The notes beneath the pieces are model-generated. The model searched no databases. It saw only the letters and a list, made by a program, of their open reading frames with translations, and had not been told where the DNA came from. The translations under genes and the position numbers were made by a program. From NCBI GenBank assembly GCA_017514785.1, contig JAFWIO010000076.1:1-64000 (forward strand): a DNA stretch of 64,000 bases, read 5' to 3'. Origin of the DNA: Eubacterium sp. Its GTDB lineage: Bacteria > Bacillota > Clostridia > Lachnospirales > Lachnospiraceae. How positions within the stretch are numbered: position 1 is the first letter of the stretch; the number at the start of each line of letters is the position of its first letter. Below are positions 1-64,000 of the stretch, piece after piece.

Positions 1-126
1 AAAGGAGCACCCCATGGATCCAAACAACCTAGAATTATTAAGAAAAGAAGTAATTGCCGAACTCTCCGGCATGGCCTTCGGCCCCTTCCCATTTATGGGC
101 GGAATGGCAATAGAAGCACAAACTGC
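1..126 (+). repeat. direct repeat, copy A
   Basis: This 126-bp segment, covering a ribosome binding site and the start of a micro-ORF, recurs at 1658-1783 with substitutions only at positions 21, 40, 91 and 110. Two of the four are silent. The copies flank the methyltransferase and the secreted DUF3298-like gene. Confidence 0.85.
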
Positions 127-190
127 TTCAGAAGAGAGACTAATAGAAATGGCAAAAGAACTACATATAAATGTAGATAAGTATATGTAA
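14..190 (+). CDS. small hypothetical protein (58 aa)
   Basis: I do not recognise a named family. The ATG follows an AAAGGAG ribosome binding site at bases 1-7, so the gene appears complete. The peptide starts MDPNNLELLRKEV, has a hydrophobic Gly/Phe/Met-rich middle (GMAFGPFPFMGGMA) that could be a short amphipathic or membrane-associated helix, and ends in a charged tail. The next small ORF starts 12 bp after its stop, so they are probably co-translated. Its first 126 bp including the binding site recur with four mismatches at 1658-1783, where they begin another micro-ORF. The peptide-level conservation of that copy supports a real coding sequence. Confidence 0.6.
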   Translation: MDPNNLELLRKEVIAELSGMAFGPFPFMGGMAIEAQTASEERLIEMAKELHINVDKYM

Positions 191-202
191 GGAGGTATCC
201 CT

Positions 203-361
203 ATGTCAGATGATCTATTTGGCGATATGTTTGACCTAGACAACGACGGCGAAATTGACGATATCGAAAAAGCCGCAGAAATAGGCTTCATGTCCGAGTC
301 CTTTGACGAAGACGAATACGATGACGAAGACTTTGACGAGGATGAAGATGATGAATACTAA
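203..361 (+). CDS. acidic EF-hand micro-protein (52 aa)
   Basis: This is a 52-residue, strongly acidic peptide preceded by GGAGG at 191-195. Residues 11-22 read DLDNDGEIDDIE, which matches a complete canonical EF-hand calcium-binding loop: Asp at loop positions 1, 3, 5 and 9, Gly at 6, Ile at 8 and Glu at 12. A helix-compatible IEKAAEIGFM segment follows. The C-terminal third is almost only Asp and Glu with Phe/Tyr spacers. Calcium binding is inferred from the loop. The stop codon overlaps the start of the downstream methyltransferase, which implies translational coupling. Confidence 0.65.
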   Translation: MSDDLFGDMFDLDNDGEIDDIEKAAEIGFMSESFDEDEYDDEDFDEDEDDEY

Positions 362-938
362 AACAAAAGCCTATTACGAAAACAACACAGAAGAATTCTT
401 CAGCTCCACAGTGAACGCAGAAGTGGAGTACCTTTATACTGACTTCCTATCCCTAATCCCCAAGGGCGCCAAAATCCTAGACCTAGGCTGCGGATCAGGA
501 AGAGATACAAAAGCATTTATAGACAAAGGCTATAACGTAACAGCTATAGATGGTTCCCCAGCGATGTGTAAAATGGCAAAAGAGAAACTGGGTATAGATG
601 TAGAGTGTTTAGACTTTAATGATATACAGTGGAAAAATGAATTCGATGGCGTGTGGGCGTGCGCTTCGCTATTGCACTGCGAGAGGGAGACCTTGGGTGG
701 GGTGATAGAGAAGATAAGAGATGCGCTGGTGCCAGGTGGAATAGTGTATATGTCATTTAAGTATGGCGACTTCGAGGGTGAAATGCTGGAGAGACATTTC
801 CTGGATATGAATGAGGAAAGGTTTGAGGAAGTGTTGGGGGAAATTTCTGGTATGGAGAAGGTTAAAGTGTGGCAGAGTGAGGATACTAGAAGAGATAGAG
901 ATGTGATTTGGTTTAATGCTTTGCTAAGAAGGAAATGA
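348..938 (+). CDS. class I SAM-dependent methyltransferase
   Basis: Predicted cytosolic S-adenosylmethionine-dependent methyltransferase of about 196 residues with a Rossmann fold. Motif I is clear (ILDLGCGSGRDTKAF), followed by the acidic residue after strand 2 (VTAIDGS) and a post-motif segment (VWACASLLHC) typical of Methyltransf_25/UbiE-like enzymes. The substrate cannot be told from sequence. The reading frame extends upstream to a TTG at 303, but that part overlaps the acidic ORF. ATG 348 (or 351) has a GAGG at 338-341 at good spacing, so I chose it. The last bases of the EF-hand micro-ORF overlap this start. Confidence 0.85.
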   Translation: MMNTKTKAYYENNTEEFFSSTVNAEVEYLYTDFLSLIPKGAKILDLGCGSGRDTKAFIDKGYNVTAIDGSPAMCKMAKEKLGIDVECLDFNDIQWKNEFDGVWACASLLHCERETLGGVIEKIRDALVPGGIVYMSFKYGDFEGEMLERHFLDMNEERFEEVLGEISGMEKVKVWQSEDTRRDRDVIWFNALLRRK

Positions 939-945
939 TGGAAAA

Positions 946-1641
946 ATGAAAAAACAAATAATAAGCAAAATAAGCATACTCCTATGTATAACGCTTGCTA
1001 TAGAGAGCGTGTGCTTAGTGCGTGATGTAAGTGCTTTGTCGAGGGCAAAGTATACAAAGCAAACTATAGACAAAAGTACTACGTTTGGGAAAGTGAAAGT
1101 AGAAGAATACTACGAGTTGATTCAATTAAAAGGTGATACTCCTGCTATACAAAAAATAAATAAAGCGCTTAGAAAAGATTGTAATAAGTTTATAAAATCT
1201 TCCTATGTTGAATACATCAAGGACTATTCAAAAGAAATAAACTATGACGACGAGTGTCATTGGACGGCTAGTTCATATGTGAAATATAACAAAAAAGGAA
1301 TAATAAGTATAAAAGTAGAGTCAAGTGGATGGCTGGGTAGAGTTAGAGTTACAGATGAGTATGGTTTGAATTACTCATTAAAAACAGGCAAAAGAATATA
1401 TCTTCACCAAGCTTGTCGGAAATCTAAAAAAGCTACAAAGAAAGCATTGATAAAAGTAATAAAGAAACAAAAAGATTTTGGAACGCAGAAAAAGTATGCG
1501 CTAAAAAGAGTGAAGAAAATGAAATTAAAGAAGATAGATTTTTATATTAAAAAGAATGGAAAAGTAATGGCCATATTTGATCAGTATGAAATTGGCAATT
1601 TTGCTTACACACAAGAGTTTAAGGTGGGGAGGAGAAAATAA
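946..1641 (+). CDS. secreted DUF4163/DUF3298-like protein
   Basis: A 231-residue exported protein. Residues 1-31 form a signal peptide (basic MKKQ start, hydrophobic ISILLCITLAIESVCLV core). The middle resembles the DUF4163/DUF3298 pair found in RsiV-type extracellular proteins: an INKALRKDCNKFI helix, a GIISIKVESSGW strand region, and SLKTGKRIYL, which fits the usual 'LKTGK.i.L' turn of DUF3298. This assignment is from pattern memory and is moderate. The C-terminal third is lysine-rich, as in other secreted proteins of this window. The start is 8 bp after the methyltransferase stop, so the two are likely co-transcribed. Confidence 0.6.
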   Translation: MKKQIISKISILLCITLAIESVCLVRDVSALSRAKYTKQTIDKSTTFGKVKVEEYYELIQLKGDTPAIQKINKALRKDCNKFIKSSYVEYIKDYSKEINYDDECHWTASSYVKYNKKGIISIKVESSGWLGRVRVTDEYGLNYSLKTGKRIYLHQACRKSKKATKKALIKVIKKQKDFGTQKKYALKRVKKMKLKKIDFYIKKNGKVMAIFDQYEIGNFAYTQEFKVGRRK

Positions 1642-1657
1642 TTAACCCCACATATAA

Positions 1658-1783
1658 AAAGGAGCACCCCATGGATCTAAACAACCTAGAATTATTGAGA
1701 AAAGAAGTAATTGCCGAACTCTCCGGCATGGCCTTCGGCCCCTTCCCGTTTATGGGCGGAATGGCAGTAGAAGCACAAACTGC
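1658..1783 (+). repeat. direct repeat, copy B
   Basis: Second copy of the 126-bp repeat at 1-126, in the same orientation. Similarity ends exactly where the downstream micro-ORF switches to an acidic tail. Confidence 0.85.
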
Positions 1784-1820
1784 CACAGATGAGTATGATG
1801 ATATGGAGTTTGATGAGTAG
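1671..1820 (+). CDS. small hypothetical protein, chimeric duplicate (49 aa)
   Basis: A 49-residue peptide. Its ribosome binding site and first 38 codons are a near copy (four differences in 126 bp) of the gene at 14-190. Its final residues, DEYDDMEFDE, closely resemble the acidic tail DEYDDEDFDE of the EF-hand micro-ORF at 203-361. It therefore looks like a fusion of the head of one micro-gene with the tail of its neighbour, as expected from duplication followed by an internal deletion. The EF-hand loop itself is missing. Function unknown. Confidence 0.5.
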   Translation: MDLNNLELLRKEVIAELSGMAFGPFPFMGGMAVEAQTATDEYDDMEFDE

Positions 1821-1842
1821 GGGGATAATTTAGTTTAGTTTT

Positions 1843-1912
1843 GAAATCGTCCACAAGTTGTGGACGATTTCAGAAAAAAGAGAATCGTCAACAGTTGTTG
1901 ACGATTTTGTTT
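1843..1912 (+). terminator. twin covarying palindromes, probable terminator
   Basis: There are two perfect hairpins in a row. The first (1843-1871) has 13-bp arms and an AGT loop. The second (1883-1906) has 11-bp arms and a GT spacer, and is followed by a T-rich run. The arms share the core ATCGTCnACA, and the C-G pair of the first is replaced by an A-T pair in the second, so pairing is kept. They separate the micro-ORF cluster from the DUF1016 gene. Confidence 0.6.
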
Positions 1913-2008
1913 TGCCTTATTTTATGGGCTTTTGATGGTTTTATTGTGTTTTTGGGTGTTGGCAAATGTCACATATTTGACGCGTGGTTTAACGAATAGC
2001 TTTTATTT

Positions 2009-2091
2009 TTATGTGATATTTATCACATAAAGTTTATGTTGACAAGATGTGAAATAGTGCTATACTATTCTTAATTAAAATAGAACGGAGG
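2009..2091 (+). promoter_or_regulatory. promoter with CRP/FNR-like palindrome for the DUF1016 gene
   Basis: A sigma-A-type promoter is visible: TTGACA at 2039-2044, 16-bp spacer, TATACT at 2061-2066. Just upstream, 2009-2030 is a perfect 22-bp palindrome containing TGTGATATTTATCACA, the TGTGA-N6-TCACA pattern recognised by CRP/FNR-family regulators. GGAGG at 2087-2091 is 8 nt from a GTG start at 2100. Identity of the regulator is inferred only from the palindrome. Confidence 0.6.
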
Positions 2092-2099
2092 ATATATAA

Positions 2100-3218
2100 G
2101 TGCAAGAAAAGAATAGTTTTGAAGGATTAATTCAGAGTGTTAAGAGGTTAGATGAGTTGACAAAAACACAAGCTAAAAGCGCGGTCAACCAGATGTTAAC
2201 TATTAGGAATTGGATTATTGGTTATTATATAGTTAATTACGAGCAGCATGGTGAGGATAGAGCAGAGTATGGAAAACAATTATTGACTAAAATGGCAAAA
2301 AGACTAAATATAAAAGGCTTGGATCGAAGTATGCTTAATTTATGTAGAGTGTTTTATAAAAAATATCCTCAGATTTGTGATTCAGTGAATAACAAATTGA
2401 ACAAAAAAAGTGTTGTGGATAACAAATTGTCTTTTTCTGAGATTGTTGATAGGAAAAACTCAATTTGTGAGACAGTGTCTCACAAATTCCAATTAGATGG
2501 AGATACAATTATAAATAACCTTTCTTTTTCTCAATTAAGACTAATAATGCAAATAGAAGATCCAATGGAAAGATACTTCTATGAACTTGAATGTATAAAG
2601 TGTGGTTGGAGTGTAAGAGAACTAGATAAACAGATATCAAGCAAATTGTTTTTTAGAGCAGGAATGAGCAAAAATCCTGAAAAGCTACTAGAGAAAACAG
2701 TTAATAATCCTGAAGCTCATGGATTTGATGAAAAAGAACTTTATATGTTTGATTTTTTGAATATTGATGCTGATCAAAAATTAAACGAATCAGATTTAGA
2801 ACAGGCCCTTATGGATCATTTGCAAGATTTTTTATTAGAAATGGGAAATGGGTTTTGCTTTGAAGCAAGACAGAAGAGGATAGTGATAGATGATGACTAC
2901 TATTTTATAGATTTAGTATTGTACAACCGTGTATTACATTGCAATGTAATAATTGAGTTGAAAACAGATAAGTTTAAACCCGAGCATATTGGTCAAATAA
3001 ATGCATACGTTTCGTACTACAAAGATTGTGAAATGACAGAAGGAGACAACCCACCTATTGGGATACTAATGTGTACTGAGAAAGGACCCAAAATGGTTCA
3101 ATATGTGTTGAATGGTATGGATGAAAAAATATTTATTTCTAAGTATATGGTTCAACTACCAGATAAAAGCCAATTGGAAGAATTCCTTGCGAAGGAAATG
3201 AAAGATTATTGTAGTTAA
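2100..3218 (+). CDS. DUF1016/YhcG-family PD-(D/E)XK nuclease domain protein
   Basis: A 372-residue protein of the YhcG family. The N-terminal half matches the DUF1016_N helical region (ARNWIIGYYIVNYEQ-like segment, SFSQLRLIMQIEDPMERYFYELE, WSVRELDKQI). The C-terminal half is the YhcG_C nuclease-like domain, with the PD-(D/E)XK-type core YYFIDLVLYN ... NVIIELKTDKF, then a helix with GQINAYVSYY. Members are often found in defence or mobile regions; the exact role is not established. It starts with GTG, supported by GGAGG 8 nt upstream. It has an Asn/Lys/Ser-rich stretch (about residues 95-140) where I expect the family to be shorter. It stands alone with its own promoter and no methylase or restriction gene beside it. 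Confidence 0.85.
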   Translation: MQEKNSFEGLIQSVKRLDELTKTQAKSAVNQMLTIRNWIIGYYIVNYEQHGEDRAEYGKQLLTKMAKRLNIKGLDRSMLNLCRVFYKKYPQICDSVNNKLNKKSVVDNKLSFSEIVDRKNSICETVSHKFQLDGDTIINNLSFSQLRLIMQIEDPMERYFYELECIKCGWSVRELDKQISSKLFFRAGMSKNPEKLLEKTVNNPEAHGFDEKELYMFDFLNIDADQKLNESDLEQALMDHLQDFLLEMGNGFCFEARQKRIVIDDDYYFIDLVLYNRVLHCNVIIELKTDKFKPEHIGQINAYVSYYKDCEMTEGDNPPIGILMCTEKGPKMVQYVLNGMDEKIFISKYMVQLPDKSQLEEFLAKEMKDYCS

Positions 3219-3220
3219 AA

Positions 3221-3351
3221 AGGGATTCTTTGAGGTGGTCAATTTCGTGGCAGCCACGTACCCTATGGGTCAAAAGAGATGCAGGGGAATGCCACGCCTG
3301 CCAAAGAATACTTTTAGAAGAAAATGCACCCACAAACTGGGTGCCTTTTTT
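3221..3351 (+). ncRNA. candidate structured RNA ending in a terminator
   Basis: Between the DUF1016 gene and the next CDS lies a compact fold. An outer 8-bp stem pairs ATTCTTTG (3225-3232) with CAAAGAAT (3302-3309). Inside are a CGTGG-CAG-CCACG hairpin (3246-3258), an ACCC-TAT-GGGT hairpin (3260-3270) and a GCAGG/CCTGC stem (3281-3301). GTGGCA (3247-3252) can pair instead with TGCCAC (3290-3295) in the last loop, suggesting a pseudoknot or switch. A strong terminator follows (GCACCCA/TGGGTGC at 3326-3344, T-run to 3351). It matches no riboswitch class I can recall. It may equally be a structured 3' UTR. Confidence 0.4.
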
Positions 3352-3410
3352 ATATGAAAATATGTTAATATAATAAATGTAGATTTGAACGGACAAAGAA
3401 AGGAATAGTT

Positions 3411-4823
3411 ATGAAAAAAGTATTAAGCCTAATATTAGTATTTGCACTAGCAGTAGGTTTAGGAGTGGGAGTTAGCTTTGTTCAAAAAGACATAAGTGCA
3501 GCCGACATAAATCCTACACCTGAGCAGGGAGCGACAGTGAATCTCTTAGAAGGAGATCCGCTAGACTTTGCTACGCATTATTCTAAAGGTGCTATAAACA
3601 AGTACTATGTAAAGGGTGTAGATAAGTATGCGCCTGCGCCATTAGTAATAGAGTGGGATGCAGTGTCAGGTGCTAAATCATATGCAGTAAAGTTAAGTGA
3701 AAATGAAACAATGACAGACCCTAAAGAGTTCATAACATTTGAGACAAAGGTTACTATAGAAGATTTGTTCTCGGCCACTGATTATTACTACCAAGTAACA
3801 ACAGAGGTGGATGATACCATGTACATGTCAGATGTTATAAAAATAACTACAGCTGATATTCCAAGAACAATCAGTGTTGATTCAGTTACAAACACTAGGG
3901 ACTTTGGCGGACGCCAAACGGTTGATAAAAAGTATAGAGTAAAACAAGGAATCATATACAGAGGCGCCAATGTAGATGAGATATCATCTGAAGGCAAAAG
4001 AAAAATGGTTGAGACTTATGGTATAAAGACAGACCTAGATTTGCGTGGTAAGTCAAAAGTTTCACCTCTAGGCAAAAACATAAACCTAGTTTCAGTTTCT
4101 TCAGGGCAGTATATAAATGCACTCGACTACGATTATTGGTATCCAGCTCTTAGAAAAGAGATACTAACATTTGCAAATCCAAACAACTTTCCAATCTATG
4201 TTCATTGTGCTATAGGTAGAGACAGAACTGGAACGCTCTGTACACTTATTGGTGCTTTGGCTGGAATGAGTGAGCAGGATATTATGCGTGATTATGAATT
4301 TACTTTCTTCTCAGTAGTTAATGGCGATGTAGATAATGCAGCGAACTATGCTGAAAAAATGTGGAAAGTAATCAATTGGCTAAAGACATACGACAAAGGA
4401 ACTTTGCAGGAAAATACAATGGAGTTTATGAGAGAGCGCTTGAATCTAAAACAGTCTGACTTAAACAAGATTAGATCAAACATCCTAACTCCAGGTGCTA
4501 TACCTATTCCTGAACCAAAGGTTCCAACACCTTCCAAAGTAAAACTAAAGAAGGTAAAGAACATAAAGAAAAAGACAGTGAAGGTTACATTTAAAAAGGC
4601 AAGCAACGCCAAAGGCTACCAAGTAACCTGGTCTAGATCTAAAAATTTCACAAAGCAGAAGAGCAAGACTAAATCTAAATACACAACAAAAACTACTTAC
4701 AAAATCAAAAAACTAAAGAAGAAAAAGAAATATTACATAAAAGTGAGGGCATATAATATAAATGGACACTTGAAAGTGTTTGGAAAATATTCTAAGGTTA
4801 AAAAAATAAGAATAAGAAAGTAG
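3411..4823 (+). CDS. secreted tyrosine-phosphatase-like protein with C-terminal basic Fn3-like domain
   Basis: A 470-residue exported protein. The signal peptide covers about residues 1-31. A beta-rich N-terminal domain (about 33-150, containing VIEWDAVSGAKSYAVKL) looks fibronectin-III-like. A Y_phosphatase3-type domain runs about 155-365: NTRDFGG near the start, and the P-loop HCAIGRDRTGT, giving the CX5R signature with general-acid and substrate residues unverified. A lysine-rich domain (about 375-470) ends in YSKVKKIRIRK. Likely a phosphatase on extracellular or host-derived substrates, possibly phosphoinositide or phosphotyrosine; the substrate is not determinable. An AAAGGA binding site precedes the ATG, and a TATAAT at 3369-3374 may be its -10. 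It lies 10 bp upstream of a paralogue. Confidence 0.8.
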   Translation: MKKVLSLILVFALAVGLGVGVSFVQKDISAADINPTPEQGATVNLLEGDPLDFATHYSKGAINKYYVKGVDKYAPAPLVIEWDAVSGAKSYAVKLSENETMTDPKEFITFETKVTIEDLFSATDYYYQVTTEVDDTMYMSDVIKITTADIPRTISVDSVTNTRDFGGRQTVDKKYRVKQGIIYRGANVDEISSEGKRKMVETYGIKTDLDLRGKSKVSPLGKNINLVSVSSGQYINALDYDYWYPALRKEILTFANPNNFPIYVHCAIGRDRTGTLCTLIGALAGMSEQDIMRDYEFTFFSVVNGDVDNAANYAEKMWKVINWLKTYDKGTLQENTMEFMRERLNLKQSDLNKIRSNILTPGAIPIPEPKVPTPSKVKLKKVKNIKKKTVKVTFKKASNAKGYQVTWSRSKNFTKQKSKTKSKYTTKTTYKIKKLKKKKKYYIKVRAYNINGHLKVFGKYSKVKKIRIRK

Positions 4824-4833
4824 AGGAGAGCTT

Positions 4834-6258
4834 ATGAAAAAACTATTAAGTATTGTTTTATCATTAACTCTGGTTGTTGGTTTACTAGTTGGAATGCCAG
4901 CGACCCCTGCCAAAGCAGATGGCACTATAACTGTTACTGCTCCAGCTAACGGAGCACAAGTGGATTTGCTATCAGGCAATATCTTGGAGTTTTGTAAAAA
5001 CTACCAACTAGGCAGAGCAAAAGAATTATATAAGAGACGTAGTGATACTTACTTCCCATCTCCAGTATCGTTTGCTTGGAATGCAGTAAGTGGTGCAAAC
5101 GAGTACTTCGTTATGATTTCTATAAATAGCAATATGTTAGATGCCACATCTTATGGCACACCAACAAATTCAATTGATGTGGGAGAACTAAACCCAGGAC
5201 AGAAGTATTATTATAAAGTTACTTGCAAGACAAATGCTGGAAACTATGACTCAGGCGTTAAATCATTTACTACAAGCAACCTTCCAAAGACACTTCGTAT
5301 AGACAGTGTTGGAAACACAAGAGATTTAGGTGGACAGTATGTAAATGGTGGAAAACAGAGAGTTCGTTTTGGAAGAGTAATCCGTGGTGCAAATGTAAAT
5401 GATATATCAGAAGAAGGTAAACAACTACTTAGACAGCGCTATGGAATCAAATTTGATCTTGATTTGAGAGATAAGTCAAAAGAAACAGTTCCAGATTCTT
5501 CACCTCTAGGAACAGATATTAAGTTTATAAACATAAAAGGCGTAGAGTATAACAGCAGTGAAAAGGGAATTGGAAATCCTGCCAACTACGATAGAGCAAA
5601 GAGCGAAATTCTATTGTTCGCAGATCCAAATAACTTCCCAATCTATGTTCACTGCCAGATTGGTAGAGACCGTACAGGAACAATCTGCTTCCTAATTGAG
5701 TCCTTGCTTGGAATGAATGAGCTAGATATGTTCCGTGACTATGAGTTGTCATATTTCGCAAAAGTTTCTAATGATGATTTGGCTGATCCAGATGCAACTA
5801 CAAACGGAGCATTTTCAAGAATGGTAAATTACCTAAGAGGTTTTTCAGGCGATACAATGCAGCAGAAGGTTGAAACATACATGAAGCAAGAACTAGGCAT
5901 TACAGATGCACAGATTCAGGCAATCAAAGATAACATGCTAACTCCTTTGCCTAAGCCTACACCTAAAGTTGTAAAGCCTGGCAAAGTTACAATTAAATCT
6001 GCAAAGAATGTTAAGAAGAAAACAGTAGTAGTTAAATATAAGAAAGCTACTAACGCTAAAGGCTATCAAGTATGGTGGGCTACTTCAAAGAAGTTTAAAA
6101 AAGCTAAAAAGAAATTTACTAAAAATACTAACTACAAGATCAAAAAACTGAAGAAGAGGAAGAAATACTACATAAAGGTAAGAGCTTATAACCTAAACGG
6201 AAAGACCAAAGTATATGGTGCTTTCTCAAAAGTTAAGAAAGTGAAAATTAAAAAATAA
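4834..6258 (+). CDS. secreted tyrosine-phosphatase-like protein, tandem paralogue
   Basis: A 474-residue paralogue of the preceding gene with the same layout: signal peptide (about 1-28, ending near AKA), Fn3-like domain (VSFAWNAVSGANEYFVM), Y_phosphatase3 domain with NTRDLGG and the P-loop HCQIGRDRTGT, and a basic C-terminal domain ending in FSKVKKVKIKK. GAGGAG at 4822-4827 overlaps the upstream stop, so translation is probably coupled. The two copies differ enough to suggest an old duplication with separate substrates. A strong terminator follows directly. Confidence 0.8.
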   Translation: MKKLLSIVLSLTLVVGLLVGMPATPAKADGTITVTAPANGAQVDLLSGNILEFCKNYQLGRAKELYKRRSDTYFPSPVSFAWNAVSGANEYFVMISINSNMLDATSYGTPTNSIDVGELNPGQKYYYKVTCKTNAGNYDSGVKSFTTSNLPKTLRIDSVGNTRDLGGQYVNGGKQRVRFGRVIRGANVNDISEEGKQLLRQRYGIKFDLDLRDKSKETVPDSSPLGTDIKFINIKGVEYNSSEKGIGNPANYDRAKSEILLFADPNNFPIYVHCQIGRDRTGTICFLIESLLGMNELDMFRDYELSYFAKVSNDDLADPDATTNGAFSRMVNYLRGFSGDTMQQKVETYMKQELGITDAQIQAIKDNMLTPLPKPTPKVVKPGKVTIKSAKNVKKKTVVVKYKKATNAKGYQVWWATSKKFKKAKKKFTKNTNYKIKKLKKRKKYYIKVRAYNLNGKTKVYGAFSKVKKVKIKK

Positions 6259-6267
6259 ATAACATTT

Positions 6268-6294
6268 GCCCCGGGAAAATCCCGGGGCTTTTTT
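6268..6294 (+). terminator. Rho-independent terminator
   Basis: A perfect 9-bp GC-rich stem (GCCCCGGGA / TCCCGGGGC) with an AAA loop, followed by six T. It ends the tandem phosphatase operon. Confidence 0.9.
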
Positions 6295-6338
6295 ATTGTG
6301 ACCTAAAATTTGGACCCCTTTATAATATAAAAAGAATT

Positions 6339-6401
6339 TTTATATCACACATCTGTGCTATTATAATATTGATAAACTGTGCGGATTTTTATAAATGGAG
6401 G
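6339..6401 (+). promoter_or_regulatory. probable promoter and RBS of the GH81 gene
   Basis: TTTATA at 6339-6344 and TATAAT at 6362-6367 are 17 bp apart. GGAGG at 6397-6401 is 6 nt before the ATG at 6408. The -35 is a weak match in an AT-rich stretch. Confidence 0.45.
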
Positions 6402-6407
6402 AAAAAT

Positions 6408-7901
6408 ATGAAGAAACTATTTAGACGAATTGTTTCGGTAATGATGGTAACAGCAATGGTTGTTACCCTTATTCCTGCGCTTGAAAGTGTTCAAGCCGAT
6501 GACGAACCATACAACTTATCGGAAGGTAGAGCTGTCTATGCTAGTTCAGCAAATGGCGGCGATACTGAAGATAGAGCTGTAGATGGTAAAACAAACACGA
6601 GATGGCAAGCTGCCACGAGTGACTCTAATGAGTGGCTCTATGTTGACTTAGGTAAAAAGGCCAACATTGATCACATCTATATGCACTGGGAAGCAGCTTA
6701 TGCTAAGTATTATAAGATTGAGACATCTGATGACGAGATTGAGTGGACAACTGCTTATGAAAAGAAGAAGGGTGAAGCCCAGCATAAGACTATGGCAGTT
6801 AGCTATAAGTATACAGGCACAAGAGCTGATGGCGATTACAGATTCTCAGTTAACTGGACAAAGGTAGAAGATGCTCACTACAAAGTTTTTATAGATGGCG
6901 AAGATAATGATCATATCGCATACGCTGGTGGAGATAACTATCGTTTTACAAACCACGGTGGTACACAGGGCGATATCAGAATGAGCCAGGGTGAGCACTA
7001 CATGATAGTGGTTGCTTTCAACCCAGACAATAACGAAGAACTTGGACGTGGAGTTCTAGATTTGGATGCACAAGTTGATGCTCAGGGCGATAATGGTATA
7101 GAAGACGATCCAGCGGATGCTTTGAAGCAGACTATTAATAAAGATGAGCTAAGTGTAACAGAGGCTCGTTATGTAAGAATTACATGTACACAGAGAGCTA
7201 TAGGATACGGCTGCTCACTTTACGAATTCCAAGTTTGGGGAACAGGTGGTTCAAACAAACCTCCAGCACAGTACGGAGAAAATCTTGCACTAAACAAAAC
7301 AGTTAAATGTTCAGGCACAAGGGATGAATGGTGGATGAAAGACGCCGACGGAAACATCAAGCCTGATGCTTACGATCAAGTTAAACCTGAGAATGCAGTA
7401 GACGGAAGTAAAGATACAGCGTTTACTTCATACCAGGGAGAAGATGACCAGTGGATATATGTAGACCTAGGTGCTGAGTATGATATTGGACGAGTAATCA
7501 CTCGCTTTAATGAAGATGCTGGAAAGATATATGACATCCAGACTTCTAAAGATGCGAAACATTGGACCACAATCCACAGAGAACAGAAGGGCTTTATGAA
7601 TAAGGTGGATAATTTTACATGCTTCCACGAGGACGTTCGTTTCGTAAGATTTCTCGGTTACTCAAAAGTAGAGAGTGGAAGTGGTTTTGGTATTCGCGAA
7701 CTTGAAGTTTATGAATACAAAGAGGGCGACTCAAAAGAAAACGAAACAATTAAAGACCTTCCTATCAGCCAAATCGTTAATAACGAGAACGGCAAAGGCT
7801 CATATGTGGTAGGAGAGGTTAAAAAAGAATTAAATAAACTTCCTTCATTTGTAAATGAAGAAAATATAACTACACCAATAGATTCAAACAGCTGGTGGTA
7901 A
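6408..7901 (+). CDS. N-terminal part of an interrupted secreted GH81 glucanase (signal peptide and discoidin domains)
   Basis: This 497-residue ORF encodes a signal peptide (about 1-31), then two F5/8 type C (discoidin, CBM32-like) carbohydrate-binding domains. The first appears split by an inserted beta-rich module (about residues 130-230), because the discoidin strand pattern resumes only at EARYVRITCTQRA. The second runs about 290-440 and ends with RELEVYEY. The ORF ends SNSWW followed by TAA. The IP/D-x-N-S-W-W motif is the usual beginning of the GH81 catalytic domain, and the rest of that domain continues in the same frame after the stop. The gene is therefore interrupted by one nonsense codon. 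An upstream TTG at 6369 is not used because ATG 6408 has the ribosome binding site. Confidence 0.8.
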   Translation: MKKLFRRIVSVMMVTAMVVTLIPALESVQADDEPYNLSEGRAVYASSANGGDTEDRAVDGKTNTRWQAATSDSNEWLYVDLGKKANIDHIYMHWEAAYAKYYKIETSDDEIEWTTAYEKKKGEAQHKTMAVSYKYTGTRADGDYRFSVNWTKVEDAHYKVFIDGEDNDHIAYAGGDNYRFTNHGGTQGDIRMSQGEHYMIVVAFNPDNNEELGRGVLDLDAQVDAQGDNGIEDDPADALKQTINKDELSVTEARYVRITCTQRAIGYGCSLYEFQVWGTGGSNKPPAQYGENLALNKTVKCSGTRDEWWMKDADGNIKPDAYDQVKPENAVDGSKDTAFTSYQGEDDQWIYVDLGAEYDIGRVITRFNEDAGKIYDIQTSKDAKHWTTIHREQKGFMNKVDNFTCFHEDVRFVRFLGYSKVESGSGFGIRELEVYEYKEGDSKENETIKDLPISQIVNNENGKGSYVVGEVKKELNKLPSFVNEENITTPIDSNSWW

Positions 7902-7907
7902 TCATTT

Positions 7908-10900
7908 ATGATTAAGACTTACGGAAATATGGCTGTTATTCATCCTCTAAAGGCACAGTTCTCTAGCAAGGGACTAGGAACGCTACTTGCCTCTCAAGGT
8001 TACACTGATGAGAGAAAGCCTCAGGATTTAGGTGTTGGTTATTATTCAGAAAAGCTAATGGACTTTTATCTAAAGCCTGATAGTTTTGATGCAAACAGTG
8101 GTTATGACAGAGTAGAAAATTATGGTGACTTCCATGTAGATGTAGGCTTGTGCGACGACGATGGTCTAAAGATGAAATCTACTATGGTTAAGGGTTCACC
8201 TTATCTATTCTCAGAGTTTTATGAGGATGACACAGTACTTCTAAGCTCATCATCAATATTCAAGATAGATAATAAAAATGGAAAACGCGTATTAGAAAAT
8301 GCTGGAGATACTTATTCAGGAGATAACATCGTCATTCATACACAAGATGATGAAAATTTTAGAGCAGAAAATGGAGAATCAGATTTCTTGTTGTGCGCAC
8401 CTGAGAATACTACATTTACAGCAAAGAATGTTGGTAAAAAGACTTTGATAAAGATTCAGTTTGAGTCTAAAGACAATGCTTATATTTCTGCATGTGGTAT
8501 GCACAAAGAAGCTCAGGTTGAAGAATATTATCAACACGCTTACAACCACGTAACTCGTACAGAAGTTTCTTATGACTTCAATAAATCTAACAACAAGGTA
8601 ACAACTACTTATAGTGCTAGTACAGATATTATGAGGGATGACTTATCATCAAACACTGTTCTTGGTTTATATCCACATCAGTGGAAATATGTGCCTGAAG
8701 ATAGCGCTGATGAGTTTGATACATATAAATCAATTCGTGGTGATATGAAGATGTATGAATCCAATGAAATATCAACTACCCAGCAGTTTGCAGGATTACT
8801 TCCTACATTTGCAAAACCAAACAGTTCTAAATTAGAAAAAGATAAGATTAAACAATACATAAAGACAGTAGTAGATGAGATTGGAACAGGACCAAATGCC
8901 GATGCTTACTGGCAGGGTAAGGCTGTTCACCCACTTGCTATTACAGCTCTAATGGCTGATCAGATTGGCGAGAAGGGAATGAGAGACCAGTTACTAAAAG
9001 ACCTTAAGAAGATTATGGTTGACTGGTTCACATACTCAGGTGGCGATGATAGATGTTATCTAATCTACAACAAAGATTGGGGAACAGTTTATTATCCAGA
9101 GAGTGCTTACGGTGCTAACGCAGCTATCTGTGACCACCACTTCACATACGGTTACTTCCTCTTTGGCGCAGCCGTACTTTCAACATACGATCAAGATTTC
9201 TACTATCAATATAAAGATATGGTAGAGATTATGCTTCGCGACTATGCTAACCCAGAAGATCCAAGGGACGATGGGAATATGTTCTGTAAGTTCAGAGCAT
9301 TTGACCAGTACTCAGGACATTCATGGGCTGGCGGCTACGCAGACAACGACGACGGTAACAACCAAGAATCAGCTTCAGAGTCACTCTTCAGCTGGGTTGG
9401 AATGTACCTATGGGGCGAAGTATCAAAACAAGATAAATATATTGATGCCGGTGCTTACGGCTTCACAACTGAGATGGAAGCAGTAAAACAGTACTGGTTT
9501 GACTACGACGGCGACAACTGGCTAGACTCATTCCCATTCCAGGGAACAGGTCAGGTTTACGGCGCATCCTACAGTTATGGTACTTTCTTTGGCGGACAGC
9601 CTCTATACATTTACGGTATTCAGTGGCTACCTATTTCAGAATACTTAACTAACTATGGTATGAATCAAGAGAAGTGTGCTAGAGCATACCAAGGCTTGTT
9701 AGATGAGACTGATGATGCTAGAGAGAAAGTAATGATAAATGCAAATATTGTTGCAGAGCAGATGAGACAACAGGGTAAATCTCAAGAAGAGATTGATGCA
9801 TATTTAGCTCAGGAGCAACATACAGCAGATACATATCCAACAGCGGATACCGGATGGCAGCATATCACGTGGCCATTCCTATCACAGACTGATCCAGACG
9901 CAGCATATGAGAAGTTTACTGCAGGCGTCAATGGAGTTCAGAAGGAAGATAGAGCAAACACTTATTGGTTCATCTCTGCTATGGATTCTATTGGATATAA
10001 GACAACAGATTATGTAATTACTGGTGCAACAATTAGTGGTTCAGTTTACAAGAAAGTAAAAGACGGAAACACTGTTTACACTGGTGAGATTTGGAACCCA
10101 ACTCAGGAAGTTAAGACAACTTATGTTGTTGATTCAAACTCAGGCGAGAAGATTGGTAAGGTTAAAGTTAAAGCCGGAAGCCTTGTTCAGTTTGAAATTG
10201 ACACAGCAGGTGGATTTGACCTTCTACTTGGAAATGAAGAAAGCGGTGGCGGCGAAGAAGAAACAACAACACCAGCCGAAGACGAGACAGTTCAACCTCC
10301 AGCAGATGTTAAGGATTGGATTAACGATGCAAGATTTAACTTAGCACTAAATAAAGAAGTATCAGTTTCATCAATTTACAAAAACGAAGGTTCACAAGAC
10401 CCATCAGTTTTGGTAGATGGAAACTTAAATAGCCCATATGTATCTACAGATTGGGATAATGAGCGTACAGAAGATAGAATAATAATTGATTTGGGTGAAA
10501 ACTATCATCCGAGTGATATAAACAAGATTGCAATGCAGTTTAAGAATGATCAGGCTGTATTCTGTAACCAGTACACAGTAGAAGTATCAGCAGATGATAA
10601 TACTTATTATCAATGTGTAACCAAAAACTTTACAAATGATCAATATGATAATGGATTCATTTCATTTGATATTGATACTATGCCAGCAATCAGCTCTGTA
10701 AGATACGTTATGATTAGAATGATAGGTCATAAGAACTGGGGATTCCAGATTCGTGAGGCTGCAGTTTTGACAAGAAATTCAAAGGCCACACCTGTTCCAG
10801 TGGAGAAGTGCGACGACCCGGCAGATCTTGAACTATCAAGTGATGAGCCTCTAAAGATTAAATACAACATAGTAGCTGGTCCAAATCAGCACAACTACAT

Positions 10901-12341
10901 GTACAACGTATACTTGGACGGTAAAAAATATTATACGTGCGGTAGTGGAGAGGGCGTTATATCTGCACTTGCTGGCAAACACACAGTTAAAGTTAGAAGT
11001 TTCTATGACGGAAAATACTCTGATGGTATTTCCGAGACTATAGAAGTGGACGATGGTTCACTTAGAAACTACTGCAACACTGCACTTAACTATGCGCTAG
11101 GTGCACATGCAACACTCGAGACCTTCGACGAGCGCAACGAGGGCAGTAAATATCCTAAGATGCTAACAGACGGAAACATCAATGGAAACTTCAATATGAC
11201 AGTCTGGGGCGAAGATAACGCCACAGCAACTCTAGAACTTCTAGAGCCAGTTGATATTGATGATATAAATGAAGTATTGATTAAGTATGTAAATGACGTT
11301 ACTTATGCGAAGGGCTTCAACGTTCAGTTCTCAATGGACGGAACGAATTATGAGACAGTTTATAGTACAAACAATTGTGAGTATGCTGATCCTGTAGAGG
11401 TTAAGATTGATAAGGGCGCTTATACTCAGGGCGATGTAAACTATGTGAAAGTTAACTTTACACAGAAATCTGCTGGATACGGATACCAGATTCGTGAGAT
11501 TGCAGTGTTGGGAGACCCTGATGCATACTTGCCAGCTAACCCAGAAGGCTTATCACTTTCAAGCACAGAAGGTGGAAGTATTACAGTTAACTTTACATCA
11601 GTTCTTGGAAGCACAGCTACATATAACGTTTATGTTGATGATCAGTTAGTAGGACTTCACTTACCAAGTGCTGGTTCATACACATTCAAGCATTTGGATG
11701 GTGGAAAGCATACGGTTAAGGTTACGGCTGTTCAGAACAACATTGAGTCAAAGGGCGTTACAGCTAAGATTACTATTGAGGACCCAGCTCCTCCAGAAAC
11801 AGAGCCAGATTACGACGACGACCCAGACAACCCAATAGTAACTAGACCAACCACAACACCTAAGCCAACTACTACAAAGGTTCCAACAGAGTCACAGACT
11901 CAGGCTCCGACTGATATACCAGGTGGTGATACTACAACTTCAGAGCCAATTACAGTTGCTCCATCAGCACAGCCTACACAGGCTCCTGGCAAGCCAACAG
12001 TAGCTCCAACAGCTAAGTGCAAACCAGTGCCACCAGCAAAGGTTAAGGTTAAGAAAGCTCTTAAGAAGAAATCTGCTAAGAAGCTAACTGTTAAGATTAA
12101 AAAGCTTAGTGGAGTTAAAGGCTATCAAGTTCGCATTTACAAATCTAAGAAGAATGCAAAGAAGAACAAGAAGGCTATCGTAACGAAATACATAAATAAG
12201 AACAAAGCAAAACTTGTTATTAAATCTAAGAAACTTAAAGGTAAGAAGAAATTATTCGCAAGAGTAAGAGCTAAGAAGATAGACTGTGGACAGACAGTAT
12301 TTGGCGCTTGGTCTAAACCTAAAAAAGTTAAGATTAAATAG
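7908..12341 (+). CDS. GH81 endo-1,3-beta-glucanase catalytic part, downstream of the in-frame stop
   Basis: The 1477-residue ORF continues in the same frame as the ORF ending at 7901, two codons after its TAA. Residues 1 to about 770 are the GH81 catalytic domain, an endo-beta-1,3-glucanase family; the hallmark GNNQESASESLFSW segment (about 483-496) carries the paired active-site glutamates, and YADNDDGNNQ precedes it. After an acidic linker come a discoidin domain (about 805-950), an Fn3-like stretch, a second discoidin domain (about 1060-1205), another Fn3-like domain, a Thr/Pro linker (about 1295-1380) and a lysine-rich Fn3-like C-terminus ending WSKPKKVKIK. ATG 7908 has only a GGTGG-like upstream sequence and no signal peptide, so a separately started product would not be exported. 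A functional enzyme would need readthrough or repair of the stop. Confidence 0.8.
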   Translation: MIKTYGNMAVIHPLKAQFSSKGLGTLLASQGYTDERKPQDLGVGYYSEKLMDFYLKPDSFDANSGYDRVENYGDFHVDVGLCDDDGLKMKSTMVKGSPYLFSEFYEDDTVLLSSSSIFKIDNKNGKRVLENAGDTYSGDNIVIHTQDDENFRAENGESDFLLCAPENTTFTAKNVGKKTLIKIQFESKDNAYISACGMHKEAQVEEYYQHAYNHVTRTEVSYDFNKSNNKVTTTYSASTDIMRDDLSSNTVLGLYPHQWKYVPEDSADEFDTYKSIRGDMKMYESNEISTTQQFAGLLPTFAKPNSSKLEKDKIKQYIKTVVDEIGTGPNADAYWQGKAVHPLAITALMADQIGEKGMRDQLLKDLKKIMVDWFTYSGGDDRCYLIYNKDWGTVYYPESAYGANAAICDHHFTYGYFLFGAAVLSTYDQDFYYQYKDMVEIMLRDYANPEDPRDDGNMFCKFRAFDQYSGHSWAGGYADNDDGNNQESASESLFSWVGMYLWGEVSKQDKYIDAGAYGFTTEMEAVKQYWFDYDGDNWLDSFPFQGTGQVYGASYSYGTFFGGQPLYIYGIQWLPISEYLTNYGMNQEKCARAYQGLLDETDDAREKVMINANIVAEQMRQQGKSQEEIDAYLAQEQHTADTYPTADTGWQHITWPFLSQTDPDAAYEKFTAGVNGVQKEDRANTYWFISAMDSIGYKTTDYVITGATISGSVYKKVKDGNTVYTGEIWNPTQEVKTTYVVDSNSGEKIGKVKVKAGSLVQFEIDTAGGFDLLLGNEESGGGEEETTTPAEDETVQPPADVKDWINDARFNLALNKEVSVSSIYKNEGSQDPSVLVDGNLNSPYVSTDWDNERTEDRIIIDLGENYHPSDINKIAMQFKNDQAVFCNQYTVEVSADDNTYYQCVTKNFTNDQYDNGFISFDIDTMPAISSVRYVMIRMIGHKNWGFQIREAAVLTRNSKATPVPVEKCDDPADLELSSDEPLKIKYNIVAGPNQHNYMYNVYLDGKKYYTCGSGEGVISALAGKHTVKVRSFYDGKYSDGISETIEVDDGSLRNYCNTALNYALGAHATLETFDERNEGSKYPKMLTDGNINGNFNMTVWGEDNATATLELLEPVDIDDINEVLIKYVNDVTYAKGFNVQFSMDGTNYETVYSTNNCEYADPVEVKIDKGAYTQGDVNYVKVNFTQKSAGYGYQIREIAVLGDPDAYLPANPEGLSLSSTEGGSITVNFTSVLGSTATYNVYVDDQLVGLHLPSAGSYTFKHLDGGKHTVKVTAVQNNIESKGVTAKITIEDPAPPETEPDYDDDPDNPIVTRPTTTPKPTTTKVPTESQTQAPTDIPGGDTTTSEPITVAPSAQPTQAPGKPTVAPTAKCKPVPPAKVKVKKALKKKSAKKLTVKIKKLSGVKGYQVRIYKSKKNAKKNKKAIVTKYINKNKAKLVIKSKKLKGKKKLFARVRAKKIDCGQTVFGAWSKPKKVKIK

Positions 12342-12348
12342 TTTTAAT

Positions 12349-12415
12349 ATAGGGAACAGCCTATTGACTTATAGGGAACTTTTTGGTAGATTAAAACCAT
12401 AAAAGTTCCCTATAA
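12349..12415 (+). promoter_or_regulatory. promoter overlapped by a 15-bp inverted repeat (Fic operator)
   Basis: TTGACT (12364-12369) and TAGATT (12387-12392) are 17 bp apart. A perfect 15-bp inverted repeat (12369-12383 and 12401-12415, TTATAGGGAACTTTT and its complement) spans the core promoter. ATAGGGAAC also occurs as a direct copy at 12349-12357. This is the layout of a repressor operator, perhaps for autoregulation, though the arms could also form an RNA hairpin. Confidence 0.6.
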
Positions 12416-12440
12416 ATTTATCGAACATTAGGAGGGTGAT

Positions 12441-13376
12441 ATGAGCATAGATAAGGTTCAAACTCTGCTACAAGAAAAGGCGGATTTACAAGCAAGATTA
12501 AATTTGCTCCCATACGAAGGAACGGTAGAAGTAAAGAGCAACAAAGAGAAGAAATATCTTTATATTAGAAAAAGAATAAATGGTAAACTCACATCAACAT
12601 ATGTTGATGTATACACTGATGAACTTTATCAAATGCTTCTTAGAACTACAAAAGAAGCAAGAGAGTTGAATAAACAACTCCGAAAGATTGATAAAGCTTT
12701 AGCTGAGCAAGGATATCAAGAGTCTAAATTAACTCCTAAAGTCATTTTAAACTTGGATTTTGCTAGAGCAAATATGAAAGCAAATATTTACGATCAAGCT
12801 GTATTAGAGGGTGTTGGAACAACTTACCCACAAACAGAGGAGATAATTGATAATGGTAAAGTGACTGGAATGACAGCAGAAGATGTCCAAAAAATACTTA
12901 ACCTTAAACATGCATGGGAGTTTATTCTAGATAACGATATCATACAAGTAGAAACTGGATATCAAATTCTTTGCAAAATTGCTAGTTTAGTGATAGAAGG
13001 TTTTTATACAGATGGGGGCAGAATTAGAAGTGTTCCTGTGAAAATAGGTGGAACAGATTATATTCCTCCAATTCCTATTGAAACTGTTGTAATAGAAAAT
13101 CTTGAGAGAATACTCAACTCAAAAAAATCAATTATAGATAGAGCAATAGAGCTTTGTTTGTATATTATGAAAACGCAAGCATTCATAGATGGAAATAAGA
13201 GAACAGCAGTTATATTTGCAAACCACTATTTAGTAGGACATGGTAATGGAATCTTAGTCATTCCAGAAAAGAAAGTGCCAGAGTTTAAAAAGTTACTAGT
13301 AGATTATTATGAAGGCAGAGGGTCTAAATTGATCCGAGAGTTCTTAAAAAACGAATGTTGGAGTAAACTTTCGTAA
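12441..13376 (+). CDS. Fic/DOC-family protein with Gln in place of the catalytic His
   Basis: A 311-residue cytosolic protein. The C-terminal half is a Fic domain, whose family transfers AMP or other phosphoryl groups onto protein hydroxyls. The Fic motif here is QAFIDGNKR (residues 246-254). Compared with HPFxxGN(G/K)R the catalytic His is Gln246, while the anion-binding DGNKR part is intact. I recall a subgroup of Firmicute Fic proteins with Q at this place, so this may be natural rather than a random mutation. The N-terminal part (about 1-90) has a coiled stretch (VQTLLQEKADLQARL) and a KKYLYIRKRINGK segment similar to small domains seen in phage-related proteins. GGAGG precedes the ATG, and the promoter is covered by an inverted repeat. 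No partner antitoxin ORF is visible beside it. Confidence 0.8.
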   Translation: MSIDKVQTLLQEKADLQARLNLLPYEGTVEVKSNKEKKYLYIRKRINGKLTSTYVDVYTDELYQMLLRTTKEARELNKQLRKIDKALAEQGYQESKLTPKVILNLDFARANMKANIYDQAVLEGVGTTYPQTEEIIDNGKVTGMTAEDVQKILNLKHAWEFILDNDIIQVETGYQILCKIASLVIEGFYTDGGRIRSVPVKIGGTDYIPPIPIETVVIENLERILNSKKSIIDRAIELCLYIMKTQAFIDGNKRTAVIFANHYLVGHGNGILVIPEKKVPEFKKLLVDYYEGRGSKLIREFLKNECWSKLS

Positions 13377-13492
13377 CATAGATAAATAATCTAAGATTTA
13401 TTAAAAATAAATGAAAACCACTGTTCTAGGGATAAAGTAGGTGGTATAATTACCTTCGAAAAACAAAATATAACATAAGAGGAGGTTGTGTT

Positions 13493-13891
13493 ATGAAAAT
13501 CTTATCAAAGGCGATATCTATTATTGCAATTATGTGTGTTTTTTTTAGTGTTTTTGCACACGCTTCAACTAAAAGCACAACACCGATGAACCCATGGAAG
13601 TATGCTAAAAAGACAGATAAACTTAGTTATACTAAAATTATAAGGACTAAAAAGGGTATTACATATACTTTGCAAACCGCACCGAAATCAACAATCAAAG
13701 TTCTTAGAAAGAATAAAGTTATTAAAAAGTGCTATGCAAAAAAGAAAACTAAAAAATTATTTATTAAGAATAGTCTTATCAAAATGAAGAAGGGAAAGTT
13801 AGTGTTTATTCAAAAACAAAAAAATAAAAAAGTTTCTAAAAGTAAGCTTCCAGTAATAAAAATTGGTGAGGCAATAAAAGTGAGTCGCTAA
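13493..13891 (+). CDS. small secreted lysine-rich protein
   Basis: A 132-residue protein with a clear signal peptide (about 1-24, cleavage near AHA) and a mature part in which lysine dominates (KKTDKLSYTK, KKCYAKKKTKKLF, KQKNKKVSKSK). No family recognised. The basic, strand-forming character recalls the lysine-rich C-terminal domains of the larger surface proteins here. AGGAGG precedes the ATG and TATAAT lies at 13445-13450 without a good -35. It is monocistronic: a hairpin terminator follows. Confidence 0.6.
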   Translation: MKILSKAISIIAIMCVFFSVFAHASTKSTTPMNPWKYAKKTDKLSYTKIIRTKKGITYTLQTAPKSTIKVLRKNKVIKKCYAKKKTKKLFIKNSLIKMKKGKLVFIQKQKNKKVSKSKLPVIKIGEAIKVSR

Positions 13892-13931
13892 AAACAAAAC
13901 ATAGTAAAAACTAGACAAAAAAGTAATATGG

Positions 13932-13965
13932 AGACCTTCTATAATAATTATTATAGGAGGTCTTT
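13932..13965 (+). terminator. hairpin terminator
   Basis: AGACCT (13932-13937) pairs with AGGTCT (13958-13963), enclosing a self-complementary AT-rich core, followed by a short T-run. It ends the transcript of the small secreted protein. Confidence 0.7.
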
Positions 13966-14063
13966 TGCTATGTTTGTTGAGAAAGTACAGTTAAAAATTG
14001 AAATGCAAAAACCCATTTAGTATAATAAAACACAAAGAAATAGTTCGGCAAAATGGAGATAAA

Positions 14064-14741
14064 ATGAGTATATTTGATAGAACAAAGCTCCTCCTAGGAG
14101 AGGAAAGTTTGGACAGATTAAAACAAAAGAGAGTGGCTGTTTTTGGCGTGGGCGGAGTAGGTGGTTTTACTGTGGAAGCTTTGGCGAGAAGTGGTGTTGG
14201 AACACTTGATTTGATAGACAAAGACATGGTGGACGAGACTAATATAAATAGACAAATCATTGCTTTGCAATCTACTGTTGGCCAGCCAAAAGTGGAAGTG
14301 GCAAAGGCTAGATGTTTAGACATAAATCCAGAGATGACAGTTAACACACATCAAGTTTTTTATTTGCCTGAAACCGCAGACCAATTTGATTTTTCAGATT
14401 ACGATTATGTGGTAGATGCCATAGATACAGTGACCGGAAAACTTCAGCTAATAGAGGCAGCAAAAAAGGCAAATGTTCCTGTTATTAGTTCAATGGGAGC
14501 AGGAAATAAACTAGATCCAACTAGTTTTGAAGTGGCTGACATTAGTGAGACTTCTGTGTGTCCTTTGGCGAAGGTGATGCGAAAGGAACTTAGGGATAGA
14601 GGAATTGATCATTTAAAAGTTGTTTATTCAAAAGAACCACCCATTAAAGTTAATCAGCAAACTCCAGGAAGTATAGCATTTGTGCCTAGCGTAGTTGGAT
14701 TGATTATTGCTTCCGAAGTAATAAAAGATTTGATTAAATAA
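14064..14741 (+). CDS. tcdA: tRNA threonylcarbamoyladenosine dehydratase (TcdA/HesA-MoeB-ThiF family)
   Basis: Predicted ATP-dependent enzyme that cyclises N6-threonylcarbamoyladenosine (t6A37) in ANN-decoding tRNAs. The 225-residue protein has the E1-like nucleotide-binding motif GVGGVGGFTVEALARSG, the DKDMVDETNINRQ segment with the conserved Asp and Arg, and the family's SSMGAGNKLDPT and DISETSVCPLAKVMR segments. That favours YgdL/TcdA over ThiF or MoeB. The frame is open upstream to 13998, but ATG 14064 has GGAG at 14055-14058 and starts at the usual MSIFDRTKLLLGEE, so I chose it. It is followed by the separate pyrH promoter. Confidence 0.85.
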   Translation: MSIFDRTKLLLGEESLDRLKQKRVAVFGVGGVGGFTVEALARSGVGTLDLIDKDMVDETNINRQIIALQSTVGQPKVEVAKARCLDINPEMTVNTHQVFYLPETADQFDFSDYDYVVDAIDTVTGKLQLIEAAKKANVPVISSMGAGNKLDPTSFEVADISETSVCPLAKVMRKELRDRGIDHLKVVYSKEPPIKVNQQTPGSIAFVPSVVGLIIASEVIKDLIK

Positions 14742-14829
14742 AAAAGATTTTTAAGAAGAAGGGCAAGAAATATTTGAAGGCAAAAGGTGCAAAAAGTATT
14801 GTATTTACTGCCAAATAGTCCTCAATATA

Positions 14830-14838
14830 TGGTATAAT
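14830..14838 (+). promoter_or_regulatory. extended -10 promoter of the pyrH operon
   Basis: TGG-TATAAT is an extended -10 element with no convincing -35. pyrH therefore appears to start its own transcription unit here, without the rpsB-tsf genes that often precede it in Firmicutes. Confidence 0.5.
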
Positions 14839-14872
14839 TTTATCTAAATTGATGTACTTGAAAGGATAAGTT

Positions 14873-15568
14873 ATGAAGAGAGTTTTACTTAAACTTAGCG
14901 GAGAAGCATTGGCCGGTGAAAAGGGCCAGGGCTTTGACGAAGACACTTGTGTAGCTGTGGCTAAACAGGTAAAGAAAATCGTAGACAAAGGAGTGCAGGT
15001 AGCTATCGTAATAGGCGGCGGAAACTTCTGGAGAGGTCGTACATCTAACAAGATTGACAGACCTAAAGCAGACGGAATCGGAATGCTTGCTACTATTATG
15101 AACTGCATGTATGTGTCAGAGATTTTTAGAACTGAAGGAATGGGCACAGAAGTTTACACACCATTCGCTTGTGGTACTTGGACAAAGCTATTTGAGAAGT
15201 ACGCAGCAGTGGAAGATTTGGAAGAGGGAAAGGTTGTGTTCTTTGCCGGAGGCACAGGACATCCATACTTCTCAACAGATATGACAATGGTGCTTAGAGC
15301 TATCGAGATTGAGGCTGATTGCATTTTAGGTGCAAAGGCTGTGGACGGAGTTTACGACTCAGATCCAAATGTAAATCCAGATGCTAAGAAGTACGATGAA
15401 CTTCCAATTTCTAAAGTGGTTGATGACAGACTTGGAGTTATTGATTTAGCAGCATCAGTACTTGCTCTTGAAAATAAGATGCCAATGATTCTCTTTGGAT
15501 TAAATGAGGAAAACAGCATCGAGAGAGTGGTAGCTGGCGAAGACTTAGGTACAAAAATTACAGTTTAA
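14873..15568 (+). CDS. pyrH: UMP kinase
   Basis: Phosphorylates UMP to UDP in pyrimidine nucleotide synthesis; homohexameric amino-acid-kinase fold. The 231 residues begin MKRVLLKLSGEALAGE, with the ATP-binding KLSGEAL, the glycine loop VIGGGNFWRGR, the UMP/GTP-site region DGIGMLATIMNC, GGTGHPYFSTD and a DGVYDSDPN segment, all typical of bacterial PyrH. AAAGGA precedes the ATG. It opens the pyrH-frr-uppS-cdsA-dxr-rseP-ispG-polC cluster. Confidence 0.97.
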   Translation: MKRVLLKLSGEALAGEKGQGFDEDTCVAVAKQVKKIVDKGVQVAIVIGGGNFWRGRTSNKIDRPKADGIGMLATIMNCMYVSEIFRTEGMGTEVYTPFACGTWTKLFEKYAAVEDLEEGKVVFFAGGTGHPYFSTDMTMVLRAIEIEADCILGAKAVDGVYDSDPNVNPDAKKYDELPISKVVDDRLGVIDLAASVLALENKMPMILFGLNEENSIERVVAGEDLGTKITV

Positions 15569-15590
15569 ATAAATTTTGGAGGAAGAAATT

Positions 15591-16145
15591 ATGCAAGAGA
15601 TACTTGATAAACATGTTGAAAAAATGGAGAAGTCACTTGATAACTTGAAAGGTGAACTTACACAGATAAGAGCTGGCCGTGCTAACCCACATATCTTGGA
15701 CGGAATCAAGGTGGATTACTATGGCACACCTACACCTCTAGCACAGGTTGGTAACGTTTCAATTCCTGAGCCTAGAATTATTGCTATTCAGCCTTGGGAC
15801 GGTTCAATGCTAAAAGAGATTGAGCACGCTATCAACGAAGCTGAGATTGGTATCAATCCAACAAACGACGGTAAAGTTATCAGACTTGTTTTCCCAGAGC
15901 TTACTGAGGACCGCAGAAAAGACTTGGTTAAAGATATCAAGAAGCTTGGTGAGAATGCTAAGGTTGCTATCAGAAATATCAGACGTGACGGAATGGACCA
16001 CATCAAGAAAAAAGGTAAAGAAGATGGCGCCCCAGAAGATCAAGTAGCAGATTTTGAAGATTCATTACAGGAAGCTACTGACAAATATGTTAAGAAAGTG
16101 GACGAGACTGTTAAGGCTAAATCAGACGAAGTAATGACAGTTTAA
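15591..16145 (+). CDS. frr: ribosome recycling factor
   Basis: Splits post-termination ribosomes together with EF-G. The 184-residue length fits the family, as do IRAGRANPHILDGIKVDYYGTPTPL, the PWD region, INEAEIGINPTNDGKVIRLVFPELTEDRR and the C-terminal helix. An in-frame TTG at 15576 is rejected because GGAGG at 15578-15582 lies 8 nt before ATG 15591. pyrH ends 22 bp upstream. Confidence 0.97.
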   Translation: MQEILDKHVEKMEKSLDNLKGELTQIRAGRANPHILDGIKVDYYGTPTPLAQVGNVSIPEPRIIAIQPWDGSMLKEIEHAINEAEIGINPTNDGKVIRLVFPELTEDRRKDLVKDIKKLGENAKVAIRNIRRDGMDHIKKKGKEDGAPEDQVADFEDSLQEATDKYVKKVDETVKAKSDEVMTV

Positions 16146-16155
16146 TCACAAGTTT

Positions 16156-16192
16156 CAGAAATTAAGAGGAACTTATAGTTCCTCTATTTCTG
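16156..16192 (+). other. intercistronic hairpin between frr and uppS
   Basis: A strong two-part hairpin: CAGAAAT/ATTTCTG outer arms and GAGGAACT/AGTTCCTC inner arms with a TAT loop. No T-run follows, so it is more likely an RNA-processing or stability element than a terminator. Confidence 0.6.
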
Positions 16193-16212
16193 CGTAATGA
16201 GATAAATTTTTG

Positions 16213-16251
16213 AAAGGAATACGTTTGCCTTCGGCAAACAAAAAGACTATG
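16213..16251 (+). promoter_or_regulatory. uppS ribosome binding site separated from the start by a hairpin
   Basis: AAAGG (16213-16217) is 31 nt upstream of ATG 16249, too far for normal initiation. Between them GTTTGCC-TTC-GGCAAAC (16223-16239) forms a 7-bp hairpin of 17 nt. Folding shortens the spacing to about 14 nt. No nearer ribosome binding site is visible. Confidence 0.55.
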
Positions 16252-16989
16252 GCTAAGAAATTTGATTTAAGTGGTCTAAGGGTTCCAGAGCACGTGGCTA
16301 TCATTTTGGATGGTAACGGCAGATGGGCAAAGAAACATCACGTTCCAAAGAATGTTGGACACTCTAAGGGTTCTGATAATGTGGAAAAGATAGTAGAAGC
16401 AGCCCACGATATGGGAATTAAGTATATTACTGTATACGCTTTCTCTACAGAGAACTGGAATCGCTCTGAAAAAGAAGTTAGTGCATTGATGAAGCTACTT
16501 CGTGACTACTTAAAGCAGTGTCTTAAAAAATCAAAAGATAACAATATGCGATGCCTAATTATTGGAGATAAGACTGGACTAGACCAGGATATCAGAGATA
16601 GCATTGATGAACTAGAAGAGTTTTCCAAGGACTTTGACGGTATCACATTTATTATCGCTCTAAACTACGGAAGTAGGGATGAGATAAGAAGAGCAGTTCA
16701 AAGAATCGCAAAAGATTGTGCGGATGGAAAAATAGCGGCTTCTGATATTAGCGAAGATACTATCAGCAGTTACCTTGATACAAAGGGCATTCCAGACCCA
16801 GATCTTTTGATTAGAACTAGCGGAGAGATTAGACTTTCAAATTTCCTTATGTGGCAGGCGGCTTACACAGAGTATTATTTTACAGACGTGTTATGGCCAG
16901 ACTTTAAACCAAAGCATCTGATATCAGCCATTGAGGAATACAGTAGACGCGATAGAAGATATGGCGGAAGAAACGAAGACGACGAATAG
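16249..16989 (+). CDS. uppS: isoprenyl transferase (undecaprenyl diphosphate synthase)
   Basis: Cis-prenyltransferase that makes undecaprenyl diphosphate, the lipid carrier for peptidoglycan and wall polymers. In 246 residues it shows the catalytic ILDGNGRWAKK, VGHSKGSDN, YAFSTENWNRSEKEV and DLLIRTSGEIRLSNFLMWQ motifs in family order. The open frame reaches TTG 16210, but ATG 16249 (MAKKFDLSGL) gives the normal N-terminus. Initiation may involve the hairpin in the leader. cdsA begins 41 bp later. Confidence 0.95.
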   Translation: MAKKFDLSGLRVPEHVAIILDGNGRWAKKHHVPKNVGHSKGSDNVEKIVEAAHDMGIKYITVYAFSTENWNRSEKEVSALMKLLRDYLKQCLKKSKDNNMRCLIIGDKTGLDQDIRDSIDELEEFSKDFDGITFIIALNYGSRDEIRRAVQRIAKDCADGKIAASDISEDTISSYLDTKGIPDPDLLIRTSGEIRLSNFLMWQAAYTEYYFTDVLWPDFKPKHLISAIEEYSRRDRRYGGRNEDDE

Positions 16990-17030
16990 TTATTAGTGAC
17001 GTGAGGGAAATATAAAGCAGAGAGGTTATT

Positions 17031-17924
17031 ATGGGAGTATCGAATTTTGCAAATAAATCATTTGTATCAAGAACGCTTAGCGGAATAGTGATGGTTGCAC
17101 TATTGGTAGTAGGCTTGACAGTAGGTGGTGAATACTGGGGAGGAAGATGGTTATTCTTCGCAAACATGATCATTTCACTTATTGCAGTGTACGAGCTATA
17201 TAAGTCGTTCGATATGCAAAAGACATTGATGGGATTCACAGGTTATGTGGCTCTGATTGCTTACTATGTGCTTATTTACTTTGATCAGTACAGCGTGCGA
17301 ATTTTAGGAAACACAATCCACGGCAAAAGATTTATGATGATCTTTATGGTTATGTTTTTAATCGTTTTATTTGCCGAGTACGTTTTCTTATATCCACAGT
17401 ACAACGCAAAGCAAGTGGCAGTAGTGTTTATGTGCATGGTTTATGCAGGAGTTATGCTTTCATACCTTTACATCACAAGAATGGAGTATAACGGTTTGTA
17501 TACTGTTTGGCTAATCTTCATTGCAAGCTGGGGCTGCGATACTTGCGCATACCTAGCAGGCGTGGCATTCGGTAAACACAAAATGGCTCCAGTGCTTAGC
17601 CCTAAGAAATCAGTGGAAGGTGCTATAGGTGGTATCCTAGGTGCAGCTTTGATAGGCGGCATTTACGCATATATCTTCCAGGACAAAATCGACAAGATTC
17701 CAAATCCAGTTTTAGTGTTCGCTGTTATTTGTGCAGTGGCAGGACTAGTTTCAATGACTGGTGACTTGGTGGCTTCAGCTATCAAGCGTAACAACAACAT
17801 CAAAGACTACGGAAAAATAATTCCAGGTCACGGCGGAATTATGGATAGATTTGACAGTGTAATTTATGTGGCACCAGTTATCTGGTTGCTCGTTTATATA
17901 ATGACAGGAATGAGTGTAGATTAA
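17031..17924 (+). CDS. cdsA: phosphatidate cytidylyltransferase
   Basis: Integral membrane enzyme converting phosphatidic acid and CTP to CDP-diacylglycerol for phospholipid synthesis. It has 297 residues with about eight hydrophobic segments. The C-terminal family signature is clear: LSPKKSVEGAIGG followed by MTGDLVASAIKRNN, KDYGKIIPGHGG and MDRFDS. A purine-rich GAGAGG precedes the ATG. It sits between uppS and dxr, the usual Firmicute order. Confidence 0.95.
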   Translation: MGVSNFANKSFVSRTLSGIVMVALLVVGLTVGGEYWGGRWLFFANMIISLIAVYELYKSFDMQKTLMGFTGYVALIAYYVLIYFDQYSVRILGNTIHGKRFMMIFMVMFLIVLFAEYVFLYPQYNAKQVAVVFMCMVYAGVMLSYLYITRMEYNGLYTVWLIFIASWGCDTCAYLAGVAFGKHKMAPVLSPKKSVEGAIGGILGAALIGGIYAYIFQDKIDKIPNPVLVFAVICAVAGLVSMTGDLVASAIKRNNNIKDYGKIIPGHGGIMDRFDSVIYVAPVIWLLVYIMTGMSVD

Positions 17925-17933
17925 GGACGTATT

Positions 17934-19112
17934 ATGAAAAACATTTCGGTACTCGGCTCAACAGGTTCTATCGGAACCCAGACTCTTGAGATAGTTAGAG
18001 CCAATGATGATTTAAAAGTGGTAGCTTTGGCTGCCGGTTCAAATATCGAAAAACTAGAGGAGCAAATTCGCGAATTTGCCCCTTTGTTAGTATGTGTGTT
18101 TAACGAGGCTGCGGCAAAGGAATTGGCTGATAAGATTTCTGATCTAGATGTTAAGGTAGTTTCAGGAATGGAAGGCTTGATAGAAGCAGCCACCATAGAT
18201 GAAGCCGAAATAGTAGTGACAGCATTTGTCGGAATGATTGGTATTAAGCCAACACTAGAAGCTATAAAGGCTAAAAAAGATATTGCTCTAGCAAACAAAG
18301 AAACTTTGGTTACTGCTGGGCATTTGGTGATGCCTTTGGCGAAGGAGAATAATGTGAAGATTCTTCCTGTAGATTCTGAGCACAGTGCGATATTCCAGAG
18401 TCTACAAGGAAATGAAATGAATAAAATTGATAAGATTCTTTTGACTGCATCAGGCGGACCTTTTAGAGGATGGACTGTGGACCAGATGAAAGATATCAAG
18501 GTGGAAGATGCGCTCAAACACCCAAATTGGGCAATGGGTCAAAAAATAACCATTGACTCTAGTACAATGGTTAACAAAGGATTAGAAGTGATAGAAGCTA
18601 AGTGGCTATTTAATGTTGGACTTGATGATATTCAGGTTGTTGTTCAGCCACAGAGTCTTATTCATTCGATGGTTCAGTACGAAGACGGTGGCATTATTGC
18701 ACAGCTTGGTACACCAGATATGAAACTTCCAATCCAGTACGCTCTATATTACCCAGAGAGAAAATATCTAGCTGGCGATAGAGTGGATTTCGAACAGATT
18801 AGTGAAATCAGCTTCGAGAAACCGGACCTTGATAATTTCAAAGGATTAAGATTGGCTTACTCTGCAGCTAAGAGAAGTGATGAGAAAGCAAAGGATGATC
18901 CTTTCTTTGGCGATTCCATGCCTACTGTCTTTAACGCGGCAAACGAAAAGGCAGTTGCTATGTTTTTGAATCGCGAGATTGGATATTTAGATATAGCAGA
19001 TACTATCGAGTACTGCATGGACAGACACGAAGTGATAGACAACCCAACTTTTGAGCAGATATTAGAAGTTGAGAAGTGGGTTTACGAGATGATAGAGGAG
19101 AAGTATAAGTAA
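17934..19112 (+). CDS. dxr: 1-deoxy-D-xylulose 5-phosphate reductoisomerase
   Basis: Second step of the MEP isoprenoid pathway: NADPH-dependent rearrangement and reduction of DXP to 2-C-methyl-D-erythritol 4-phosphate. The 392 residues include the NADPH-binding GSTGSIGTQTLEIV at the N-terminus, ANKETLVTAG, the metal- and substrate-binding DSEHSAIFQ, SGGPFRGW and the C-terminal helical domain. Its stop codon overlaps the rseP ATG by one base (TAATG), implying translational coupling. Confidence 0.97.
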   Translation: MKNISVLGSTGSIGTQTLEIVRANDDLKVVALAAGSNIEKLEEQIREFAPLLVCVFNEAAAKELADKISDLDVKVVSGMEGLIEAATIDEAEIVVTAFVGMIGIKPTLEAIKAKKDIALANKETLVTAGHLVMPLAKENNVKILPVDSEHSAIFQSLQGNEMNKIDKILLTASGGPFRGWTVDQMKDIKVEDALKHPNWAMGQKITIDSSTMVNKGLEVIEAKWLFNVGLDDIQVVVQPQSLIHSMVQYEDGGIIAQLGTPDMKLPIQYALYYPERKYLAGDRVDFEQISEISFEKPDLDNFKGLRLAYSAAKRSDEKAKDDPFFGDSMPTVFNAANEKAVAMFLNREIGYLDIADTIEYCMDRHEVIDNPTFEQILEVEKWVYEMIEEKYK

Positions 19113-20452
19113 TGCAGACATTTATTGGCATAATTATTGCAATTTTAATATTCGGCTTGCTCGTTTTAATTCACGAGTTCGGACACTTTATTTTTGCGAA
19201 AAAATTTGGTGTTACTGTGAACGAGTTTTCGATAGGAATGGGACCAAGAATCTTTAGCCGTGTGGCAAAGAGTGGAACTAGATATTCTATCAAGGCGCTA
19301 CCTATCGGTGGTTCATGTGCCATGTTAGGAGAAGATGAAGACAACATGGAAGAAGGTTCGTTTAACTCTAAACCTAGATGGCAAAGATTTTTAATTGTAT
19401 TTGCAGGACCGCTATTTAACTTTTTGCTAGCGTTTGTTTTATCTTTGATTGTGATTGGGTTTGCTGGAACAGATCCATCTACAGTTACATATGTTCAAGG
19501 TGAAAAAGCGCCTTCAGCAGAAATAAAACAAGAGGCTCCTAGTAACGCTTACAAAGCTGGACTTCGCACTGGTGATAAAATCACAAAGTTTAACGGTGCG
19601 TGGATTTCTATTGGTAGAGAATTGTACGTAGAAGAATATACTGACCCAATAGGCAAAGATCCAATTACTTTGACGTACGAGCGTGATGGTAAGAAAAAAA
19701 CTATCACATACAAGCCAGACAAAGAAAATAAATACTTGCTTGGAATAAGTTATAGTACTGGCTCAAATGCCCCTGTGATTTCGCAGGTGACAAAGGGCTC
19801 TGCTATGGCAAAAGCGGGAGTGGTAGCAAACGATCAGATACTTAAGATTAATGGCACAAAGATTAGTTCTGGCGAGGAACTATCTAAATATTTGGAAGAG
19901 CATCCACTAGATGGCAGCGAGATCAGACTTGATTTAAAGAGAAACAATACACTGTTTGATGTGAAAGTTAAACCTATCAAGCAAAACGCTTACTCTACAG
20001 GTTTTGCATATAACCTAGTTAGGGAACGACAGGGATTCTTCGGAACGATCAAATACAGTTTGGTTGAGATGAGATACGAAGTGTTTACTGTTCTTAAGAG
20101 TTTGAAGATGCTAATTACTGGTGGAGTTTCAGCAAACGAAGTTTCAGGCCCAGTAGGAATCGTAAGCGTGATTGGTGACACCTACAAAGAAAACGCACAG
20201 CACGGTTTTGGAATTACATTGCTTGCGCTTCTAAACCTAGCAATCATGCTAAGTGCAAACTTGGGTGTAATGAACTTGCTTCCAATTCCAGCGCTTGATG
20301 GTGGAAGATTATTAATCTACATTATTGAGGCAATCACTAGAAAACAAATTCCGAAAGACAAAGAGGGAATGATACACTTTATCGGATTTATAATACTTAT
20401 GGCACTGATGGTATTCTTAGTATTTAACGATATAAGAAAGTTGATATTTTAA
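19112..20452 (+). CDS. rseP: RseP/RasP-type site-2 membrane metalloprotease
   Basis: Intramembrane zinc protease of the M50B family that cleaves anti-sigma factors and signal-peptide remnants. The first membrane segment carries the zinc motif HEFGH (residues 21-25); the second zinc ligand is in [14 protein letters not shown] (about 394). Two PDZ domains lie between (about 140-215 and 220-300, the latter with [20 protein letters not shown]). The 446 residues fit the two-PDZ form. It overlaps dxr by one base and is 2 bp from ispG. Confidence 0.93.
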
Positions 20453-20454
20453 TT

Positions 20455-21513
20455 ATGTTTAGAGATCAGACTAAAGAAGTGAAAATCGGAAACAAAGTAA
20501 TAGGTGCAGGAAATCCTATTATGATTCAGTCTATGACAAACACAAAGACTGAAGATGTGGAAGCCACTGTAGCTCAGATTAAAGAGCTAGAGGCTGCCGG
20601 CTGCGACATTATTCGCTGCGCTGTACCAACTATGGAAGCGGCAGAGGCCCTATCTAAAATTAAAGAGCAGATAAACATTCCGCTAGTTGCTGATATTCAC
20701 TTTGACTATAAACTAGCAATTGCCGCTATGGAAAACGGCGCCGACAAAATCCGCATAAACCCTGGAAACATTGGCTCTATCGAAAATGTAAAAGCAGTGG
20801 TGGATGTGGCAAAGGAAAGAAACATCCCAATTCGTGTGGGTGTAAACTCAGGTTCACTAGAAAAACCTATCCTAGAAAAGTACGGCAAAGTAACTGCCGA
20901 GGGTATAGTTGAAAGCGCATTGGATAAAGTAAAGATAATTGAGGACTTAGGATACGACAACCTAGTCATTAGTATAAAATCTTCAGATGTAATGATGTGT
21001 GTGAAAGCTCACGAGCTTATCGCTGAAAAGACTAATCACCCACTTCACGTTGGAATTACAGAGTCTGGCACTATTACATCAGGAAACATCAAATCATCTA
21101 TCGGCCTTGGACTTATTCTAAACCAGGGTATTGGAGACACTATCCGCGTGTCTTTGACGGGTGAACCTCTTGAGGAGATAAAGAGTGCGAAACTTATTTT
21201 AAAGACTCTAGGTCTTCGTAGCGGAGGCATAAGTGTGGTGTCTTGTCCAACTTGTGGAAGAACGCAGATTGATTTGATTGGCCTAGCAAACAAAGTGGAA
21301 AACATGGTCACAAAATATGACGATCTTAATATAAAAGTGGCAGTGATGGGTTGCGTTGTTAACGGCCCTGGAGAAGCCAGAGAAGCCGACATAGGAATAG
21401 CCGGCGGCAAAGGAGAAGGCCTACTTATAAAGAAAGGCGAAATTATCAAAAAGGTTCCGGAGGAGGAACTTGTAAACGTATTAGAGGAAGAATTGAAAAC
21501 TTGGGGAAAGTAA
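20455..21513 (+). CDS. ispG: 4-hydroxy-3-methylbut-2-en-1-yl diphosphate synthase
   Basis: Penultimate MEP-pathway enzyme, with a 4Fe-4S cluster, converting MEcPP to HMBPP. The 352 residues show the TIM-barrel start [28 protein letters not shown] and GVNSGSLE. Cluster cysteines appear in SCPTCGR (about 263-268) and [11 protein letters not shown] (about 300). No strong ribosome binding site precedes it, so translation likely follows from rseP. It works with dxr, four kb upstream in the same operon, in isoprenoid supply. Confidence 0.96.
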
Positions 21514-21514
21514 A

Positions 21515-24500
21515 TTGAAAAAGTTTTTTGATGTATTTCAAAATTTAAAATTAAAAGATGATATAAAAGCTCTCTTCGAAGATGTGACTGTAATCAAGAT
21601 TACAACAAACAGAGATCACACAAAGATGAGAGTGTATATCGAAAGTAGCAGACTTATTGAAAAGTCTGCTATTTATGATGTGAAAAAAGCAATCGAGCAA
21701 AGTCTTATGACTGGCAAACATATGGAAGTACAAATCATAGAAAAGTACAACCTATCAAGCCAGTACACAAGAGAGTATTTGCTAGAGGAATACAAAGAAA
21801 GTCTAGCAATGGAGTTCGGCGAGAAATATCACACATTGGGAGTTAACTTTAAAAAAGCTCCAATGCACTTTGACGGAGACAAACTAGAAATTAGTTTTAT
21901 TAAGTCTATCGTGGCTGAGTCCAAAGTAAACGATATGGTAGAAGAACTTAAACACATCTTTGCCGAGCGCTTTGGAATGCCTATAGAAGTGGAAGTGTTC
22001 ATGAAAGAATCTCAAGGAAGAAGATTTGAGGAGCACAACAAAAAGAAGATAGAAAACGAAGTTCAGGCTATTATGAAGAAGAGTCAGAAGGAGCCTGAGA
22101 AGAAAGAGACCGAGACCGACGAAGACGGAAATGAAATTGTTGTAAAGAAAGTGACTAAAGCCTCAGCCGAAGATAGAGATGGAGTAGTCTACGGCAAAGA
22201 CTTTGACTTGGAAGATGCTAACAACAAAAGAATTATTAACGACCTTAAAGATGTGTACGAAGGCACTGGTCGTGTTATTTGTAAAGGACAAATCTTTGGC
22301 ATAGATTCAAATGAAACTAGAACAGGTAAGTTCATCGTGAAGATGGACATTACAGATTTTACTGACAGTATCACTGTTAAAATTTTCCTACCTAACGAGG
22401 CCGTGAAGGATGACTTCCTATCTATTGTTAAGAAGGGAACTTTCATTCAGGTTTTAGGTAGTGCTTTGTACGATGACTTTGACGGGGAAGTTGAGATTAC
22501 TCGTGTGGGCGGAATTAAGGTTATTCCTGGTTTCGCTAAATCTGTGCGCGAAGATAACGCGGTAGAAAAGAGAGTGGAACTTCACTGTCATACAAAGATG
22601 AGTGATATGGACGCGGTTACTGATCCTGGAGATTTGGTTCAGCGCGCATACGACTGGGGACATAAGGCTATTGCTATTACTGATCACGGTGTGGTTCTAG
22701 GTTTCCCAGATGCACATCATCAGTTTGAGAGTATAAAAGCAAAATGCAAGAAGAATAATGAAGAGTGTGACTTTAAAGTAATTTACGGTGTGGAAGCATA
22801 TTTGGTAGATGACATCAAGGGTATGATTGTAAATTCTAAAGGTCAGACATTTGATTCGGAATTTGTGGTCTTTGACTTGGAGACTACTGGTTTTAGCGCT
22901 GCACAGGATAAGATTATCGAGATTGGTGCTGTAAAGATTAAGGATGGAGAAATAGTTGATAGATTCTCTACCTTTGTGAACCCTGAGAGACCAATTCCAT
23001 TTAGAATAGAGGACTTAACTGGCATTAACGATGTGATGGTTAAGGACTCGCCAAAGATAGAAGAAGTATTGCCTAAGTTTATGGAGTTCTGCAAAGACTC
23101 AATTATGGTTGCGCACAATGCAGACTTTGATATGAGTTTTATCGAGGCAAACTGCAGACGTATGGATATTCCATGCGAGTTTACTGTGATAGATACAGTG
23201 GGACTTTCTAGATTCCTTGTAACGGGTCTTGCTAGATATAAGCTTGATACTGTGGCAAAGGCTTTGGGTGTTCCTCTTGGAAATCACCATAGAGCTGTGG
23301 ATGACGCAGAGTGTACTGCGCGCATTTTCCAGAAACTATGCTCAAGAATGAAAGAGCAGGGTATTACAAATCTAGATGAGGCAAACGAAAAAGGTATTGA
23401 GTCAGATGAGTTTAAGAGTAAACTTCCATCAAACCACGCCATCATTTTGGTTAAGAACTTGGTTGGTTTGAAGAATCTCTATAAACTTATCTCTATTTCA
23501 CATATCGAGACTTTCGCAAACAAACGTCCTCGAATTATGAAGAGTGACTATTTGAAATTAAAAGAAGGATTGATTATTGGTAGTGCGTGTGAGGCTGGTG
23601 AATTATATCAGGCTATTCTTCACGATAAGCCAGCTCAAGAGATTGCTAGAATAGCAGACTTTTACGACTACTTTGAAATTCAACCAATCGGAAATAATGA
23701 GTTTATGGTGAGAACTGGAAACTCTGAGATAGATGATAAGAAGAAATTCTTAGTTGATTCTAGAAAAGATCTAGAAGAAGTTAATAAAAAGATTTACAAG
23801 CTTGGACAAAAAGTGGGCAAGATGACAGTGGCTACTTGTGATGTGCATTTTATGGATCCAGAAGACGAACTATACAGAAGAATTATTCAGTATGGTAATG
23901 GATATTCTGATGCGGATGATCAGCCACCAATTTATCTAAGAACTACTGAGGAAATGCTAGATGAGTTTGAGTACTTAGGTTCAGATGTGGCAGAGGAAGT
24001 AGTAATCACAAACACAAATAAGATTGCAGATATGATAGAAACTATTTCACCTATCCACCCAGACAAATGTCCACCAGTGCTTGAGAATTCAGAAGAGAAC
24101 TTGCGTAATATGTGCTACGAGAAAGCACATGAAATGTATGGTGATAAACTTCCAAAGATAGTAGAGGAAAGACTAGAAACAGAGCTTAACTCTATTATCG
24201 GTAATGGATATGCCGTAATGTACATAATGGCACAGAAACTAGTTACTAAGTCTAACGAAGATGGCTACCTAGTAGGATCCAGGGGTTCTGTTGGATCATC
24301 TTTTGCAGCTACTATGTCTAGCATCACAGAGTGTAACCCTTTGGCTCCACATTATTATTGTGAGCATTGTCGTACATCAGTATTTGAGAATGAATACTCA
24401 TCATCAGGTGATGTAGATAAAGAAAAGATAGAAGAACTACAAGGTCATATCGTTGAAATCCGCCGCGATGGTGGTGTGGGATTTGACTTGCCGGACGGCA

Positions 24501-26059
24501 TTTGTCCACACTGTGGAGAGAAGATGAAAAAAGACGGCCTTGAGATTCCGTTCGAGACATTCCTTGGCTTTGGCGGAAACAAAGAGCCTGATATCGACCT
24601 TAACTTCTCTGGTGATTACCAGGCCAGAGCTCACGCATACACAGAGGAAATGTTCGGCAAAGGAAACACATTTAGAGCCGGAACTATTTCTGGCGTAGCT
24701 GAAAAGACTGCTTTTGGTTACGTAAAGCATTACTACGAAGAGCACAACGAGCAAAAGAGAAAAGCAGAGATAGAGCGAATCAAAAATAGAATAACAGGTG
24801 TACGTAAAACTACTGGACAGCATCCAGGCGGTATCGTTATCGTTCCTCGCGACAAAGAGATTTACGATTTCACACCTATCCAAAAACCTGCTAACGATAT
24901 GAACACAGATACTATCACAACACACTTTGAGTACCATGCTATTGATAGTAACTTGCTTAAACTTGATGAGCTAGGACACGACGATCCAACTATGATTCGT
25001 CGTTTGGAAAAATACACCGATACAGACGTACGTAAAGACGTACCTTTTGACGATCCAAAGGTTATGTCGTTATTTGAGAGTCCAAAGGTGCTTGGCATCA
25101 CATCAAACGATATTGATGGATGTCCAACAGGTAGTTTAGGACTTCCGGAGTTAGGAACAGATTTTGTTATCCAGATGATTGTAGACACAAAGCCTACTAA
25201 GTTTGCCGATTTGGTACGTTTGGCGGGATTGTCTCATGGTACAAACGTGTGGCTTGGAAACGCACAGCTTCTAATTAAAGACGGAAGATGTACCATTTCA
25301 TCAGCCATCTGTACGCGTGATGATATCATGGTTTATTTGATGGACAAAGGAATCGATCCGCTCCTAAGTTTTGAAATAATGGAGCATGTCCGTAAAGGAA
25401 AAGGCCTTCTAAACTACATCGACAAAGAAGGAAACGAGATAGACGAAGAACAAGTCATGCGCGACAACGATGTTCCAGATTGGTACATTTGGTCATGCAA
25501 GAAGATTTCGTACATGTTCCCTAAGGCGCATGCTGCCGCATACATTATGATGGCGCTTCGTGTAGCCTGGTATAAAGTTTACCATCCGCTTGCATACTAT
25601 GCAGCATTCTTTGGCATCCGTGCAAAACAGTTCAACTACGAAACAATGTGCATGGGCCCACAGAAGTTGGAGATGGAATACAACGAAGTAAAAAATAGAA
25701 TTAACAACCACACATCTCTTCCAAAGGACGATGCTACATACTCAGACATGAGAGTAGTACAGGAGATGTACGCAAGAGGCTTTGAGTTTATGCCTTTAGA
25801 CATCTACAGAGCAAAGGCTCACGATTTCCAGATCTTTGACGGAAAGATAATGCCATCGCTTGATAGTATCGAGGGCATGGGAGATAAAGCCGCTGAGCAG
25901 CTAGAAGAAGTAATCAGCCAGATGGACGGCCCATTCGAATCCAAGAAAGAGATGATTGAAAAGTGTGGAATAAACAAAACAGTAATGGAGACTATGACAA
26001 AACTTGGTTTATTGGATGGAATGAAAGAAGATAGCCAATTATCAATTTTTGATTTATAA
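21515..26059 (+). CDS. polC: DNA polymerase III, Gram-positive PolC alpha subunit
   Basis: Main replicative polymerase of low-GC Gram-positives, with built-in proofreading. The 1514 residues show an N-terminal domain, an OB fold (about 235-330), a PHP domain starting ELHCHTKMSDMDAV (about 350), an inserted DEDD exonuclease (about 447-610: FVVFDLETTGF, VAHNADFDMSF, HHRAVDDAECTA), a zinc finger (CEHC about 948, CPHC about 996), palm motif PDIDLNFSGDYQ (about 1025) and the duplex-binding C-terminus. The protein ends QLSIFDL, a good beta-clamp-binding peptide. It starts with TTG one base after the ispG stop. It ends the core operon; an unrelated island follows where rimP would normally be. Confidence 0.95.
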   Translation: MKKFFDVFQNLKLKDDIKALFEDVTVIKITTNRDHTKMRVYIESSRLIEKSAIYDVKKAIEQSLMTGKHMEVQIIEKYNLSSQYTREYLLEEYKESLAMEFGEKYHTLGVNFKKAPMHFDGDKLEISFIKSIVAESKVNDMVEELKHIFAERFGMPIEVEVFMKESQGRRFEEHNKKKIENEVQAIMKKSQKEPEKKETETDEDGNEIVVKKVTKASAEDRDGVVYGKDFDLEDANNKRIINDLKDVYEGTGRVICKGQIFGIDSNETRTGKFIVKMDITDFTDSITVKIFLPNEAVKDDFLSIVKKGTFIQVLGSALYDDFDGEVEITRVGGIKVIPGFAKSVREDNAVEKRVELHCHTKMSDMDAVTDPGDLVQRAYDWGHKAIAITDHGVVLGFPDAHHQFESIKAKCKKNNEECDFKVIYGVEAYLVDDIKGMIVNSKGQTFDSEFVVFDLETTGFSAAQDKIIEIGAVKIKDGEIVDRFSTFVNPERPIPFRIEDLTGINDVMVKDSPKIEEVLPKFMEFCKDSIMVAHNADFDMSFIEANCRRMDIPCEFTVIDTVGLSRFLVTGLARYKLDTVAKALGVPLGNHHRAVDDAECTARIFQKLCSRMKEQGITNLDEANEKGIESDEFKSKLPSNHAIILVKNLVGLKNLYKLISISHIETFANKRPRIMKSDYLKLKEGLIIGSACEAGELYQAILHDKPAQEIARIADFYDYFEIQPIGNNEFMVRTGNSEIDDKKKFLVDSRKDLEEVNKKIYKLGQKVGKMTVATCDVHFMDPEDELYRRIIQYGNGYSDADDQPPIYLRTTEEMLDEFEYLGSDVAEEVVITNTNKIADMIETISPIHPDKCPPVLENSEENLRNMCYEKAHEMYGDKLPKIVEERLETELNSIIGNGYAVMYIMAQKLVTKSNEDGYLVGSRGSVGSSFAATMSSITECNPLAPHYYCEHCRTSVFENEYSSSGDVDKEKIEELQGHIVEIRRDGGVGFDLPDGICPHCGEKMKKDGLEIPFETFLGFGGNKEPDIDLNFSGDYQARAHAYTEEMFGKGNTFRAGTISGVAEKTAFGYVKHYYEEHNEQKRKAEIERIKNRITGVRKTTGQHPGGIVIVPRDKEIYDFTPIQKPANDMNTDTITTHFEYHAIDSNLLKLDELGHDDPTMIRRLEKYTDTDVRKDVPFDDPKVMSLFESPKVLGITSNDIDGCPTGSLGLPELGTDFVIQMIVDTKPTKFADLVRLAGLSHGTNVWLGNAQLLIKDGRCTISSAICTRDDIMVYLMDKGIDPLLSFEIMEHVRKGKGLLNYIDKEGNEIDEEQVMRDNDVPDWYIWSCKKISYMFPKAHAAAYIMMALRVAWYKVYHPLAYYAAFFGIRAKQFNYETMCMGPQKLEMEYNEVKNRINNHTSLPKDDATYSDMRVVQEMYARGFEFMPLDIYRAKAHDFQIFDGKIMPSLDSIEGMGDKAAEQLEEVISQMDGPFESKKEMIEKCGINKTVMETMTKLGLLDGMKEDSQLSIFDL

Positions 26060-26076
26060 ATAAATGTGATAACCAC

Positions 26077-26104
26077 TTGAAAAAACATTAATAATGTTTA
26101 TAAT
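26077..26104 (+). promoter_or_regulatory. promoter of the type III antitoxin RNA
   Basis: TTGAAA at 26077-26082, 16-bp spacer, TATAAT at 26099-26104. Transcription would begin near 26111, at the first hairpin of the tandem-repeat RNA. Confidence 0.7.
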
Positions 26105-26109
26105 AAAAG

Positions 26110-26302
26110 TAGAGATGCAAATCTCTATCATCACTTAAATGAGAGGAGTGACGGTTCTGACTCCTCGTTAAACAAAAAGATAACCGGAGAGATGAGAGGA
26201 GTGACGGTTCTGACTCCTCGGTAAACAAAAAGTTGACCGAGTGATGATTAAAAAAAAGGGAGAGAAACAGAGGGTAAATACCCGGAGTTTTTCTCCTTTT
26301 TT
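26110..26302 (+). ncRNA. type III antitoxin RNA (tandem repeat) with terminator
   Basis: A 5' hairpin with 7-bp arms and a GCAA tetraloop (26110-26127) is followed by two direct repeats, 26141-26193 (53 nt) and 26194-26241. Each contains GAGGAGT/ACTCCTC arms around GACGGTTCTG, plus a second small hairpin around AACAAAAAG. ATCATCACT (26127-26135) can pair with AGTGATGAT (26240-26248), closing the repeat domain. A terminator follows: 10-bp arms at 26259-26268 and 26287-26296, an inner GGGTA/TACCC hairpin, and six T to 26302. Promoter, tandem repeats, terminator, then a toxin ORF 22 nt on is the defining order of type III toxin-antitoxin loci, where the RNA binds and inhibits the toxin. Confidence 0.7.
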
Positions 26303-26323
26303 ATTTGGGAAGGATGGTGAGTT

Positions 26324-26800
26324 ATGAAAAAAGATTTTAAAATTATTTCTTTAAAGAAGGAATTCTATGCGGAGTATCCTAAAGAAAAGTATAGCGAAAT
26401 GCTTACAAAAGAAGAGAGGCCGTACAACTGCATTATGACAAAAAGTGAAAAAGGTTATTATATTTGTATCCCTTATAGAAGCTATATTAATCATAGATTG
26501 TCATTTAGATTTAAGAATAAATATGGTAAGTATAGACCAGGACTAGACTTTACAAAAATAATAATATTAAATGATTTGCATTTTGTTAGTGATGAAGATG
26601 TTTTTATTGATGATGATCAGTACAAAGAAACATGCATCCATATTAATCGCATATATAATGATGCATGCAAATATGTCGAAGACTATAGATTGCATATGTT
26701 AGGATTAAAGAGAGTTAAGAAGGAAGTGTTCAATAGAAAATATCAATTTAGTACACTACAGTATTTTCATAGTGAGTTGAGTATTGTTAAAACAATATAG
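26324..26800 (+). CDS. type III toxin, CptN/TenpN (ToxN-superfamily) endoribonuclease
   Basis: The 158-residue protein has the pattern I associate with CptIN/TenpIN toxins: an N-terminal FKIISLKKEFYAEYP, a RPYNCIM strand, YYICIPYRSYINH, RPGLDFTKIIILND, and a C-terminal FSTLQYFHSEL. Such toxins cut mRNA and their own antitoxin RNA and act in the cytosol, often giving phage resistance or plasmid stability. The upstream tandem-repeat RNA with an intervening terminator strongly supports the call. A purine-rich ribosome binding site precedes ATG 26324. The module interrupts the usual polC-rimP order. The catalytic residue is not assigned. It could be another member of the ToxN superfamily rather than CptN. 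Confidence 0.75.
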   Translation: MKKDFKIISLKKEFYAEYPKEKYSEMLTKEERPYNCIMTKSEKGYYICIPYRSYINHRLSFRFKNKYGKYRPGLDFTKIIILNDLHFVSDEDVFIDDDQYKETCIHINRIYNDACKYVEDYRLHMLGLKRVKKEVFNRKYQFSTLQYFHSELSIVKTI

Positions 26801-26821
26801 GATGATATCATTTTTAGACGC

Positions 26822-26902
26822 AAAAAAAATAACCGCGCCTAGCACGGTTATTCTTTGAATTAACTGCAAGGGCTAACCGTATAGGGATAGCTCCTGTATC
26901 TT
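26822..26902 (-). ncRNA. candidate small minus-strand RNA with its own promoter and terminator
   Basis: On the minus strand TTGATT (+ coordinates 26927-26932) and TATATT (26904-26909) are 17 bp apart. About 70 nt further the same strand has a hairpin (arms 26828-26835 and 26845-26852) followed by eight T (26829-26822). On the + strand the same hairpin, followed by TTCTTT, could end the toxin transcript. The -35/-10 lie in AT-rich DNA, so the promoter may be chance. No peptide is obvious. The layout resembles antisense antitoxin RNAs of type I systems, but no partner toxin is seen. Confidence 0.35.
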
Positions 26903-26980
26903 TAATATATATTATTTTTATTAGAAAATCAAGATATATGATAGAATAGACATAGTTATTATAGTTTGGAGGAATTAAGA

Positions 26981-27460
26981 GTGAATTTAGTAGATATATT
27001 AAAGAAAAGAAAAAGCATCAGAAAGTATACAGATGAGAACATTTCAGATGAAGTGTTGAATCAAATTATAGAAGCAGGTAAACTCGCGCCAAGCGGACGC
27101 AATAAAAAGCCAGTAAAACTAATACCTGTCCGCGACAAAGAAACCCTAGAATACCTTTCAAACACAAGAAGCCACGGATCACAAATACTAGCTGGTGCAA
27201 ATGCAGCAATAGTAGTGGTAGGTGATAGTGAGTTGTCTGATACTTGGATTGAAGATTGCTCAATTGCAATGATGATTATGCAACTAAGAGCTACAGAACT
27301 TGGTGTTGGCAATTGTTGGGTTCAAGTTAGAGGTAGATACCTTGATGAAACTGGTGAACTGACAGCAGACTTGATCAAATCTAAACTTAATATAGAAGAT
27401 AAATATTCAGTTGAATGTATGTTATCACTTGGAATGCCAGCAGAAGACTGGCGTGAATAA
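26981..27460 (+). CDS. small nitroreductase-family protein
   Basis: A 159-residue FMN-dependent oxidoreductase of the nitroreductase fold. The N-terminus KKRKSIRKYTDENISDEVLNQIIEAG is the usual FMN-phosphate-binding start, followed by APSGRNKKP and a central helix with WIEDCSIAMMIMQLRATELGVGNCWV. It is shorter than typical 200-residue members, as is a common clostridial subgroup. GTG 26981 was chosen because GGAGG at 26968-26972 is 8 nt before it; an upstream TTG overlaps that site. The natural substrate is unknown. A bidirectional terminator follows. Confidence 0.85.
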   Translation: MNLVDILKKRKSIRKYTDENISDEVLNQIIEAGKLAPSGRNKKPVKLIPVRDKETLEYLSNTRSHGSQILAGANAAIVVVGDSELSDTWIEDCSIAMMIMQLRATELGVGNCWVQVRGRYLDETGELTADLIKSKLNIEDKYSVECMLSLGMPAEDWRE

Positions 27461-27464
27461 ATAA

Positions 27465-27492
27465 AAAAAGCACTCCATCTGGAGTGCTTTTT
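27465..27492. terminator. bidirectional terminator
   Basis: A perfect 12-bp hairpin, AAAAAGCACTCC and its complement with an ATCT loop, has A-runs on one side and T-runs on the other. It can end the nitroreductase on + and tRNA-Glu on -. Confidence 0.9.
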
Positions 27493-27493
27493 A

Positions 27494-27565
27494 CAGCTCG
27501 TAGGGGAATTGAACCCCTGATTCCGCCTTGAGAGGGCGACGTCTTAACCACTTGACCAACGAGCC
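27494..27565 (-). tRNA. tRNA-Glu, anticodon CTC
   Basis: The reverse complement folds into a standard cloverleaf. Acceptor GGCTCGT pairs with ACGAGCT (one G-U pair). The D arm has GTC/GAC with the GG loop, the anticodon stem is TCGCC/GGCGG with loop CTCTCAA (anticodon CTC, reading GAG), and the T arm is AGGGG/CCCCT with loop TTCAATT. CCA is not encoded. It is the only clear minus-strand gene in the window. Confidence 0.95.
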
Positions 27566-27578
27566 AAGACCAAGACTT

Positions 27579-27606
27579 ATTATAACAATTATCTATATAT
27601 TTGCAA
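27579..27606 (-). promoter_or_regulatory. tRNA-Glu promoter sharing a palindromic -35 with the SDR gene
   Basis: On the minus strand TTGCAA (27601-27606) and TATAAT (27579-27584) are 16 bp apart. TTGCAA is self-complementary. On + the same hexamer lies 17 bp from an extended TGTTAAAGT (27621-27629), so it may also serve the SDR gene. Confidence 0.5.
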
Positions 27607-27639
27607 TAGTTTTTTGTAAATGTTAAAGTATAAACAGTT

Positions 27640-28455
27640 ATGGAGTGGATTAGAAACAAAACAGTTTTAATAACGGGAGCATCATCTGGAATAGGTAGAG
27701 CTTTAACAGAGAAGCTTGTTAGATACTATGGTTGTCGCGTGATTGGAATTGGACAATCAGAGGAAAAGCTACACTATGTAAAAACAAACCTTACCTATAT
27801 GACAGACTTCTTTGAGTACAGAGCTTTTGATGTGAGCCAGGAAGAAAACTGGGATCTTTTGGCGATGGAGCTAAAAGAAGAGGGTAGAAAGATTGATATC
27901 CTTATTAATAATGTAGGAACACTCCCTATGCTTCAGCGAATCACCAACTACAAAGAAGATGTAATTCGTGAAACATTCGACGTAAATTATTATTCATACA
28001 GATACGCAGTAAATGCATTGCTACCAATAATTCGTGAATCCAACATGCCAGGCATTGTGAATATAGTAAGTGCGGACGCGTTGGTTCCTTTGTTGGGGAC
28101 TTCTGCACATTCGGAGAGCCAAGCAGCACTTTTGTCCTATTCAAAGAGCTTGGTGGCTGAGCTTGGTCGTGAAATGTATGTTGGATATATGATTCCGGGA
28201 TTTGTACAGACGGAATACTTCAGAAATCAATATAAAACAATCGATAAAAAGTTATTTAAAAAGATAAAACTCACACCAGAGAAGGCAGCAGAAAAGATTA
28301 CTAGAAAGATCTTGAAGCAAAAAGTAAGAGGTTTAATAGGAAGAGATGCCAAATTTATGGATAAATTTTCAAGACTCTTCCCAGCACTAAGTGTTAAATG
28401 GTACGAAATTAAGGTTAAACACTCGAAGGCTAAACTCTTTGAGAACGTCAAATAA
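27640..28455 (+). CDS. short-chain dehydrogenase/reductase-like protein lacking catalytic Tyr and Lys
   Basis: A 271-residue Rossmann-fold protein of the SDR superfamily. Nucleotide-binding TGASSGIGRAL (residues 12-22) and NNVG (90-93) are intact. The tetrad Asn (116) and Ser (144) are present, but the YxxxK pair is replaced: 13 residues after Ser144 is His157, and four further is Gln161. Spacing and surrounding residues (AHSESQAALL) fit the family, so the substitutions are real positions rather than misalignment. It may be a binding-only pseudoenzyme or use altered chemistry. No ribosome binding site precedes ATG 27640, and the likely promoter would give almost no leader. Confidence 0.8.
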   Translation: MEWIRNKTVLITGASSGIGRALTEKLVRYYGCRVIGIGQSEEKLHYVKTNLTYMTDFFEYRAFDVSQEENWDLLAMELKEEGRKIDILINNVGTLPMLQRITNYKEDVIRETFDVNYYSYRYAVNALLPIIRESNMPGIVNIVSADALVPLLGTSAHSESQAALLSYSKSLVAELGREMYVGYMIPGFVQTEYFRNQYKTIDKKLFKKIKLTPEKAAEKITRKILKQKVRGLIGRDAKFMDKFSRLFPALSVKWYEIKVKHSKAKLFENVK

Positions 28456-28458
28456 ACC

Positions 28459-28487
28459 TTGACATTACGCATTTATACTTATATAAT
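28459..28487 (+). promoter_or_regulatory. consensus sigma-A promoter of the rimP-nusA-infB operon
   Basis: TTGACA (28459-28464) and TATAAT (28482-28487) at the ideal 17-bp spacing, both perfect hexamers. This is the best promoter in the window. Confidence 0.9.
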
Positions 28488-28518
28488 GCCTATTGTGAAC
28501 AGAATACTAGATGAAACG

Positions 28519-28546
28519 AAAAGCAGTCCGAAAGGGCCGCTTTTTT
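28519..28546 (+). terminator. leader attenuator upstream of rimP
   Basis: Within the roughly 70-nt leader, AAAAGC...GCTTTT arms enclose GTCC-GAAA-GGGC (GNRA loop), followed by a T-run, giving an intrinsic terminator before the rimP ribosome binding site. NusA is known to stimulate such terminators, so feedback control by NusA is a reasonable inference. Confidence 0.7.
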
Positions 28547-28565
28547 CTATGAATTAGGAGGACAA

Positions 28566-29033
28566 ATGTCTAAACGTAAAGATGTAGAGGCAAAGACCGA
28601 AGAATTAGTTATGCCCCTTATAGACGAAAAAGGCTTTGAGTTCGTGGACACAGAGTTCGTCAAAGAAGGAAATAGCTACTATTTAAGGGTGTTTGTGGAC
28701 AAACCAGGTGGTATTACGATTGATGATTTAGAGTCAGTTTCGAGACCACTTAGTGACAAACTTGATGAAAAGGACTTTATCGATGAACAGTATATCTTAG
28801 AAGTCAGTTCGCCGGGACTTGGCAGGCCGATGAAAAAGGATAGGGACTTCGATAGAAACTTAGAAAAAGTTTGCGAAATCCATTTATACAAGGCTATAGA
28901 TGGCGAGAAAGAGATAGTAGGACTTTTGAAGTCTTATGATAAAGAAACTATTACCATTGAAATAGAAGAAGGTAATGAAATAAAAATAGACAGAGCAGAT
29001 GTTTCTCTGGCTAGAGAATATATTGAGTTTTAG
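28566..29033 (+). CDS. rimP: ribosome maturation factor RimP
   Basis: Needed for 30S subunit assembly. The 155 residues show the typical pattern: a helical start, GFEFVDTEFVKEGNSYYLRVFVDKPGGI-type strands, DDLESVSRPLSDKLDE, and the signature EVSSPGLGRPMKKDRDF, with a C-terminal Sm-like domain. GGAGG precedes the ATG. It is first in the operon with nusA, 15 bp apart. Confidence 0.95.
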   Translation: MSKRKDVEAKTEELVMPLIDEKGFEFVDTEFVKEGNSYYLRVFVDKPGGITIDDLESVSRPLSDKLDEKDFIDEQYILEVSSPGLGRPMKKDRDFDRNLEKVCEIHLYKAIDGEKEIVGLLKSYDKETITIEIEEGNEIKIDRADVSLAREYIEF

Positions 29034-29048
29034 GAGGATATAAGAAAA

Positions 29049-30311
29049 ATGGCAAGTGAATTTATGAAAATTATTGAGGCATTATCAAAGGAAAAGGGCA
29101 TTGATAAGGATGTTCTATTTGACGTGATCGAGACTAACTTACAAGTTGCTTACAAGAACAACTTTAAGAAAGAGGAAAACTCACACGTAGTTATCGACAG
29201 AGAGACTGGTGAGTATCACGTTTATTCAGTGAAGGAAGTAGTTGAGGAGAGCATGGACGACATCTCAGAGATTAATCTTGAAGATGCTAAGCTAATCAAT
29301 CCTGATGCAAAGTTAGGCGATACAGTAGAAGTAGAGGTTGACTCAAAGGACTTCGGACGTATTGCTATTTCAAGTGCAAAGAACGGTATCCTTCAGAAGC
29401 TTAAAGAAGAAGAGAGAAAGAGTGTGTATGATAAATACATCGAAAAGAAAGGTCAGCTTATCACTGGTATTGTTCAGAGAATCAATGGAAGAACAATCAA
29501 TATCAGCTTAGATAACGCAGACACTATTCTTACAGACAAAGAGCAGGCTCCAGGTGAGCACTTCAGACCACACGATAGAATCAAACTATACGTGGTTGAT
29601 GTTAAGAATGAAAAGCGTGGTCCTAGAATCATCGTTTCTAGAACTCATGCAGAGTTAGTTAGAAAACTATTCGAACTTGAAGTTTCAGAAATAGCAGACG
29701 GCACAGTTGAGATTAAGGGCGTGGCTCGTGAAGCTGGTTCACGTTCAAAGATTTCAGTTTACTCACACAACGAAGATGTGGATGCAGTAGGTGCATGTGT
29801 AGGTGTTAACGGCGAAAGAGTTAACGCTGTTGTTGATGAACTTCAAAACGAAAAGATAGATATCGTTACATGGTCAAACAACCCAGCTATCTTAATTGAA
29901 AATGCGCTTAGCCCATCAAAGGTTATCGACGTTTTGGCTGATCCAGAAAACAAGGAAGCTACAGTAATCGTTCCAGATTCACAGCTTTCACTTGCAATCG
30001 GTAAAGAAGGCCAGAACGCTCGTCTTGCTGCTAAGCTTACTGATTATAAGATCGACATCAAGAGTGAGGCTCAGGCTAAGGAAGAAGGAATCCAGTACGT
30101 ATTTGACGAGGAAGACTTCTACGATGATGAGTACTATGATGGCGAGTATGATGACGAGTACGATGATGAGTACGATATGGAATACGAGGACGAGTACGAC
30201 GAAGAAGAAGAGTACGACGGCGAGTATGACGATGAAGTAGAAGAGGTTGATGAGAAGGCTGACGACAAAGAGGCTGACGAGAAGGACGAAGACGCAAAAG
30301 AGGAGGAATAA
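29049..30311 (+). CDS. nusA: transcription termination/antitermination protein NusA
   Basis: Binds RNA polymerase and modulates pausing, termination and antitermination. The 420 residues comprise the N-terminal polymerase-binding domain (about 1-125), an S1 domain (about 130-190), and tandem KH domains (about 200-345, with KGVAREAGSRSKISVYS and LAIGKEGQNARLAAKLT). From about residue 352 there is a 65-residue tail of almost only Asp, Glu and Tyr. Such a tail is unlike compact Bacillus NusA and might mimic nucleic acid or limit RNA binding; this is inference. The infB ribosome binding site lies inside its end. Confidence 0.95.
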   Translation: MASEFMKIIEALSKEKGIDKDVLFDVIETNLQVAYKNNFKKEENSHVVIDRETGEYHVYSVKEVVEESMDDISEINLEDAKLINPDAKLGDTVEVEVDSKDFGRIAISSAKNGILQKLKEEERKSVYDKYIEKKGQLITGIVQRINGRTINISLDNADTILTDKEQAPGEHFRPHDRIKLYVVDVKNEKRGPRIIVSRTHAELVRKLFELEVSEIADGTVEIKGVAREAGSRSKISVYSHNEDVDAVGACVGVNGERVNAVVDELQNEKIDIVTWSNNPAILIENALSPSKVIDVLADPENKEATVIVPDSQLSLAIGKEGQNARLAAKLTDYKIDIKSEAQAKEEGIQYVFDEEDFYDDEYYDGEYDDEYDDEYDMEYEDEYDEEEEYDGEYDDEVEEVDEKADDKEADEKDEDAKEEE

Positions 30312-30314
30312 ACT

Positions 30315-32951
30315 ATGGCAAAAATGAGAGTTCATGAAGTTGCCAAAGAATTGGACGTTAAGAGTAAAGATGTAGTGGAATTCCTCGCAAGTGAGGGCGT
30401 CGAAGTCAAAGCTCAAAGTTCAATTGAAGATGACAACATAGAAAAAGTTAGAAAGCACTTTGGCGGGGCCGCAAAGAAAGCTGATGACAAAGAGGAGAAA
30501 CCTAAAAAGTCTACAGCTAAAAAGAAGGCTGAGCCAAAGGAAGAGAAGGCTGAAGAAGCTGAAGAAAAAACAGAAGAATCTTCAGATGAAGAAAAAGAAG
30601 AAAAGAAACCACGTGTGATTATCACTAGTCGTGGTGTGTTAAAGACAGGCGAAGGTTCAAAGGACGGAAAGAAAAAGCGTAAACATAGAAGTTCAGGTGA
30701 GCACAAGCATCACGGTGAGCACAAAAAGCGCAAGAAGAAATCAAGTTCTTCTGAATCTGAAGGAACAACAAAGAAGAGAAGAAAGAAAAAATCTACTGAC
30801 GAGGCTGCAGCAAAGGCTAAAGAGACTGAGAAGAAGACAGAAGAGAAGGCTGCTGAAGTTCTAGAGGAGAAAAAGGAAGAAAAACCTGCTAAGCCAAAGA
30901 AAAAGGGCAGAAAGATTACAGGCCCAGTTTCTGATGGAAAGAAGGGTGGCGTTGTAAGAAAAGCATCTGACGATGGTGATAAGCCAAGCAGAGGTAGAAA
31001 GCACCGTCCTGAAAAGATGGAGGTTCGTAAAGACGACGCTCCAGCCAAAGGCAAAGGCAGAAAGAAAAATAATAAGAGAAGAGATAACAGAAACGCAGAT
31101 AGAAGATTCGAGGATGGCCCAGGTGGCAGAAAGGCTCGCGACTTCTCAAAACAGAAGCTTACAAAGCCTAAGAAGAAAGAAGAGAAGCGTGAAGAGATTA
31201 AAGTTATCGAAGTGCCAGATGTTATCACTATTGGCGAACTAGCTGAGAGAATGAAGATGACTGCATCAGATGTCATCAAGAAATTATTCTTAGAGGGCAA
31301 GATGGTGACAGTAAACACTGAGCTTTCATTCGAAGATGCCGAAGAGATTGCTATCGGCTATGACATCATCTGCGAAAAAGAAGAAAAAGTAGACATCATT
31401 GAAGAACTTCTAAAGGAAGACGAAGAAGACGAGAAGGATATGGAAAAACGTCCTCCAGTTGTCTGTGTTATGGGTCACGTTGACCACGGTAAGACATCGC
31501 TTCTTGATGCTATTAGAGAGACAAACGTGATAGAAGGCGAGGCTGGTGGTATCACACAGCACATCGGTGCGTCTGTAGTTGAAATCAACGGAAGAAAGAT
31601 TACTTTCCTTGATACTCCAGGACACGAGGCGTTTACTTCTATGCGTATGCGTGGTGCACAGTCTACAGACATCGCTATTTTGGTAGTAGCAGCTGATGAC
31701 GGTGTTATGCCACAGACTATTGAGGCTATCAACCATGCTAGAGCAGCTGGAATCGAAATCATTGTTGCAATCAACAAGATTGATAAACCAGGTGCAGATA
31801 TAAATAGAGTTATGCAGGGTCTATCTGAGCACGAACTCCTTTCAACTGAGTGGGGTGGTAATGTTGAGATGGTTCCAGTATCAGCTAAGTCAAAACAGGG
31901 TATTGACGATCTACTAGAGATGGTACTTCTTCAGGCTGACGTGCTTGAGCTTAAAGCTAACCCTAACCGTGAGGCTAGAGGTATCATAGTAGAGGCTAAG
32001 CTAGATAAAGGTAAGGGACCTGTTGCTACAGCTCTTATCCAGAAGGGTACACTTAAGATTGGTGACCACGTGGCTGCTGGTGCTACACACGGTAAAGTGC
32101 GTGCGATGGCTGACCACAGAGGAAAGGCAATCGAAAAAGCTGGCCCATCTACACCAGTTGAGATTCTTGGTCTTAACGGTGTGCCAAACGCTGGTGAAGT
32201 ATTTGTTTCGACAAAGACTTCGGCCGAGGCAAAGGACTTTGCGGCTACATTCGTAGAGGACAGCAAGCAGAAGATGCTTGAAAAGAATAAATTTAGAATT
32301 ACACTTGAGGATCTTAACTCACAGATTGAAGCAGGTGAACTTAAAGAACTTAACCTTATTGTTAAGGCTGACGTTCAGGGTTCAGTGGAAGCTGTTAAGC
32401 AGAGTTTGACTAAACTTTCAAATGAGGAAGTTGAAGTTAAGGTTATTCACGACGGCGCTGGTAACATTTCAGAGTCAGACGTTATCCTTGCTTCTGCGTC
32501 AAACGCAGTTATTATCGGTTTCAACGTTAAGGCTGATTCATTAGCAGAAGAGACTGCTCGTAATGAGAAAGTTGATATCAGACTATACGATGTAATCTAT
32601 AATGCTATTGACGATATCGAGAGAGCTATGAAGGGACTTCTTGCTCCAGTATTCGAAGAGAGTGTTATTGGACATGCAGAGATTCGTCAGATATTCAAGG
32701 CTTCAGGTGTTGGTAATATCGCTGGTTCATACGTGGAAGACGGTTGGATCGAGAGAGGATGTAAAGTACGTATCACTCGTGAAGGCGAGCAGATCTTTGA
32801 AGGTGACTTGGCTTCACTAAAACGTTTCAAGGACGATGCTAAGGAAGTGAAGGCAGGCTTCGAGTGTGGTCTTGTATTCGAAGACTTCGACGATGTACAA
32901 GAAGGCGATATGGTAGAAGCATATGTAATGCACGAGGTTGCTAGACAATAA
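30315..32951 (+). CDS. infB: translation initiation factor IF-2
   Basis: GTPase that places fMet-tRNA on the 30S subunit. The 878 residues have an IF2_N domain, a long Lys/Glu-rich linker (about 55-300), a second IF2_N-like helical segment, the G domain with GHVDHGKTS (about 385), DTPGHEAF and NKIDKP, then the beta-barrel and C-terminal tRNA-binding domains. It starts three bases after the nusA stop, with AGGAGG inside nusA. The small genes ylxR and ylxQ that normally stand between nusA and infB in Firmicutes are absent. Confidence 0.96.
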
Positions 32952-32957
32952 ACTTTG

Positions 32958-32975
32958 GCGAGCCAAGCGGCTCGC
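32958..32975 (+). other. intercistronic hairpin infB-rbfA
   Basis: GCGAGCC-AAGC-GGCTCGC, a 7-bp GC-rich stem, is followed only by TAATAGTTTT. It is a weak terminator or an mRNA stability element in the operon. Confidence 0.5.
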
Positions 32976-32999
32976 TAATAGTTTTATGAGGAAATAATT

Positions 33000-33395
33000 A
33001 TGAAAAAAGGTAGTATTAAAAACAACCGAATAAATATGGAGGTTCAAAGAGAACTTGGTGTTATCATTCGTGAACTTAAAGACCCAAGAATTGCTATGAT
33101 GACTACTGTAGTAGCAGTGGAAGTAGCTACTGATTTAAAGACTGCAAAAGTTTTTATCAGTGTGCTTGGTGATGATAAAGCGAAAGAAGACACTATGGAA
33201 GGTCTAAAAAGTGCCAAGGGATTTATTAGGAAAGAACTTGCGCACACAATCAACCTTCGAAACACTCCAGAGTTAGAATTCGTGTACGATGAATCAATCG
33301 AGTATGGAATGAAACTTTCAAAGATGATTGATGACTTGCACGTAGATTCAGATGATGAGTCTGACACAGAGGAGGCTCAAAATGATGAAGATTAA
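33000..33395 (+). CDS. rbfA: ribosome-binding factor A
   Basis: 30S maturation factor with a KH-like fold. The 131 residues include NRINMEVQRELGVIIRELKDPRI, the VEVATDLKTAKVFISVLG strand pair and the RKELAHTINLRNTPELEFVYDESIEYG C-terminal core. GAGG precedes the ATG. Its acidic tail overlaps the next gene by 14 bases. Confidence 0.95.
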   Translation: MKKGSIKNNRINMEVQRELGVIIRELKDPRIAMMTTVVAVEVATDLKTAKVFISVLGDDKAKEDTMEGLKSAKGFIRKELAHTINLRNTPELEFVYDESIEYGMKLSKMIDDLHVDSDDESDTEEAQNDED

Positions 33396-34329
33396 TGACA
33401 TTATTGGAGACGCTACAAAGATTGGTATAGCAGGACACATCAGACCAGATGGAGATGCTATAGGTTCTTGCATGTCTCTTTATAATTATCTAAAGAAGAA
33501 CAGACCAGACTTGGATGTCAGAGTTCACTTGGAATATGTTGATCCAAAGTATGGAATCATTGAAAATATTGATGAAGTGGACACTGGTGATTTTGATGGT
33601 ACAGAGTATGATTTATTTATCGCGCTTGATACTGCATCAGCCGATAGACTTGGCAAGAACGTCGAATACTTTGAAAAGGCAAAAAGAACTTTTTGTCTAG
33701 ATCACCACAAGTCAAACGATGGTTACGCAGACGAAAACATAGTGGAAGCAGACGCTAGTTCAGCCTGCGAAGTATTGTTTGACACATTAGATGTCGAATT
33801 GTTTGACGCAAGTATCGCTGCACCTATGTATATGGGTATAGCATCAGATTCAGGCGTGTTTAGATTCCAAAACACAAAACCTAGAACTCTTCGCATTGCT
33901 GCAAAGATGATGGAGTTTGGAATTGACCATAACGAAATTTTGGAAGAGACATTCTACAAGAAGTCATACAACCAGATGATGATTACAGCCAAGATTCAGA
34001 CAAACACGGTTGTAACTATGGATGGACAGGTGATCTACGGCTATTGCACAAGCGAGTTGATGGAAAAATATGGTCTTACTACAAATGACCTAGATGCAGT
34101 TATTGCATCTATTAGAAATGTGTCAGGCGTGGAAGTTGCCATGTTTGCATATCAGCTAGAAGATAATAAATACAAAGTAAGTCTTCGTTCAAAGGATAGA
34201 GTAGACGTAAGTAAAATTGCGGTTACCTTTGGCGGTGGCGGACACAAAAGAGCTGCCGGCTTTGATATCGAGGGCGACAAAGACTCTGTCATCGAAAAAG
34301 TTTTGGCAGAAATAGAAAAAGAGTTTTAA
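33382..34329 (+). CDS. nrnA: DHH/DHHA1 phosphoesterase (NrnA-like nanoRNase/pAp phosphatase)
   Basis: Degrades short oligoribonucleotides and 3'-phosphoadenosine 5'-phosphate, or related linear dinucleotides, using manganese. The 315 residues show GHIRPDGDAIGS, IALDTASADRLG, the DHH motif in DHHKSN (about 106), and the DHHA1 glycine motif GGGGHKRAAGF (about 283). The start lies within the end of rbfA, with GGAGG at 33371-33375; ATG 33385 is an alternative. The position between rbfA and truB is the usual one. Confidence 0.92.
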   Translation: MMKINDIIGDATKIGIAGHIRPDGDAIGSCMSLYNYLKKNRPDLDVRVHLEYVDPKYGIIENIDEVDTGDFDGTEYDLFIALDTASADRLGKNVEYFEKAKRTFCLDHHKSNDGYADENIVEADASSACEVLFDTLDVELFDASIAAPMYMGIASDSGVFRFQNTKPRTLRIAAKMMEFGIDHNEILEETFYKKSYNQMMITAKIQTNTVVTMDGQVIYGYCTSELMEKYGLTTNDLDAVIASIRNVSGVEVAMFAYQLEDNKYKVSLRSKDRVDVSKIAVTFGGGGHKRAAGFDIEGDKDSVIEKVLAEIEKEF

Positions 34330-35238
34330 ATGTTAAATGGAGTTATTAACGTATACAAAGAGCCAGGTTTCACATCGCACGATGTGGTGGCGAAGTTGCG
34401 TGGAATATTAAAACAAAAGAAAATTGGACATATGGGCACGCTCGATCCAAACGCAGTGGGAGTACTTCCTGTCTGTGTTGGAAAAGCAACAAAGCTCTGT
34501 GATGTTTTATCTGAGAAGGATAAGACTTACAGTGCGACACTTCTTCTTGGGACCGAGACAAAGACTCAAGATATCTTTGGTAAGGTTGTTAAAAAAGCAA
34601 CAGAAGAAGAGATTGATGCTTTAGATGAAGAGAAGGTTATCAAAACTATCAAAGGTTATATTGGTGACTACGAGCAGATTCCACCTATGTTTAGCGCAAT
34701 AAAGATCAAAGGCCAAAAGCTTTACGATTTAGCTAGACGAGGAGAGGAAGTTGAACGCCCAGCCAGACACTGTAAGATTATCGATATCAAATTAAAGGGC
34801 ATCGAACTACCAAGAGTGTTTATGGATGTCACTTGTTCTAAAGGAACATACATTAGAACACTATGTCACGATATTGGAAAAGATTTGGGTGTAGGCGGAT
34901 GTATGGAAAAACTCACTCGTACCCAAGTCGACAGATTCAAAGTAGAAGAGTCAGTGAAACTAGAAGACATTGAGAAGGCAAGAGATGAGGGAAGACTAGA
35001 TGATTTGATTTTGCCAATCGATGAAGTGCTAGATGGCTATTCAAAATGTGTGGTTTCAGACGAGGCAGAAAAACTCGTTATGAATGGAAACATTTTTACA
35101 TCGGGTGATACCAAGTTTAAAATGAACCACGAAGATGGACAAATAGTTAGAGTTTACAGGGAAGATGAGACATTCATCGGACTATATAAATTTAACGCAG
35201 GCAAGAGAATTTACAAACCAGAAAAAATGTTTATTTAA
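34330..35238 (+). CDS. truB: tRNA pseudouridine(55) synthase
   Basis: Makes pseudouridine 55 in the T loop of tRNAs. In 302 residues it has GHMGTLDPNAVGVLPV with catalytic Asp39, the QIPPMFSAIKIKGQKLYDLAR motif, and SKGTYIRTLCHDIGKDLG. The C-terminal part is a PUA-like domain. It begins directly after the nrnA stop, with no separate ribosome binding site, suggesting coupling. Confidence 0.96.
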   Translation: MLNGVINVYKEPGFTSHDVVAKLRGILKQKKIGHMGTLDPNAVGVLPVCVGKATKLCDVLSEKDKTYSATLLLGTETKTQDIFGKVVKKATEEEIDALDEEKVIKTIKGYIGDYEQIPPMFSAIKIKGQKLYDLARRGEEVERPARHCKIIDIKLKGIELPRVFMDVTCSKGTYIRTLCHDIGKDLGVGGCMEKLTRTQVDRFKVEESVKLEDIEKARDEGRLDDLILPIDEVLDGYSKCVVSDEAEKLVMNGNIFTSGDTKFKMNHEDGQIVRVYREDETFIGLYKFNAGKRIYKPEKMFI

Positions 35239-35240
35239 TT

Positions 35241-36146
35241 ATGAGAGTTATTGAATTTAGTGATGGAATAAAACTAAATAATACAATAGTTACAGTCGGA
35301 AAGTTTGACGGCATTCACAAAGGCCACGAAAAACTTTTAGATACAATGGCAGAGAATGCAAATGGTAGAAAGAAAGTAGTTCTTACATTTGCTGATTCGC
35401 CGGACGCTTTTCTAAACGACGAGAGCAAAAACACTATTTTTACCGAGACAGAAAAAAGACTTATTTGCGACTCGCTAGGAGTAGATGTCTATATGAGTAT
35501 GCCTTTGACGAAGGAGTTTTTATCACTCACTCCTGAAGAGTTTGTGCAAAAAGTTTTGAAGGAAAAGATTGGTGCCACAGAGATTGTCTGCGGACCTGAC
35601 TTTAGATTTGGCGCGGGCGCTAAAGGAGACATTTGGTTCCTAAAAGAAAACCAGGTGAAAAATAATTTGGCTGTCACAGTGATTGATAAAGAGCAGTACC
35701 ACGACACAGACATCAGCAGTACTGAGATTAGAGAAAAGATAGTCGAGGGAAAAATAGAAGAAGTAAATGAGATGCTAGATCATCCATATACAATCACTGG
35801 AAAAGTGGAGAAGGGCAAGAGCCTTGGTAGAACAATTGAACTACCTACGGCCAATGTCATTCCAGATTCCAATAAACTACTTCCGCCAAACGGTGTTTAC
35901 AGAACGGTAGTAGTTTCAAAGCATATGAGTTATCCAGCCATTACAAATATTGGAGTTAACCCAACAGTGGAAGACACTAAAGAGATTAGAGTAGAATCTC
36001 ACATCCTAAACTTCAAAGATGATTTGTATGGTGAGATTATAGAAGTTAGATTTTATGAGTTTATTAGACCGGAGAAAAAGTTCCAGTCTGTGGACGAATT
36101 AAAGGAACAAATCATGAAAGATATGTCCCAGTTATTGAAGCAATAA
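35241..36146 (+). CDS. ribF: bifunctional riboflavin kinase/FAD synthetase
   Basis: Converts riboflavin to FMN and FMN to FAD. The N-terminal nucleotidyltransferase domain has TVGKFDGIHKGHEKLL and FDGxHxGH-type residues, and ISSTEIREKI. The C-terminal flavokinase domain has SLGRTIELPTANVIP and NGVYRTVV. The 301 residues match the family. It is two bases after truB and closes the conserved block before rpsO. Confidence 0.95.
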   Translation: MRVIEFSDGIKLNNTIVTVGKFDGIHKGHEKLLDTMAENANGRKKVVLTFADSPDAFLNDESKNTIFTETEKRLICDSLGVDVYMSMPLTKEFLSLTPEEFVQKVLKEKIGATEIVCGPDFRFGAGAKGDIWFLKENQVKNNLAVTVIDKEQYHDTDISSTEIREKIVEGKIEEVNEMLDHPYTITGKVEKGKSLGRTIELPTANVIPDSNKLLPPNGVYRTVVVSKHMSYPAITNIGVNPTVEDTKEIRVESHILNFKDDLYGEIIEVRFYEFIRPEKKFQSVDELKEQIMKDMSQLLKQ

Positions 36147-36151
36147 AGTCC

Positions 36152-36271
36152 TTTACATTATTTGGGGCGTATGCTAATATATCTAGGCATGTTTAAAACC
36201 TACACGAAGTGCTTGGACACTCCGACCGGTGCTTTAGTGTAAGGGGATAATAAAAATAGGAGGTAAATACT
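36152..36271 (+). promoter_or_regulatory. rpsO promoter and structured leader
   Basis: TTTACA (36152-36157) and TAATAT (36175-36180) are 17 bp apart, with TGC before the -10. The leader has a CAC/GTG hairpin and ACACT/AGTGT arms (about 36208-36240) upstream of GGAGG. S15 represses its own mRNA through leader structures in several phyla; such a role is inferred here. Confidence 0.6.
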
Positions 36272-36538
36272 ATGATTTCAAAAGAAGTTAAGGCTAAGTT
36301 AACTGCTGAGTATGGTAAGACACCTACAGACACTGGTTCACCAGCTGTACAGGTTGCTATTCTTACTTACAGAATCCAGGAACTTACAGAGCATTTAAAA
36401 GTAAATGCTAAAGATCACCACTCAAGAAGAGGACTTCTAAAGATGGTTGGTAAGAGACGTGGACTACTTGACTATATCAAAGCTAATGATATTGAAGAGT
36501 ACAGAGAGTTAATTGAGAAATTAGACATTCGAAAATAA
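36272..36538 (+). CDS. rpsO: 30S ribosomal protein S15
   Basis: Primary 16S rRNA-binding protein of the platform. The 88 residues match: [58 protein letters not shown] precedes the ATG. In many Firmicutes pnp follows directly; here nine kb of other genes lie between. Confidence 0.98.
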
Positions 36539-36545
36539 CGCGTTC

Positions 36546-36682
36546 AAAAGGGCAGTTATTCAGAAAAATAAAAAAACAGACAGTTGGAAATTTATTTCCA
36601 ACTGTCTTTTTTTATTTTTCTTCATATCGCGATTGCGCGATATGATAGATTTCGCGAAGCGAAATCAGAATAACGCCCTTTT
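36546..36682 (+). repeat. cloverleaf-like structured element, copy 1 (includes the rpsO terminator)
   Basis: An outer stem (36546-36561 with 36668-36682, 15 bp with one bulged A) encloses three hairpins. The first is a long terminator-type stem (36563-36620), AT-rich at the base with GACAGTTGGAAA arms at the tip and a T-run. The second is CATATCGCG-ATTG-CGCGATATG (36623-36644). The third is GATTTCGC-GAA-GCGAAATC (36648-36666). The same arrangement with different stem sequences follows pnp at 47628-47768. Confidence 0.8.
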
Positions 36683-36755
36683 AATCTGATTAAATTTCAT
36701 TTATAATAACACCTAGGTAAATGAAAACCAATTTAATAATAAGGAGGAAGTTATT

Positions 36756-37298
36756 ATGTCACCAAGTGTAGCATCAGCATTAACAATTGTTTTATCAATA
36801 ATTGTAACTATTGTTGGTATTGTATTTTTCTTACCACAAAAGAACAAGGAAAAGTTTGGTAAGGTATTTTCAAGATTCCATGATTTCTTTAACTTTAAGA
36901 CATTAATCGTGGATTACGTGTTGAAGGGAATGTATATCCTTGCAACAGCAATGTGTATTATCGGAGGATTTTTCACAATCTTTACAGTGGAAACATATTA
37001 CACTACTACAGGTACTATGTTTAACTCATCAAGTGAAGCACATACTAGTCTAAGTATAGCAAATCTTGGAACAGGATTATTAATTATGATTCTTGGACCA
37101 ATTCTTGTAAGAATTATCTACGAACTAATAATGTTAACAATTGTTGGAGTTAAGAACATTATTGAGATTAACAAGAAGATGGATTGTTGCAAAGGCGAAG
37201 AGGCAAAGACTGAAACAGAGGAACCTACTTTTGTAGAGGAACCAACAGTAAGCGCTCCAGTAGAGCCTGAAGCACCAAACGATACACCTACAGTTTAA
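36756..37298 (+). CDS. DUF4282-like membrane protein
   Basis: A 180-residue protein. Three hydrophobic segments (about 5-27, 55-80, 105-130) and FHDFFNFKTLIVDYVLKGMY ... LGTGLLIMILGPILVRIIYELIML resemble the DUF4282 family of unknown function. The C-terminal tail is acidic and Pro/Thr/Val-rich. AAGGAGG precedes the ATG, and TATAAT is at 36702-36707. It is monocistronic: a strong terminator follows. Confidence 0.6.
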   Translation: MSPSVASALTIVLSIIVTIVGIVFFLPQKNKEKFGKVFSRFHDFFNFKTLIVDYVLKGMYILATAMCIIGGFFTIFTVETYYTTTGTMFNSSSEAHTSLSIANLGTGLLIMILGPILVRIIYELIMLTIVGVKNIIEINKKMDCCKGEEAKTETEEPTFVEEPTVSAPVEPEAPNDTPTV

Positions 37299-37313
37299 TA
37301 TTATTATGAATTT

Positions 37314-37352
37314 AAAAGAGCAGTTATTAAAAGAATAACTGCTCTTTTTTTT
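37314..37352 (+). terminator. Rho-independent terminator
   Basis: A perfect 15-bp stem (AAAAGAGCAGTTATT and complement) with an AAAAG loop and a T-run. Confidence 0.9.
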
Positions 37353-37418
37353 ATAATTATTTTGTGAGATAATACTCATTAGGTAAAGTGCGGATTATAT
37401 CTTACAGGAGGTCTTAAG

Positions 37419-39635
37419 ATGAAGGCAAATAAAAAAATAATTGCGCTTTTGTGCGCGGTAGCTTTAGTTATTGCTGGAATAGCATATGCTCCAAGTGGAG
37501 TAAAAGCTAATGATTATTCTGGCTTAACTTACAAGGATATCAGAGATAACAAAAATACGGAGTTCGATCAGAAACTGAAAGGTGCTCAGTATGCTGTTTA
37601 TAATGAACAGAGAAATATTGAGATTGTTCAATTCCAAAACGTTGCTTTTAGTGAACTATATATAGCAAACGGCGGATGGAGTGCAGATCAGTTGAAGGCT
37701 TCAGTTAATGGAAAGGATGTTACTACAGAAGGTGCGGGAATTAGAATTTTAAATGCGGCCACTGTACTAACTAAAAGATATAATGAAGTATCTCTCACAT
37801 GGAATGGCGGAAGTACTCTAATTATTGTTTTCTGTCCAGAGATAGCAGAGGACACAGAAAGTACTGAAGCCCCTAGTGCTCCAGAGAGTGGAACACCATC
37901 GGGAGAAACTACTAGCAAAACAGTAGATCCTACATCGGGCGGAGTTGTTACTACATCTGCAGCAGGGACTACAGCACCAGCAGTTTCTACTACAGTTCCA
38001 GATGCTTCTCAACTTCCTAAGAAAGCAGAAGGACTAAACCCACAGGTGAAGACAGACCAATATAGCATCGACAATGCAGTTCTTTTGGCTTGGGCTAGTG
38101 TAATGGAACCAACTAACCCTAACTACGATTCATCAGTATATGCATATAACTTATATGTATATAAAGATGGAGTACAAGTATCAAAAGTTTGCAATGTAAC
38201 AAACGGTTGTATTTTGGGCGGTTTATCAAGTGGCACATATGGTTTCGCCATAGCTGCTGTAAATGCAATGGGTGAAGGACCAAAGTCAAATACTGCAAAC
38301 GCTGCTATTACAGGAGCCACTTTGGATTACACTCCAAAGGCAGAGTACAATGGACCAAAGATTCCAGATGGATTTTCTATCACATCTGCAGACCCTCAAT
38401 ATCAGTCTACAGTGCCAGAAGAAAATCAAAAGAATGTTTTACAGGTGGCATGGGCAGCCAGCAATGGTAATCCTCTAGCACCTGGATATGATACATCAGT
38501 AGTTGGATATAATGTATATGTCTTTGACGCGGACACAGGAAAGCCTTACAGAAGAGTATACGTAGATGGAATTGGTACAAACACTGCTATAATGAAAAAT
38601 GTTTCAGCAGGAAACTATGTATGTTTCGCTACAGCAGTTAGCGCGACCGGCGAATCAGGAATGGCAGCACCAGGACTTAGCCTTCCATCTTCAGTTACAA
38701 TCAAGGGCGATGTGATTGATAATGCGCAAGATTTCGATTACCCAGATCAGCCAGACCTACCTTTGGGATTAGTGATAAATGAATTAGAAGCGGCTGCAGG
38801 AGGATTCAGTGTAGCTTGGTCTAGAGACGCTGATTTGACAGGACAGAGAATTAATGTCTTTGTAAATGGCGTGTGCGTGAAGTGTGGAGCGAACGATTCT
38901 GTTGATCCAACATATCACGAGAAAAGATTAAAACCAGGAACTTATGAAGTATCAGTTACTTCACAGTTTATTTCAAATAATGTAGAGTCATTCCCTCTTA
39001 CTAAGACTGTAGTAGTAGGTGGCGATGGAACAAATACTCCTGAGCAAATAGCAGACCCAACTTATTCAGGATATGTTCCACCACAAACAGATCCAGTCAC
39101 TCAGGCTACAAGCGAAGAGGCTACAACTGAAGAGACTCAAGAGCCAACAGATGTCACACAGGCACCAACAGACGCTACACAGGCACCTACTGAAGAAGTA
39201 GTTACCACTACAAAGGCATCAGAAACTACAGTTGCACCAGTAGATACAACAGTAGCACCTGTTGAAACCACAAAGGCTCCAGTAGACCCTACAAAAGCTC
39301 CAGTGGTTACTACAAAAGCAACTACTAAAAAGCCTAGCGCAAAGGTTACTGTTGGAAAGACTAAAGTTAAAAAGTTTACTAAGAAGAAATCTGCAAAGAA
39401 AGCAAAAGTTAAACTTAAAAAAGTGGCTGGAGCTAGTGGATATCAGATTAGATATGGTATTGGAAAGAAACTTAAGAAAGCTAAGACTAAGAATGTATTT
39501 AAGCTTAAGTTTACTTTGAAGAAGTTGAAGAAAAACAAAAAATACTATATTAAGGCAAGAGCTTTTAAGAATGTTGGTACATCCAAATTCTTTGGCGCAT
39601 GGTCTAAACTAAAAAAAGTTAAGTTTAAAAAGTAG
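37419..39635 (+). CDS. secreted surface protein with Fn3-like domains
   Basis: A 738-residue exported protein. Signal peptide about 1-30 (ends near VKA). An N-terminal beta domain is followed by a Thr/Ser/Pro linker (about 145-200) and three Fn3-like domains (about 200-295, 305-430, 440-540; the first two share the phrase NPxYDSSVYAYNLYVY / YDTSVVGYNVYVF). A second linker of TQAPT/TTKAP repeats (about 555-640) leads to a lysine-rich Fn3-like C-terminus ending WSKLKKVKFKK. No catalytic motif is seen, so it is likely an adhesin or scaffold. GGAGG precedes the ATG. It is 9 bp from the next gene. Confidence 0.65.
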   Translation: MKANKKIIALLCAVALVIAGIAYAPSGVKANDYSGLTYKDIRDNKNTEFDQKLKGAQYAVYNEQRNIEIVQFQNVAFSELYIANGGWSADQLKASVNGKDVTTEGAGIRILNAATVLTKRYNEVSLTWNGGSTLIIVFCPEIAEDTESTEAPSAPESGTPSGETTSKTVDPTSGGVVTTSAAGTTAPAVSTTVPDASQLPKKAEGLNPQVKTDQYSIDNAVLLAWASVMEPTNPNYDSSVYAYNLYVYKDGVQVSKVCNVTNGCILGGLSSGTYGFAIAAVNAMGEGPKSNTANAAITGATLDYTPKAEYNGPKIPDGFSITSADPQYQSTVPEENQKNVLQVAWAASNGNPLAPGYDTSVVGYNVYVFDADTGKPYRRVYVDGIGTNTAIMKNVSAGNYVCFATAVSATGESGMAAPGLSLPSSVTIKGDVIDNAQDFDYPDQPDLPLGLVINELEAAAGGFSVAWSRDADLTGQRINVFVNGVCVKCGANDSVDPTYHEKRLKPGTYEVSVTSQFISNNVESFPLTKTVVVGGDGTNTPEQIADPTYSGYVPPQTDPVTQATSEEATTEETQEPTDVTQAPTDATQAPTEEVVTTTKASETTVAPVDTTVAPVETTKAPVDPTKAPVVTTKATTKKPSAKVTVGKTKVKKFTKKKSAKKAKVKLKKVAGASGYQIRYGIGKKLKKAKTKNVFKLKFTLKKLKKNKKYYIKARAFKNVGTSKFFGAWSKLKKVKFKK

Positions 39636-39644
39636 GAGAAGATT

Positions 39645-40070
39645 ATGAGATTCAAAAAATGGAGACTTCTAAGAGGTGTTTTAAGGAAGACGCACACTTA
39701 CAAAATAATAGTTGCGTTTTTTGCAGTGTTCTTTCTTATCGCATTAATCATCTGGTTAAATGATCCAGCTGTCCATACTTACAGACAAAGCATTTATTAT
39801 TGCTTTATGATTGCATCATCCGTGGGTAATGGAGATGTTATTGTAAGTACTACACTAGCTAGGATTCTAACGATGTTTTTGTCTGTCTACTCATTGTTTG
39901 CGATAGCTATCGTTACTGGAGTAGTAGTAAGTTACTACAATGCATATACACAAATGCAGTTTAGGGATTCTATCGAAAACTTCACTGAGAAGTTAGAGCA
40001 ACTTCCAGATTTGAGTGAAGATGAGCTAAGAGAAATCTCAGATGCAGTTAAGAAGTTTAGAATGAAATAA
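39645..40070 (+). CDS. two-TM potassium-channel-like protein with an unusual filter
   Basis: A 141-residue membrane protein of the Ion_trans_2 type: TM1 (about 20-37), pore helix and filter (50-64), TM2 (about 72-92), then a cytosolic coiled helix. The filter reads SSVGNGD (58-64), where potassium channels have TVGYGD or TIGFGD. Asn62 replaces the aromatic residue, so ion selectivity may differ. AGGAG precedes the ATG. It is directly downstream of the surface protein and ends at a terminator. Confidence 0.75.
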   Translation: MRFKKWRLLRGVLRKTHTYKIIVAFFAVFFLIALIIWLNDPAVHTYRQSIYYCFMIASSVGNGDVIVSTTLARILTMFLSVYSLFAIAIVTGVVVSYYNAYTQMQFRDSIENFTEKLEQLPDLSEDELREISDAVKKFRMK

Positions 40071-40075
40071 TCTTA

Positions 40076-40141
40076 TTAACAATTATTTAAATATGTATTA
40101 TACTAAATTAGGGGTTGGTTTTATCTTCCCCTAATTTTTTT
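40076..40141 (+). terminator. terminator with an embedded promoter
   Basis: The hairpin AAATTAGGGG/CCCCTAATTT (40105-40114, 40128-40137) with a T-run ends upstream transcription. TTAACA (40076-40081) and TATACT (40099-40104), 17 bp apart, make a promoter whose transcript would start inside the left arm and so not form the full terminator. Confidence 0.65.
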
Positions 40142-40158
40142 AAAAGAGGGTGATTCGG

Positions 40159-41574
40159 ATGAGTCCGGAACAAATAGTTGCAATTATAATATTTGTCGCA
40201 ATGTTCGTATTGATAGTCATCGACAAAATTGAAAGACACTATGTCACATTAGGATGTGGTGTACTTACAATAATAATGTTTTTTGTTTTCTCACAGCTCG
40301 GATACGGAGCGTTCAGCGAAACGATGAATGTAAGATCGATTATCAAAGACCAGTTTTGGATTGTTACAGGACACGCATCGGAGAGTGTGACAGGTATTAA
40401 CTGGGCCACTATCATATTTATAGCAGGAATGATGATAATGGTAGAGGGAATGGCACACTCTGGTTTCTTTAGATGGCTATGTCTAAAGTTAGCTAAATTA
40501 GTGCATTACAAACCTATTCCTTTGTTTGTGGCGTTTATGATAATGTCATCTATTCTTGCTATGTTTATCGACAGTATCACAGTTATTCTTTTCTTAGCTG
40601 CGGTCACAGTAGAACTAGCAAGACTTTTAAAGATAGATCCAGTACCTATGATTCTCTCAGAAATATTCTGTGCGAACCTAGGTGGTAGTGCAACTATGTG
40701 TGGTGATCCACCAAATATTATTATTGGAACATCTATGCATTACACATTCTTTGACTTTATCACAAACACAGGACTAATCGCATTAATTAGTTTAGTGTTA
40801 ATCATTTTCTATTTCTTCTGGATTTTCAGAAAGAAGCTAATAGAAGAAGAACATATGACTATAGATACATCAACTATTCCTGAGCCAAGTGAAGCGATAG
40901 TAAACAAGAGAGATTTTGTTTTTAGCTCAATCATTTTTGGCTTGGCAGTAGTTTTACTTATAACACATTCAATGACAGGACTTACAGTAGCAACTATCGG
41001 TATTGGAATTGCAATACTAACACTTATTGTTGCTGGTAAGAATGCACTTACTATTTTGAAGAAGGTTGATTATAAAACATTACTATTCTTCATTGGTTTA
41101 TTCATAGTAGTAGGTGGTCTTGAAAAGACAAAAGTACTTGAGGTTATGGCTAATGGTATTGGTCATATCAGTGGCGGAAATCCATATATTGTAATTACAA
41201 TCGTTCTTTGGTTATCTGCTATAGCAAGTGCCTTTGTGGACAACATTCCATTTGCAGCAACTATGGTTCCAGTTATCATTGGACTAGCAAGCGGAGTGCA
41301 TGCGCCAACAGCCGTTCAAAAAGATTATCGACATGTTTTGGCGTGGACGCTTTCAATGGGTACTGACGTTGGTGGTAGTGCTACACCAATCGGTGCTAGT
41401 GCAAACGTAGTTGGTACTTCAGTGGCAGCTAAACACGGTTACATGATAGGCTGGGGCAAATACTGTAAGAGTGCAGTTCCTGCCACAGTAATTGTAATAT
41501 TAGTTTCAATGGGTGTAATCTTTATCAGATATAATCGCGAGATTACGGAAGTTATTAACAGCATAGCTAAGTAG
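40159..41574 (+). CDS. ArsB/NhaD-type ion transporter superfamily permease
   Basis: A 471-residue polytopic protein (about 11-12 hydrophobic segments) of the ArsB/NhaD/CitM ion-transporter superfamily. The repeated family motifs are visible: MFIDSITVILFLAAV with NLGGSATMCGDPPNIIIG in the first half, and AFVDNIPFAATMVPVI with DVGGSATPIGASANVVG in the second. These paired re-entrant motifs bind the ion or substrate. Whether it moves an anion, a dicarboxylate or sodium cannot be decided. GTG 40150 is an alternative, but ATG 40159 has GAGGG at the better distance. It shares a unit with the next gene, 14 bp apart. Confidence 0.85.
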   Translation: MSPEQIVAIIIFVAMFVLIVIDKIERHYVTLGCGVLTIIMFFVFSQLGYGAFSETMNVRSIIKDQFWIVTGHASESVTGINWATIIFIAGMMIMVEGMAHSGFFRWLCLKLAKLVHYKPIPLFVAFMIMSSILAMFIDSITVILFLAAVTVELARLLKIDPVPMILSEIFCANLGGSATMCGDPPNIIIGTSMHYTFFDFITNTGLIALISLVLIIFYFFWIFRKKLIEEEHMTIDTSTIPEPSEAIVNKRDFVFSSIIFGLAVVLLITHSMTGLTVATIGIGIAILTLIVAGKNALTILKKVDYKTLLFFIGLFIVVGGLEKTKVLEVMANGIGHISGGNPYIVITIVLWLSAIASAFVDNIPFAATMVPVIIGLASGVHAPTAVQKDYRHVLAWTLSMGTDVGGSATPIGASANVVGTSVAAKHGYMIGWGKYCKSAVPATVIVILVSMGVIFIRYNREITEVINSIAK

Positions 41575-41588
41575 ACGGAGGAAGAGAT

Positions 41589-42191
41589 ATGGCAAAACAA
41601 GTAATCGTAACAATAGGAAGAGAGTTTGGAAGTGGCGGTCATGAGATTGCAAGAAAGCTTGCGGCTAAACTCGACATAAAATTATATGATAAAAACATCT
41701 TAGATGAAATTGCTAAGCAGAAGAATATGGAGTCTGGCGAAGTACGTAAACTGGATGAGAAACCAAGAGGATGGTTTGGTTCAAGACGAGTGCGTGGCCA
41801 TACAAACTCACTCCAAGATCATATTGCCCAGATGCAGTTTGATTATATTAAGGAAAAATCAGAATCAGGTGAGTCCTTTGTTGTAGTCGGAAGATGCGCA
41901 GAGCACGTGCTAAAAGACCATAACAGTGTAATCTCTATCTTTGTCTTGGCTGATGAAGATGTGAAAATAGAAAGACTTAAGAGAACAGACGGAATGGATG
42001 AAAAAGAAGCAGTTCGTGAGATGCTAAGACGCGATGGCATAAGAAAGGCATATCACAACAGCCATACAGTTTCTAAATGGCGTCATCCAGAAACATATGA
42101 CCTTTGTATAAACAGTAGTAGACTTGGAATTGATGGTACAGTAGATGCTCTGATTGATTATATTAACAGAAGAATTGAAGAAATGGATTAA
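41589..42191 (+). CDS. cytidylate-kinase-like family protein
   Basis: A 200-residue P-loop nucleotide kinase-like protein (Cytidylate_kin2). It begins VIVTIGREFGSGGHEIARKLA, a variant P-loop in which GREFGSGG replaces GPxGxGKST, followed by LYDKNILDEIAK. VVVGRCAEHVLKDH and the arginine-rich lid RLKRTDGMDEKEAVREMLRRD match this family. The true substrate is not known. GGAGG lies in the gap from the transporter gene, and a terminator follows. Confidence 0.85.
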   Translation: MAKQVIVTIGREFGSGGHEIARKLAAKLDIKLYDKNILDEIAKQKNMESGEVRKLDEKPRGWFGSRRVRGHTNSLQDHIAQMQFDYIKEKSESGESFVVVGRCAEHVLKDHNSVISIFVLADEDVKIERLKRTDGMDEKEAVREMLRRDGIRKAYHNSHTVSKWRHPETYDLCINSSRLGIDGTVDALIDYINRRIEEMD

Positions 42192-42200
42192 TAAATATAG

Positions 42201-42233
42201 GCTCCTAAGTGATTGTTCACTTGGGAGCTTTTT
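42201..42233 (+). terminator. Rho-independent terminator
   Basis: A 12-bp stem (GCTCCTAAGTGA / TCACTTGGGAGC, one G-T pair) with a TTGT loop and five T. Confidence 0.85.
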
Positions 42234-42234
42234 G

Positions 42235-42293
42235 TTGACAATATAGAAAGATTTGTTTATTATTAAATTGTACTAATACAAATAGTACAATTT
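42235..42293 (+). promoter_or_regulatory. promoter and operator of the GntR-ABC operon
   Basis: TTGACA (42235-42240) and TATTAT (42258-42263), spacing 17 bp. Directly downstream is a perfect 11-bp inverted repeat, AAATTGTACTA and its complement with a 7-nt centre (42265-42293), covering the expected start site. GTACTA-type palindromes fit YtrA/GntR-family binding, so the next gene probably represses its own operon. Confidence 0.8.
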
Positions 42294-42310
42294 ATTTTTG
42301 GAGAGAAAAG

Positions 42311-42679
42311 ATGATTACAATTAATTTTCAATCTAGGACTCCAATATATCAACAAATATATGACGATATTGTTAGGTTGATAGCACTAGGGGTTTTAAAA
42401 GCAGATACTAAATTACCTACGGTCAGGTCTTTGGCGGTGGAAACTGGTATTAATCCGAATACTGTCTCAAAAGCGTACAAAATGCTTGAGATGGATGGGA
42501 TTACATATTCTGTAGTAGGAAAAGGGAGCTTTGTATCAGACAAACTCTCTCAATCTGATGCCATAAAAACTAGAGAAGAGGAAAAAACCAAAAAGAGAAT
42601 TAGTGAAGCATATAAAAATGGACTTAGTAAAAATGAAATAATAGACATTGTAAATGAAGTGGTGAAGGAGGGTAAATAG
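42311..42679 (+). CDS. GntR-family (YtrA subfamily) transcriptional regulator
   Basis: A 122-residue repressor. It starts with the subfamily signature FQSRTPIYQQIYDDIVRLIALGVLKADTKLPTVRSLA (winged helix-turn-helix, recognition helix GINPNTVSKAYKMLE) and has only a short helical C-terminus, as in YtrA-type regulators of ABC transporter operons. It is directly followed by the ATPase gene and preceded by a likely operator. Confidence 0.9.
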   Translation: MITINFQSRTPIYQQIYDDIVRLIALGVLKADTKLPTVRSLAVETGINPNTVSKAYKMLEMDGITYSVVGKGSFVSDKLSQSDAIKTREEEKTKKRISEAYKNGLSKNEIIDIVNEVVKEGK

Positions 42680-43564
42680 ATGATTAAATTGATAGGAGTC
42701 ACTAAAGAGTTTGACGATATCAAAGCTTTAAACAATATTAATTTAGAAATAAAAGATGGAAGCATTTGTGCGCTGGCTGGAAGTAATGGAAGTGGAAAGA
42801 GTACAATGCTTAGATGTCTTGCGGGCGTCTATAGATGTGAAGAAGGTCAGATTCTAATAGATGGTGAAGAAGTATATGATAATCCGAAGATAAAAGAGAT
42901 TTGCTATTTTATTCCAGACTTTCCATTTTATTATTATGACAGTACGCTTGATAGCACAAGAAAGTTAATGAAGGGTATGTACGAAAACTGGAGTGATGAA
43001 ACTTATGAGCATTTAATTGAGATAACAAGTCTTCCTAGAGATAAGAAGATAATCAACATGAGTAAAGGTATGCAACGTCAAGCTTCGCTCATTATCGCGT
43101 TTTCTACTAAGCCTAAGTATTTCTTTATGGATGAAATCTTTGACGGTCTAGATCCAGTTATTAGAAACACTATAAAGAAAATTATGGTCGAGTGTACTGC
43201 TGAAAATAACACAACATGTATAGTTGCGAGTCACAATATGAGAGAAGTGGATGATGTTTGTGATGAAGTGATTTTTCTACATAATGGAAAACTTGTTGAA
43301 AACCAAGACAAAGAACGTCTCAAAGAAAGCCTTAATAAGATTCAAATAGCTTTTTCAAATGTGCCTGATCCAAAGGTATTTGCAGAACTTAACTGTGAAG
43401 TTGTAAGTCAGACAGGTGGCTATTTTGTTTTGATGGCAAAAGGTGATCTGAAAGAAATAGAAGATAAGTTGAAAGAGATGAATCCAGATTATATAGAAAC
43501 CATCGGTACTTCCTTAGAGGAAGTCTTCATCAACAAAATGGAGGAGGCTGGCTATGGCAAATAA
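42680..43564 (+). CDS. ABC transporter ATP-binding protein
   Basis: A 294-residue nucleotide-binding subunit with Walker A GSNGSGKST (about 34-42), a variant signature NMSKGMQRQ in place of LSGGQ, Walker B YFFMDEIFDGLD, and switch His in VASHN. This set is typical of YtrB-type ATPases in YtrA-controlled operons. GGAGGG precedes the ATG and the gene starts right after the regulator stop. It overlaps the permease by 11 bases. Confidence 0.92.
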   Translation: MIKLIGVTKEFDDIKALNNINLEIKDGSICALAGSNGSGKSTMLRCLAGVYRCEEGQILIDGEEVYDNPKIKEICYFIPDFPFYYYDSTLDSTRKLMKGMYENWSDETYEHLIEITSLPRDKKIINMSKGMQRQASLIIAFSTKPKYFFMDEIFDGLDPVIRNTIKKIMVECTAENNTTCIVASHNMREVDDVCDEVIFLHNGKLVENQDKERLKESLNKIQIAFSNVPDPKVFAELNCEVVSQTGGYFVLMAKGDLKEIEDKLKEMNPDYIETIGTSLEEVFINKMEEAGYGK

Positions 43565-45404
43565 AACTTCAAAAAGAGAAAGAAAAAAGATGTTTGTGTT
43601 GTTCAAACATAGTATAAAAAGAAACATGTCTATTAATATTATTTACCTATGCTTTCTTGTGATAGGACTTCCTATATTGCAATTGATTATAAGGTTAAAT
43701 AAAAAAATGTTTGTATTTGACGTTGTAGATGATTTTCAAGAGTTCTACGAAGAGATTAGTGTGGGGATTGCTTCATACTTAATTGTATCTATAGTTTTCA
43801 TTTTCTCTACAATTATTGCTTCAATGACGTTTAGATATTTGCATCAAAAACGCCAAGAAGACTTCATAGAGAGTACTCCTTTGAAGAAGTCGCAAATAGT
43901 TATGTCAAAGTATTTAGCAATAATCGTTCAAGTGCTTGTTCCGTTGATATTGGTATTAATATTAGGCGGAGTTTTGACATTTTCATGGTCAGGATTTTTA
44001 GGAGTGATGCATGTACTTGGATTGATGATTATCATGGTTATAAGCCATATTACAATAACGGCTTTAATGTTCCAGTATACTGGACAAACATTTACAGCTA
44101 TTGCCATGGTCGTTTTGTTGAATTGTGCAACACCTATTTTAATTTTCCTATTAATGAGTATGCCAACAGGGATATTACCAGGCTATGTTGATAATTTGCC
44201 GCCAATGATTTCAGCAATCTTTTCGCCTGTCGTTTCTTTTGGACTGGCCGTAAGCGGCAAAGGCGAACTATTCTACATTGTTTATTGGATAATTCTAATA
44301 ATTGCTGGTATTTTTCTTTTGAAAAGAGCATCTGCCCAGAGAAAATCTGAGGAAGCAGAGAATAGATACGTAGCAAAAGGTTTAGAAGTAGGTGCTAAAA
44401 TAGTTGTGATTTGGGCTGCAGGAATTTTGGGTGGAACGATGTTATACAGTTTTGCAGAATTGACCGAAAAGTCGAGAAGTTTAATAATTGCTAATTATAT
44501 TCTCGGTTTATTAGTGGCTGTTTTTATATCTGGTTTGGTATTAGAAGTAATTATAAATAAGAGTTTAAAGAAATTTAAATCTGTATTAATTATTATGATA
44601 GCGCTCGTTGTAGTCAACGTAGGATACTATTTTGCTATTTCGTATGATGTTATCGGTTATGTTAAAAAAGTGCCAAAGATAGAAGATGTAGAAGCTGTCA
44701 CTGTGAGTATGTTTGACACTTTTGATGAGGATGAATATTCAGTTTCATATTCTGATGAAAAGCATAAGAAAGATTTACTAGAAATCCATAATAGAATCAT
44801 TGAAACTATTGAAGATAAATATCCATCTGGCTTTTATAAACTAGATGAATCACTATTAGATGATTTTGATGAGGGTTCTAAATCAGATTCACCCGATGCA
44901 GACAAGAACTCAAAATCAGGCTCATCTGATGCTGATGATGATTATAACTATAATACACCAGATAAGGAAGAATACCCTGATGAATTTGACGATGAAGAAA
45001 GCACTTGGGATAATGAATATTTTACTTTTACGTATAAATTAAAAGATGGAAGTACATTGAAACGAGAGTACTCTATGCCGAGAAGTTCAATGGGAATGTT
45101 TGAACAAGATGTTAACTATAAAGTATTAAGAAACACTAATCCGAAAGACTATGAAAGTTATATGGTATATGAAAATGAAGAAAACTATGGAGGAGACCAC
45201 GGTTATGACAGAAAAAAGGATTTGAAAGAAATAGTAAATGCTCTAAAAGATGACTATAAACAGTATGGTGCAGTTAAATATTCATCAGAGTGTTTCCTTC
45301 TTTGTATTTCTACCGAGGAAGAAGATCTAAAGTTTAATATTCCTCCAAATTACGACCGTGTAATTAATACATTAAAAAAACAAGGGATTGATATCCCTAA
45401 ATAA
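43554..45404 (+). CDS. ABC transporter permease with a large acidic extracytoplasmic domain
   Basis: A 616-residue membrane protein. About eight hydrophobic segments occupy residues 18-365. From about 370 to the end there is a soluble, acidic domain with a low-complexity Ser/Asp stretch (about 445-480), likely outside the membrane. No ligand is evident. It pairs with the overlapping ATPase gene and the GntR regulator, an arrangement common in peptide or antibiotic-response exporters. GGAGGAGG precedes the ATG. Confidence 0.75.
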   Translation: MANKTSKRERKKMFVLFKHSIKRNMSINIIYLCFLVIGLPILQLIIRLNKKMFVFDVVDDFQEFYEEISVGIASYLIVSIVFIFSTIIASMTFRYLHQKRQEDFIESTPLKKSQIVMSKYLAIIVQVLVPLILVLILGGVLTFSWSGFLGVMHVLGLMIIMVISHITITALMFQYTGQTFTAIAMVVLLNCATPILIFLLMSMPTGILPGYVDNLPPMISAIFSPVVSFGLAVSGKGELFYIVYWIILIIAGIFLLKRASAQRKSEEAENRYVAKGLEVGAKIVVIWAAGILGGTMLYSFAELTEKSRSLIIANYILGLLVAVFISGLVLEVIINKSLKKFKSVLIIMIALVVVNVGYYFAISYDVIGYVKKVPKIEDVEAVTVSMFDTFDEDEYSVSYSDEKHKKDLLEIHNRIIETIEDKYPSGFYKLDESLLDDFDEGSKSDSPDADKNSKSGSSDADDDYNYNTPDKEEYPDEFDDEESTWDNEYFTFTYKLKDGSTLKREYSMPRSSMGMFEQDVNYKVLRNTNPKDYESYMVYENEENYGGDHGYDRKKDLKEIVNALKDDYKQYGAVKYSSECFLLCISTEEEDLKFNIPPNYDRVINTLKKQGIDIPK

Positions 45405-45428
45405 TAACCTTTTCAACTCGATTAAACC

Positions 45429-45528
45429 TTGATTTTTCCCTTATTTTAGGCTAGTATATGTAAGGTTACATAAAAGTTAAAGAATTAAGAAAAGGAGAGG
45501 CCAAAAGAGTTGGCCGGAAGAAGAAATG
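45429..45528 (+). promoter_or_regulatory. pnp promoter and hairpin leader
   Basis: TTGATT (45429-45434) and TAGTAT (45452-45457), 17 bp apart. The leader has AGGAG (45493-45497), then GGCCAA-AAGAG-TTGGCC (45499-45515), then GGAAG and the ATG at 45526. The hairpin lies between a strong and a weaker ribosome binding site. Confidence 0.65.
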
Positions 45529-47607
45529 AAAAGTTTTAGTATGGAGATTGGCGGCAAAACATTAACAGTCGATATCGACAGAGTCGCTAAACAAGCAAAC
45601 GGTGCAGCAATGATGCACTATGGAGACACAACAGTTCTATCTACAGCTACGGCTTCAGAGAAGCCTAGAGAAGGAATCGATTTCTTCCCTCTATCAGTAG
45701 AGTTTGAGGAGAAGATGTACTCAGTAGGTAAGATTCCTGGTGGATTTAATAAGAGAGAGGGTAAGGCTTCAGAAAACTCAGTTCTTACAGCTAGAGTTAT
45801 CGACAGACCTATGCGTCCTCTATTTCCTAAAGACTACAGAAACGATGTTACATTAAACAACCTTGTTTTATCTGTAGATCCAGAATGTAGACCAGAGATT
45901 GTAGCAATGCTTGGTTCAGCTATTTCAACTTGCGTTTCTGACATTCCATTTGCCGGACCATGTGCTATGACACAGATCGGTTTAGTGGATGGTGAGTTTG
46001 TTGTAAACCCATCACAGAAACAGTGGGACGAAGGTGACCTACAGCTTACAGTTGCGTCTACAAAAGAAAAAGTAATTATGATTGAAGCCGGTGCTAATAT
46101 CATCCCAGAAGATAAGATGATTGAAGCTATTTATATGGCGCATGATATCAACCAAGAGATTAACGCATTTATCGAAAAGATTTGTGCTGAGGTTGGTAAA
46201 GAAAAACACGAATATGAGAGTCAGGCTATCCCTGAAGAATTATTCGACGCCATCAAAGAAATCGTTACTCCAGAAGAGATGGAAGTAGCAGTATTTACTG
46301 ATGACAAGCAAACAAGAGAAGCTAACATTTCAGAAATCACTGAGAAGTTAGAGGAAGCTTTTGCAGAAAACGAAGATTACCTAGCAGTATTAGGTGAAGC
46401 TATCTATCAGTATCAGAAGAAGACTGTACGTAAGATGATCTTGAAAGACCACAAGCGTCCTGACGGAAGAGAACTAGATCAGATTAGACCACTTGCTGCA
46501 GAAGTTGATTTAATTCCAAGAGTTCATGGTTCAGCTATGTTTACTCGTGGACAAACTCAGATCTGTAACATCTGTACTTTGGCTCCTTTGTCAGAGTCAC
46601 AGAGAATCGATGGATTAGATGAGAACGTAACAACTAAGAGATATATGCACCACTACAATTTCCCATCATACTCAGTTGGTGAGACTAGACCATCAAGAGG
46701 TCCAGGACGAAGAGAAATTGGTCACGGTGCTTTGGCTGAGAAAGCTCTTATGCCAGTACTTCCTAGCGAAGAGGAATTCCCATATGCTATCAGAACTGTA
46801 TCAGAGACATTTGAGTCAAACGGTTCTACATCAATGGCATCAACATGTTCATCATGTATGTCACTAATGGCAACAGGTGTTCCAATTAAAGCTATGGTAG
46901 CAGGTATCTCATGTGGTCTTGTTACAGGCGAGACTGATGATGACTATGTACTATTAACTGATATCCAGGGTCTTGAGGACTTCTTCGGCGACATGGACTT
47001 TAAGGTTACAGGTACAACAGAAGGTATCACAGCTATCCAGATGGATATTAAGATTCACGGTCTTACTCGTGAGATAGTAGAAGGCGCAATCAAGCGTACA
47101 AGAGAAGCTAGACTATTCATCATGGACACATGTATGAAGCCAGCTATCGCAGAGCCACGTAAAGAGCTTAACGAATACGCACCAAAGATTGAGTCAATGC
47201 AGATTGACCCAGAGAAGATTGGTGATGTTGTTGGTAAGAGTGGTAAGACTATCAACGCTATTATCGAAGAGACAGGCGTTAAGATTGACATCACAGACGA
47301 AGGTATGGTTTCAATCTGCGGCGTCGACAAAGAAGCTATCGATAAAGCAAAAGAATATATCGAAATCATAACTACAGACTTCGAAGAAGGACAAATCCTA
47401 GAAGGTACTGTAGTAAGCATTAAAGAATTTGGTGCGTTTATCGAATTCGCCCCAGGCAAAGAAGGAATGGTTCACATTTCTAAGATTGCTAAAGAACGCG
47501 TAAACCACGTAGAAGATTACCTAACACTAGGTGACCGCGTTAAATGTAAATGCCTAGGCAAGGATAGAATGGGACGCATTAGTTTCTCAATCAAAGATGC
47601 AGAATAA
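45526..47607 (+). CDS. pnp: polyribonucleotide nucleotidyltransferase (PNPase)
   Basis: 3'-5' phosphorolytic exoribonuclease and degradosome component. The 693 residues contain two RNase PH domains (first with KREGKASENSVLTARVIDRPMRPLF, second with RGQTQICNICTLAP and FPSYSVGETRPSRGPGRREIGHGALAE), then KH (GKSGKTINAIIEETGVKIDI) and S1 (GTVVSIKEFGAFIEFAPGKEGMVHIS) domains. It has its own promoter because rpsO, its usual upstream neighbour, lies 9 kb away. Confidence 0.98.
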   Translation: MKSFSMEIGGKTLTVDIDRVAKQANGAAMMHYGDTTVLSTATASEKPREGIDFFPLSVEFEEKMYSVGKIPGGFNKREGKASENSVLTARVIDRPMRPLFPKDYRNDVTLNNLVLSVDPECRPEIVAMLGSAISTCVSDIPFAGPCAMTQIGLVDGEFVVNPSQKQWDEGDLQLTVASTKEKVIMIEAGANIIPEDKMIEAIYMAHDINQEINAFIEKICAEVGKEKHEYESQAIPEELFDAIKEIVTPEEMEVAVFTDDKQTREANISEITEKLEEAFAENEDYLAVLGEAIYQYQKKTVRKMILKDHKRPDGRELDQIRPLAAEVDLIPRVHGSAMFTRGQTQICNICTLAPLSESQRIDGLDENVTTKRYMHHYNFPSYSVGETRPSRGPGRREIGHGALAEKALMPVLPSEEEFPYAIRTVSETFESNGSTSMASTCSSCMSLMATGVPIKAMVAGISCGLVTGETDDDYVLLTDIQGLEDFFGDMDFKVTGTTEGITAIQMDIKIHGLTREIVEGAIKRTREARLFIMDTCMKPAIAEPRKELNEYAPKIESMQIDPEKIGDVVGKSGKTINAIIEETGVKIDITDEGMVSICGVDKEAIDKAKEYIEIITTDFEEGQILEGTVVSIKEFGAFIEFAPGKEGMVHISKIAKERVNHVEDYLTLGDRVKCKCLGKDRMGRISFSIKDAE

Positions 47608-47627
47608 GCATTAAAATACGCGTTTAA

Positions 47628-47768
47628 AAATGCAGATGCACAGAAAAATAAAAATAGGTACAGATGAGAATTTATTTTCATTTGTGCCTATTTTTATTTT
47701 TCTGTATATCGCGGTTGCGCGATACGAAAGAGTTTGCTCTGCAAACTCTGAGTGACGCATCTGCATTT
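47628..47768 (+). repeat. cloverleaf-like structured element, copy 2 (includes the pnp terminator)
   Basis: The outer stem AAATGCAGATGC/GCATCTGCATTT (47628-47639, 47757-47768) encloses three hairpins. The first is a roughly 30-bp stem (47641-47704) whose base is a perfect 18-bp pairing. The second is TATCGCG-GTTG-CGCGATA (47707-47724). The third is AGAGTTTGC-TCT-GCAAACTCT (47729-47749). It has the same order as the element after rpsO, with most stems changed on both sides. Confidence 0.8.
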
Positions 47769-47794
47769 AATGATTACTAGACTGAAGAAAAATA

Positions 47795-47803
47795 TGTTAT
47801 AAT
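47795..47803 (+). promoter_or_regulatory. extended -10 promoter
   Basis: TGT-TATAAT is an extended -10 without a clear -35, about 60 bp before the next gene. Confidence 0.5.
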
Positions 47804-47860
47804 GTTTAAGACGCATGTAAACGGAACATAATGAGAAACGGGTATATTTAGGAGGTAATT

Positions 47861-48322
47861 ATGAGTAAAAAATTACAGGGCGTAGGAATCGCAATAATCG
47901 TATTAGCAGTAGCTAGATGTATTTATAGAATAGTCAGAGTTGCAACTACAAAAGGATGGGTAATTCAACTTGATGAAAAGACTATTAAACAATTCCAAGA
48001 TCAAAACTTGACTCCTGTTCAAGTTAATAATTATTTGAAGGGTACATTTATCACACTTGATGTTATCTTTGCAATTTTTGTAGTATTGGTTGGTGTTTTT
48101 GCCATCCGCGCAGCAAAGAATTCGGCAAAGACAGGTGCTTTAAAAGTATTTGCAGTAATTACAATTATTGGAACAGTAATTACTGGTTTGAGAAGTGCTT
48201 CATTACCAAGCTGGATTTCAGTATGCTTTGCAGTAGTGCAGTTAGCATTAATTATTTGTGCTTTGGTATTTGCTAGTAAGGCAAAAAAAGAGGCAATACC
48301 ACAACCAGGGCAGGAGGTTTAG
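47861..48322 (+). CDS. four-TM membrane protein of unknown function
   Basis: A 153-residue protein with four predicted hydrophobic segments (about 6-25, 66-88, 98-114, 123-143) and a short polar tail. No family recognised. AGGAGG precedes the ATG. It ends three bases before the flavodoxin-ABC fusion gene, whose ribosome binding site lies in its last codons, so it is probably part of that transporter operon. Confidence 0.6.
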   Translation: MSKKLQGVGIAIIVLAVARCIYRIVRVATTKGWVIQLDEKTIKQFQDQNLTPVQVNNYLKGTFITLDVIFAIFVVLVGVFAIRAAKNSAKTGALKVFAVITIIGTVITGLRSASLPSWISVCFAVVQLALIICALVFASKAKKEAIPQPGQEV

Positions 48323-48325
48323 TAA

Positions 48326-49648
48326 ATGAGTAAACTGTTATTTGTTAATGCGTGTATCAGAGATGAGTCGCGCACCAAACTTCTAGCAGATGCCGTTGTT
48401 AAAAAATGGAACGGCGAAGTAGAAGAAGTAGATTTGACTAGTGGCAATATAAAACCCCTAGACAAAGAAACATTAAAAGTTAGAATTGCTAAGCAGGATG
48501 CTAAAGATTTTTCTGATCCAGTATTTGACTTGGCAAAGCAGTTTAAAGAGGCAGAGGCTGTAGTGATAGCAGCGCCTTTCTGGGATTATAGTTTCCCAGC
48601 TGTTTTAAAAGCATATATTGAAAACGTATGTGTGCACGATCTTACTTTTGAATATAATGAAAAAGGAGATTGTAAGAGTCTATCTAAAGTAAAGAAAGTT
48701 GTTTATGTAACTACAGTAGGTGGTGATAAGCAAGAGTTAGTTTACGGCATAGACTATATTAAGACAGTCTTTAGAGAGTTCTTCGGCGTTAAGAAGACTT
48801 TTGCATTTAAGGCAGAAGGTTTGGATACAGTAGAAAACGCTGGAAGAGAGCAAGAGATTCTAGATGAAACTCTAAAAAGAATTGATAATTTCTCATTTGA
48901 AGATAAAATTATGGCTGACGATAATAGACCAGATGTTATTAGAACTGAAAATCTTACTAAGATGTATGGAAACTATGCAGCTAATAACAACGTATCATGC
49001 CACGTGAAAGAGGGCAGTATATACGGTTTGATTGGTAGAAACGGTGCTGGTAAATCTACACTTATGCGCTTGATTTTGGGTATGAGTCCTGTAGATCAAG
49101 GTACTATGGAAGTCTTTGGCGCGAAGAACGAAGACGTCGCCAAAGTTCGTAAAGATATTGGATTTATTATTGAAAATCCAACATTTTATGAATATATGTC
49201 AGCATATCAAAACCTTAAGTATAGAGCCGAACTTATCGGCTTAGAAAATCCTGATGCTGCCATTAAAGAGGCTATGGAAAAAGTTGGAATGACAGATAGA
49301 ATGAACAGCAAAGTAAAGGGATTTTCTCTAGGTCAAAGACAGTTGCTTGGTATCGCAAATGCTATTTTAGGCAATCCAAAATTGCTTATTTTAGATGAGC
49401 CAACTAACGGTCTTGACCCTATTAAGATTGTTGAAATAAGAAAGATGCTATTAGATATGAATGCTAATGGCACTACCATTATGATTTCTAGTCATATCCT
49501 AGGAGAGATGGACAAACTTTGTTCATGCTACGGATTTATCCTAGACGGAAAACTAATCCGTGAAGTGACAGAAGCAGAGATGCAAGCAGAGGCTATCGAT
49601 GTGGAAGAATTCTTTGTTGATATGGCGAAAGGAGGTCAAAATGAGTAG
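48326..49648 (+). CDS. fusion of a flavodoxin-fold NAD(P)H oxidoreductase and an ABC ATPase
   Basis: A 440-residue protein with two unrelated modules. Residues 1 to about 190 look like an FMN-dependent azoreductase/quinone reductase (Flavodoxin_2): LLFVNACIRDESRTKLLADA, AAPFWDYSFPAVLKAYIENV, VVYVTTVGG. Residues about 203-440 are an ABC ATPase: Walker A GRNGAGKST, signature SLGQRQ, Walker B LLILDEPTNGLDP, switch His SSHIL, similar to bacitracin-type exporters. The frame is open throughout; an internal ATG (48911, Met196) sits at the junction but has no good ribosome binding site. The C-terminus overlaps the permease start by 8 bases. I know of no standard family with this architecture. Confidence 0.85.
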   Translation: MSKLLFVNACIRDESRTKLLADAVVKKWNGEVEEVDLTSGNIKPLDKETLKVRIAKQDAKDFSDPVFDLAKQFKEAEAVVIAAPFWDYSFPAVLKAYIENVCVHDLTFEYNEKGDCKSLSKVKKVVYVTTVGGDKQELVYGIDYIKTVFREFFGVKKTFAFKAEGLDTVENAGREQEILDETLKRIDNFSFEDKIMADDNRPDVIRTENLTKMYGNYAANNNVSCHVKEGSIYGLIGRNGAGKSTLMRLILGMSPVDQGTMEVFGAKNEDVAKVRKDIGFIIENPTFYEYMSAYQNLKYRAELIGLENPDAAIKEAMEKVGMTDRMNSKVKGFSLGQRQLLGIANAILGNPKLLILDEPTNGLDPIKIVEIRKMLLDMNANGTTIMISSHILGEMDKLCSCYGFILDGKLIREVTEAEMQAEAIDVEEFFVDMAKGGQNE

Positions 49649-50390
49649 ATTATTAAAAGCAGAGTTTAACTCTATATATAGAAAACCTAAGTTGTATGTA
49701 TTGCTTGGCATTTTGGTAGTTGCTTTTGGCTTAGGTATTTTGATTGATCACTTTGTGAAAGGTGAACCATCATGGGGCTACAATATGGTAAATCTTTTCT
49801 ATCCTTTCTTGGCTATCATATTGACTTCAGACATCACGCACAAAGAATACAAATTCCACACAATGAAAAACTTGATTGGTAGTGGATTCAGTCGCAAACA
49901 AATTTACTTTGGCAAACTTATAGTCACACTTGGAAGTGCTTTAGCATTTTTACTAGTGTCAGAAATCTTAAAGATAGTGTACGCCCTAATCAACCATCAG
50001 TTTGCGTCAAAGATTTATCCTACGGTAGAAGTAATTGACGGCATTAGAAGATTAAGTATGTTTGCAGTTATCTTTATTATCTGTATGCTTATAGTGTCAG
50101 ATGGATTATCGCTGTTTGCAGCATTTATGTACGGCGTAGTGCTTGGTCCAGTTTTAAGCCTAGGTAGTTTACTAGCTGGCCTTAGCCAAAAAACAGTAGA
50201 TAGAATTGGTGCGGCCACACTTGTTTCAAGTGATGCATATATTAAGATAAATGTTGATTCCAAAACAGCTAAGATACTGTCATCTGAAGTGATTCCATCA
50301 GGACTTATTTGGTGCGCATTAGGTGTAGCAGTGGCAGTTGGCTTGTTAATATTGGGATATCAAAGTTTTAAAAGGAAAGAGTTTAAATAA
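49641..50390 (+). CDS. ABC-2 type transporter permease
   Basis: A 249-residue membrane protein with six hydrophobic segments (first about 18-32) and an N-terminal MSRLLKAEFNSIYRKPKLY, as in ABC-2/BcrB-type permeases. ATG 49641 has GGAGG at 49631-49635; the longer frame lacks one. It overlaps the fusion gene and presumably forms the membrane part of that transporter. Substrate unknown. Confidence 0.85.
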   Translation: MSRLLKAEFNSIYRKPKLYVLLGILVVAFGLGILIDHFVKGEPSWGYNMVNLFYPFLAIILTSDITHKEYKFHTMKNLIGSGFSRKQIYFGKLIVTLGSALAFLLVSEILKIVYALINHQFASKIYPTVEVIDGIRRLSMFAVIFIICMLIVSDGLSLFAAFMYGVVLGPVLSLGSLLAGLSQKTVDRIGAATLVSSDAYIKINVDSKTAKILSSEVIPSGLIWCALGVAVAVGLLILGYQSFKRKEFK

Positions 50391-50405
50391 TGATTTACAA
50401 CAATG
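50389..50405 (+). repeat. 17-bp direct repeat, left copy
   Basis: AATGATTTACAACAATG recurs at 55240-55256, where it is the start of the cysteine synthase gene. The copies bracket the 4.7-kb surface-protein gene. Confidence 0.7.
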
Positions 50406-50460
50406 CTGTTCGAACGATTTCAAGTGAGAACACTTTGTTTTTCTGTTCCTCTCCAAAGCA

Positions 50461-50469
50461 TGTTATAAT
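50461..50469 (+). promoter_or_regulatory. extended -10 promoter of the large surface-protein gene
   Basis: TGT-TATAAT with no good -35, about 50 bp before the ATG at 50523, which has GGAGGAG upstream. Confidence 0.5.
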
Positions 50470-50522
50470 AATTACGAATGTGTTGTACGGAAATGAACGG
50501 ATAAAAAATGGAGGAGATTAAA

Positions 50523-53500
50523 ATGAAAAAACTAAAAAGTATCATGAAACGAGTGGCGACAGTTGCACTAGTTTTTGTTGTGGCTGTATCTTTTTGTGTG
50601 CCAAGTATGACATACGTAAAAGCAGACGCTAAAAAACCTAGAGCTACTAGTGTTCATTATTATCCTAATGACACTGTGCCAGCAAAAGAAAGAACAGGTA
50701 TCAAGTCATTTACAATAGAGCCTTACACTTACTATAACATGAGTAAGAATACCAGTATCAACCCTAGTGGTAAGTCTACTATGAAACTAGATGATGCTAC
50801 GCTTGAGCGAATAGCTGTTAATAATATTTTCCCTAAGTGGGGTGTAATAGCTGAGAGCTTTTTCAGAGATCAAGCAGATCAACTAGTTACCATAGAAGGC
50901 AGCGGAATGATGAGTAATAGCAAGACTGATAGCAATTCATTTGACAAACACTTTTCATTTGATAGACCAGGTGTGGATGATAGTTATTCAGAATATGATT
51001 GGTCAATTAGAGACCTTGCATCACAACTAGCTAGTAGTGGATTAAGACATGATGGAGAAACTAACTGGGATGAGATGAGAAGAGAGGGTATATCTGCTAT
51101 TTCTAGTTTGGCAGATGCTCGAAAAATGATGGGACAATCATTGAGAAACTGTGCGGACGATAATGATAACTCTGTTGATGATTTCCTAGGAAATAGTAAA
51201 GATAAAACAGACAATTTATACCGACTTCCTGATTTGGCAGATGATAAAACAGGTAGTGGTTTTTGTAATATTGTAACAAGTGTTAATAGAGCAGGAGCAT
51301 CGGGTGATTACGATTATGTGTCATTTGGATTGGCTGTATATGATTTTGACTTAACTCCTGTTGCTGCTAAAAATTTGAAGTATATTGAGGCTGCTGAAAA
51401 GTACGATAACGGAAAAGATATACTTATGGGTAAAGCAGGAAATGTGACTGATTTAGCTGGTATTAACTTTACTACAGACACACAAGACGGTGCTAGATCA
51501 TACCTTAAAAATGCAACACCACATGAGGCATCACAGTCTGCAGGACTTGAAAACACAAGTACAGAAGAAAGTTCAATCACTCAGGAAGATACTTATGAGT
51601 GGGGAATGGAACAACAGATTGGTACTGAATGGAATATAGGCGGATTTGGAGATGGTGACTGTATGTTCCCACGTTGTACTTTAAGTATCAGTAATTCTTG
51701 GCATGAACTTTGGAGTACTACTAAAAGTAAAACAGAGACTAAATCTGTTTCTAAAACAAAAACTGTAAATACAGAAATGACACTTCCTCCACACAGTGTG
51801 GCAAAGGTTACACAGAGTGTAGAAAATAGCAACGTAGACGAGAGTTACCAACAGCCAGTTGTTTTGAATTATAAGGTAGCTATTTTTGCTATGAGTGGAG
51901 ATTACTTTAACGGATCCACTGGTGGTATTGAACCTTCTACATACGACAAGCAATGGATGAACGTTATTTTTGATGGTTCAGATGGTTCTAACGAGAGCGG
52001 ATGTAGTGGCCTTGCCAGTCTTTATAATCGTGCTGTAGTTAACAGAGATACTGCTCGTTACGATGCAGCAAAAGGTAAGTATAGAGCATATTGTGATAAA
52101 TCGGCATGGTCTAAGAGAGAGAAGATAAGATGGGGAGAAATAGACAGTGCAATAGCAGAGGATAATAGAAGTTCTCACTCTATCCCATCAGGAGCTACTG
52201 GTGGCAAGAGTAATTTGACGCAGATGTCTACTGAGTTACCATTGATGGAGAAAGCGCATATGCTTGAATCTTCATCCAAGAACATTACTTCTTCTATAGA
52301 TCAAGTATTGGCACTTTATCCTCTTAACTCTGTTAGTTTGAAAGATAACCACAAACAATACGATGTACAACCAGGAGAAAAGGTTTATTTAGATAGCATT
52401 GAACTAGAGGGTGAAAATACTTATGGAGTAGAATTCTATGGATTTAGAGATGATTGGGGATCATGGTATCTGATTGATGATGATAAAGAGATAATTGAAG
52501 ATGGAAGCGACGGAGATGAGGACGGCGTAAAGAATGGAGAAGTTAAGAGCGGAGTTCTCACTTTAGTGACAGATGAGGACTTAGATAGTCAATGGATTCA
52601 AGTTGATAAGAGAGGTACCTTTGACGGCGTTCAACCTTCACAGTACGTAAGATGGGAGTTTGATGACGATGCAAAAATCATTTCAAATGAAAATTTGATA
52701 AATGATGAGCCATGTATGTCGAAAGAGGATTTGGATAAAGTATTCACACCATCTATAAAGTTTAATCCAAGTGATTCATCATCGTTTGTGAAGCTAATAG
52801 AAGTTAATGGCAATTATAAAGGTGTATACACTAAGGAAGTTAACTTGAACTCTGTTTTGGATGCCGAAGCATACGATGGAGAATTAATGGCTAAGGATAT
52901 TCAACTTCTTTGGGAAGACAATGATGTGGATGGAATAGAAGTAGAGCCAGATGGCACAACCACATTCACAGAGCCAGGCAAATACAAAGTAAGAGCATTC
53001 TGTTACGATTCAGGAAGAGATAAAGTAACTTCTGATTGGAAAATAATTGAAGCAACAGAAGAACCAATAATTGATAATATCGAATTCAATAAACCATCTG
53101 ATTTGGATGAGAATGATTTAACTATTACTAAGAAAGAGCAAGTTAAGGGCTTTGACTTGAAGAGTTATATTTCTATTTACGATCAGTATGGTGAAAAATG
53201 GAATGGTGAAAAACCAGAGTTCAAATTTGAAGTAACTGACTACAGTGGTCATGAAACTGATGATGCTGATATTGATCAAGATGATATCTTGTCGGTTTAT
53301 AAAGCTGGTGGATATAAGGTTTCTGCAAGGGCTTTGGATGAAGAAGGAAATGAATTAGACTTTGAAATCAAGCCTATCAAACTTAGAGTGGCAGAAAATA
53401 TGTGGCTTGATGAAATCACCTTCGAAGAACCTGCATTAAATAGTAATCAATTAAAGATTGCAAAAACAGGCGATGTTGTAGAAATAAAAGACCTTAGAAG

Positions 53501-55208
53501 TCAGTTAAAATACTATAATCAGAACAATGAAGAATGGACTGGAGATAAACCACGTGTAGAGTTTAGACTAAAACATGAAACTTCAAATGCAGAGATTAAA
53601 GGAAATAGTTTCTTTGCTTACGCCCCAGGTAGTTACCAGATTGAAGCCATTTCAGATGGCTATGACATTAAACCTATAACAGTTGAAGTGAAAGAAGATT
53701 ACCAGCTTGTTATTAAGCCTATTAATCCTAACGTAATAAAGATTAATGAATTGGGTGGAAGTGCAGATCTCGATTTGATGAGAAGTATTGACTATACTAC
53801 TTACTTTAATTCTAAATTCCCTGGAGATAAACCAGCACTCGAGTTTACTTTGGATGAGGATGTGAAGGGTGCATCTATTGTTACTGAGCAAGAAGTAAAT
53901 GCGGAAACTGGAAAGACTAAAGACATAGTCAAATTTGTATCTGATACTCCAGGTGAATATGCTGTTCATGTAGCACCAAAGAATACTTCAGAATACGAAG
54001 GCAAGATAAAGGATATCGAGGTTACTGTAGAGAAGGCTAAGAGAGTAGAATCAGTCGGTATGGATTTTGACGAAGTTAACAAAGAACCTTCCATGAGAAT
54101 AATCAAAGACGGTGCATATACTCTTGAAGATTTGAAACAGTTTACAGTATTCTATGATCAGTTCGGCGATGCATTAAGCGTCAAAGAACTAGAAGAAATG
54201 GATGATTCATTGATTCCTGCTATCAAGGGATACTCAGTTTATCCAGATGATACTGGTGCCACACTAACAAATAACTCAAATGACAAATTTGATTTAAGTG
54301 TGACAAAAGAGGGCTCATATGCCGTTACACCTATTTTCCAGTTTGATGGAGAAGATGAAGCATTTGGCCAGGTTGGAACATTAAGTGTTATTAACGAGGA
54401 TATATATGCTCAAATCTTAAAGAATCTTGAATATGCTGATAATCTTTCTATAAGAATATCGAATCACTTCTCTAATGGAGAGATTAGTGGTCCTGCGCAT
54501 ATTGCTTTATTAGATGCGGTTTATGCATTTACATACAATACTAGTAGAGCGCAGAACGCAGCAGATATTAACAGCGCAATGATGACTTTAAATTCAATGC
54601 TAGATAAATATATGCCTGAAAATCTTGCAGAGAAAGTTAAAAAAGACGCTAAGAAAGTGATTTCAACTTATAAGAACTCAGCAGATTACAGAACAGCAGA
54701 AAGAAATCTATTAAGTATTATTGTTTCAAATGCTACATCAAAGATTAATAAGATTAAGTACGGTAATGGAGGACTTAAGAAAGTTAAAAATGATGCTAAT
54801 GCAATTGTTTCGGCTGCAAAAGCAGATATGGATAAACTCTTAACTAATGCTCAATACAAACTAGGCAAAACAAAAGTAGTGAAAGCAGTTAAGAAAAAGA
54901 AATCCAAGAAGCTTAAAGTTAAGGTTAAGAGACTAAAATATGCGACAGGATATCAAGTAGCTATTTACAATAGCAAAAAGAATGCAAAGAAGAATAAGAA
55001 AGCAATTGCCAAAGCATTTTCTAAGAAGAAGAAAAATTCTTCAGCTAGTGCTAAGAAGTCTACAAAATCTGTGCTTATCAAATTTAAGAAGACCAAGAAG
55101 ATTAAAAAGGCTAAGAAATTATTTGTAAGAGCAAGAGCTTACAATATGGATGGTACAAAGAAAGTATTTGGTCCTTGGTCAAAGATAAAGAAAGCTAAAA
55201 TTAAATAA
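50523..55208 (+). CDS. giant secreted surface protein with aerolysin-like segment, Ig-like repeats and basic C-terminus
   Basis: A 1561-residue exported protein. Signal peptide about 1-35 (cleavage near VKA). The N-terminal 330 residues are unassigned. Residues about 355-460 have alternating Ser/Thr strands (STTKSKTETKSVSKTKTVN) then MTLPPHSVAKVTQ, a pattern like the membrane-inserting region of aerolysin-family toxins. About 780-1290 hold four Ig-like repeats of about 110 residues (with FYDQFG/IYDQYGEKWNGEKP-type phrases). A helical FIVAR-like region (about 1300-1440) and a lysine-rich C-terminus ending WSKIKKAKIK follow. Possible roles are adhesion or pore formation; neither is proven. ATG 50523 has the ribosome binding site; the longer frame begins at 50508. 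Confidence 0.7.
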   Translation: MKKLKSIMKRVATVALVFVVAVSFCVPSMTYVKADAKKPRATSVHYYPNDTVPAKERTGIKSFTIEPYTYYNMSKNTSINPSGKSTMKLDDATLERIAVNNIFPKWGVIAESFFRDQADQLVTIEGSGMMSNSKTDSNSFDKHFSFDRPGVDDSYSEYDWSIRDLASQLASSGLRHDGETNWDEMRREGISAISSLADARKMMGQSLRNCADDNDNSVDDFLGNSKDKTDNLYRLPDLADDKTGSGFCNIVTSVNRAGASGDYDYVSFGLAVYDFDLTPVAAKNLKYIEAAEKYDNGKDILMGKAGNVTDLAGINFTTDTQDGARSYLKNATPHEASQSAGLENTSTEESSITQEDTYEWGMEQQIGTEWNIGGFGDGDCMFPRCTLSISNSWHELWSTTKSKTETKSVSKTKTVNTEMTLPPHSVAKVTQSVENSNVDESYQQPVVLNYKVAIFAMSGDYFNGSTGGIEPSTYDKQWMNVIFDGSDGSNESGCSGLASLYNRAVVNRDTARYDAAKGKYRAYCDKSAWSKREKIRWGEIDSAIAEDNRSSHSIPSGATGGKSNLTQMSTELPLMEKAHMLESSSKNITSSIDQVLALYPLNSVSLKDNHKQYDVQPGEKVYLDSIELEGENTYGVEFYGFRDDWGSWYLIDDDKEIIEDGSDGDEDGVKNGEVKSGVLTLVTDEDLDSQWIQVDKRGTFDGVQPSQYVRWEFDDDAKIISNENLINDEPCMSKEDLDKVFTPSIKFNPSDSSSFVKLIEVNGNYKGVYTKEVNLNSVLDAEAYDGELMAKDIQLLWEDNDVDGIEVEPDGTTTFTEPGKYKVRAFCYDSGRDKVTSDWKIIEATEEPIIDNIEFNKPSDLDENDLTITKKEQVKGFDLKSYISIYDQYGEKWNGEKPEFKFEVTDYSGHETDDADIDQDDILSVYKAGGYKVSARALDEEGNELDFEIKPIKLRVAENMWLDEITFEEPALNSNQLKIAKTGDVVEIKDLRSQLKYYNQNNEEWTGDKPRVEFRLKHETSNAEIKGNSFFAYAPGSYQIEAISDGYDIKPITVEVKEDYQLVIKPINPNVIKINELGGSADLDLMRSIDYTTYFNSKFPGDKPALEFTLDEDVKGASIVTEQEVNAETGKTKDIVKFVSDTPGEYAVHVAPKNTSEYEGKIKDIEVTVEKAKRVESVGMDFDEVNKEPSMRIIKDGAYTLEDLKQFTVFYDQFGDALSVKELEEMDDSLIPAIKGYSVYPDDTGATLTNNSNDKFDLSVTKEGSYAVTPIFQFDGEDEAFGQVGTLSVINEDIYAQILKNLEYADNLSIRISNHFSNGEISGPAHIALLDAVYAFTYNTSRAQNAADINSAMMTLNSMLDKYMPENLAEKVKKDAKKVISTYKNSADYRTAERNLLSIIVSNATSKINKIKYGNGGLKKVKNDANAIVSAAKADMDKLLTNAQYKLGKTKVVKAVKKKKSKKLKVKVKRLKYATGYQVAIYNSKKNAKKNKKAIAKAFSKKKKNSSASAKKSTKSVLIKFKKTKKIKKAKKLFVRARAYNMDGTKKVFGPWSKIKKAKIK

Positions 55209-55239
55209 TACTATCTGATACTAAACAATGAGGTAAAAA

Positions 55240-55256
55240 AATGATTTACAACAATG
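55240..55256 (+). repeat. 17-bp direct repeat, right copy
   Basis: AATGATTTACAACAATG covers the first codons of the cysteine synthase gene and matches 50389-50405. Confidence 0.7.
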
Positions 55257-56170
55257 TTTTGGAGTTTGTTGGCCATACTCCAATGGTAAGACTTAACAAA
55301 ATGGTAGATGAAGATTCTGCACAGGTTCTTGTAAAATTCGAGGGTCTGAATGTTGGTGGTTCTATTAAAACAAGAACTGCTTGGCAGATGATTAAGAAAG
55401 CTGAACAAGAGGGCGAACTAAGTGAGGATAGCATTATAGTTGAACCTACTAGCGGAAACCAAGGAATTGGTTTAGCGTTGGTGGGAGCAGTTAAAGGCTA
55501 TAAGACTATCATCATTATGCCTGACTCTGTCAGCGAAGAGAGAAAAAAATTGGTCGAGCATTATGGAGCAGAAGTAAAACTGGTACATGATGACGGCGAC
55601 ATCGGAAAGTGTATGGGAGAGTGCCTAGATATTGCGATGAAGATGAAAGAAGAGGACGACAAAGTATTCGTGCCTCAGCAGTTCATTAACCCAAACAACA
55701 TAAAGGCGCACACTCACCACACTGGTCTAGAAATAATGGAGCAGGTGGAGGGACCAATTGATGGCTTTTGTGCTGGTATTGGTACTGGTGGAACACTTTC
55801 TGGAATTGGAAGAGTTTTGAAGAACCAAAATCCAGACATTACTATCTGGGCTGTTGAGCCAGAAAACGCAGCAATACTTGCTGGTGGTAACATTGGTACT
55901 CACCTCCAGATGGGAATAGGTGATGGATTTATCCCAGGAAACCTAGACCAAGACATATATGATGACGTTTATATAGTTACAGACGACGAAGCAATAAACA
56001 CCGCAAAAGACCTTGCAAGAAAAGAAGGTTTGATGTGCGGAATTTCTAGTGGCACAAATGTGGCGGCAGCCATTGCGCTTGCTAAGAAATTAGGAAAAGG
56101 TAAAACAGTGGTGACAGTACTTCCTGATACTGCTGAGAGATATTTCTCGACACCGTTGTTTGACGAGTAA
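55241..56170 (+). CDS. cysK: cysteine synthase (O-acetylserine sulfhydrylase)
   Basis: PLP enzyme making cysteine from O-acetylserine and sulfide. The 309 residues show the PLP lysine K43 in NVGGSIKTRTA, the substrate loop EPTSGNQGIGLA (family TSGNTG), GTGGTLSGIGRVLK for the cofactor phosphate, and GISSGTNVAAA. The GNQG variant in place of GNTG is mildly unusual, and a related beta-replacing synthase cannot be excluded. GAGG precedes the ATG. It ends 3 bp before the next ORF. Confidence 0.88.
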   Translation: MIYNNVLEFVGHTPMVRLNKMVDEDSAQVLVKFEGLNVGGSIKTRTAWQMIKKAEQEGELSEDSIIVEPTSGNQGIGLALVGAVKGYKTIIIMPDSVSEERKKLVEHYGAEVKLVHDDGDIGKCMGECLDIAMKMKEEDDKVFVPQQFINPNNIKAHTHHTGLEIMEQVEGPIDGFCAGIGTGGTLSGIGRVLKNQNPDITIWAVEPENAAILAGGNIGTHLQMGIGDGFIPGNLDQDIYDDVYIVTDDEAINTAKDLARKEGLMCGISSGTNVAAAIALAKKLGKGKTVVTVLPDTAERYFSTPLFDE

Positions 56171-56173
56171 AAC

Positions 56174-56497
56174 ATGAACGAAAAATTTGACTACAACAAA
56201 ATAGACGAACATGAAGTCACTAAAAAGACGATTGAAATGTTCGAAGAGATAAGAGTAAGAAGAGATAAGTACAAAAAGTACGGACCTCTTTTTATTCTTG
56301 TTTCTGGAATTATATTTTTGGCACTTATGTTCAGCTTAGAGAGCAAAGTGTTTTTCTTAATACTCTGGGTAATTTCAGTCATTTACTGCGCGGCTTTAAT
56401 GATTAGATCTGAATACAGATATCATCAGTGCGCAAAACTACTTGGACTGTTAGAAGATGAAGAAGAGCAAGGAGAAGAAGATGAAAAAATTATTTAA
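56174..56497 (+). CDS. two-TM hypothetical protein
   Basis: A 107-residue protein with a charged N-terminus, two hydrophobic segments (about 37-55 and 60-78), and a very acidic C-terminal tail. No family recognised. It overlaps the start of the YhgE/Pip gene by 17 bases, so the two are probably translated together and may act together at the membrane. Confidence 0.6.
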   Translation: MNEKFDYNKIDEHEVTKKTIEMFEEIRVRRDKYKKYGPLFILVSGIIFLALMFSLESKVFFLILWVISVIYCAALMIRSEYRYHQCAKLLGLLEDEEEQGEEDEKII

Positions 56498-58643
56498 CAT
56501 TTTTAAACACGATATAAAAAATGTTTCAAAGAACATGATTATATTTGTTGTAATTATCGGTATTACAATTCTCCCAGCACTATATGCTTGGTTTAACATC
56601 GCTTCTAACTGGGACCCATACGCAAACACTGGTGAATTGCCATTTGCCGTCTGCAGCAAAGACGCTGGCTATCAGTACAAGACTGTAAAGATAAACGCAG
56701 GTGATAGCATTATCGACGGTCTAAAGGGCAAGCCTCAAATGAAATGGGATTTCGTAAGTGAAGAGGAGGCAAAACGTGGAGTAAAGGATGGCAAATACTA
56801 CGCAGCTGTTATTATTCCAGAAGACTTCAGTGAAAATCTTTTGTCTATAGTTTCTGGTAATTTCAAGCAGGCGAAACTTCAGTACTATGCAAACGAAAAG
56901 AAAAATGCTATCGCAACAAAAATCACCGACAAAGGTGTCCAGGCGATAGAAGAAAGCATCGGTACAGAGTATGTTGATACCCTAGGAAAAACTTTGGGTA
57001 CAGCGCTTGGTTTGGCTAGCGACGAAATCACAAACAAAAAAGGCGAGCTAGCAGACAAAGTAGTATCTGACTTGAAAGATACAAAGAAAGATATAAAAAC
57101 TTTCAAGAGTTCAGTCGATGTTTTGATGGATACTCTTGATTCGATAGACGATTTGGTACAGTCCAACAAAGAACTTATGCCAACTGTTAAGAAGAGTTTG
57201 AGTAAGGCTGGTGTCTTTAACGAGGACGTAAAATCAATCTTGACCGCGACAAAGGGTACGGCCTCTGATATTACTGCATCACTTGAGGGCATTATGAGTG
57301 CTGGCGGAACATACATGACAAATGTCGCTGATAAAGCAGATGAGGCCTTTGGCTATTCAGACAACGACCCAATGAAAGCGGCAGACAAACTAGAGAGAAT
57401 TAAAGTTACTAATCAGAAAATTATTTCTGTAAATAATAAAGTAATCTCAATCTTAGAGAATATGCAGTCTAACTTAGGAGTTAATTGCTCAAAAGCAATC
57501 AAGAAACTACAGGCTGCAAACAAAAAGCAGGAAGCATTAATAAGTGTTATTGATTCTGCTGTAAAGAAGATTAGATCGACAGGAAAAGTGCCTGAGAATG
57601 TACAGTCAGATGTTAAGCAGGCTATTGCAGATGCTGACCAGGCTTTGGCGAAGGCAGAGAGTTCTTATCTTCAGCTAAAACCTAAAATCGATAAGTTAGT
57701 GAATAAGGCTTTCTCAGTCTTTGACGATGTCACAGAATTTATCAACGTGCTTAAAGCAGGACCAGAGCAGATAGATAATGTTTTGGACAGCGCGCTTGAT
57801 ACTACAGCAAACCTTAAGAAGGCGCTAAAAGATTTAAAGACATTTTTAACTACAGTTGATAAGAGAATCGACAAAGTAGTAACAAAAGTGAAAGATGTTA
57901 AGGGCGATAATGTAATTGAAAATATTATTCTCCCTATAGTGAAGGATCCAAATGCATTGGGCAAGTTTGTTTCTTCACCAGTATCGTATGATACACATAG
58001 AGTTTATCCAATTAAGAACTACGGTTCAGCTATGGCACCATTCTATTCAACACTTGCTATTTGGGTAGGTGCGCTAGTGCTAGTAGCAGTACTAAATGTT
58101 CAAGTTTCTAGAAAAGAAAAAGAACAACTTGATAATCCAAATACAACACAGTGTTACTTTGGAAGATATTTAGCGTTCTTTATAATTGGACAGTTGCAAG
58201 CGCTAATCATTGCGCTAGGAGATTTGTTCTTCTTAAAGATTCAAAGCGATAGTCCAATACTATTTATTTTGACGTGTATGCTATCAAGCTTTGTATACAC
58301 GATGCTAATTTATTCGCTAACAGTGACATTTAGTGTAATAGGTAAAGCGATTGCTGTTATAATAATGGTATTGCAAGTAGCTGGTTCGGGTGGTACATTC
58401 CCTATTGAAGTGCTTCCTGGTCCATTCAGAGCGATGGCACCATTCTTACCATTTAAGTACAGTGTTGATGCACTTCGTGAGACAGTGGCAGGAGTAAACA
58501 CAGCACATTACTTGCAGCAAATTGGTATATTTGCATTGTTCATTTTAGTTGGATTATTTATAGGACTAGTGCTAAGAAAGCCATGTCTAAAAATAATATC
58601 ATTTTTCAATAATAAGATAGAGGAAAGCGATTTGATTATTTAA
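56481..58643 (+). CDS. YhgE/Pip domain-containing membrane protein
   Basis: A 720-residue protein of the YhgE/Pip (phage infection protein) family, related to ABC-2 permeases and type VII EsaA proteins. One N-terminal TM (about 19-38, GITILPALYAWFNIASNWDPY, the family signature) is followed by a long extracellular coiled region (about 40-510) and about five to six C-terminal TMs with LPFKYSVDALRE. In lactococci and B. subtilis, Pip-like proteins are phage receptors; the normal role is unclear. ATG 56481 has AGGAG 6-7 nt upstream; the longer frame starts at 56457. Confidence 0.88.
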   Translation: MKKLFNIFKHDIKNVSKNMIIFVVIIGITILPALYAWFNIASNWDPYANTGELPFAVCSKDAGYQYKTVKINAGDSIIDGLKGKPQMKWDFVSEEEAKRGVKDGKYYAAVIIPEDFSENLLSIVSGNFKQAKLQYYANEKKNAIATKITDKGVQAIEESIGTEYVDTLGKTLGTALGLASDEITNKKGELADKVVSDLKDTKKDIKTFKSSVDVLMDTLDSIDDLVQSNKELMPTVKKSLSKAGVFNEDVKSILTATKGTASDITASLEGIMSAGGTYMTNVADKADEAFGYSDNDPMKAADKLERIKVTNQKIISVNNKVISILENMQSNLGVNCSKAIKKLQAANKKQEALISVIDSAVKKIRSTGKVPENVQSDVKQAIADADQALAKAESSYLQLKPKIDKLVNKAFSVFDDVTEFINVLKAGPEQIDNVLDSALDTTANLKKALKDLKTFLTTVDKRIDKVVTKVKDVKGDNVIENIILPIVKDPNALGKFVSSPVSYDTHRVYPIKNYGSAMAPFYSTLAIWVGALVLVAVLNVQVSRKEKEQLDNPNTTQCYFGRYLAFFIIGQLQALIIALGDLFFLKIQSDSPILFILTCMLSSFVYTMLIYSLTVTFSVIGKAIAVIIMVLQVAGSGGTFPIEVLPGPFRAMAPFLPFKYSVDALRETVAGVNTAHYLQQIGIFALFILVGLFIGLVLRKPCLKIISFFNNKIEESDLII

Positions 58644-58657
58644 ATCGCAAGAGTATT

Positions 58658-58879
58658 ATGGCAAATTTAACAGAAGATCAAAAAATCAAAATAGGATTAA
58701 TCCTAAACAAAGTAAACACAGTATTGTTTGTGGCATTCTTTATAGTTGTTTGCGTGGTTGGTGTTTTGCCAATGCCTATTTTTCTAACATTAGTTGGAGC
58801 AATCTTTGTGGCATTTGCAGCATGCACCATCATTTCAAATATATTTTTAAAGAACTATAAACCAGATAAAAAGAAGTAA
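58658..58879 (+). CDS. small two-TM hypothetical protein
   Basis: A 73-residue protein with a polar N-terminus (MANLTEDQKIKIG), two hydrophobic segments (about 20-40 and 43-62) and a KPDKKK tail. No family recognised. It sits 14 bp after the YhgE/Pip gene and 9 bp before hisA. The ribosome binding site is weak, so translation may depend on the upstream gene. Confidence 0.55.
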   Translation: MANLTEDQKIKIGLILNKVNTVLFVAFFIVVCVVGVLPMPIFLTLVGAIFVAFAACTIISNIFLKNYKPDKKK

Positions 58880-58888
58880 GGAAGCATT

Positions 58889-59659
58889 ATGAAATTTAGA
58901 CCTTGTATTGATATTCACAACGGAGCAGTAAAACAGATAGTTGGTGGATCCTTAAATAAGGATTCGTCCAAGGCATTGGAAAACTTTGTTGCAAGACAAA
59001 GTGCAAAGAAATATGCCAAAAGATATAAAAAAGACGGACTAACTGGCGGACATATTATTATGCTTAACTCGCTAGATTCTCCTACATACGAAGTTACAAA
59101 GAAGCAGGCGCTTAAGGCTTTAAAAGCATATCCTGATGCTATGCAAGTAGGTGGTGGAATAAATAATAGAACAGCTGCAGAGTTTATAAGAGCGGGTGCT
59201 ACTCATGTTATTGTCACATCATACGTCTTCTTCGAAGGACGCATTAACTATGACCACTTAAAGAAACTAGCAGAAGCGGTAGGACCAGACAAAGTAGTTC
59301 TAGACTTAAGCTGTAGAAAACGAGGCGATGACTACTTTGTAGTTACAGATAGATGGCAAAACTTTACCGAGGAAAAGGTAACTCCGGAACTGTTTGAAAA
59401 GCTAGAGCAGTACTGTGATGAGTTCTTGGTGCACGGAGTAGACAGAGAAGGAAAACGTGCAGGAATGGACGAAGAACTAGTTAAGATTCTAGCTAGTTAC
59501 AATGGAAAGCCAATCACTTACGCTGGAGGTATTTCTAGCATAGAACAGATAGAGAAATTTAAAGACTCATGTGATGGAAAACTAGATTTTACAATAGGCT
59601 CTGCGCTAGACATTTTTGGCGGTGATTTAGCCTATGATGATGTGAAAAACTACAAGTAA
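58889..59659 (+). CDS. hisA: ProFAR isomerase HisA, HIS6-like type
   Basis: Isomerises ProFAR to PRFAR in histidine biosynthesis; TIM barrel. The 256 residues begin KFRPCIDIHNGAVKQIVGGSL, with catalytic Asp8, and have LSCRKRGDDYFVVTDRWQ, HGVDREGKRAGMDEELV and YAGGISSIEQI. These match the longer yeast/plant HIS6-like form rather than standard bacterial HisA. No other his gene is nearby. AAGGA precedes the ATG, and a terminator follows. Confidence 0.85.
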   Translation: MKFRPCIDIHNGAVKQIVGGSLNKDSSKALENFVARQSAKKYAKRYKKDGLTGGHIIMLNSLDSPTYEVTKKQALKALKAYPDAMQVGGGINNRTAAEFIRAGATHVIVTSYVFFEGRINYDHLKKLAEAVGPDKVVLDLSCRKRGDDYFVVTDRWQNFTEEKVTPELFEKLEQYCDEFLVHGVDREGKRAGMDEELVKILASYNGKPITYAGGISSIEQIEKFKDSCDGKLDFTIGSALDIFGGDLAYDDVKNYK

Positions 59660-59681
59660 AAATAAATAGATAAATATATTA

Positions 59682-59708
59682 AAAAAAGCCGAAAATATCG
59701 GCTTTTTT
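59682..59708 (+). terminator. Rho-independent terminator
   Basis: AAAAAAGCCGA/TCGGCTTTTTT, an 11-bp stem with an AAATA loop and T-run. It ends the cysK-to-hisA unit. Confidence 0.9.
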
Positions 59709-59742
59709 GTTGCTTTTTTGTATCGCAAAACACTCAAAAATA

Positions 59743-59751
59743 TGGTAAAAT
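59743..59751 (+). promoter_or_regulatory. extended -10 promoter of uppP
   Basis: TGG-TAAAAT with no clear -35, about 40 bp before the uppP ATG, which has AAGGAG upstream. Confidence 0.4.
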
Positions 59752-59789
59752 ATAGGGGATTGTGGGACAAAATATAAAGGAGCAAAATA

Positions 59790-60656
59790 ATGACAATTAT
59801 TGAGGCAATTATACTTGGAATTATACAAGGTTTGGCAGAGTTTTTGCCAATCAGTAGTTCAGGACATTTGGCTATAGCTAAGTTCTTTTTTGGGTTTGAA
59901 AACAACTCAATTTCATTTGATGTTTTCTTACATCTTGGAACTTTGATAGCTGTATTTGCAGTGTTCTATAAAGATGTTATTGAGCTAATAAAAGAGTTCT
60001 TTGGTATTTGCGCAGACATTATTCTTAACTTCGTAACACTTATCGGTGGAAAGAAGAAACCTTTTAGAAAAATTATAAGAACAGCCTACAGAAGATTTGT
60101 AGTGTTAGTTATTGTTTCAACTATCCCTACAGCTATCTTAGGTGTACTTATGAAAGACCTAGTAGAAGAATCAGGAGCTACTTTGCTAATCCCTGGTATC
60201 TGCCTACTAGTGACAGCTGTTATGTTATTTGTCTCAGACTTACTAAAAGATGGAAACAAGACAGAGAAGAACACTTCATGGGCAAATGCATTGTTCATTG
60301 GTGTGTGCCAAGGTATTGCAACAATGCCTGGTATTTCTAGATCAGGAACAACTATCACAGCAGGTTTGGTTTGCGGACTAAAGAGAGACTTTGTAGTTAA
60401 GTACTCATTCTTAATGTCTATACCAGCCATCCTAGGTGCAGTAGTACTAGAGATTCCTGATATGAAAGAGGACTTAACTTCTACACCAGCTATGTGCTAT
60501 GTGGTGGGAGTTATAGTATCAGCCATAGTTGGATACGTTTGTATAAAAGCTATGCTAGTTATTGTTAAGAAAAAGAAATTCAAATATTTCTCATATTACT
60601 GTGCGGCTATTGGTCTTGCAGCAATAATAGGACATTTTGTAATTAGTAATAAATAA
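59790..60656 (+). CDS. uppP: undecaprenyl-diphosphatase
   Basis: Membrane phosphatase that recycles undecaprenyl diphosphate to the monophosphate carrier and gives bacitracin tolerance. The 288 residues contain the glutamate-rich EAIILGIIQGLAEFLPISSSGHLAI and PGISRSGTTITAGL motifs, with about eight hydrophobic segments. It complements uppS in this window by returning the carrier it makes. AAGGAG precedes the ATG. Confidence 0.96.
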   Translation: MTIIEAIILGIIQGLAEFLPISSSGHLAIAKFFFGFENNSISFDVFLHLGTLIAVFAVFYKDVIELIKEFFGICADIILNFVTLIGGKKKPFRKIIRTAYRRFVVLVIVSTIPTAILGVLMKDLVEESGATLLIPGICLLVTAVMLFVSDLLKDGNKTEKNTSWANALFIGVCQGIATMPGISRSGTTITAGLVCGLKRDFVVKYSFLMSIPAILGAVVLEIPDMKEDLTSTPAMCYVVGVIVSAIVGYVCIKAMLVIVKKKKFKYFSYYCAAIGLAAIIGHFVISNK

Positions 60657-60678
60657 TATAAATTGGTGAGGTTTGGAA

Positions 60679-63321
60679 ATGGCAAACAAAAAGTCAAGTA
60701 GTAAAAAGAAAACTACTACAAAGAAAAACACAAAGTCAGCAGCTTCTAAGAGTGCTAGCGCAAAGAAGGCGGCAGAGACTAGAAGAAGAAATGCTGAGAA
60801 AAAAAGAAGAGAGGAAGAAAACAAACTAAGGAAGAAAAAAGTTCTTAGTGAAGTTGGCGTTTGGGTTTCAATCGTTATTGGAATATTCTTACTTCTTTCT
60901 AACTTTGGTGTCTGCGGTGTAGTAGGAAACTTCTTTAAGGACATTATGCTAGGATTGTTTGGAACTATGGGATATTTGTTCCCAATAGTTTTAATCATAA
61001 TCGTAGCCTTACTTACATACAATAAAAAGAAAAACAGAACAGTTATCTTTAGAGTGATAGGAACAGCATTGTTGTTTATCGACCTAACATTGTTCTTCCA
61101 CCTATTCACATACGCTGATGTTGATAGAAATGCCTCATACTTTTACGACCTCGGCAAAGAAGGTGAAGTTTGCGGTGGTGCTATCGGTGGTATCTTAGGT
61201 GGTGCTTTCCACGCAGGACTTGGAATGGTAGGAGCAGTGCTTATTGCAATCGCACTACTTATCGTTTCTGTAGTTATGCTTACTGAAAAATCTATTTCTC
61301 AGTATCTCAAAAACAGAGGCAAGAGCGCTCTTGATAAAGCTAAGGAAGATGCTAAGGCTAGAAGAGAGTTTGCAGAAAGTTATGAGCCAGAAGAGGGTGA
61401 AGATAGAGAGAGCACAAGACGTGGTGTAAACTTTGGCGCTACAGATATGAGTGATCAAAAACCTAAGCGCGGTAGAAAGAAAGCTGCAGAGCCAGCTCCA
61501 GAACCAGCACCAGCAGTGGAAGAAAAGAAGCCAGCTGAAATCAAGATTGCAGGTTTGGATGACCAACCAGTGATAGATGACAGCGAATTTGAGGAGTCTG
61601 ATGAAGTAATTGAAATCAAAGATCCACAACAGAAAAAACTAAATCAAGACGGTGTGCTTCCGGAGCCAGCTGATGATGACAAGGTTCTAAATGGCGAGTA
61701 TGAGCCAAAGCCTCGTGAGGAGATTAGTGCCGATGCTAAATCTGCTATGGAGAGAAAGCCATTTGACGCGGACGCTCCTACAGAGGTAGCTGAAGGTGAA
61801 GAGATGACAGACAAACAAAAACGTTTGGCTGACGAAGGAAAAGTAATTGCACCTACAAAGAAAGTATTTAAATATAAAAAGCCACCAATGACATTGCTAG
61901 CTGATGGCGAAGCAGGTGGTAGTGATGTAACAAGAGCAGAACTTACACAGACTGCTAACAAACTAAAAGATGTGCTTGCAGACTTTGGCGTAAACGTAGA
62001 AGTTTCAAGTGTAAGTAAGGGCCCTGCTGTTACAAGATATGAATTACAACCAGAGCAAGGTACACGTGTTAATAAGATTACAAACCTTGCAGATGATATT
62101 AAACTGGCAATGGCTGCGGAAGATATTCGTATCGAGGCACCAATCCCTGGTAAAGCTGCTGTTGGTATTGAGATTCCAAACAGCGGAAGAGATATGGTTT
62201 ACCTAAAAGACCTTCTAAACACTCCAGAGATTAAGCAGAGCAAGTCTAACTTAGCATTCCCTGCCGGCAAAGACATAGCAGGTAAGGTTGTGATAGGCGA
62301 TGTGGCTAAGATGCCTCATATGCTAATAGCTGGTACAACAGGTGCTGGTAAATCGGTATTTACAAACTCAATTTTGATGAGCGTGCTATATAGAACTACA
62401 CCTAATGACGTTCGTGTAATCGTTATCGACCCTAAGGTAGTTGAGTTCCAGGTATACAACGGAATTCCACACTTGCTATATCCGGTAGTTACTGATCCTA
62501 AGCGTGCTGCAGGTATTCTTAACTGGGCAGTGGCTGAGATGACAAACAGATATAAACAGTTTGCCGATGCCGGAACTAGAGATATTGAAGGATATAACGC
62601 AAAAGTAAAAGCTGGCGTAACTGATGAGAATGGACAACCTCTTGAGAAGATGCCACAGATTTTGATTATTATAGACGAGTTGGCTGACCTTATGATGGTC
62701 GCTGCAAAGGAAGTGGAAGAAGCAATATGTCGTTTGGCACAGTTAGCAAGAGCAGCTGGTATCCATATGGTTATTGCTACACAGCGTCCTTCAGTTGATG
62801 TAATCACAGGTCTTATTAAAGCCAACGTACCATCAAGAGTTGCTCTTACAGTGGCTTCTGGTACAGACTCTAGAACTATTATCGATATGAATGGTGCTGA
62901 GAAACTACTCGGTCTTGGTGACATGTTGTTCTACCCGGCAGGATATGTTAAACCTATCCGTTTGCAGGGCGCATATGTTTCTGAGAAAGAGATTAAGGAT
63001 ACAGTAGACTTTATTAAAGCTAACAGTAGTGAAGCCCAATACGAAGAAGGCATAGATGCAAAGCTTACATCTGATGCTGAGGCAGCTGCAGGCGGCGGAG
63101 ATGAGAGAGACGTTCTCTTTGGCGATGCCGGAAGATTATGTATCCAAAAAGACAAAGGCTCAACTAGTATGATTCAAAGACAGTTTAGAGTTGGTTTCAA
63201 CAGAGCTGCCAGAATTATGGATCAGCTATACGATGCCGGTGTGGTAGGACAAGAAGAGACTAATAAACCTAGAAAGGTTTTGATGAGCTTAGAAGAGTTC
63301 GAAGAAATGCTAAGTCAGTAA
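60679..63321 (+). CDS. ftsK: FtsK/SpoIIIE DNA translocase
   Basis: Membrane-anchored ATP-driven DNA pump for chromosome segregation at the septum or into spores. The 880 residues have a Lys/Ser-rich N-terminus, four TMs (about 52-190), an acidic Pro/Glu linker, and the motor domain with Walker A IAGTTGAGKSVFTNS (about 549), Walker B ILIIIDELADLM and ATQRPSVDVITGLIKANVPSR. The C-terminal gamma winged helix (QRQFRVGFNRAARIMDQL) reads orienting sequences. TTG 60673 is passed over for ATG 60679, given the GAGG spacing. Confidence 0.95.
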   Translation: MANKKSSSKKKTTTKKNTKSAASKSASAKKAAETRRRNAEKKRREEENKLRKKKVLSEVGVWVSIVIGIFLLLSNFGVCGVVGNFFKDIMLGLFGTMGYLFPIVLIIIVALLTYNKKKNRTVIFRVIGTALLFIDLTLFFHLFTYADVDRNASYFYDLGKEGEVCGGAIGGILGGAFHAGLGMVGAVLIAIALLIVSVVMLTEKSISQYLKNRGKSALDKAKEDAKARREFAESYEPEEGEDRESTRRGVNFGATDMSDQKPKRGRKKAAEPAPEPAPAVEEKKPAEIKIAGLDDQPVIDDSEFEESDEVIEIKDPQQKKLNQDGVLPEPADDDKVLNGEYEPKPREEISADAKSAMERKPFDADAPTEVAEGEEMTDKQKRLADEGKVIAPTKKVFKYKKPPMTLLADGEAGGSDVTRAELTQTANKLKDVLADFGVNVEVSSVSKGPAVTRYELQPEQGTRVNKITNLADDIKLAMAAEDIRIEAPIPGKAAVGIEIPNSGRDMVYLKDLLNTPEIKQSKSNLAFPAGKDIAGKVVIGDVAKMPHMLIAGTTGAGKSVFTNSILMSVLYRTTPNDVRVIVIDPKVVEFQVYNGIPHLLYPVVTDPKRAAGILNWAVAEMTNRYKQFADAGTRDIEGYNAKVKAGVTDENGQPLEKMPQILIIIDELADLMMVAAKEVEEAICRLAQLARAAGIHMVIATQRPSVDVITGLIKANVPSRVALTVASGTDSRTIIDMNGAEKLLGLGDMLFYPAGYVKPIRLQGAYVSEKEIKDTVDFIKANSSEAQYEEGIDAKLTSDAEAAAGGGDERDVLFGDAGRLCIQKDKGSTSMIQRQFRVGFNRAARIMDQLYDAGVVGQEETNKPRKVLMSLEEFEEMLSQ

Positions 63322-63325
63322 AATA

Positions 63326-63353
63326 AAAAGGCGAAGGATATCCTTTGCCTTTT
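63326..63353 (+). terminator. probable terminator after ftsK
   Basis: AAAAGGC-G-AAGGA pairs with TCCTT-T-GCCTTTT (one G-T pair). The T-run is short, so read-through is possible. Confidence 0.65.
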
Positions 63354-63393
63354 AACCATATTTAAGAGGAAAAATCTTTAGGAAGGTGAAACG

Positions 63394-64000
63394 ATGAAAA
63401 CAGATATTGAGATTGCTCAAGAAGCAAAAATGATGCCAATAAAAGATGTGGCAGCAAAACTTGGTTTAACAGAAGATGATTTGGAACTTTACGGAAAGTA
63501 CAAAGCAAAGATTTCAAATGATTACTACGACAAAATTAAGAACAACGAAGATGGAAAACTAATTCTAGTTACAGCTATCAATCCAACTCCAGCAGGAGAA
63601 GGTAAGACTACTGTGACAGTGGGACTTGGTGAAGCGTTTGGACAGCTTGATAAAAAGTGTGTTATCGCACTTCGCGAGCCATCCCTTGGACCTTGCTTTG
63701 GTATTAAGGGTGGAGCTGCAGGTGGCGGATACGCTCAGGTAGTTCCTATGGAAGATTTGAATCTTCACTTTACAGGTGACTTCCATGCTATCACTTCAGC
63801 AAACAACCTTTGTGCTGCTATGCTAGATAATTCAATCAAGCAGGACAATGAACTAAACATCGATCCAGAAAAAGTTGTTTGGAAGAGATGTGTGGATATA
63901 AACGATAGAGTTCTTCGTAACATCATAGTTGGACGTGGCCGTGATGTGGACGGAGTAGAAAGAGAAGACCACTTCGTAATCACAGTTGCTTCTGAGATTA
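63394..64000 (+). CDS. fhs: formate-tetrahydrofolate ligase, 5' part
   Basis: ATP-dependent ligase producing 10-formyltetrahydrofolate for one-carbon metabolism, and acetogenesis where that exists. Only the first 202 codons are inside the window; the frame is open to the last base. Visible are [28 protein letters not shown] (ATP-binding P-loop), [24 protein letters not shown] and GDFHAIT, all diagnostic. GGAAGG precedes the ATG. Confidence 0.95.

Follow-up and report, generated by a model that had tools for sequence, protein, structure and literature searches.

A dispersed, structured and terminator-like element at gene 3' ends in Eubacterium sp. and its relatives

What is the folded stretch of DNA that directly follows pnp in Eubacterium sp., and why does a second one of the same kind follow rpsO on the other side of a 9-kb block? 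Both lie in the window analysed here, i.e. the whole stretch of 64,000 nucleotides at the start of contig JAFWIO010000076.1 (assembly GCA_017514785.1). A first-pass annotation, made from the letters alone, had placed behind pnp an element with an outer stem and three hairpins, had read its differences from the rpsO copy as covariation, and had proposed that the pair either mediated the separation of two normally adjacent genes or controlled mRNA decay by PNPase. The pnp copy was indeed found at 47628-47768, with an outer helix and three hairpins (H1, H2 and H3):

45526..47607, + strand: pnp (PNPase), the host gene, confirmed with NCBIfam; stop codon at 47605-47607
47619..47627, + strand: left-end motif CGCGTTTAA (subfamily consensus CGCGTTnAAAAGnGCAG)
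47628..47639, + strand: 5' arm of the outer helix, pairing with 47757-47768
47640..47705, + strand: H1, a long, terminator-like hairpin with an A-rich 5' arm, a T-rich 3' arm and a TTTA loop
47707..47724, + strand: H2, hairpin TATCGCG-GTTG-CGCGATA
47729..47749, + strand: H3, a hairpin with loop TCT, in other copies often GAA
47757..47768, + strand: 3' arm of the outer helix, pairing with 47628-47639

In the predicted fold the outer helix encloses the three hairpins, and the minimum free energy of 47610-47780 was -78.3 kcal/mol versus -31.7 (sd 3.75) for shuffled sequences (n=200; z -12.4). The left-end motif contains a TAA that serves as stop codon of typA and ung where those genes bear the element. 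The rpsO copy (36539-36682 overall) displayed the same architecture:

36272..36538, + strand: rpsO (ribosomal protein S15, 88 aa), the host gene, confirmed with NCBIfam
36539..36561, + strand: left-end motif and 5' outer arm, beginning directly after the stop codon
36562..36621, + strand: H1, terminator-like on both strands
36622..36645, + strand: H2, from the fold parse
36648..36666, + strand: H3, with tip GCGAAGC
36668..36682, + strand: 3' outer arm, with CTTTT at its end

As first described, the two copies differ in the sequence of the outer stem, the H1 tip and H3 and retain the shared plan, while the AGAAAAATAAAAA base of H1 and the TATCGCG hairpin are conserved between them. Both were matched in a scan for terminator-like sequences. 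A further feature lies between them:

37314..37348, + strand: plain terminator-like hairpin ('solo outer stem'), with stem AAAAGAGCAGTTATT/AATAACTGCTCTTTT and the three inner hairpins absent

The same stem forms the outer helix in some copies of the element (compare locus L023). An Rfam 15 scan of the window returned tRNA and skipping-rope RNA only (the latter, RF02924, at 3225-3309 on the + strand with 57 bits, above its gathering score), and no family reached its gathering score at the element; a permissive scan of the element itself gave 53 matches, all below gathering score and mostly along H1. No description of the element was found in the literature searched, which mostly excluded subscription papers.

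The element is ~140 bases long. A third copy was found 3' of prs by DNA search of the genome, and an improved covariance model (E <= 1e-6) counted 10 in this 1.48-Mb draft. The first covariance model, built from seven copies, covered H1-H3 only, the outer helix being withheld as an independent test. It matched all 23 genomes of the genus at E <= 0.01, the weak ones among the matches listed including antisense and H1-only ones of up to ~47-48 bits; because of these, copies were aligned at a cut-off of ~50 bits or more. Forty further matches were fetched from among the higher-scoring ones, and 50 copies were parsed. An outer helix with exactly three enclosed hairpins was displayed by 42 of them (the helix measuring 1-4 bp in five of these), and eight failed the parse, among them several variants with just H1 and H2 enclosed. 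Variants of this last type were encountered at what we take, from translated ends, to be GH16-type genes; the names pflB and surf used below were presumptively assigned in the same way. A second model, built from 37 copies and run with stricter filters that lose weak matches, recorded the element at E <= 1e-6 in 9 of 196 genomes of the order, its own genome counted. Outside the genus, 11 copies came from eight genomes of other genera; the minimum-energy fold showed the full plan in ten, and the left arm of the other (L095) pairs elsewhere.

That covariation reflects selection on structure, as the first-pass annotation held, was supported by pairing across copies, by outer-arm duplexes and by compensatory change between orthologues. 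In an alignment of 37 copies, which was fitted to structure, 95.7% of cells were paired versus a shuffled mean of 64.5%, both sides had changed in 46 of the 47 core pairs, and the pairing signal collapsed when partners were slid by 1-3 columns. This alignment derived from 36 chosen sources; 13 loci were omitted as variants or as near-identical to others, and a stricter cut-off dropped six low rows (five antisense to a copy and one separate weak match). The outer arms, scored after omission of eight near-identical orthologues, gave mean duplex energies of -17.5 kcal/mol in 42 genus copies (-7.8 shuffled) and -25.4 kcal/mol in the 11 outside ones (-9.8 shuffled). Energies of -12 kcal/mol or better were reached in 32/42 and 9/11 copies, against 84/840 and 63/220 shuffles, and were weaker in 10/42 and 2/11, three scores among L005, L007, L009 and L023 being weakened by core ends that are approximate only. 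The own partner was the best of all partners in 16 of the 42 genus copies and in 7 of the 11 others.

Between orthologous copies at hpf, tuf, dnaJ, ychF, glmS, tsf and surf, 60 pairs were compensated (both sides changed, Watson-Crick) versus 6-14 in slid registers; 34 of them fell in H1, 18 in H2/H3 and eight in the outer helix. In the same set 638 pairs were unchanged and 45 had become plain mismatches, and enlarging it with prs and with glmS of genome G009 gave 63 compensated pairs. The compensatory change claimed for nearly every stem was thus confirmed between orthologues; between copies at different genes the claim failed for H1, which was replaced wholesale and not stepwise. One-sided changes between orthologues yielded G.U in 32 cases and A.C in eight (p 2e-4 if independent; H1 10:2, H2/H3 13:2, outer helix 9:4), counts that are small and not independent, drawn from a small number of related pairs, in helices that were themselves delimited by RNA folding. 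Since equal numbers would be expected if DNA or the opposite strand were the selected form, the excess of G.U favours RNA of the element's own strand, the region beyond H1 included.

The copies are placed at gene ends. The 53 considered lie at no more than 40 different ones, among them those of rpsO, prs, typA, groEL, tuf, tsf, hpf, glmS, ychF, dnaJ and tRNAs. An ORF of at least 100 aa ended within 150 bases, with none crossing the copy, in 40 of the 53 (22 sense, 11 convergent only, 7 both); orientation is therefore not fixed, since 11 copies lie, by ORFs alone, only at a convergent gene end. Five copies were overlapped by long ORFs, which are taken to be spurious, and eight had no gene end by this rule, including the one after rpsO with its 88 aa. 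Four copies have a tRNA gene directly upstream in sense (Met at L065, Thr at L087 and L094, Gly at L102), L102 being convergent-only by its ORFs. NCBIfam was used to check 13 host genes (prs, typA, groEL, tuf, tsf, hpf, glmS, ychF, dnaJ, ung, pnp, rpsO and rplL); the typA match was partial and below cut-off, and the rplL host lies outside the genus.

Close relatives differ in whether a given gene carries the element. At pnp, nucleotide identity is 97-98% among genomes G000, G001, G010 and G020, and relative to these ~94% for G015 and ~92% for G021. Of 17 readable pnp ends (20 were fetched from the genus), only those of G000 and G001 bear the element, and the end in G010, G015, G020 and G021 is a plain hairpin. 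At hpf, the element occurs in G000, G015, G020 and G021 and a plain hairpin in G001 and G010, either state lying between the same stop codon and an almost unchanged downstream sequence. At typA, one plain hairpin is common to G000, G001, G015 and G021 and another occurs in G017, the protein ending in QNEK in all five; in G010 and G020 the element is present, the stop TAA lies inside it and the protein ends in QNAR. The typA copy of G018 (L060) is reversed relative to those two. Differences between element and plain hairpin were also recorded at prs, rpsO, tuf, ung, surf, pflB and groEL.

Gain was polarised at typA only. In G010 and G021 rpsO is followed by apparent right-end remnants, the prs copies of G020 and G021 are truncated, and ung of G021 has a solo outer stem; losses of the element seem visible at rpsO, prs and ung and at 37314-37348 of the window. 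Some plain forms at rpsO, prs and surf resemble remnants, which implies that loss is common. No target-site duplication was seen by eye at the hpf, typA and pnp junctions, where sites look replaced and not cleanly empty, and whole-locus homologous exchange between strains could mimic movement. Other repeats were noticed by eye in the same flanks. The plain hairpins 3' of pnp at L115 (G020), L116 (G010), L117 (G015) and L118 (G021) have different stems and share a loop motif like ACTCACTAGAnAAGTCGnTCG in either orientation, perhaps a second, loop-borne element; the groEL flanks L189 and L192 and the tuf flanks L211 and L223 carry what appears to be a different family of tandem repeats, whose units are hairpins around GCATATGAAATGGCAAAA.

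H1 varied independently of the remainder of the element. For comparison with the right half (H2 to H3), 55 of 61 copies were usable. Right halves were at least 85% identical in 22 non-orthologous pairs, not all independent, whose H1 identity averaged 0.61; pairs with less similar right halves gave 0.59-0.61. Right-half identity of 85% or more was also reached by 16 orthologous pairs, 11 of which kept H1 at 0.89-1.00. The other five were one pair at groEL (0.66), one at ychF (0.71) and three that involve the surf copy of G001 (0.63-0.65), in which the old copy seems to have been replaced by a different one. Both halves had diverged in glmS of G006. H1 seems to be renewed on arrival at a new gene, and not by steady drift alone. 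Its capture from the host gene's own terminator was not supported as a rule: the full H1 was best against the plain flanks of its own gene in 0/10 genes (one tie) and its tip in 1/10 (groEL; one tie), a test that is not final because plain hairpins turn over fast. By eye, the H1 stem at prs is similar to the plain hairpin that prs has in G001 and in G015; the plain hairpin that three or four relatives have in common at typA, hpf and surf is unrelated to H1. Rather less probably than not, a shared scaffold (left end, H2, H3 and outer helix) would spread from one gene end to another as a mobile terminator, with an H1 that is new at each gene and altered in both arms at once, as though captured locally or copied by fold-back.

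Downstream of 13 of the 53 copies there are further right ends, made up of the outer 3' arm with part of H3 and at times part of H2; L094 displays six right-end units, the element's own counted, mostly 50 bases apart. In other genera, partial right-end copies downstream of full ones were seen at L094, L097, L098, L100 and L102.

H1 has the form of an intrinsic terminator, i.e. a stable hairpin with a T-tract at a gene end, and its 3' arm has at least six T in some 9-base stretch in 58/60 copies in sense and 59/60 in antisense. On balance we favour, by a modest degree, the reading that the element is a dispersed, non-autonomous four-way-junction terminator of ~140 bases at gene 3' ends, likely working as RNA. 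H1, the predicted terminator, would end transcription arriving from either side, and transcripts reading through would fold the whole four-way junction, in which the outer helix, H2 and H3 may cap the mRNA 3' end, protecting it or acting as a back-up. The element itself would disperse as a non-autonomous repeat, replacing simple terminators or landing beside them and at times supplying the stop codon of its host gene. One point is at odds with RNA-level selection on the distal parts: with efficient termination at H1, little transcription would reach H2, H3 and the 3' outer arm.

The place of the two window copies on either side of the 9-kb block raised the possibility that they flanked and moved it, or that they regulate PNPase. 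Both copies bound the block in G000, and G001 has both as well. The block itself (36756-45404) encodes an fn3 protein, an ion channel, a CitMHS-type transporter, a cytidylate kinase-like protein, a GntR regulator and an ABC transporter pair. The rpsO-pnp interval varies among relatives from ~2.9 to 9 kb, and the proposed mediation is contradicted by G015 and G020, where the genes lie ~2.9 and 6.5 kb apart with neither element; in G010 and G021 they are split by ~3.4 and 5.7 kb, with no pnp copy and the apparent rpsO remnants mentioned above. Of 80 named pnp loci, 64 contained rpsO as well, and in 62 of those the two genes lay no more than 450 bp apart; no rpsO was found in the remaining 16, some of which are incomplete. 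A single, weak model match in the 80 loci (43 bits, L279) lay between contiguous rpsO and pnp. Control of decay by PNPase lacks specificity, as copies follow many genes unrelated to RNA decay. We regard the whole proposal as highly improbable; the element may still have a general role at mRNA 3' ends.

A weightier alternative, though still rather unlikely in our view, is a mobile element acting at the DNA level, whose single-stranded hairpins would be recognised by a transposase or recombinase supplied in trans, the terminator only making insertions at gene ends harmless. The dispersed copies and their presence or absence among strains are in line with it, as are the tandem right ends and the position of L062, L064 and L065, where by eye the T-tract of an intact plain hairpin immediately precedes the copy. 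So are the GCGAAGC tips, such tips being unusually stable in DNA; known loop stabilities give no clear answer on DNA versus RNA selection. It is opposed by the excess of G.U over A.C between orthologues, an asymmetry indicating RNA from one strand, by the fact that six close genomes with the element yielded neither a Y1 transposase nor a reverse transcriptase, and by the outcome of the phage, plasmid and strict viral-contig searches described below. Quite improbably, the copies could instead be ordinary terminators grown in place, their nested palindromes arising and being kept perfect through replication slippage and template switching, with no mobility and little selection. Plain terminator-like hairpins do turn over fast in the genus, and solo outer stems, partial forms and tandem right ends exist. 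Yet the left-end, H2 and H3 sequences are common to copies at unrelated genes (the 22 non-orthologous pairs), one architecture recurs in other genera, and 11 of the 16 orthologous pairs with similar right halves keep their H1.

How a non-autonomous terminator of the kind favoured here would move was approached through candidate carriers and enzymes. As in MITEs, it has terminal inverted repeats, the outer arms pairing with a sequence that differs from copy to copy. Y1 transposases are linked to REPs; none (PF01797, E <= 0.001) was found in G000, G001, G010, G015, G017, G018, G020 or G021, and the domain was matched in 6 of 23 genus genomes (five over cut-off). Reverse transcriptase (PF00078), matched in 6/23 genus genomes, was found once in G018 and not in G000, G001, G010, G015, G017, G020 or G021. 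Mobilisation by either enzyme was consequently rejected, neither being present in G000, G001, G010, G015, G020 and G021, which are draft genomes 79-96% complete. A retron-like interpretation of the reverse strand, suggested by resemblance, was discarded, reverse transcriptase being absent from these genomes, which likewise speaks against a group II intron. Carriage by phages or plasmids was likewise rejected: phage and plasmid records gave no match, viral contigs none to a strict pattern, and the matches listed for a looser viral-contig pattern (14 fixed bases) were taken as chance. An enzyme that escaped recognition, or recombination between terminator tracts, may underlie any movement.

By description, the closest known kind is that of BOX/SPRITE-type interspersed repeats. 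BOX of Streptococcus pneumoniae is, in the available part of its description, a small interspersed repeat with terminal repeats predicted to pair and with modules that vary in number in tandem; as here, the gene before the repeat in some cases takes its stop codon from it (PMC3049150). Unlike BOX, which repeats its internal boxB module, the present element repeats H3 and the right outer arm at one end in its arrays, has an H1 that differs from gene to gene and arms that covary, and resides in a host of another family (PMC3049150, available part). SPRITE, from the same species, is likewise a dispersed repeat resembling a long intrinsic terminator, but consists of an 18-bp duplex with a U-rich tract, and the part of its description available mentions neither an enclosing helix nor extra hairpins (PMC3049150). 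Hairpin-cluster intrinsic terminators share the succession of several hairpins soon after a stop codon, with a proposed joint termination; they are described as a general property of gene ends, and the accessible part of their description contains no repeat family or mobility (PMC8355165). Candidate RNAs have also been reported from human microbiomes (PMC8040213, available part). REP/RAYT palindromes are, in the part of the source at hand, extragenic and palindromic as well, with a hypothesised role in termination or mRNA stabilisation, but measure 20-40 bp instead of ~140 bp (PMC3733652). The Y1 transposase, moreover, is absent from the close element-bearing genomes here.

The common view of terminators is that of simple hairpins that evolve locally. 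In the present case, strains with ~97-98% identity at pnp either have or lack one structured element at the 3' ends of core genes (ribosomal, elongation-factor, chaperone and tRNA genes). The opposition of a shared scaffold and a private H1 points to a process of copying or exchange that we could match to none described. If the reading favoured here is true, the biology of mRNA 3' ends would be tied to small repeats that move, and matched gene ends that bear or lack the element would form a natural test set for structured 3' ends.
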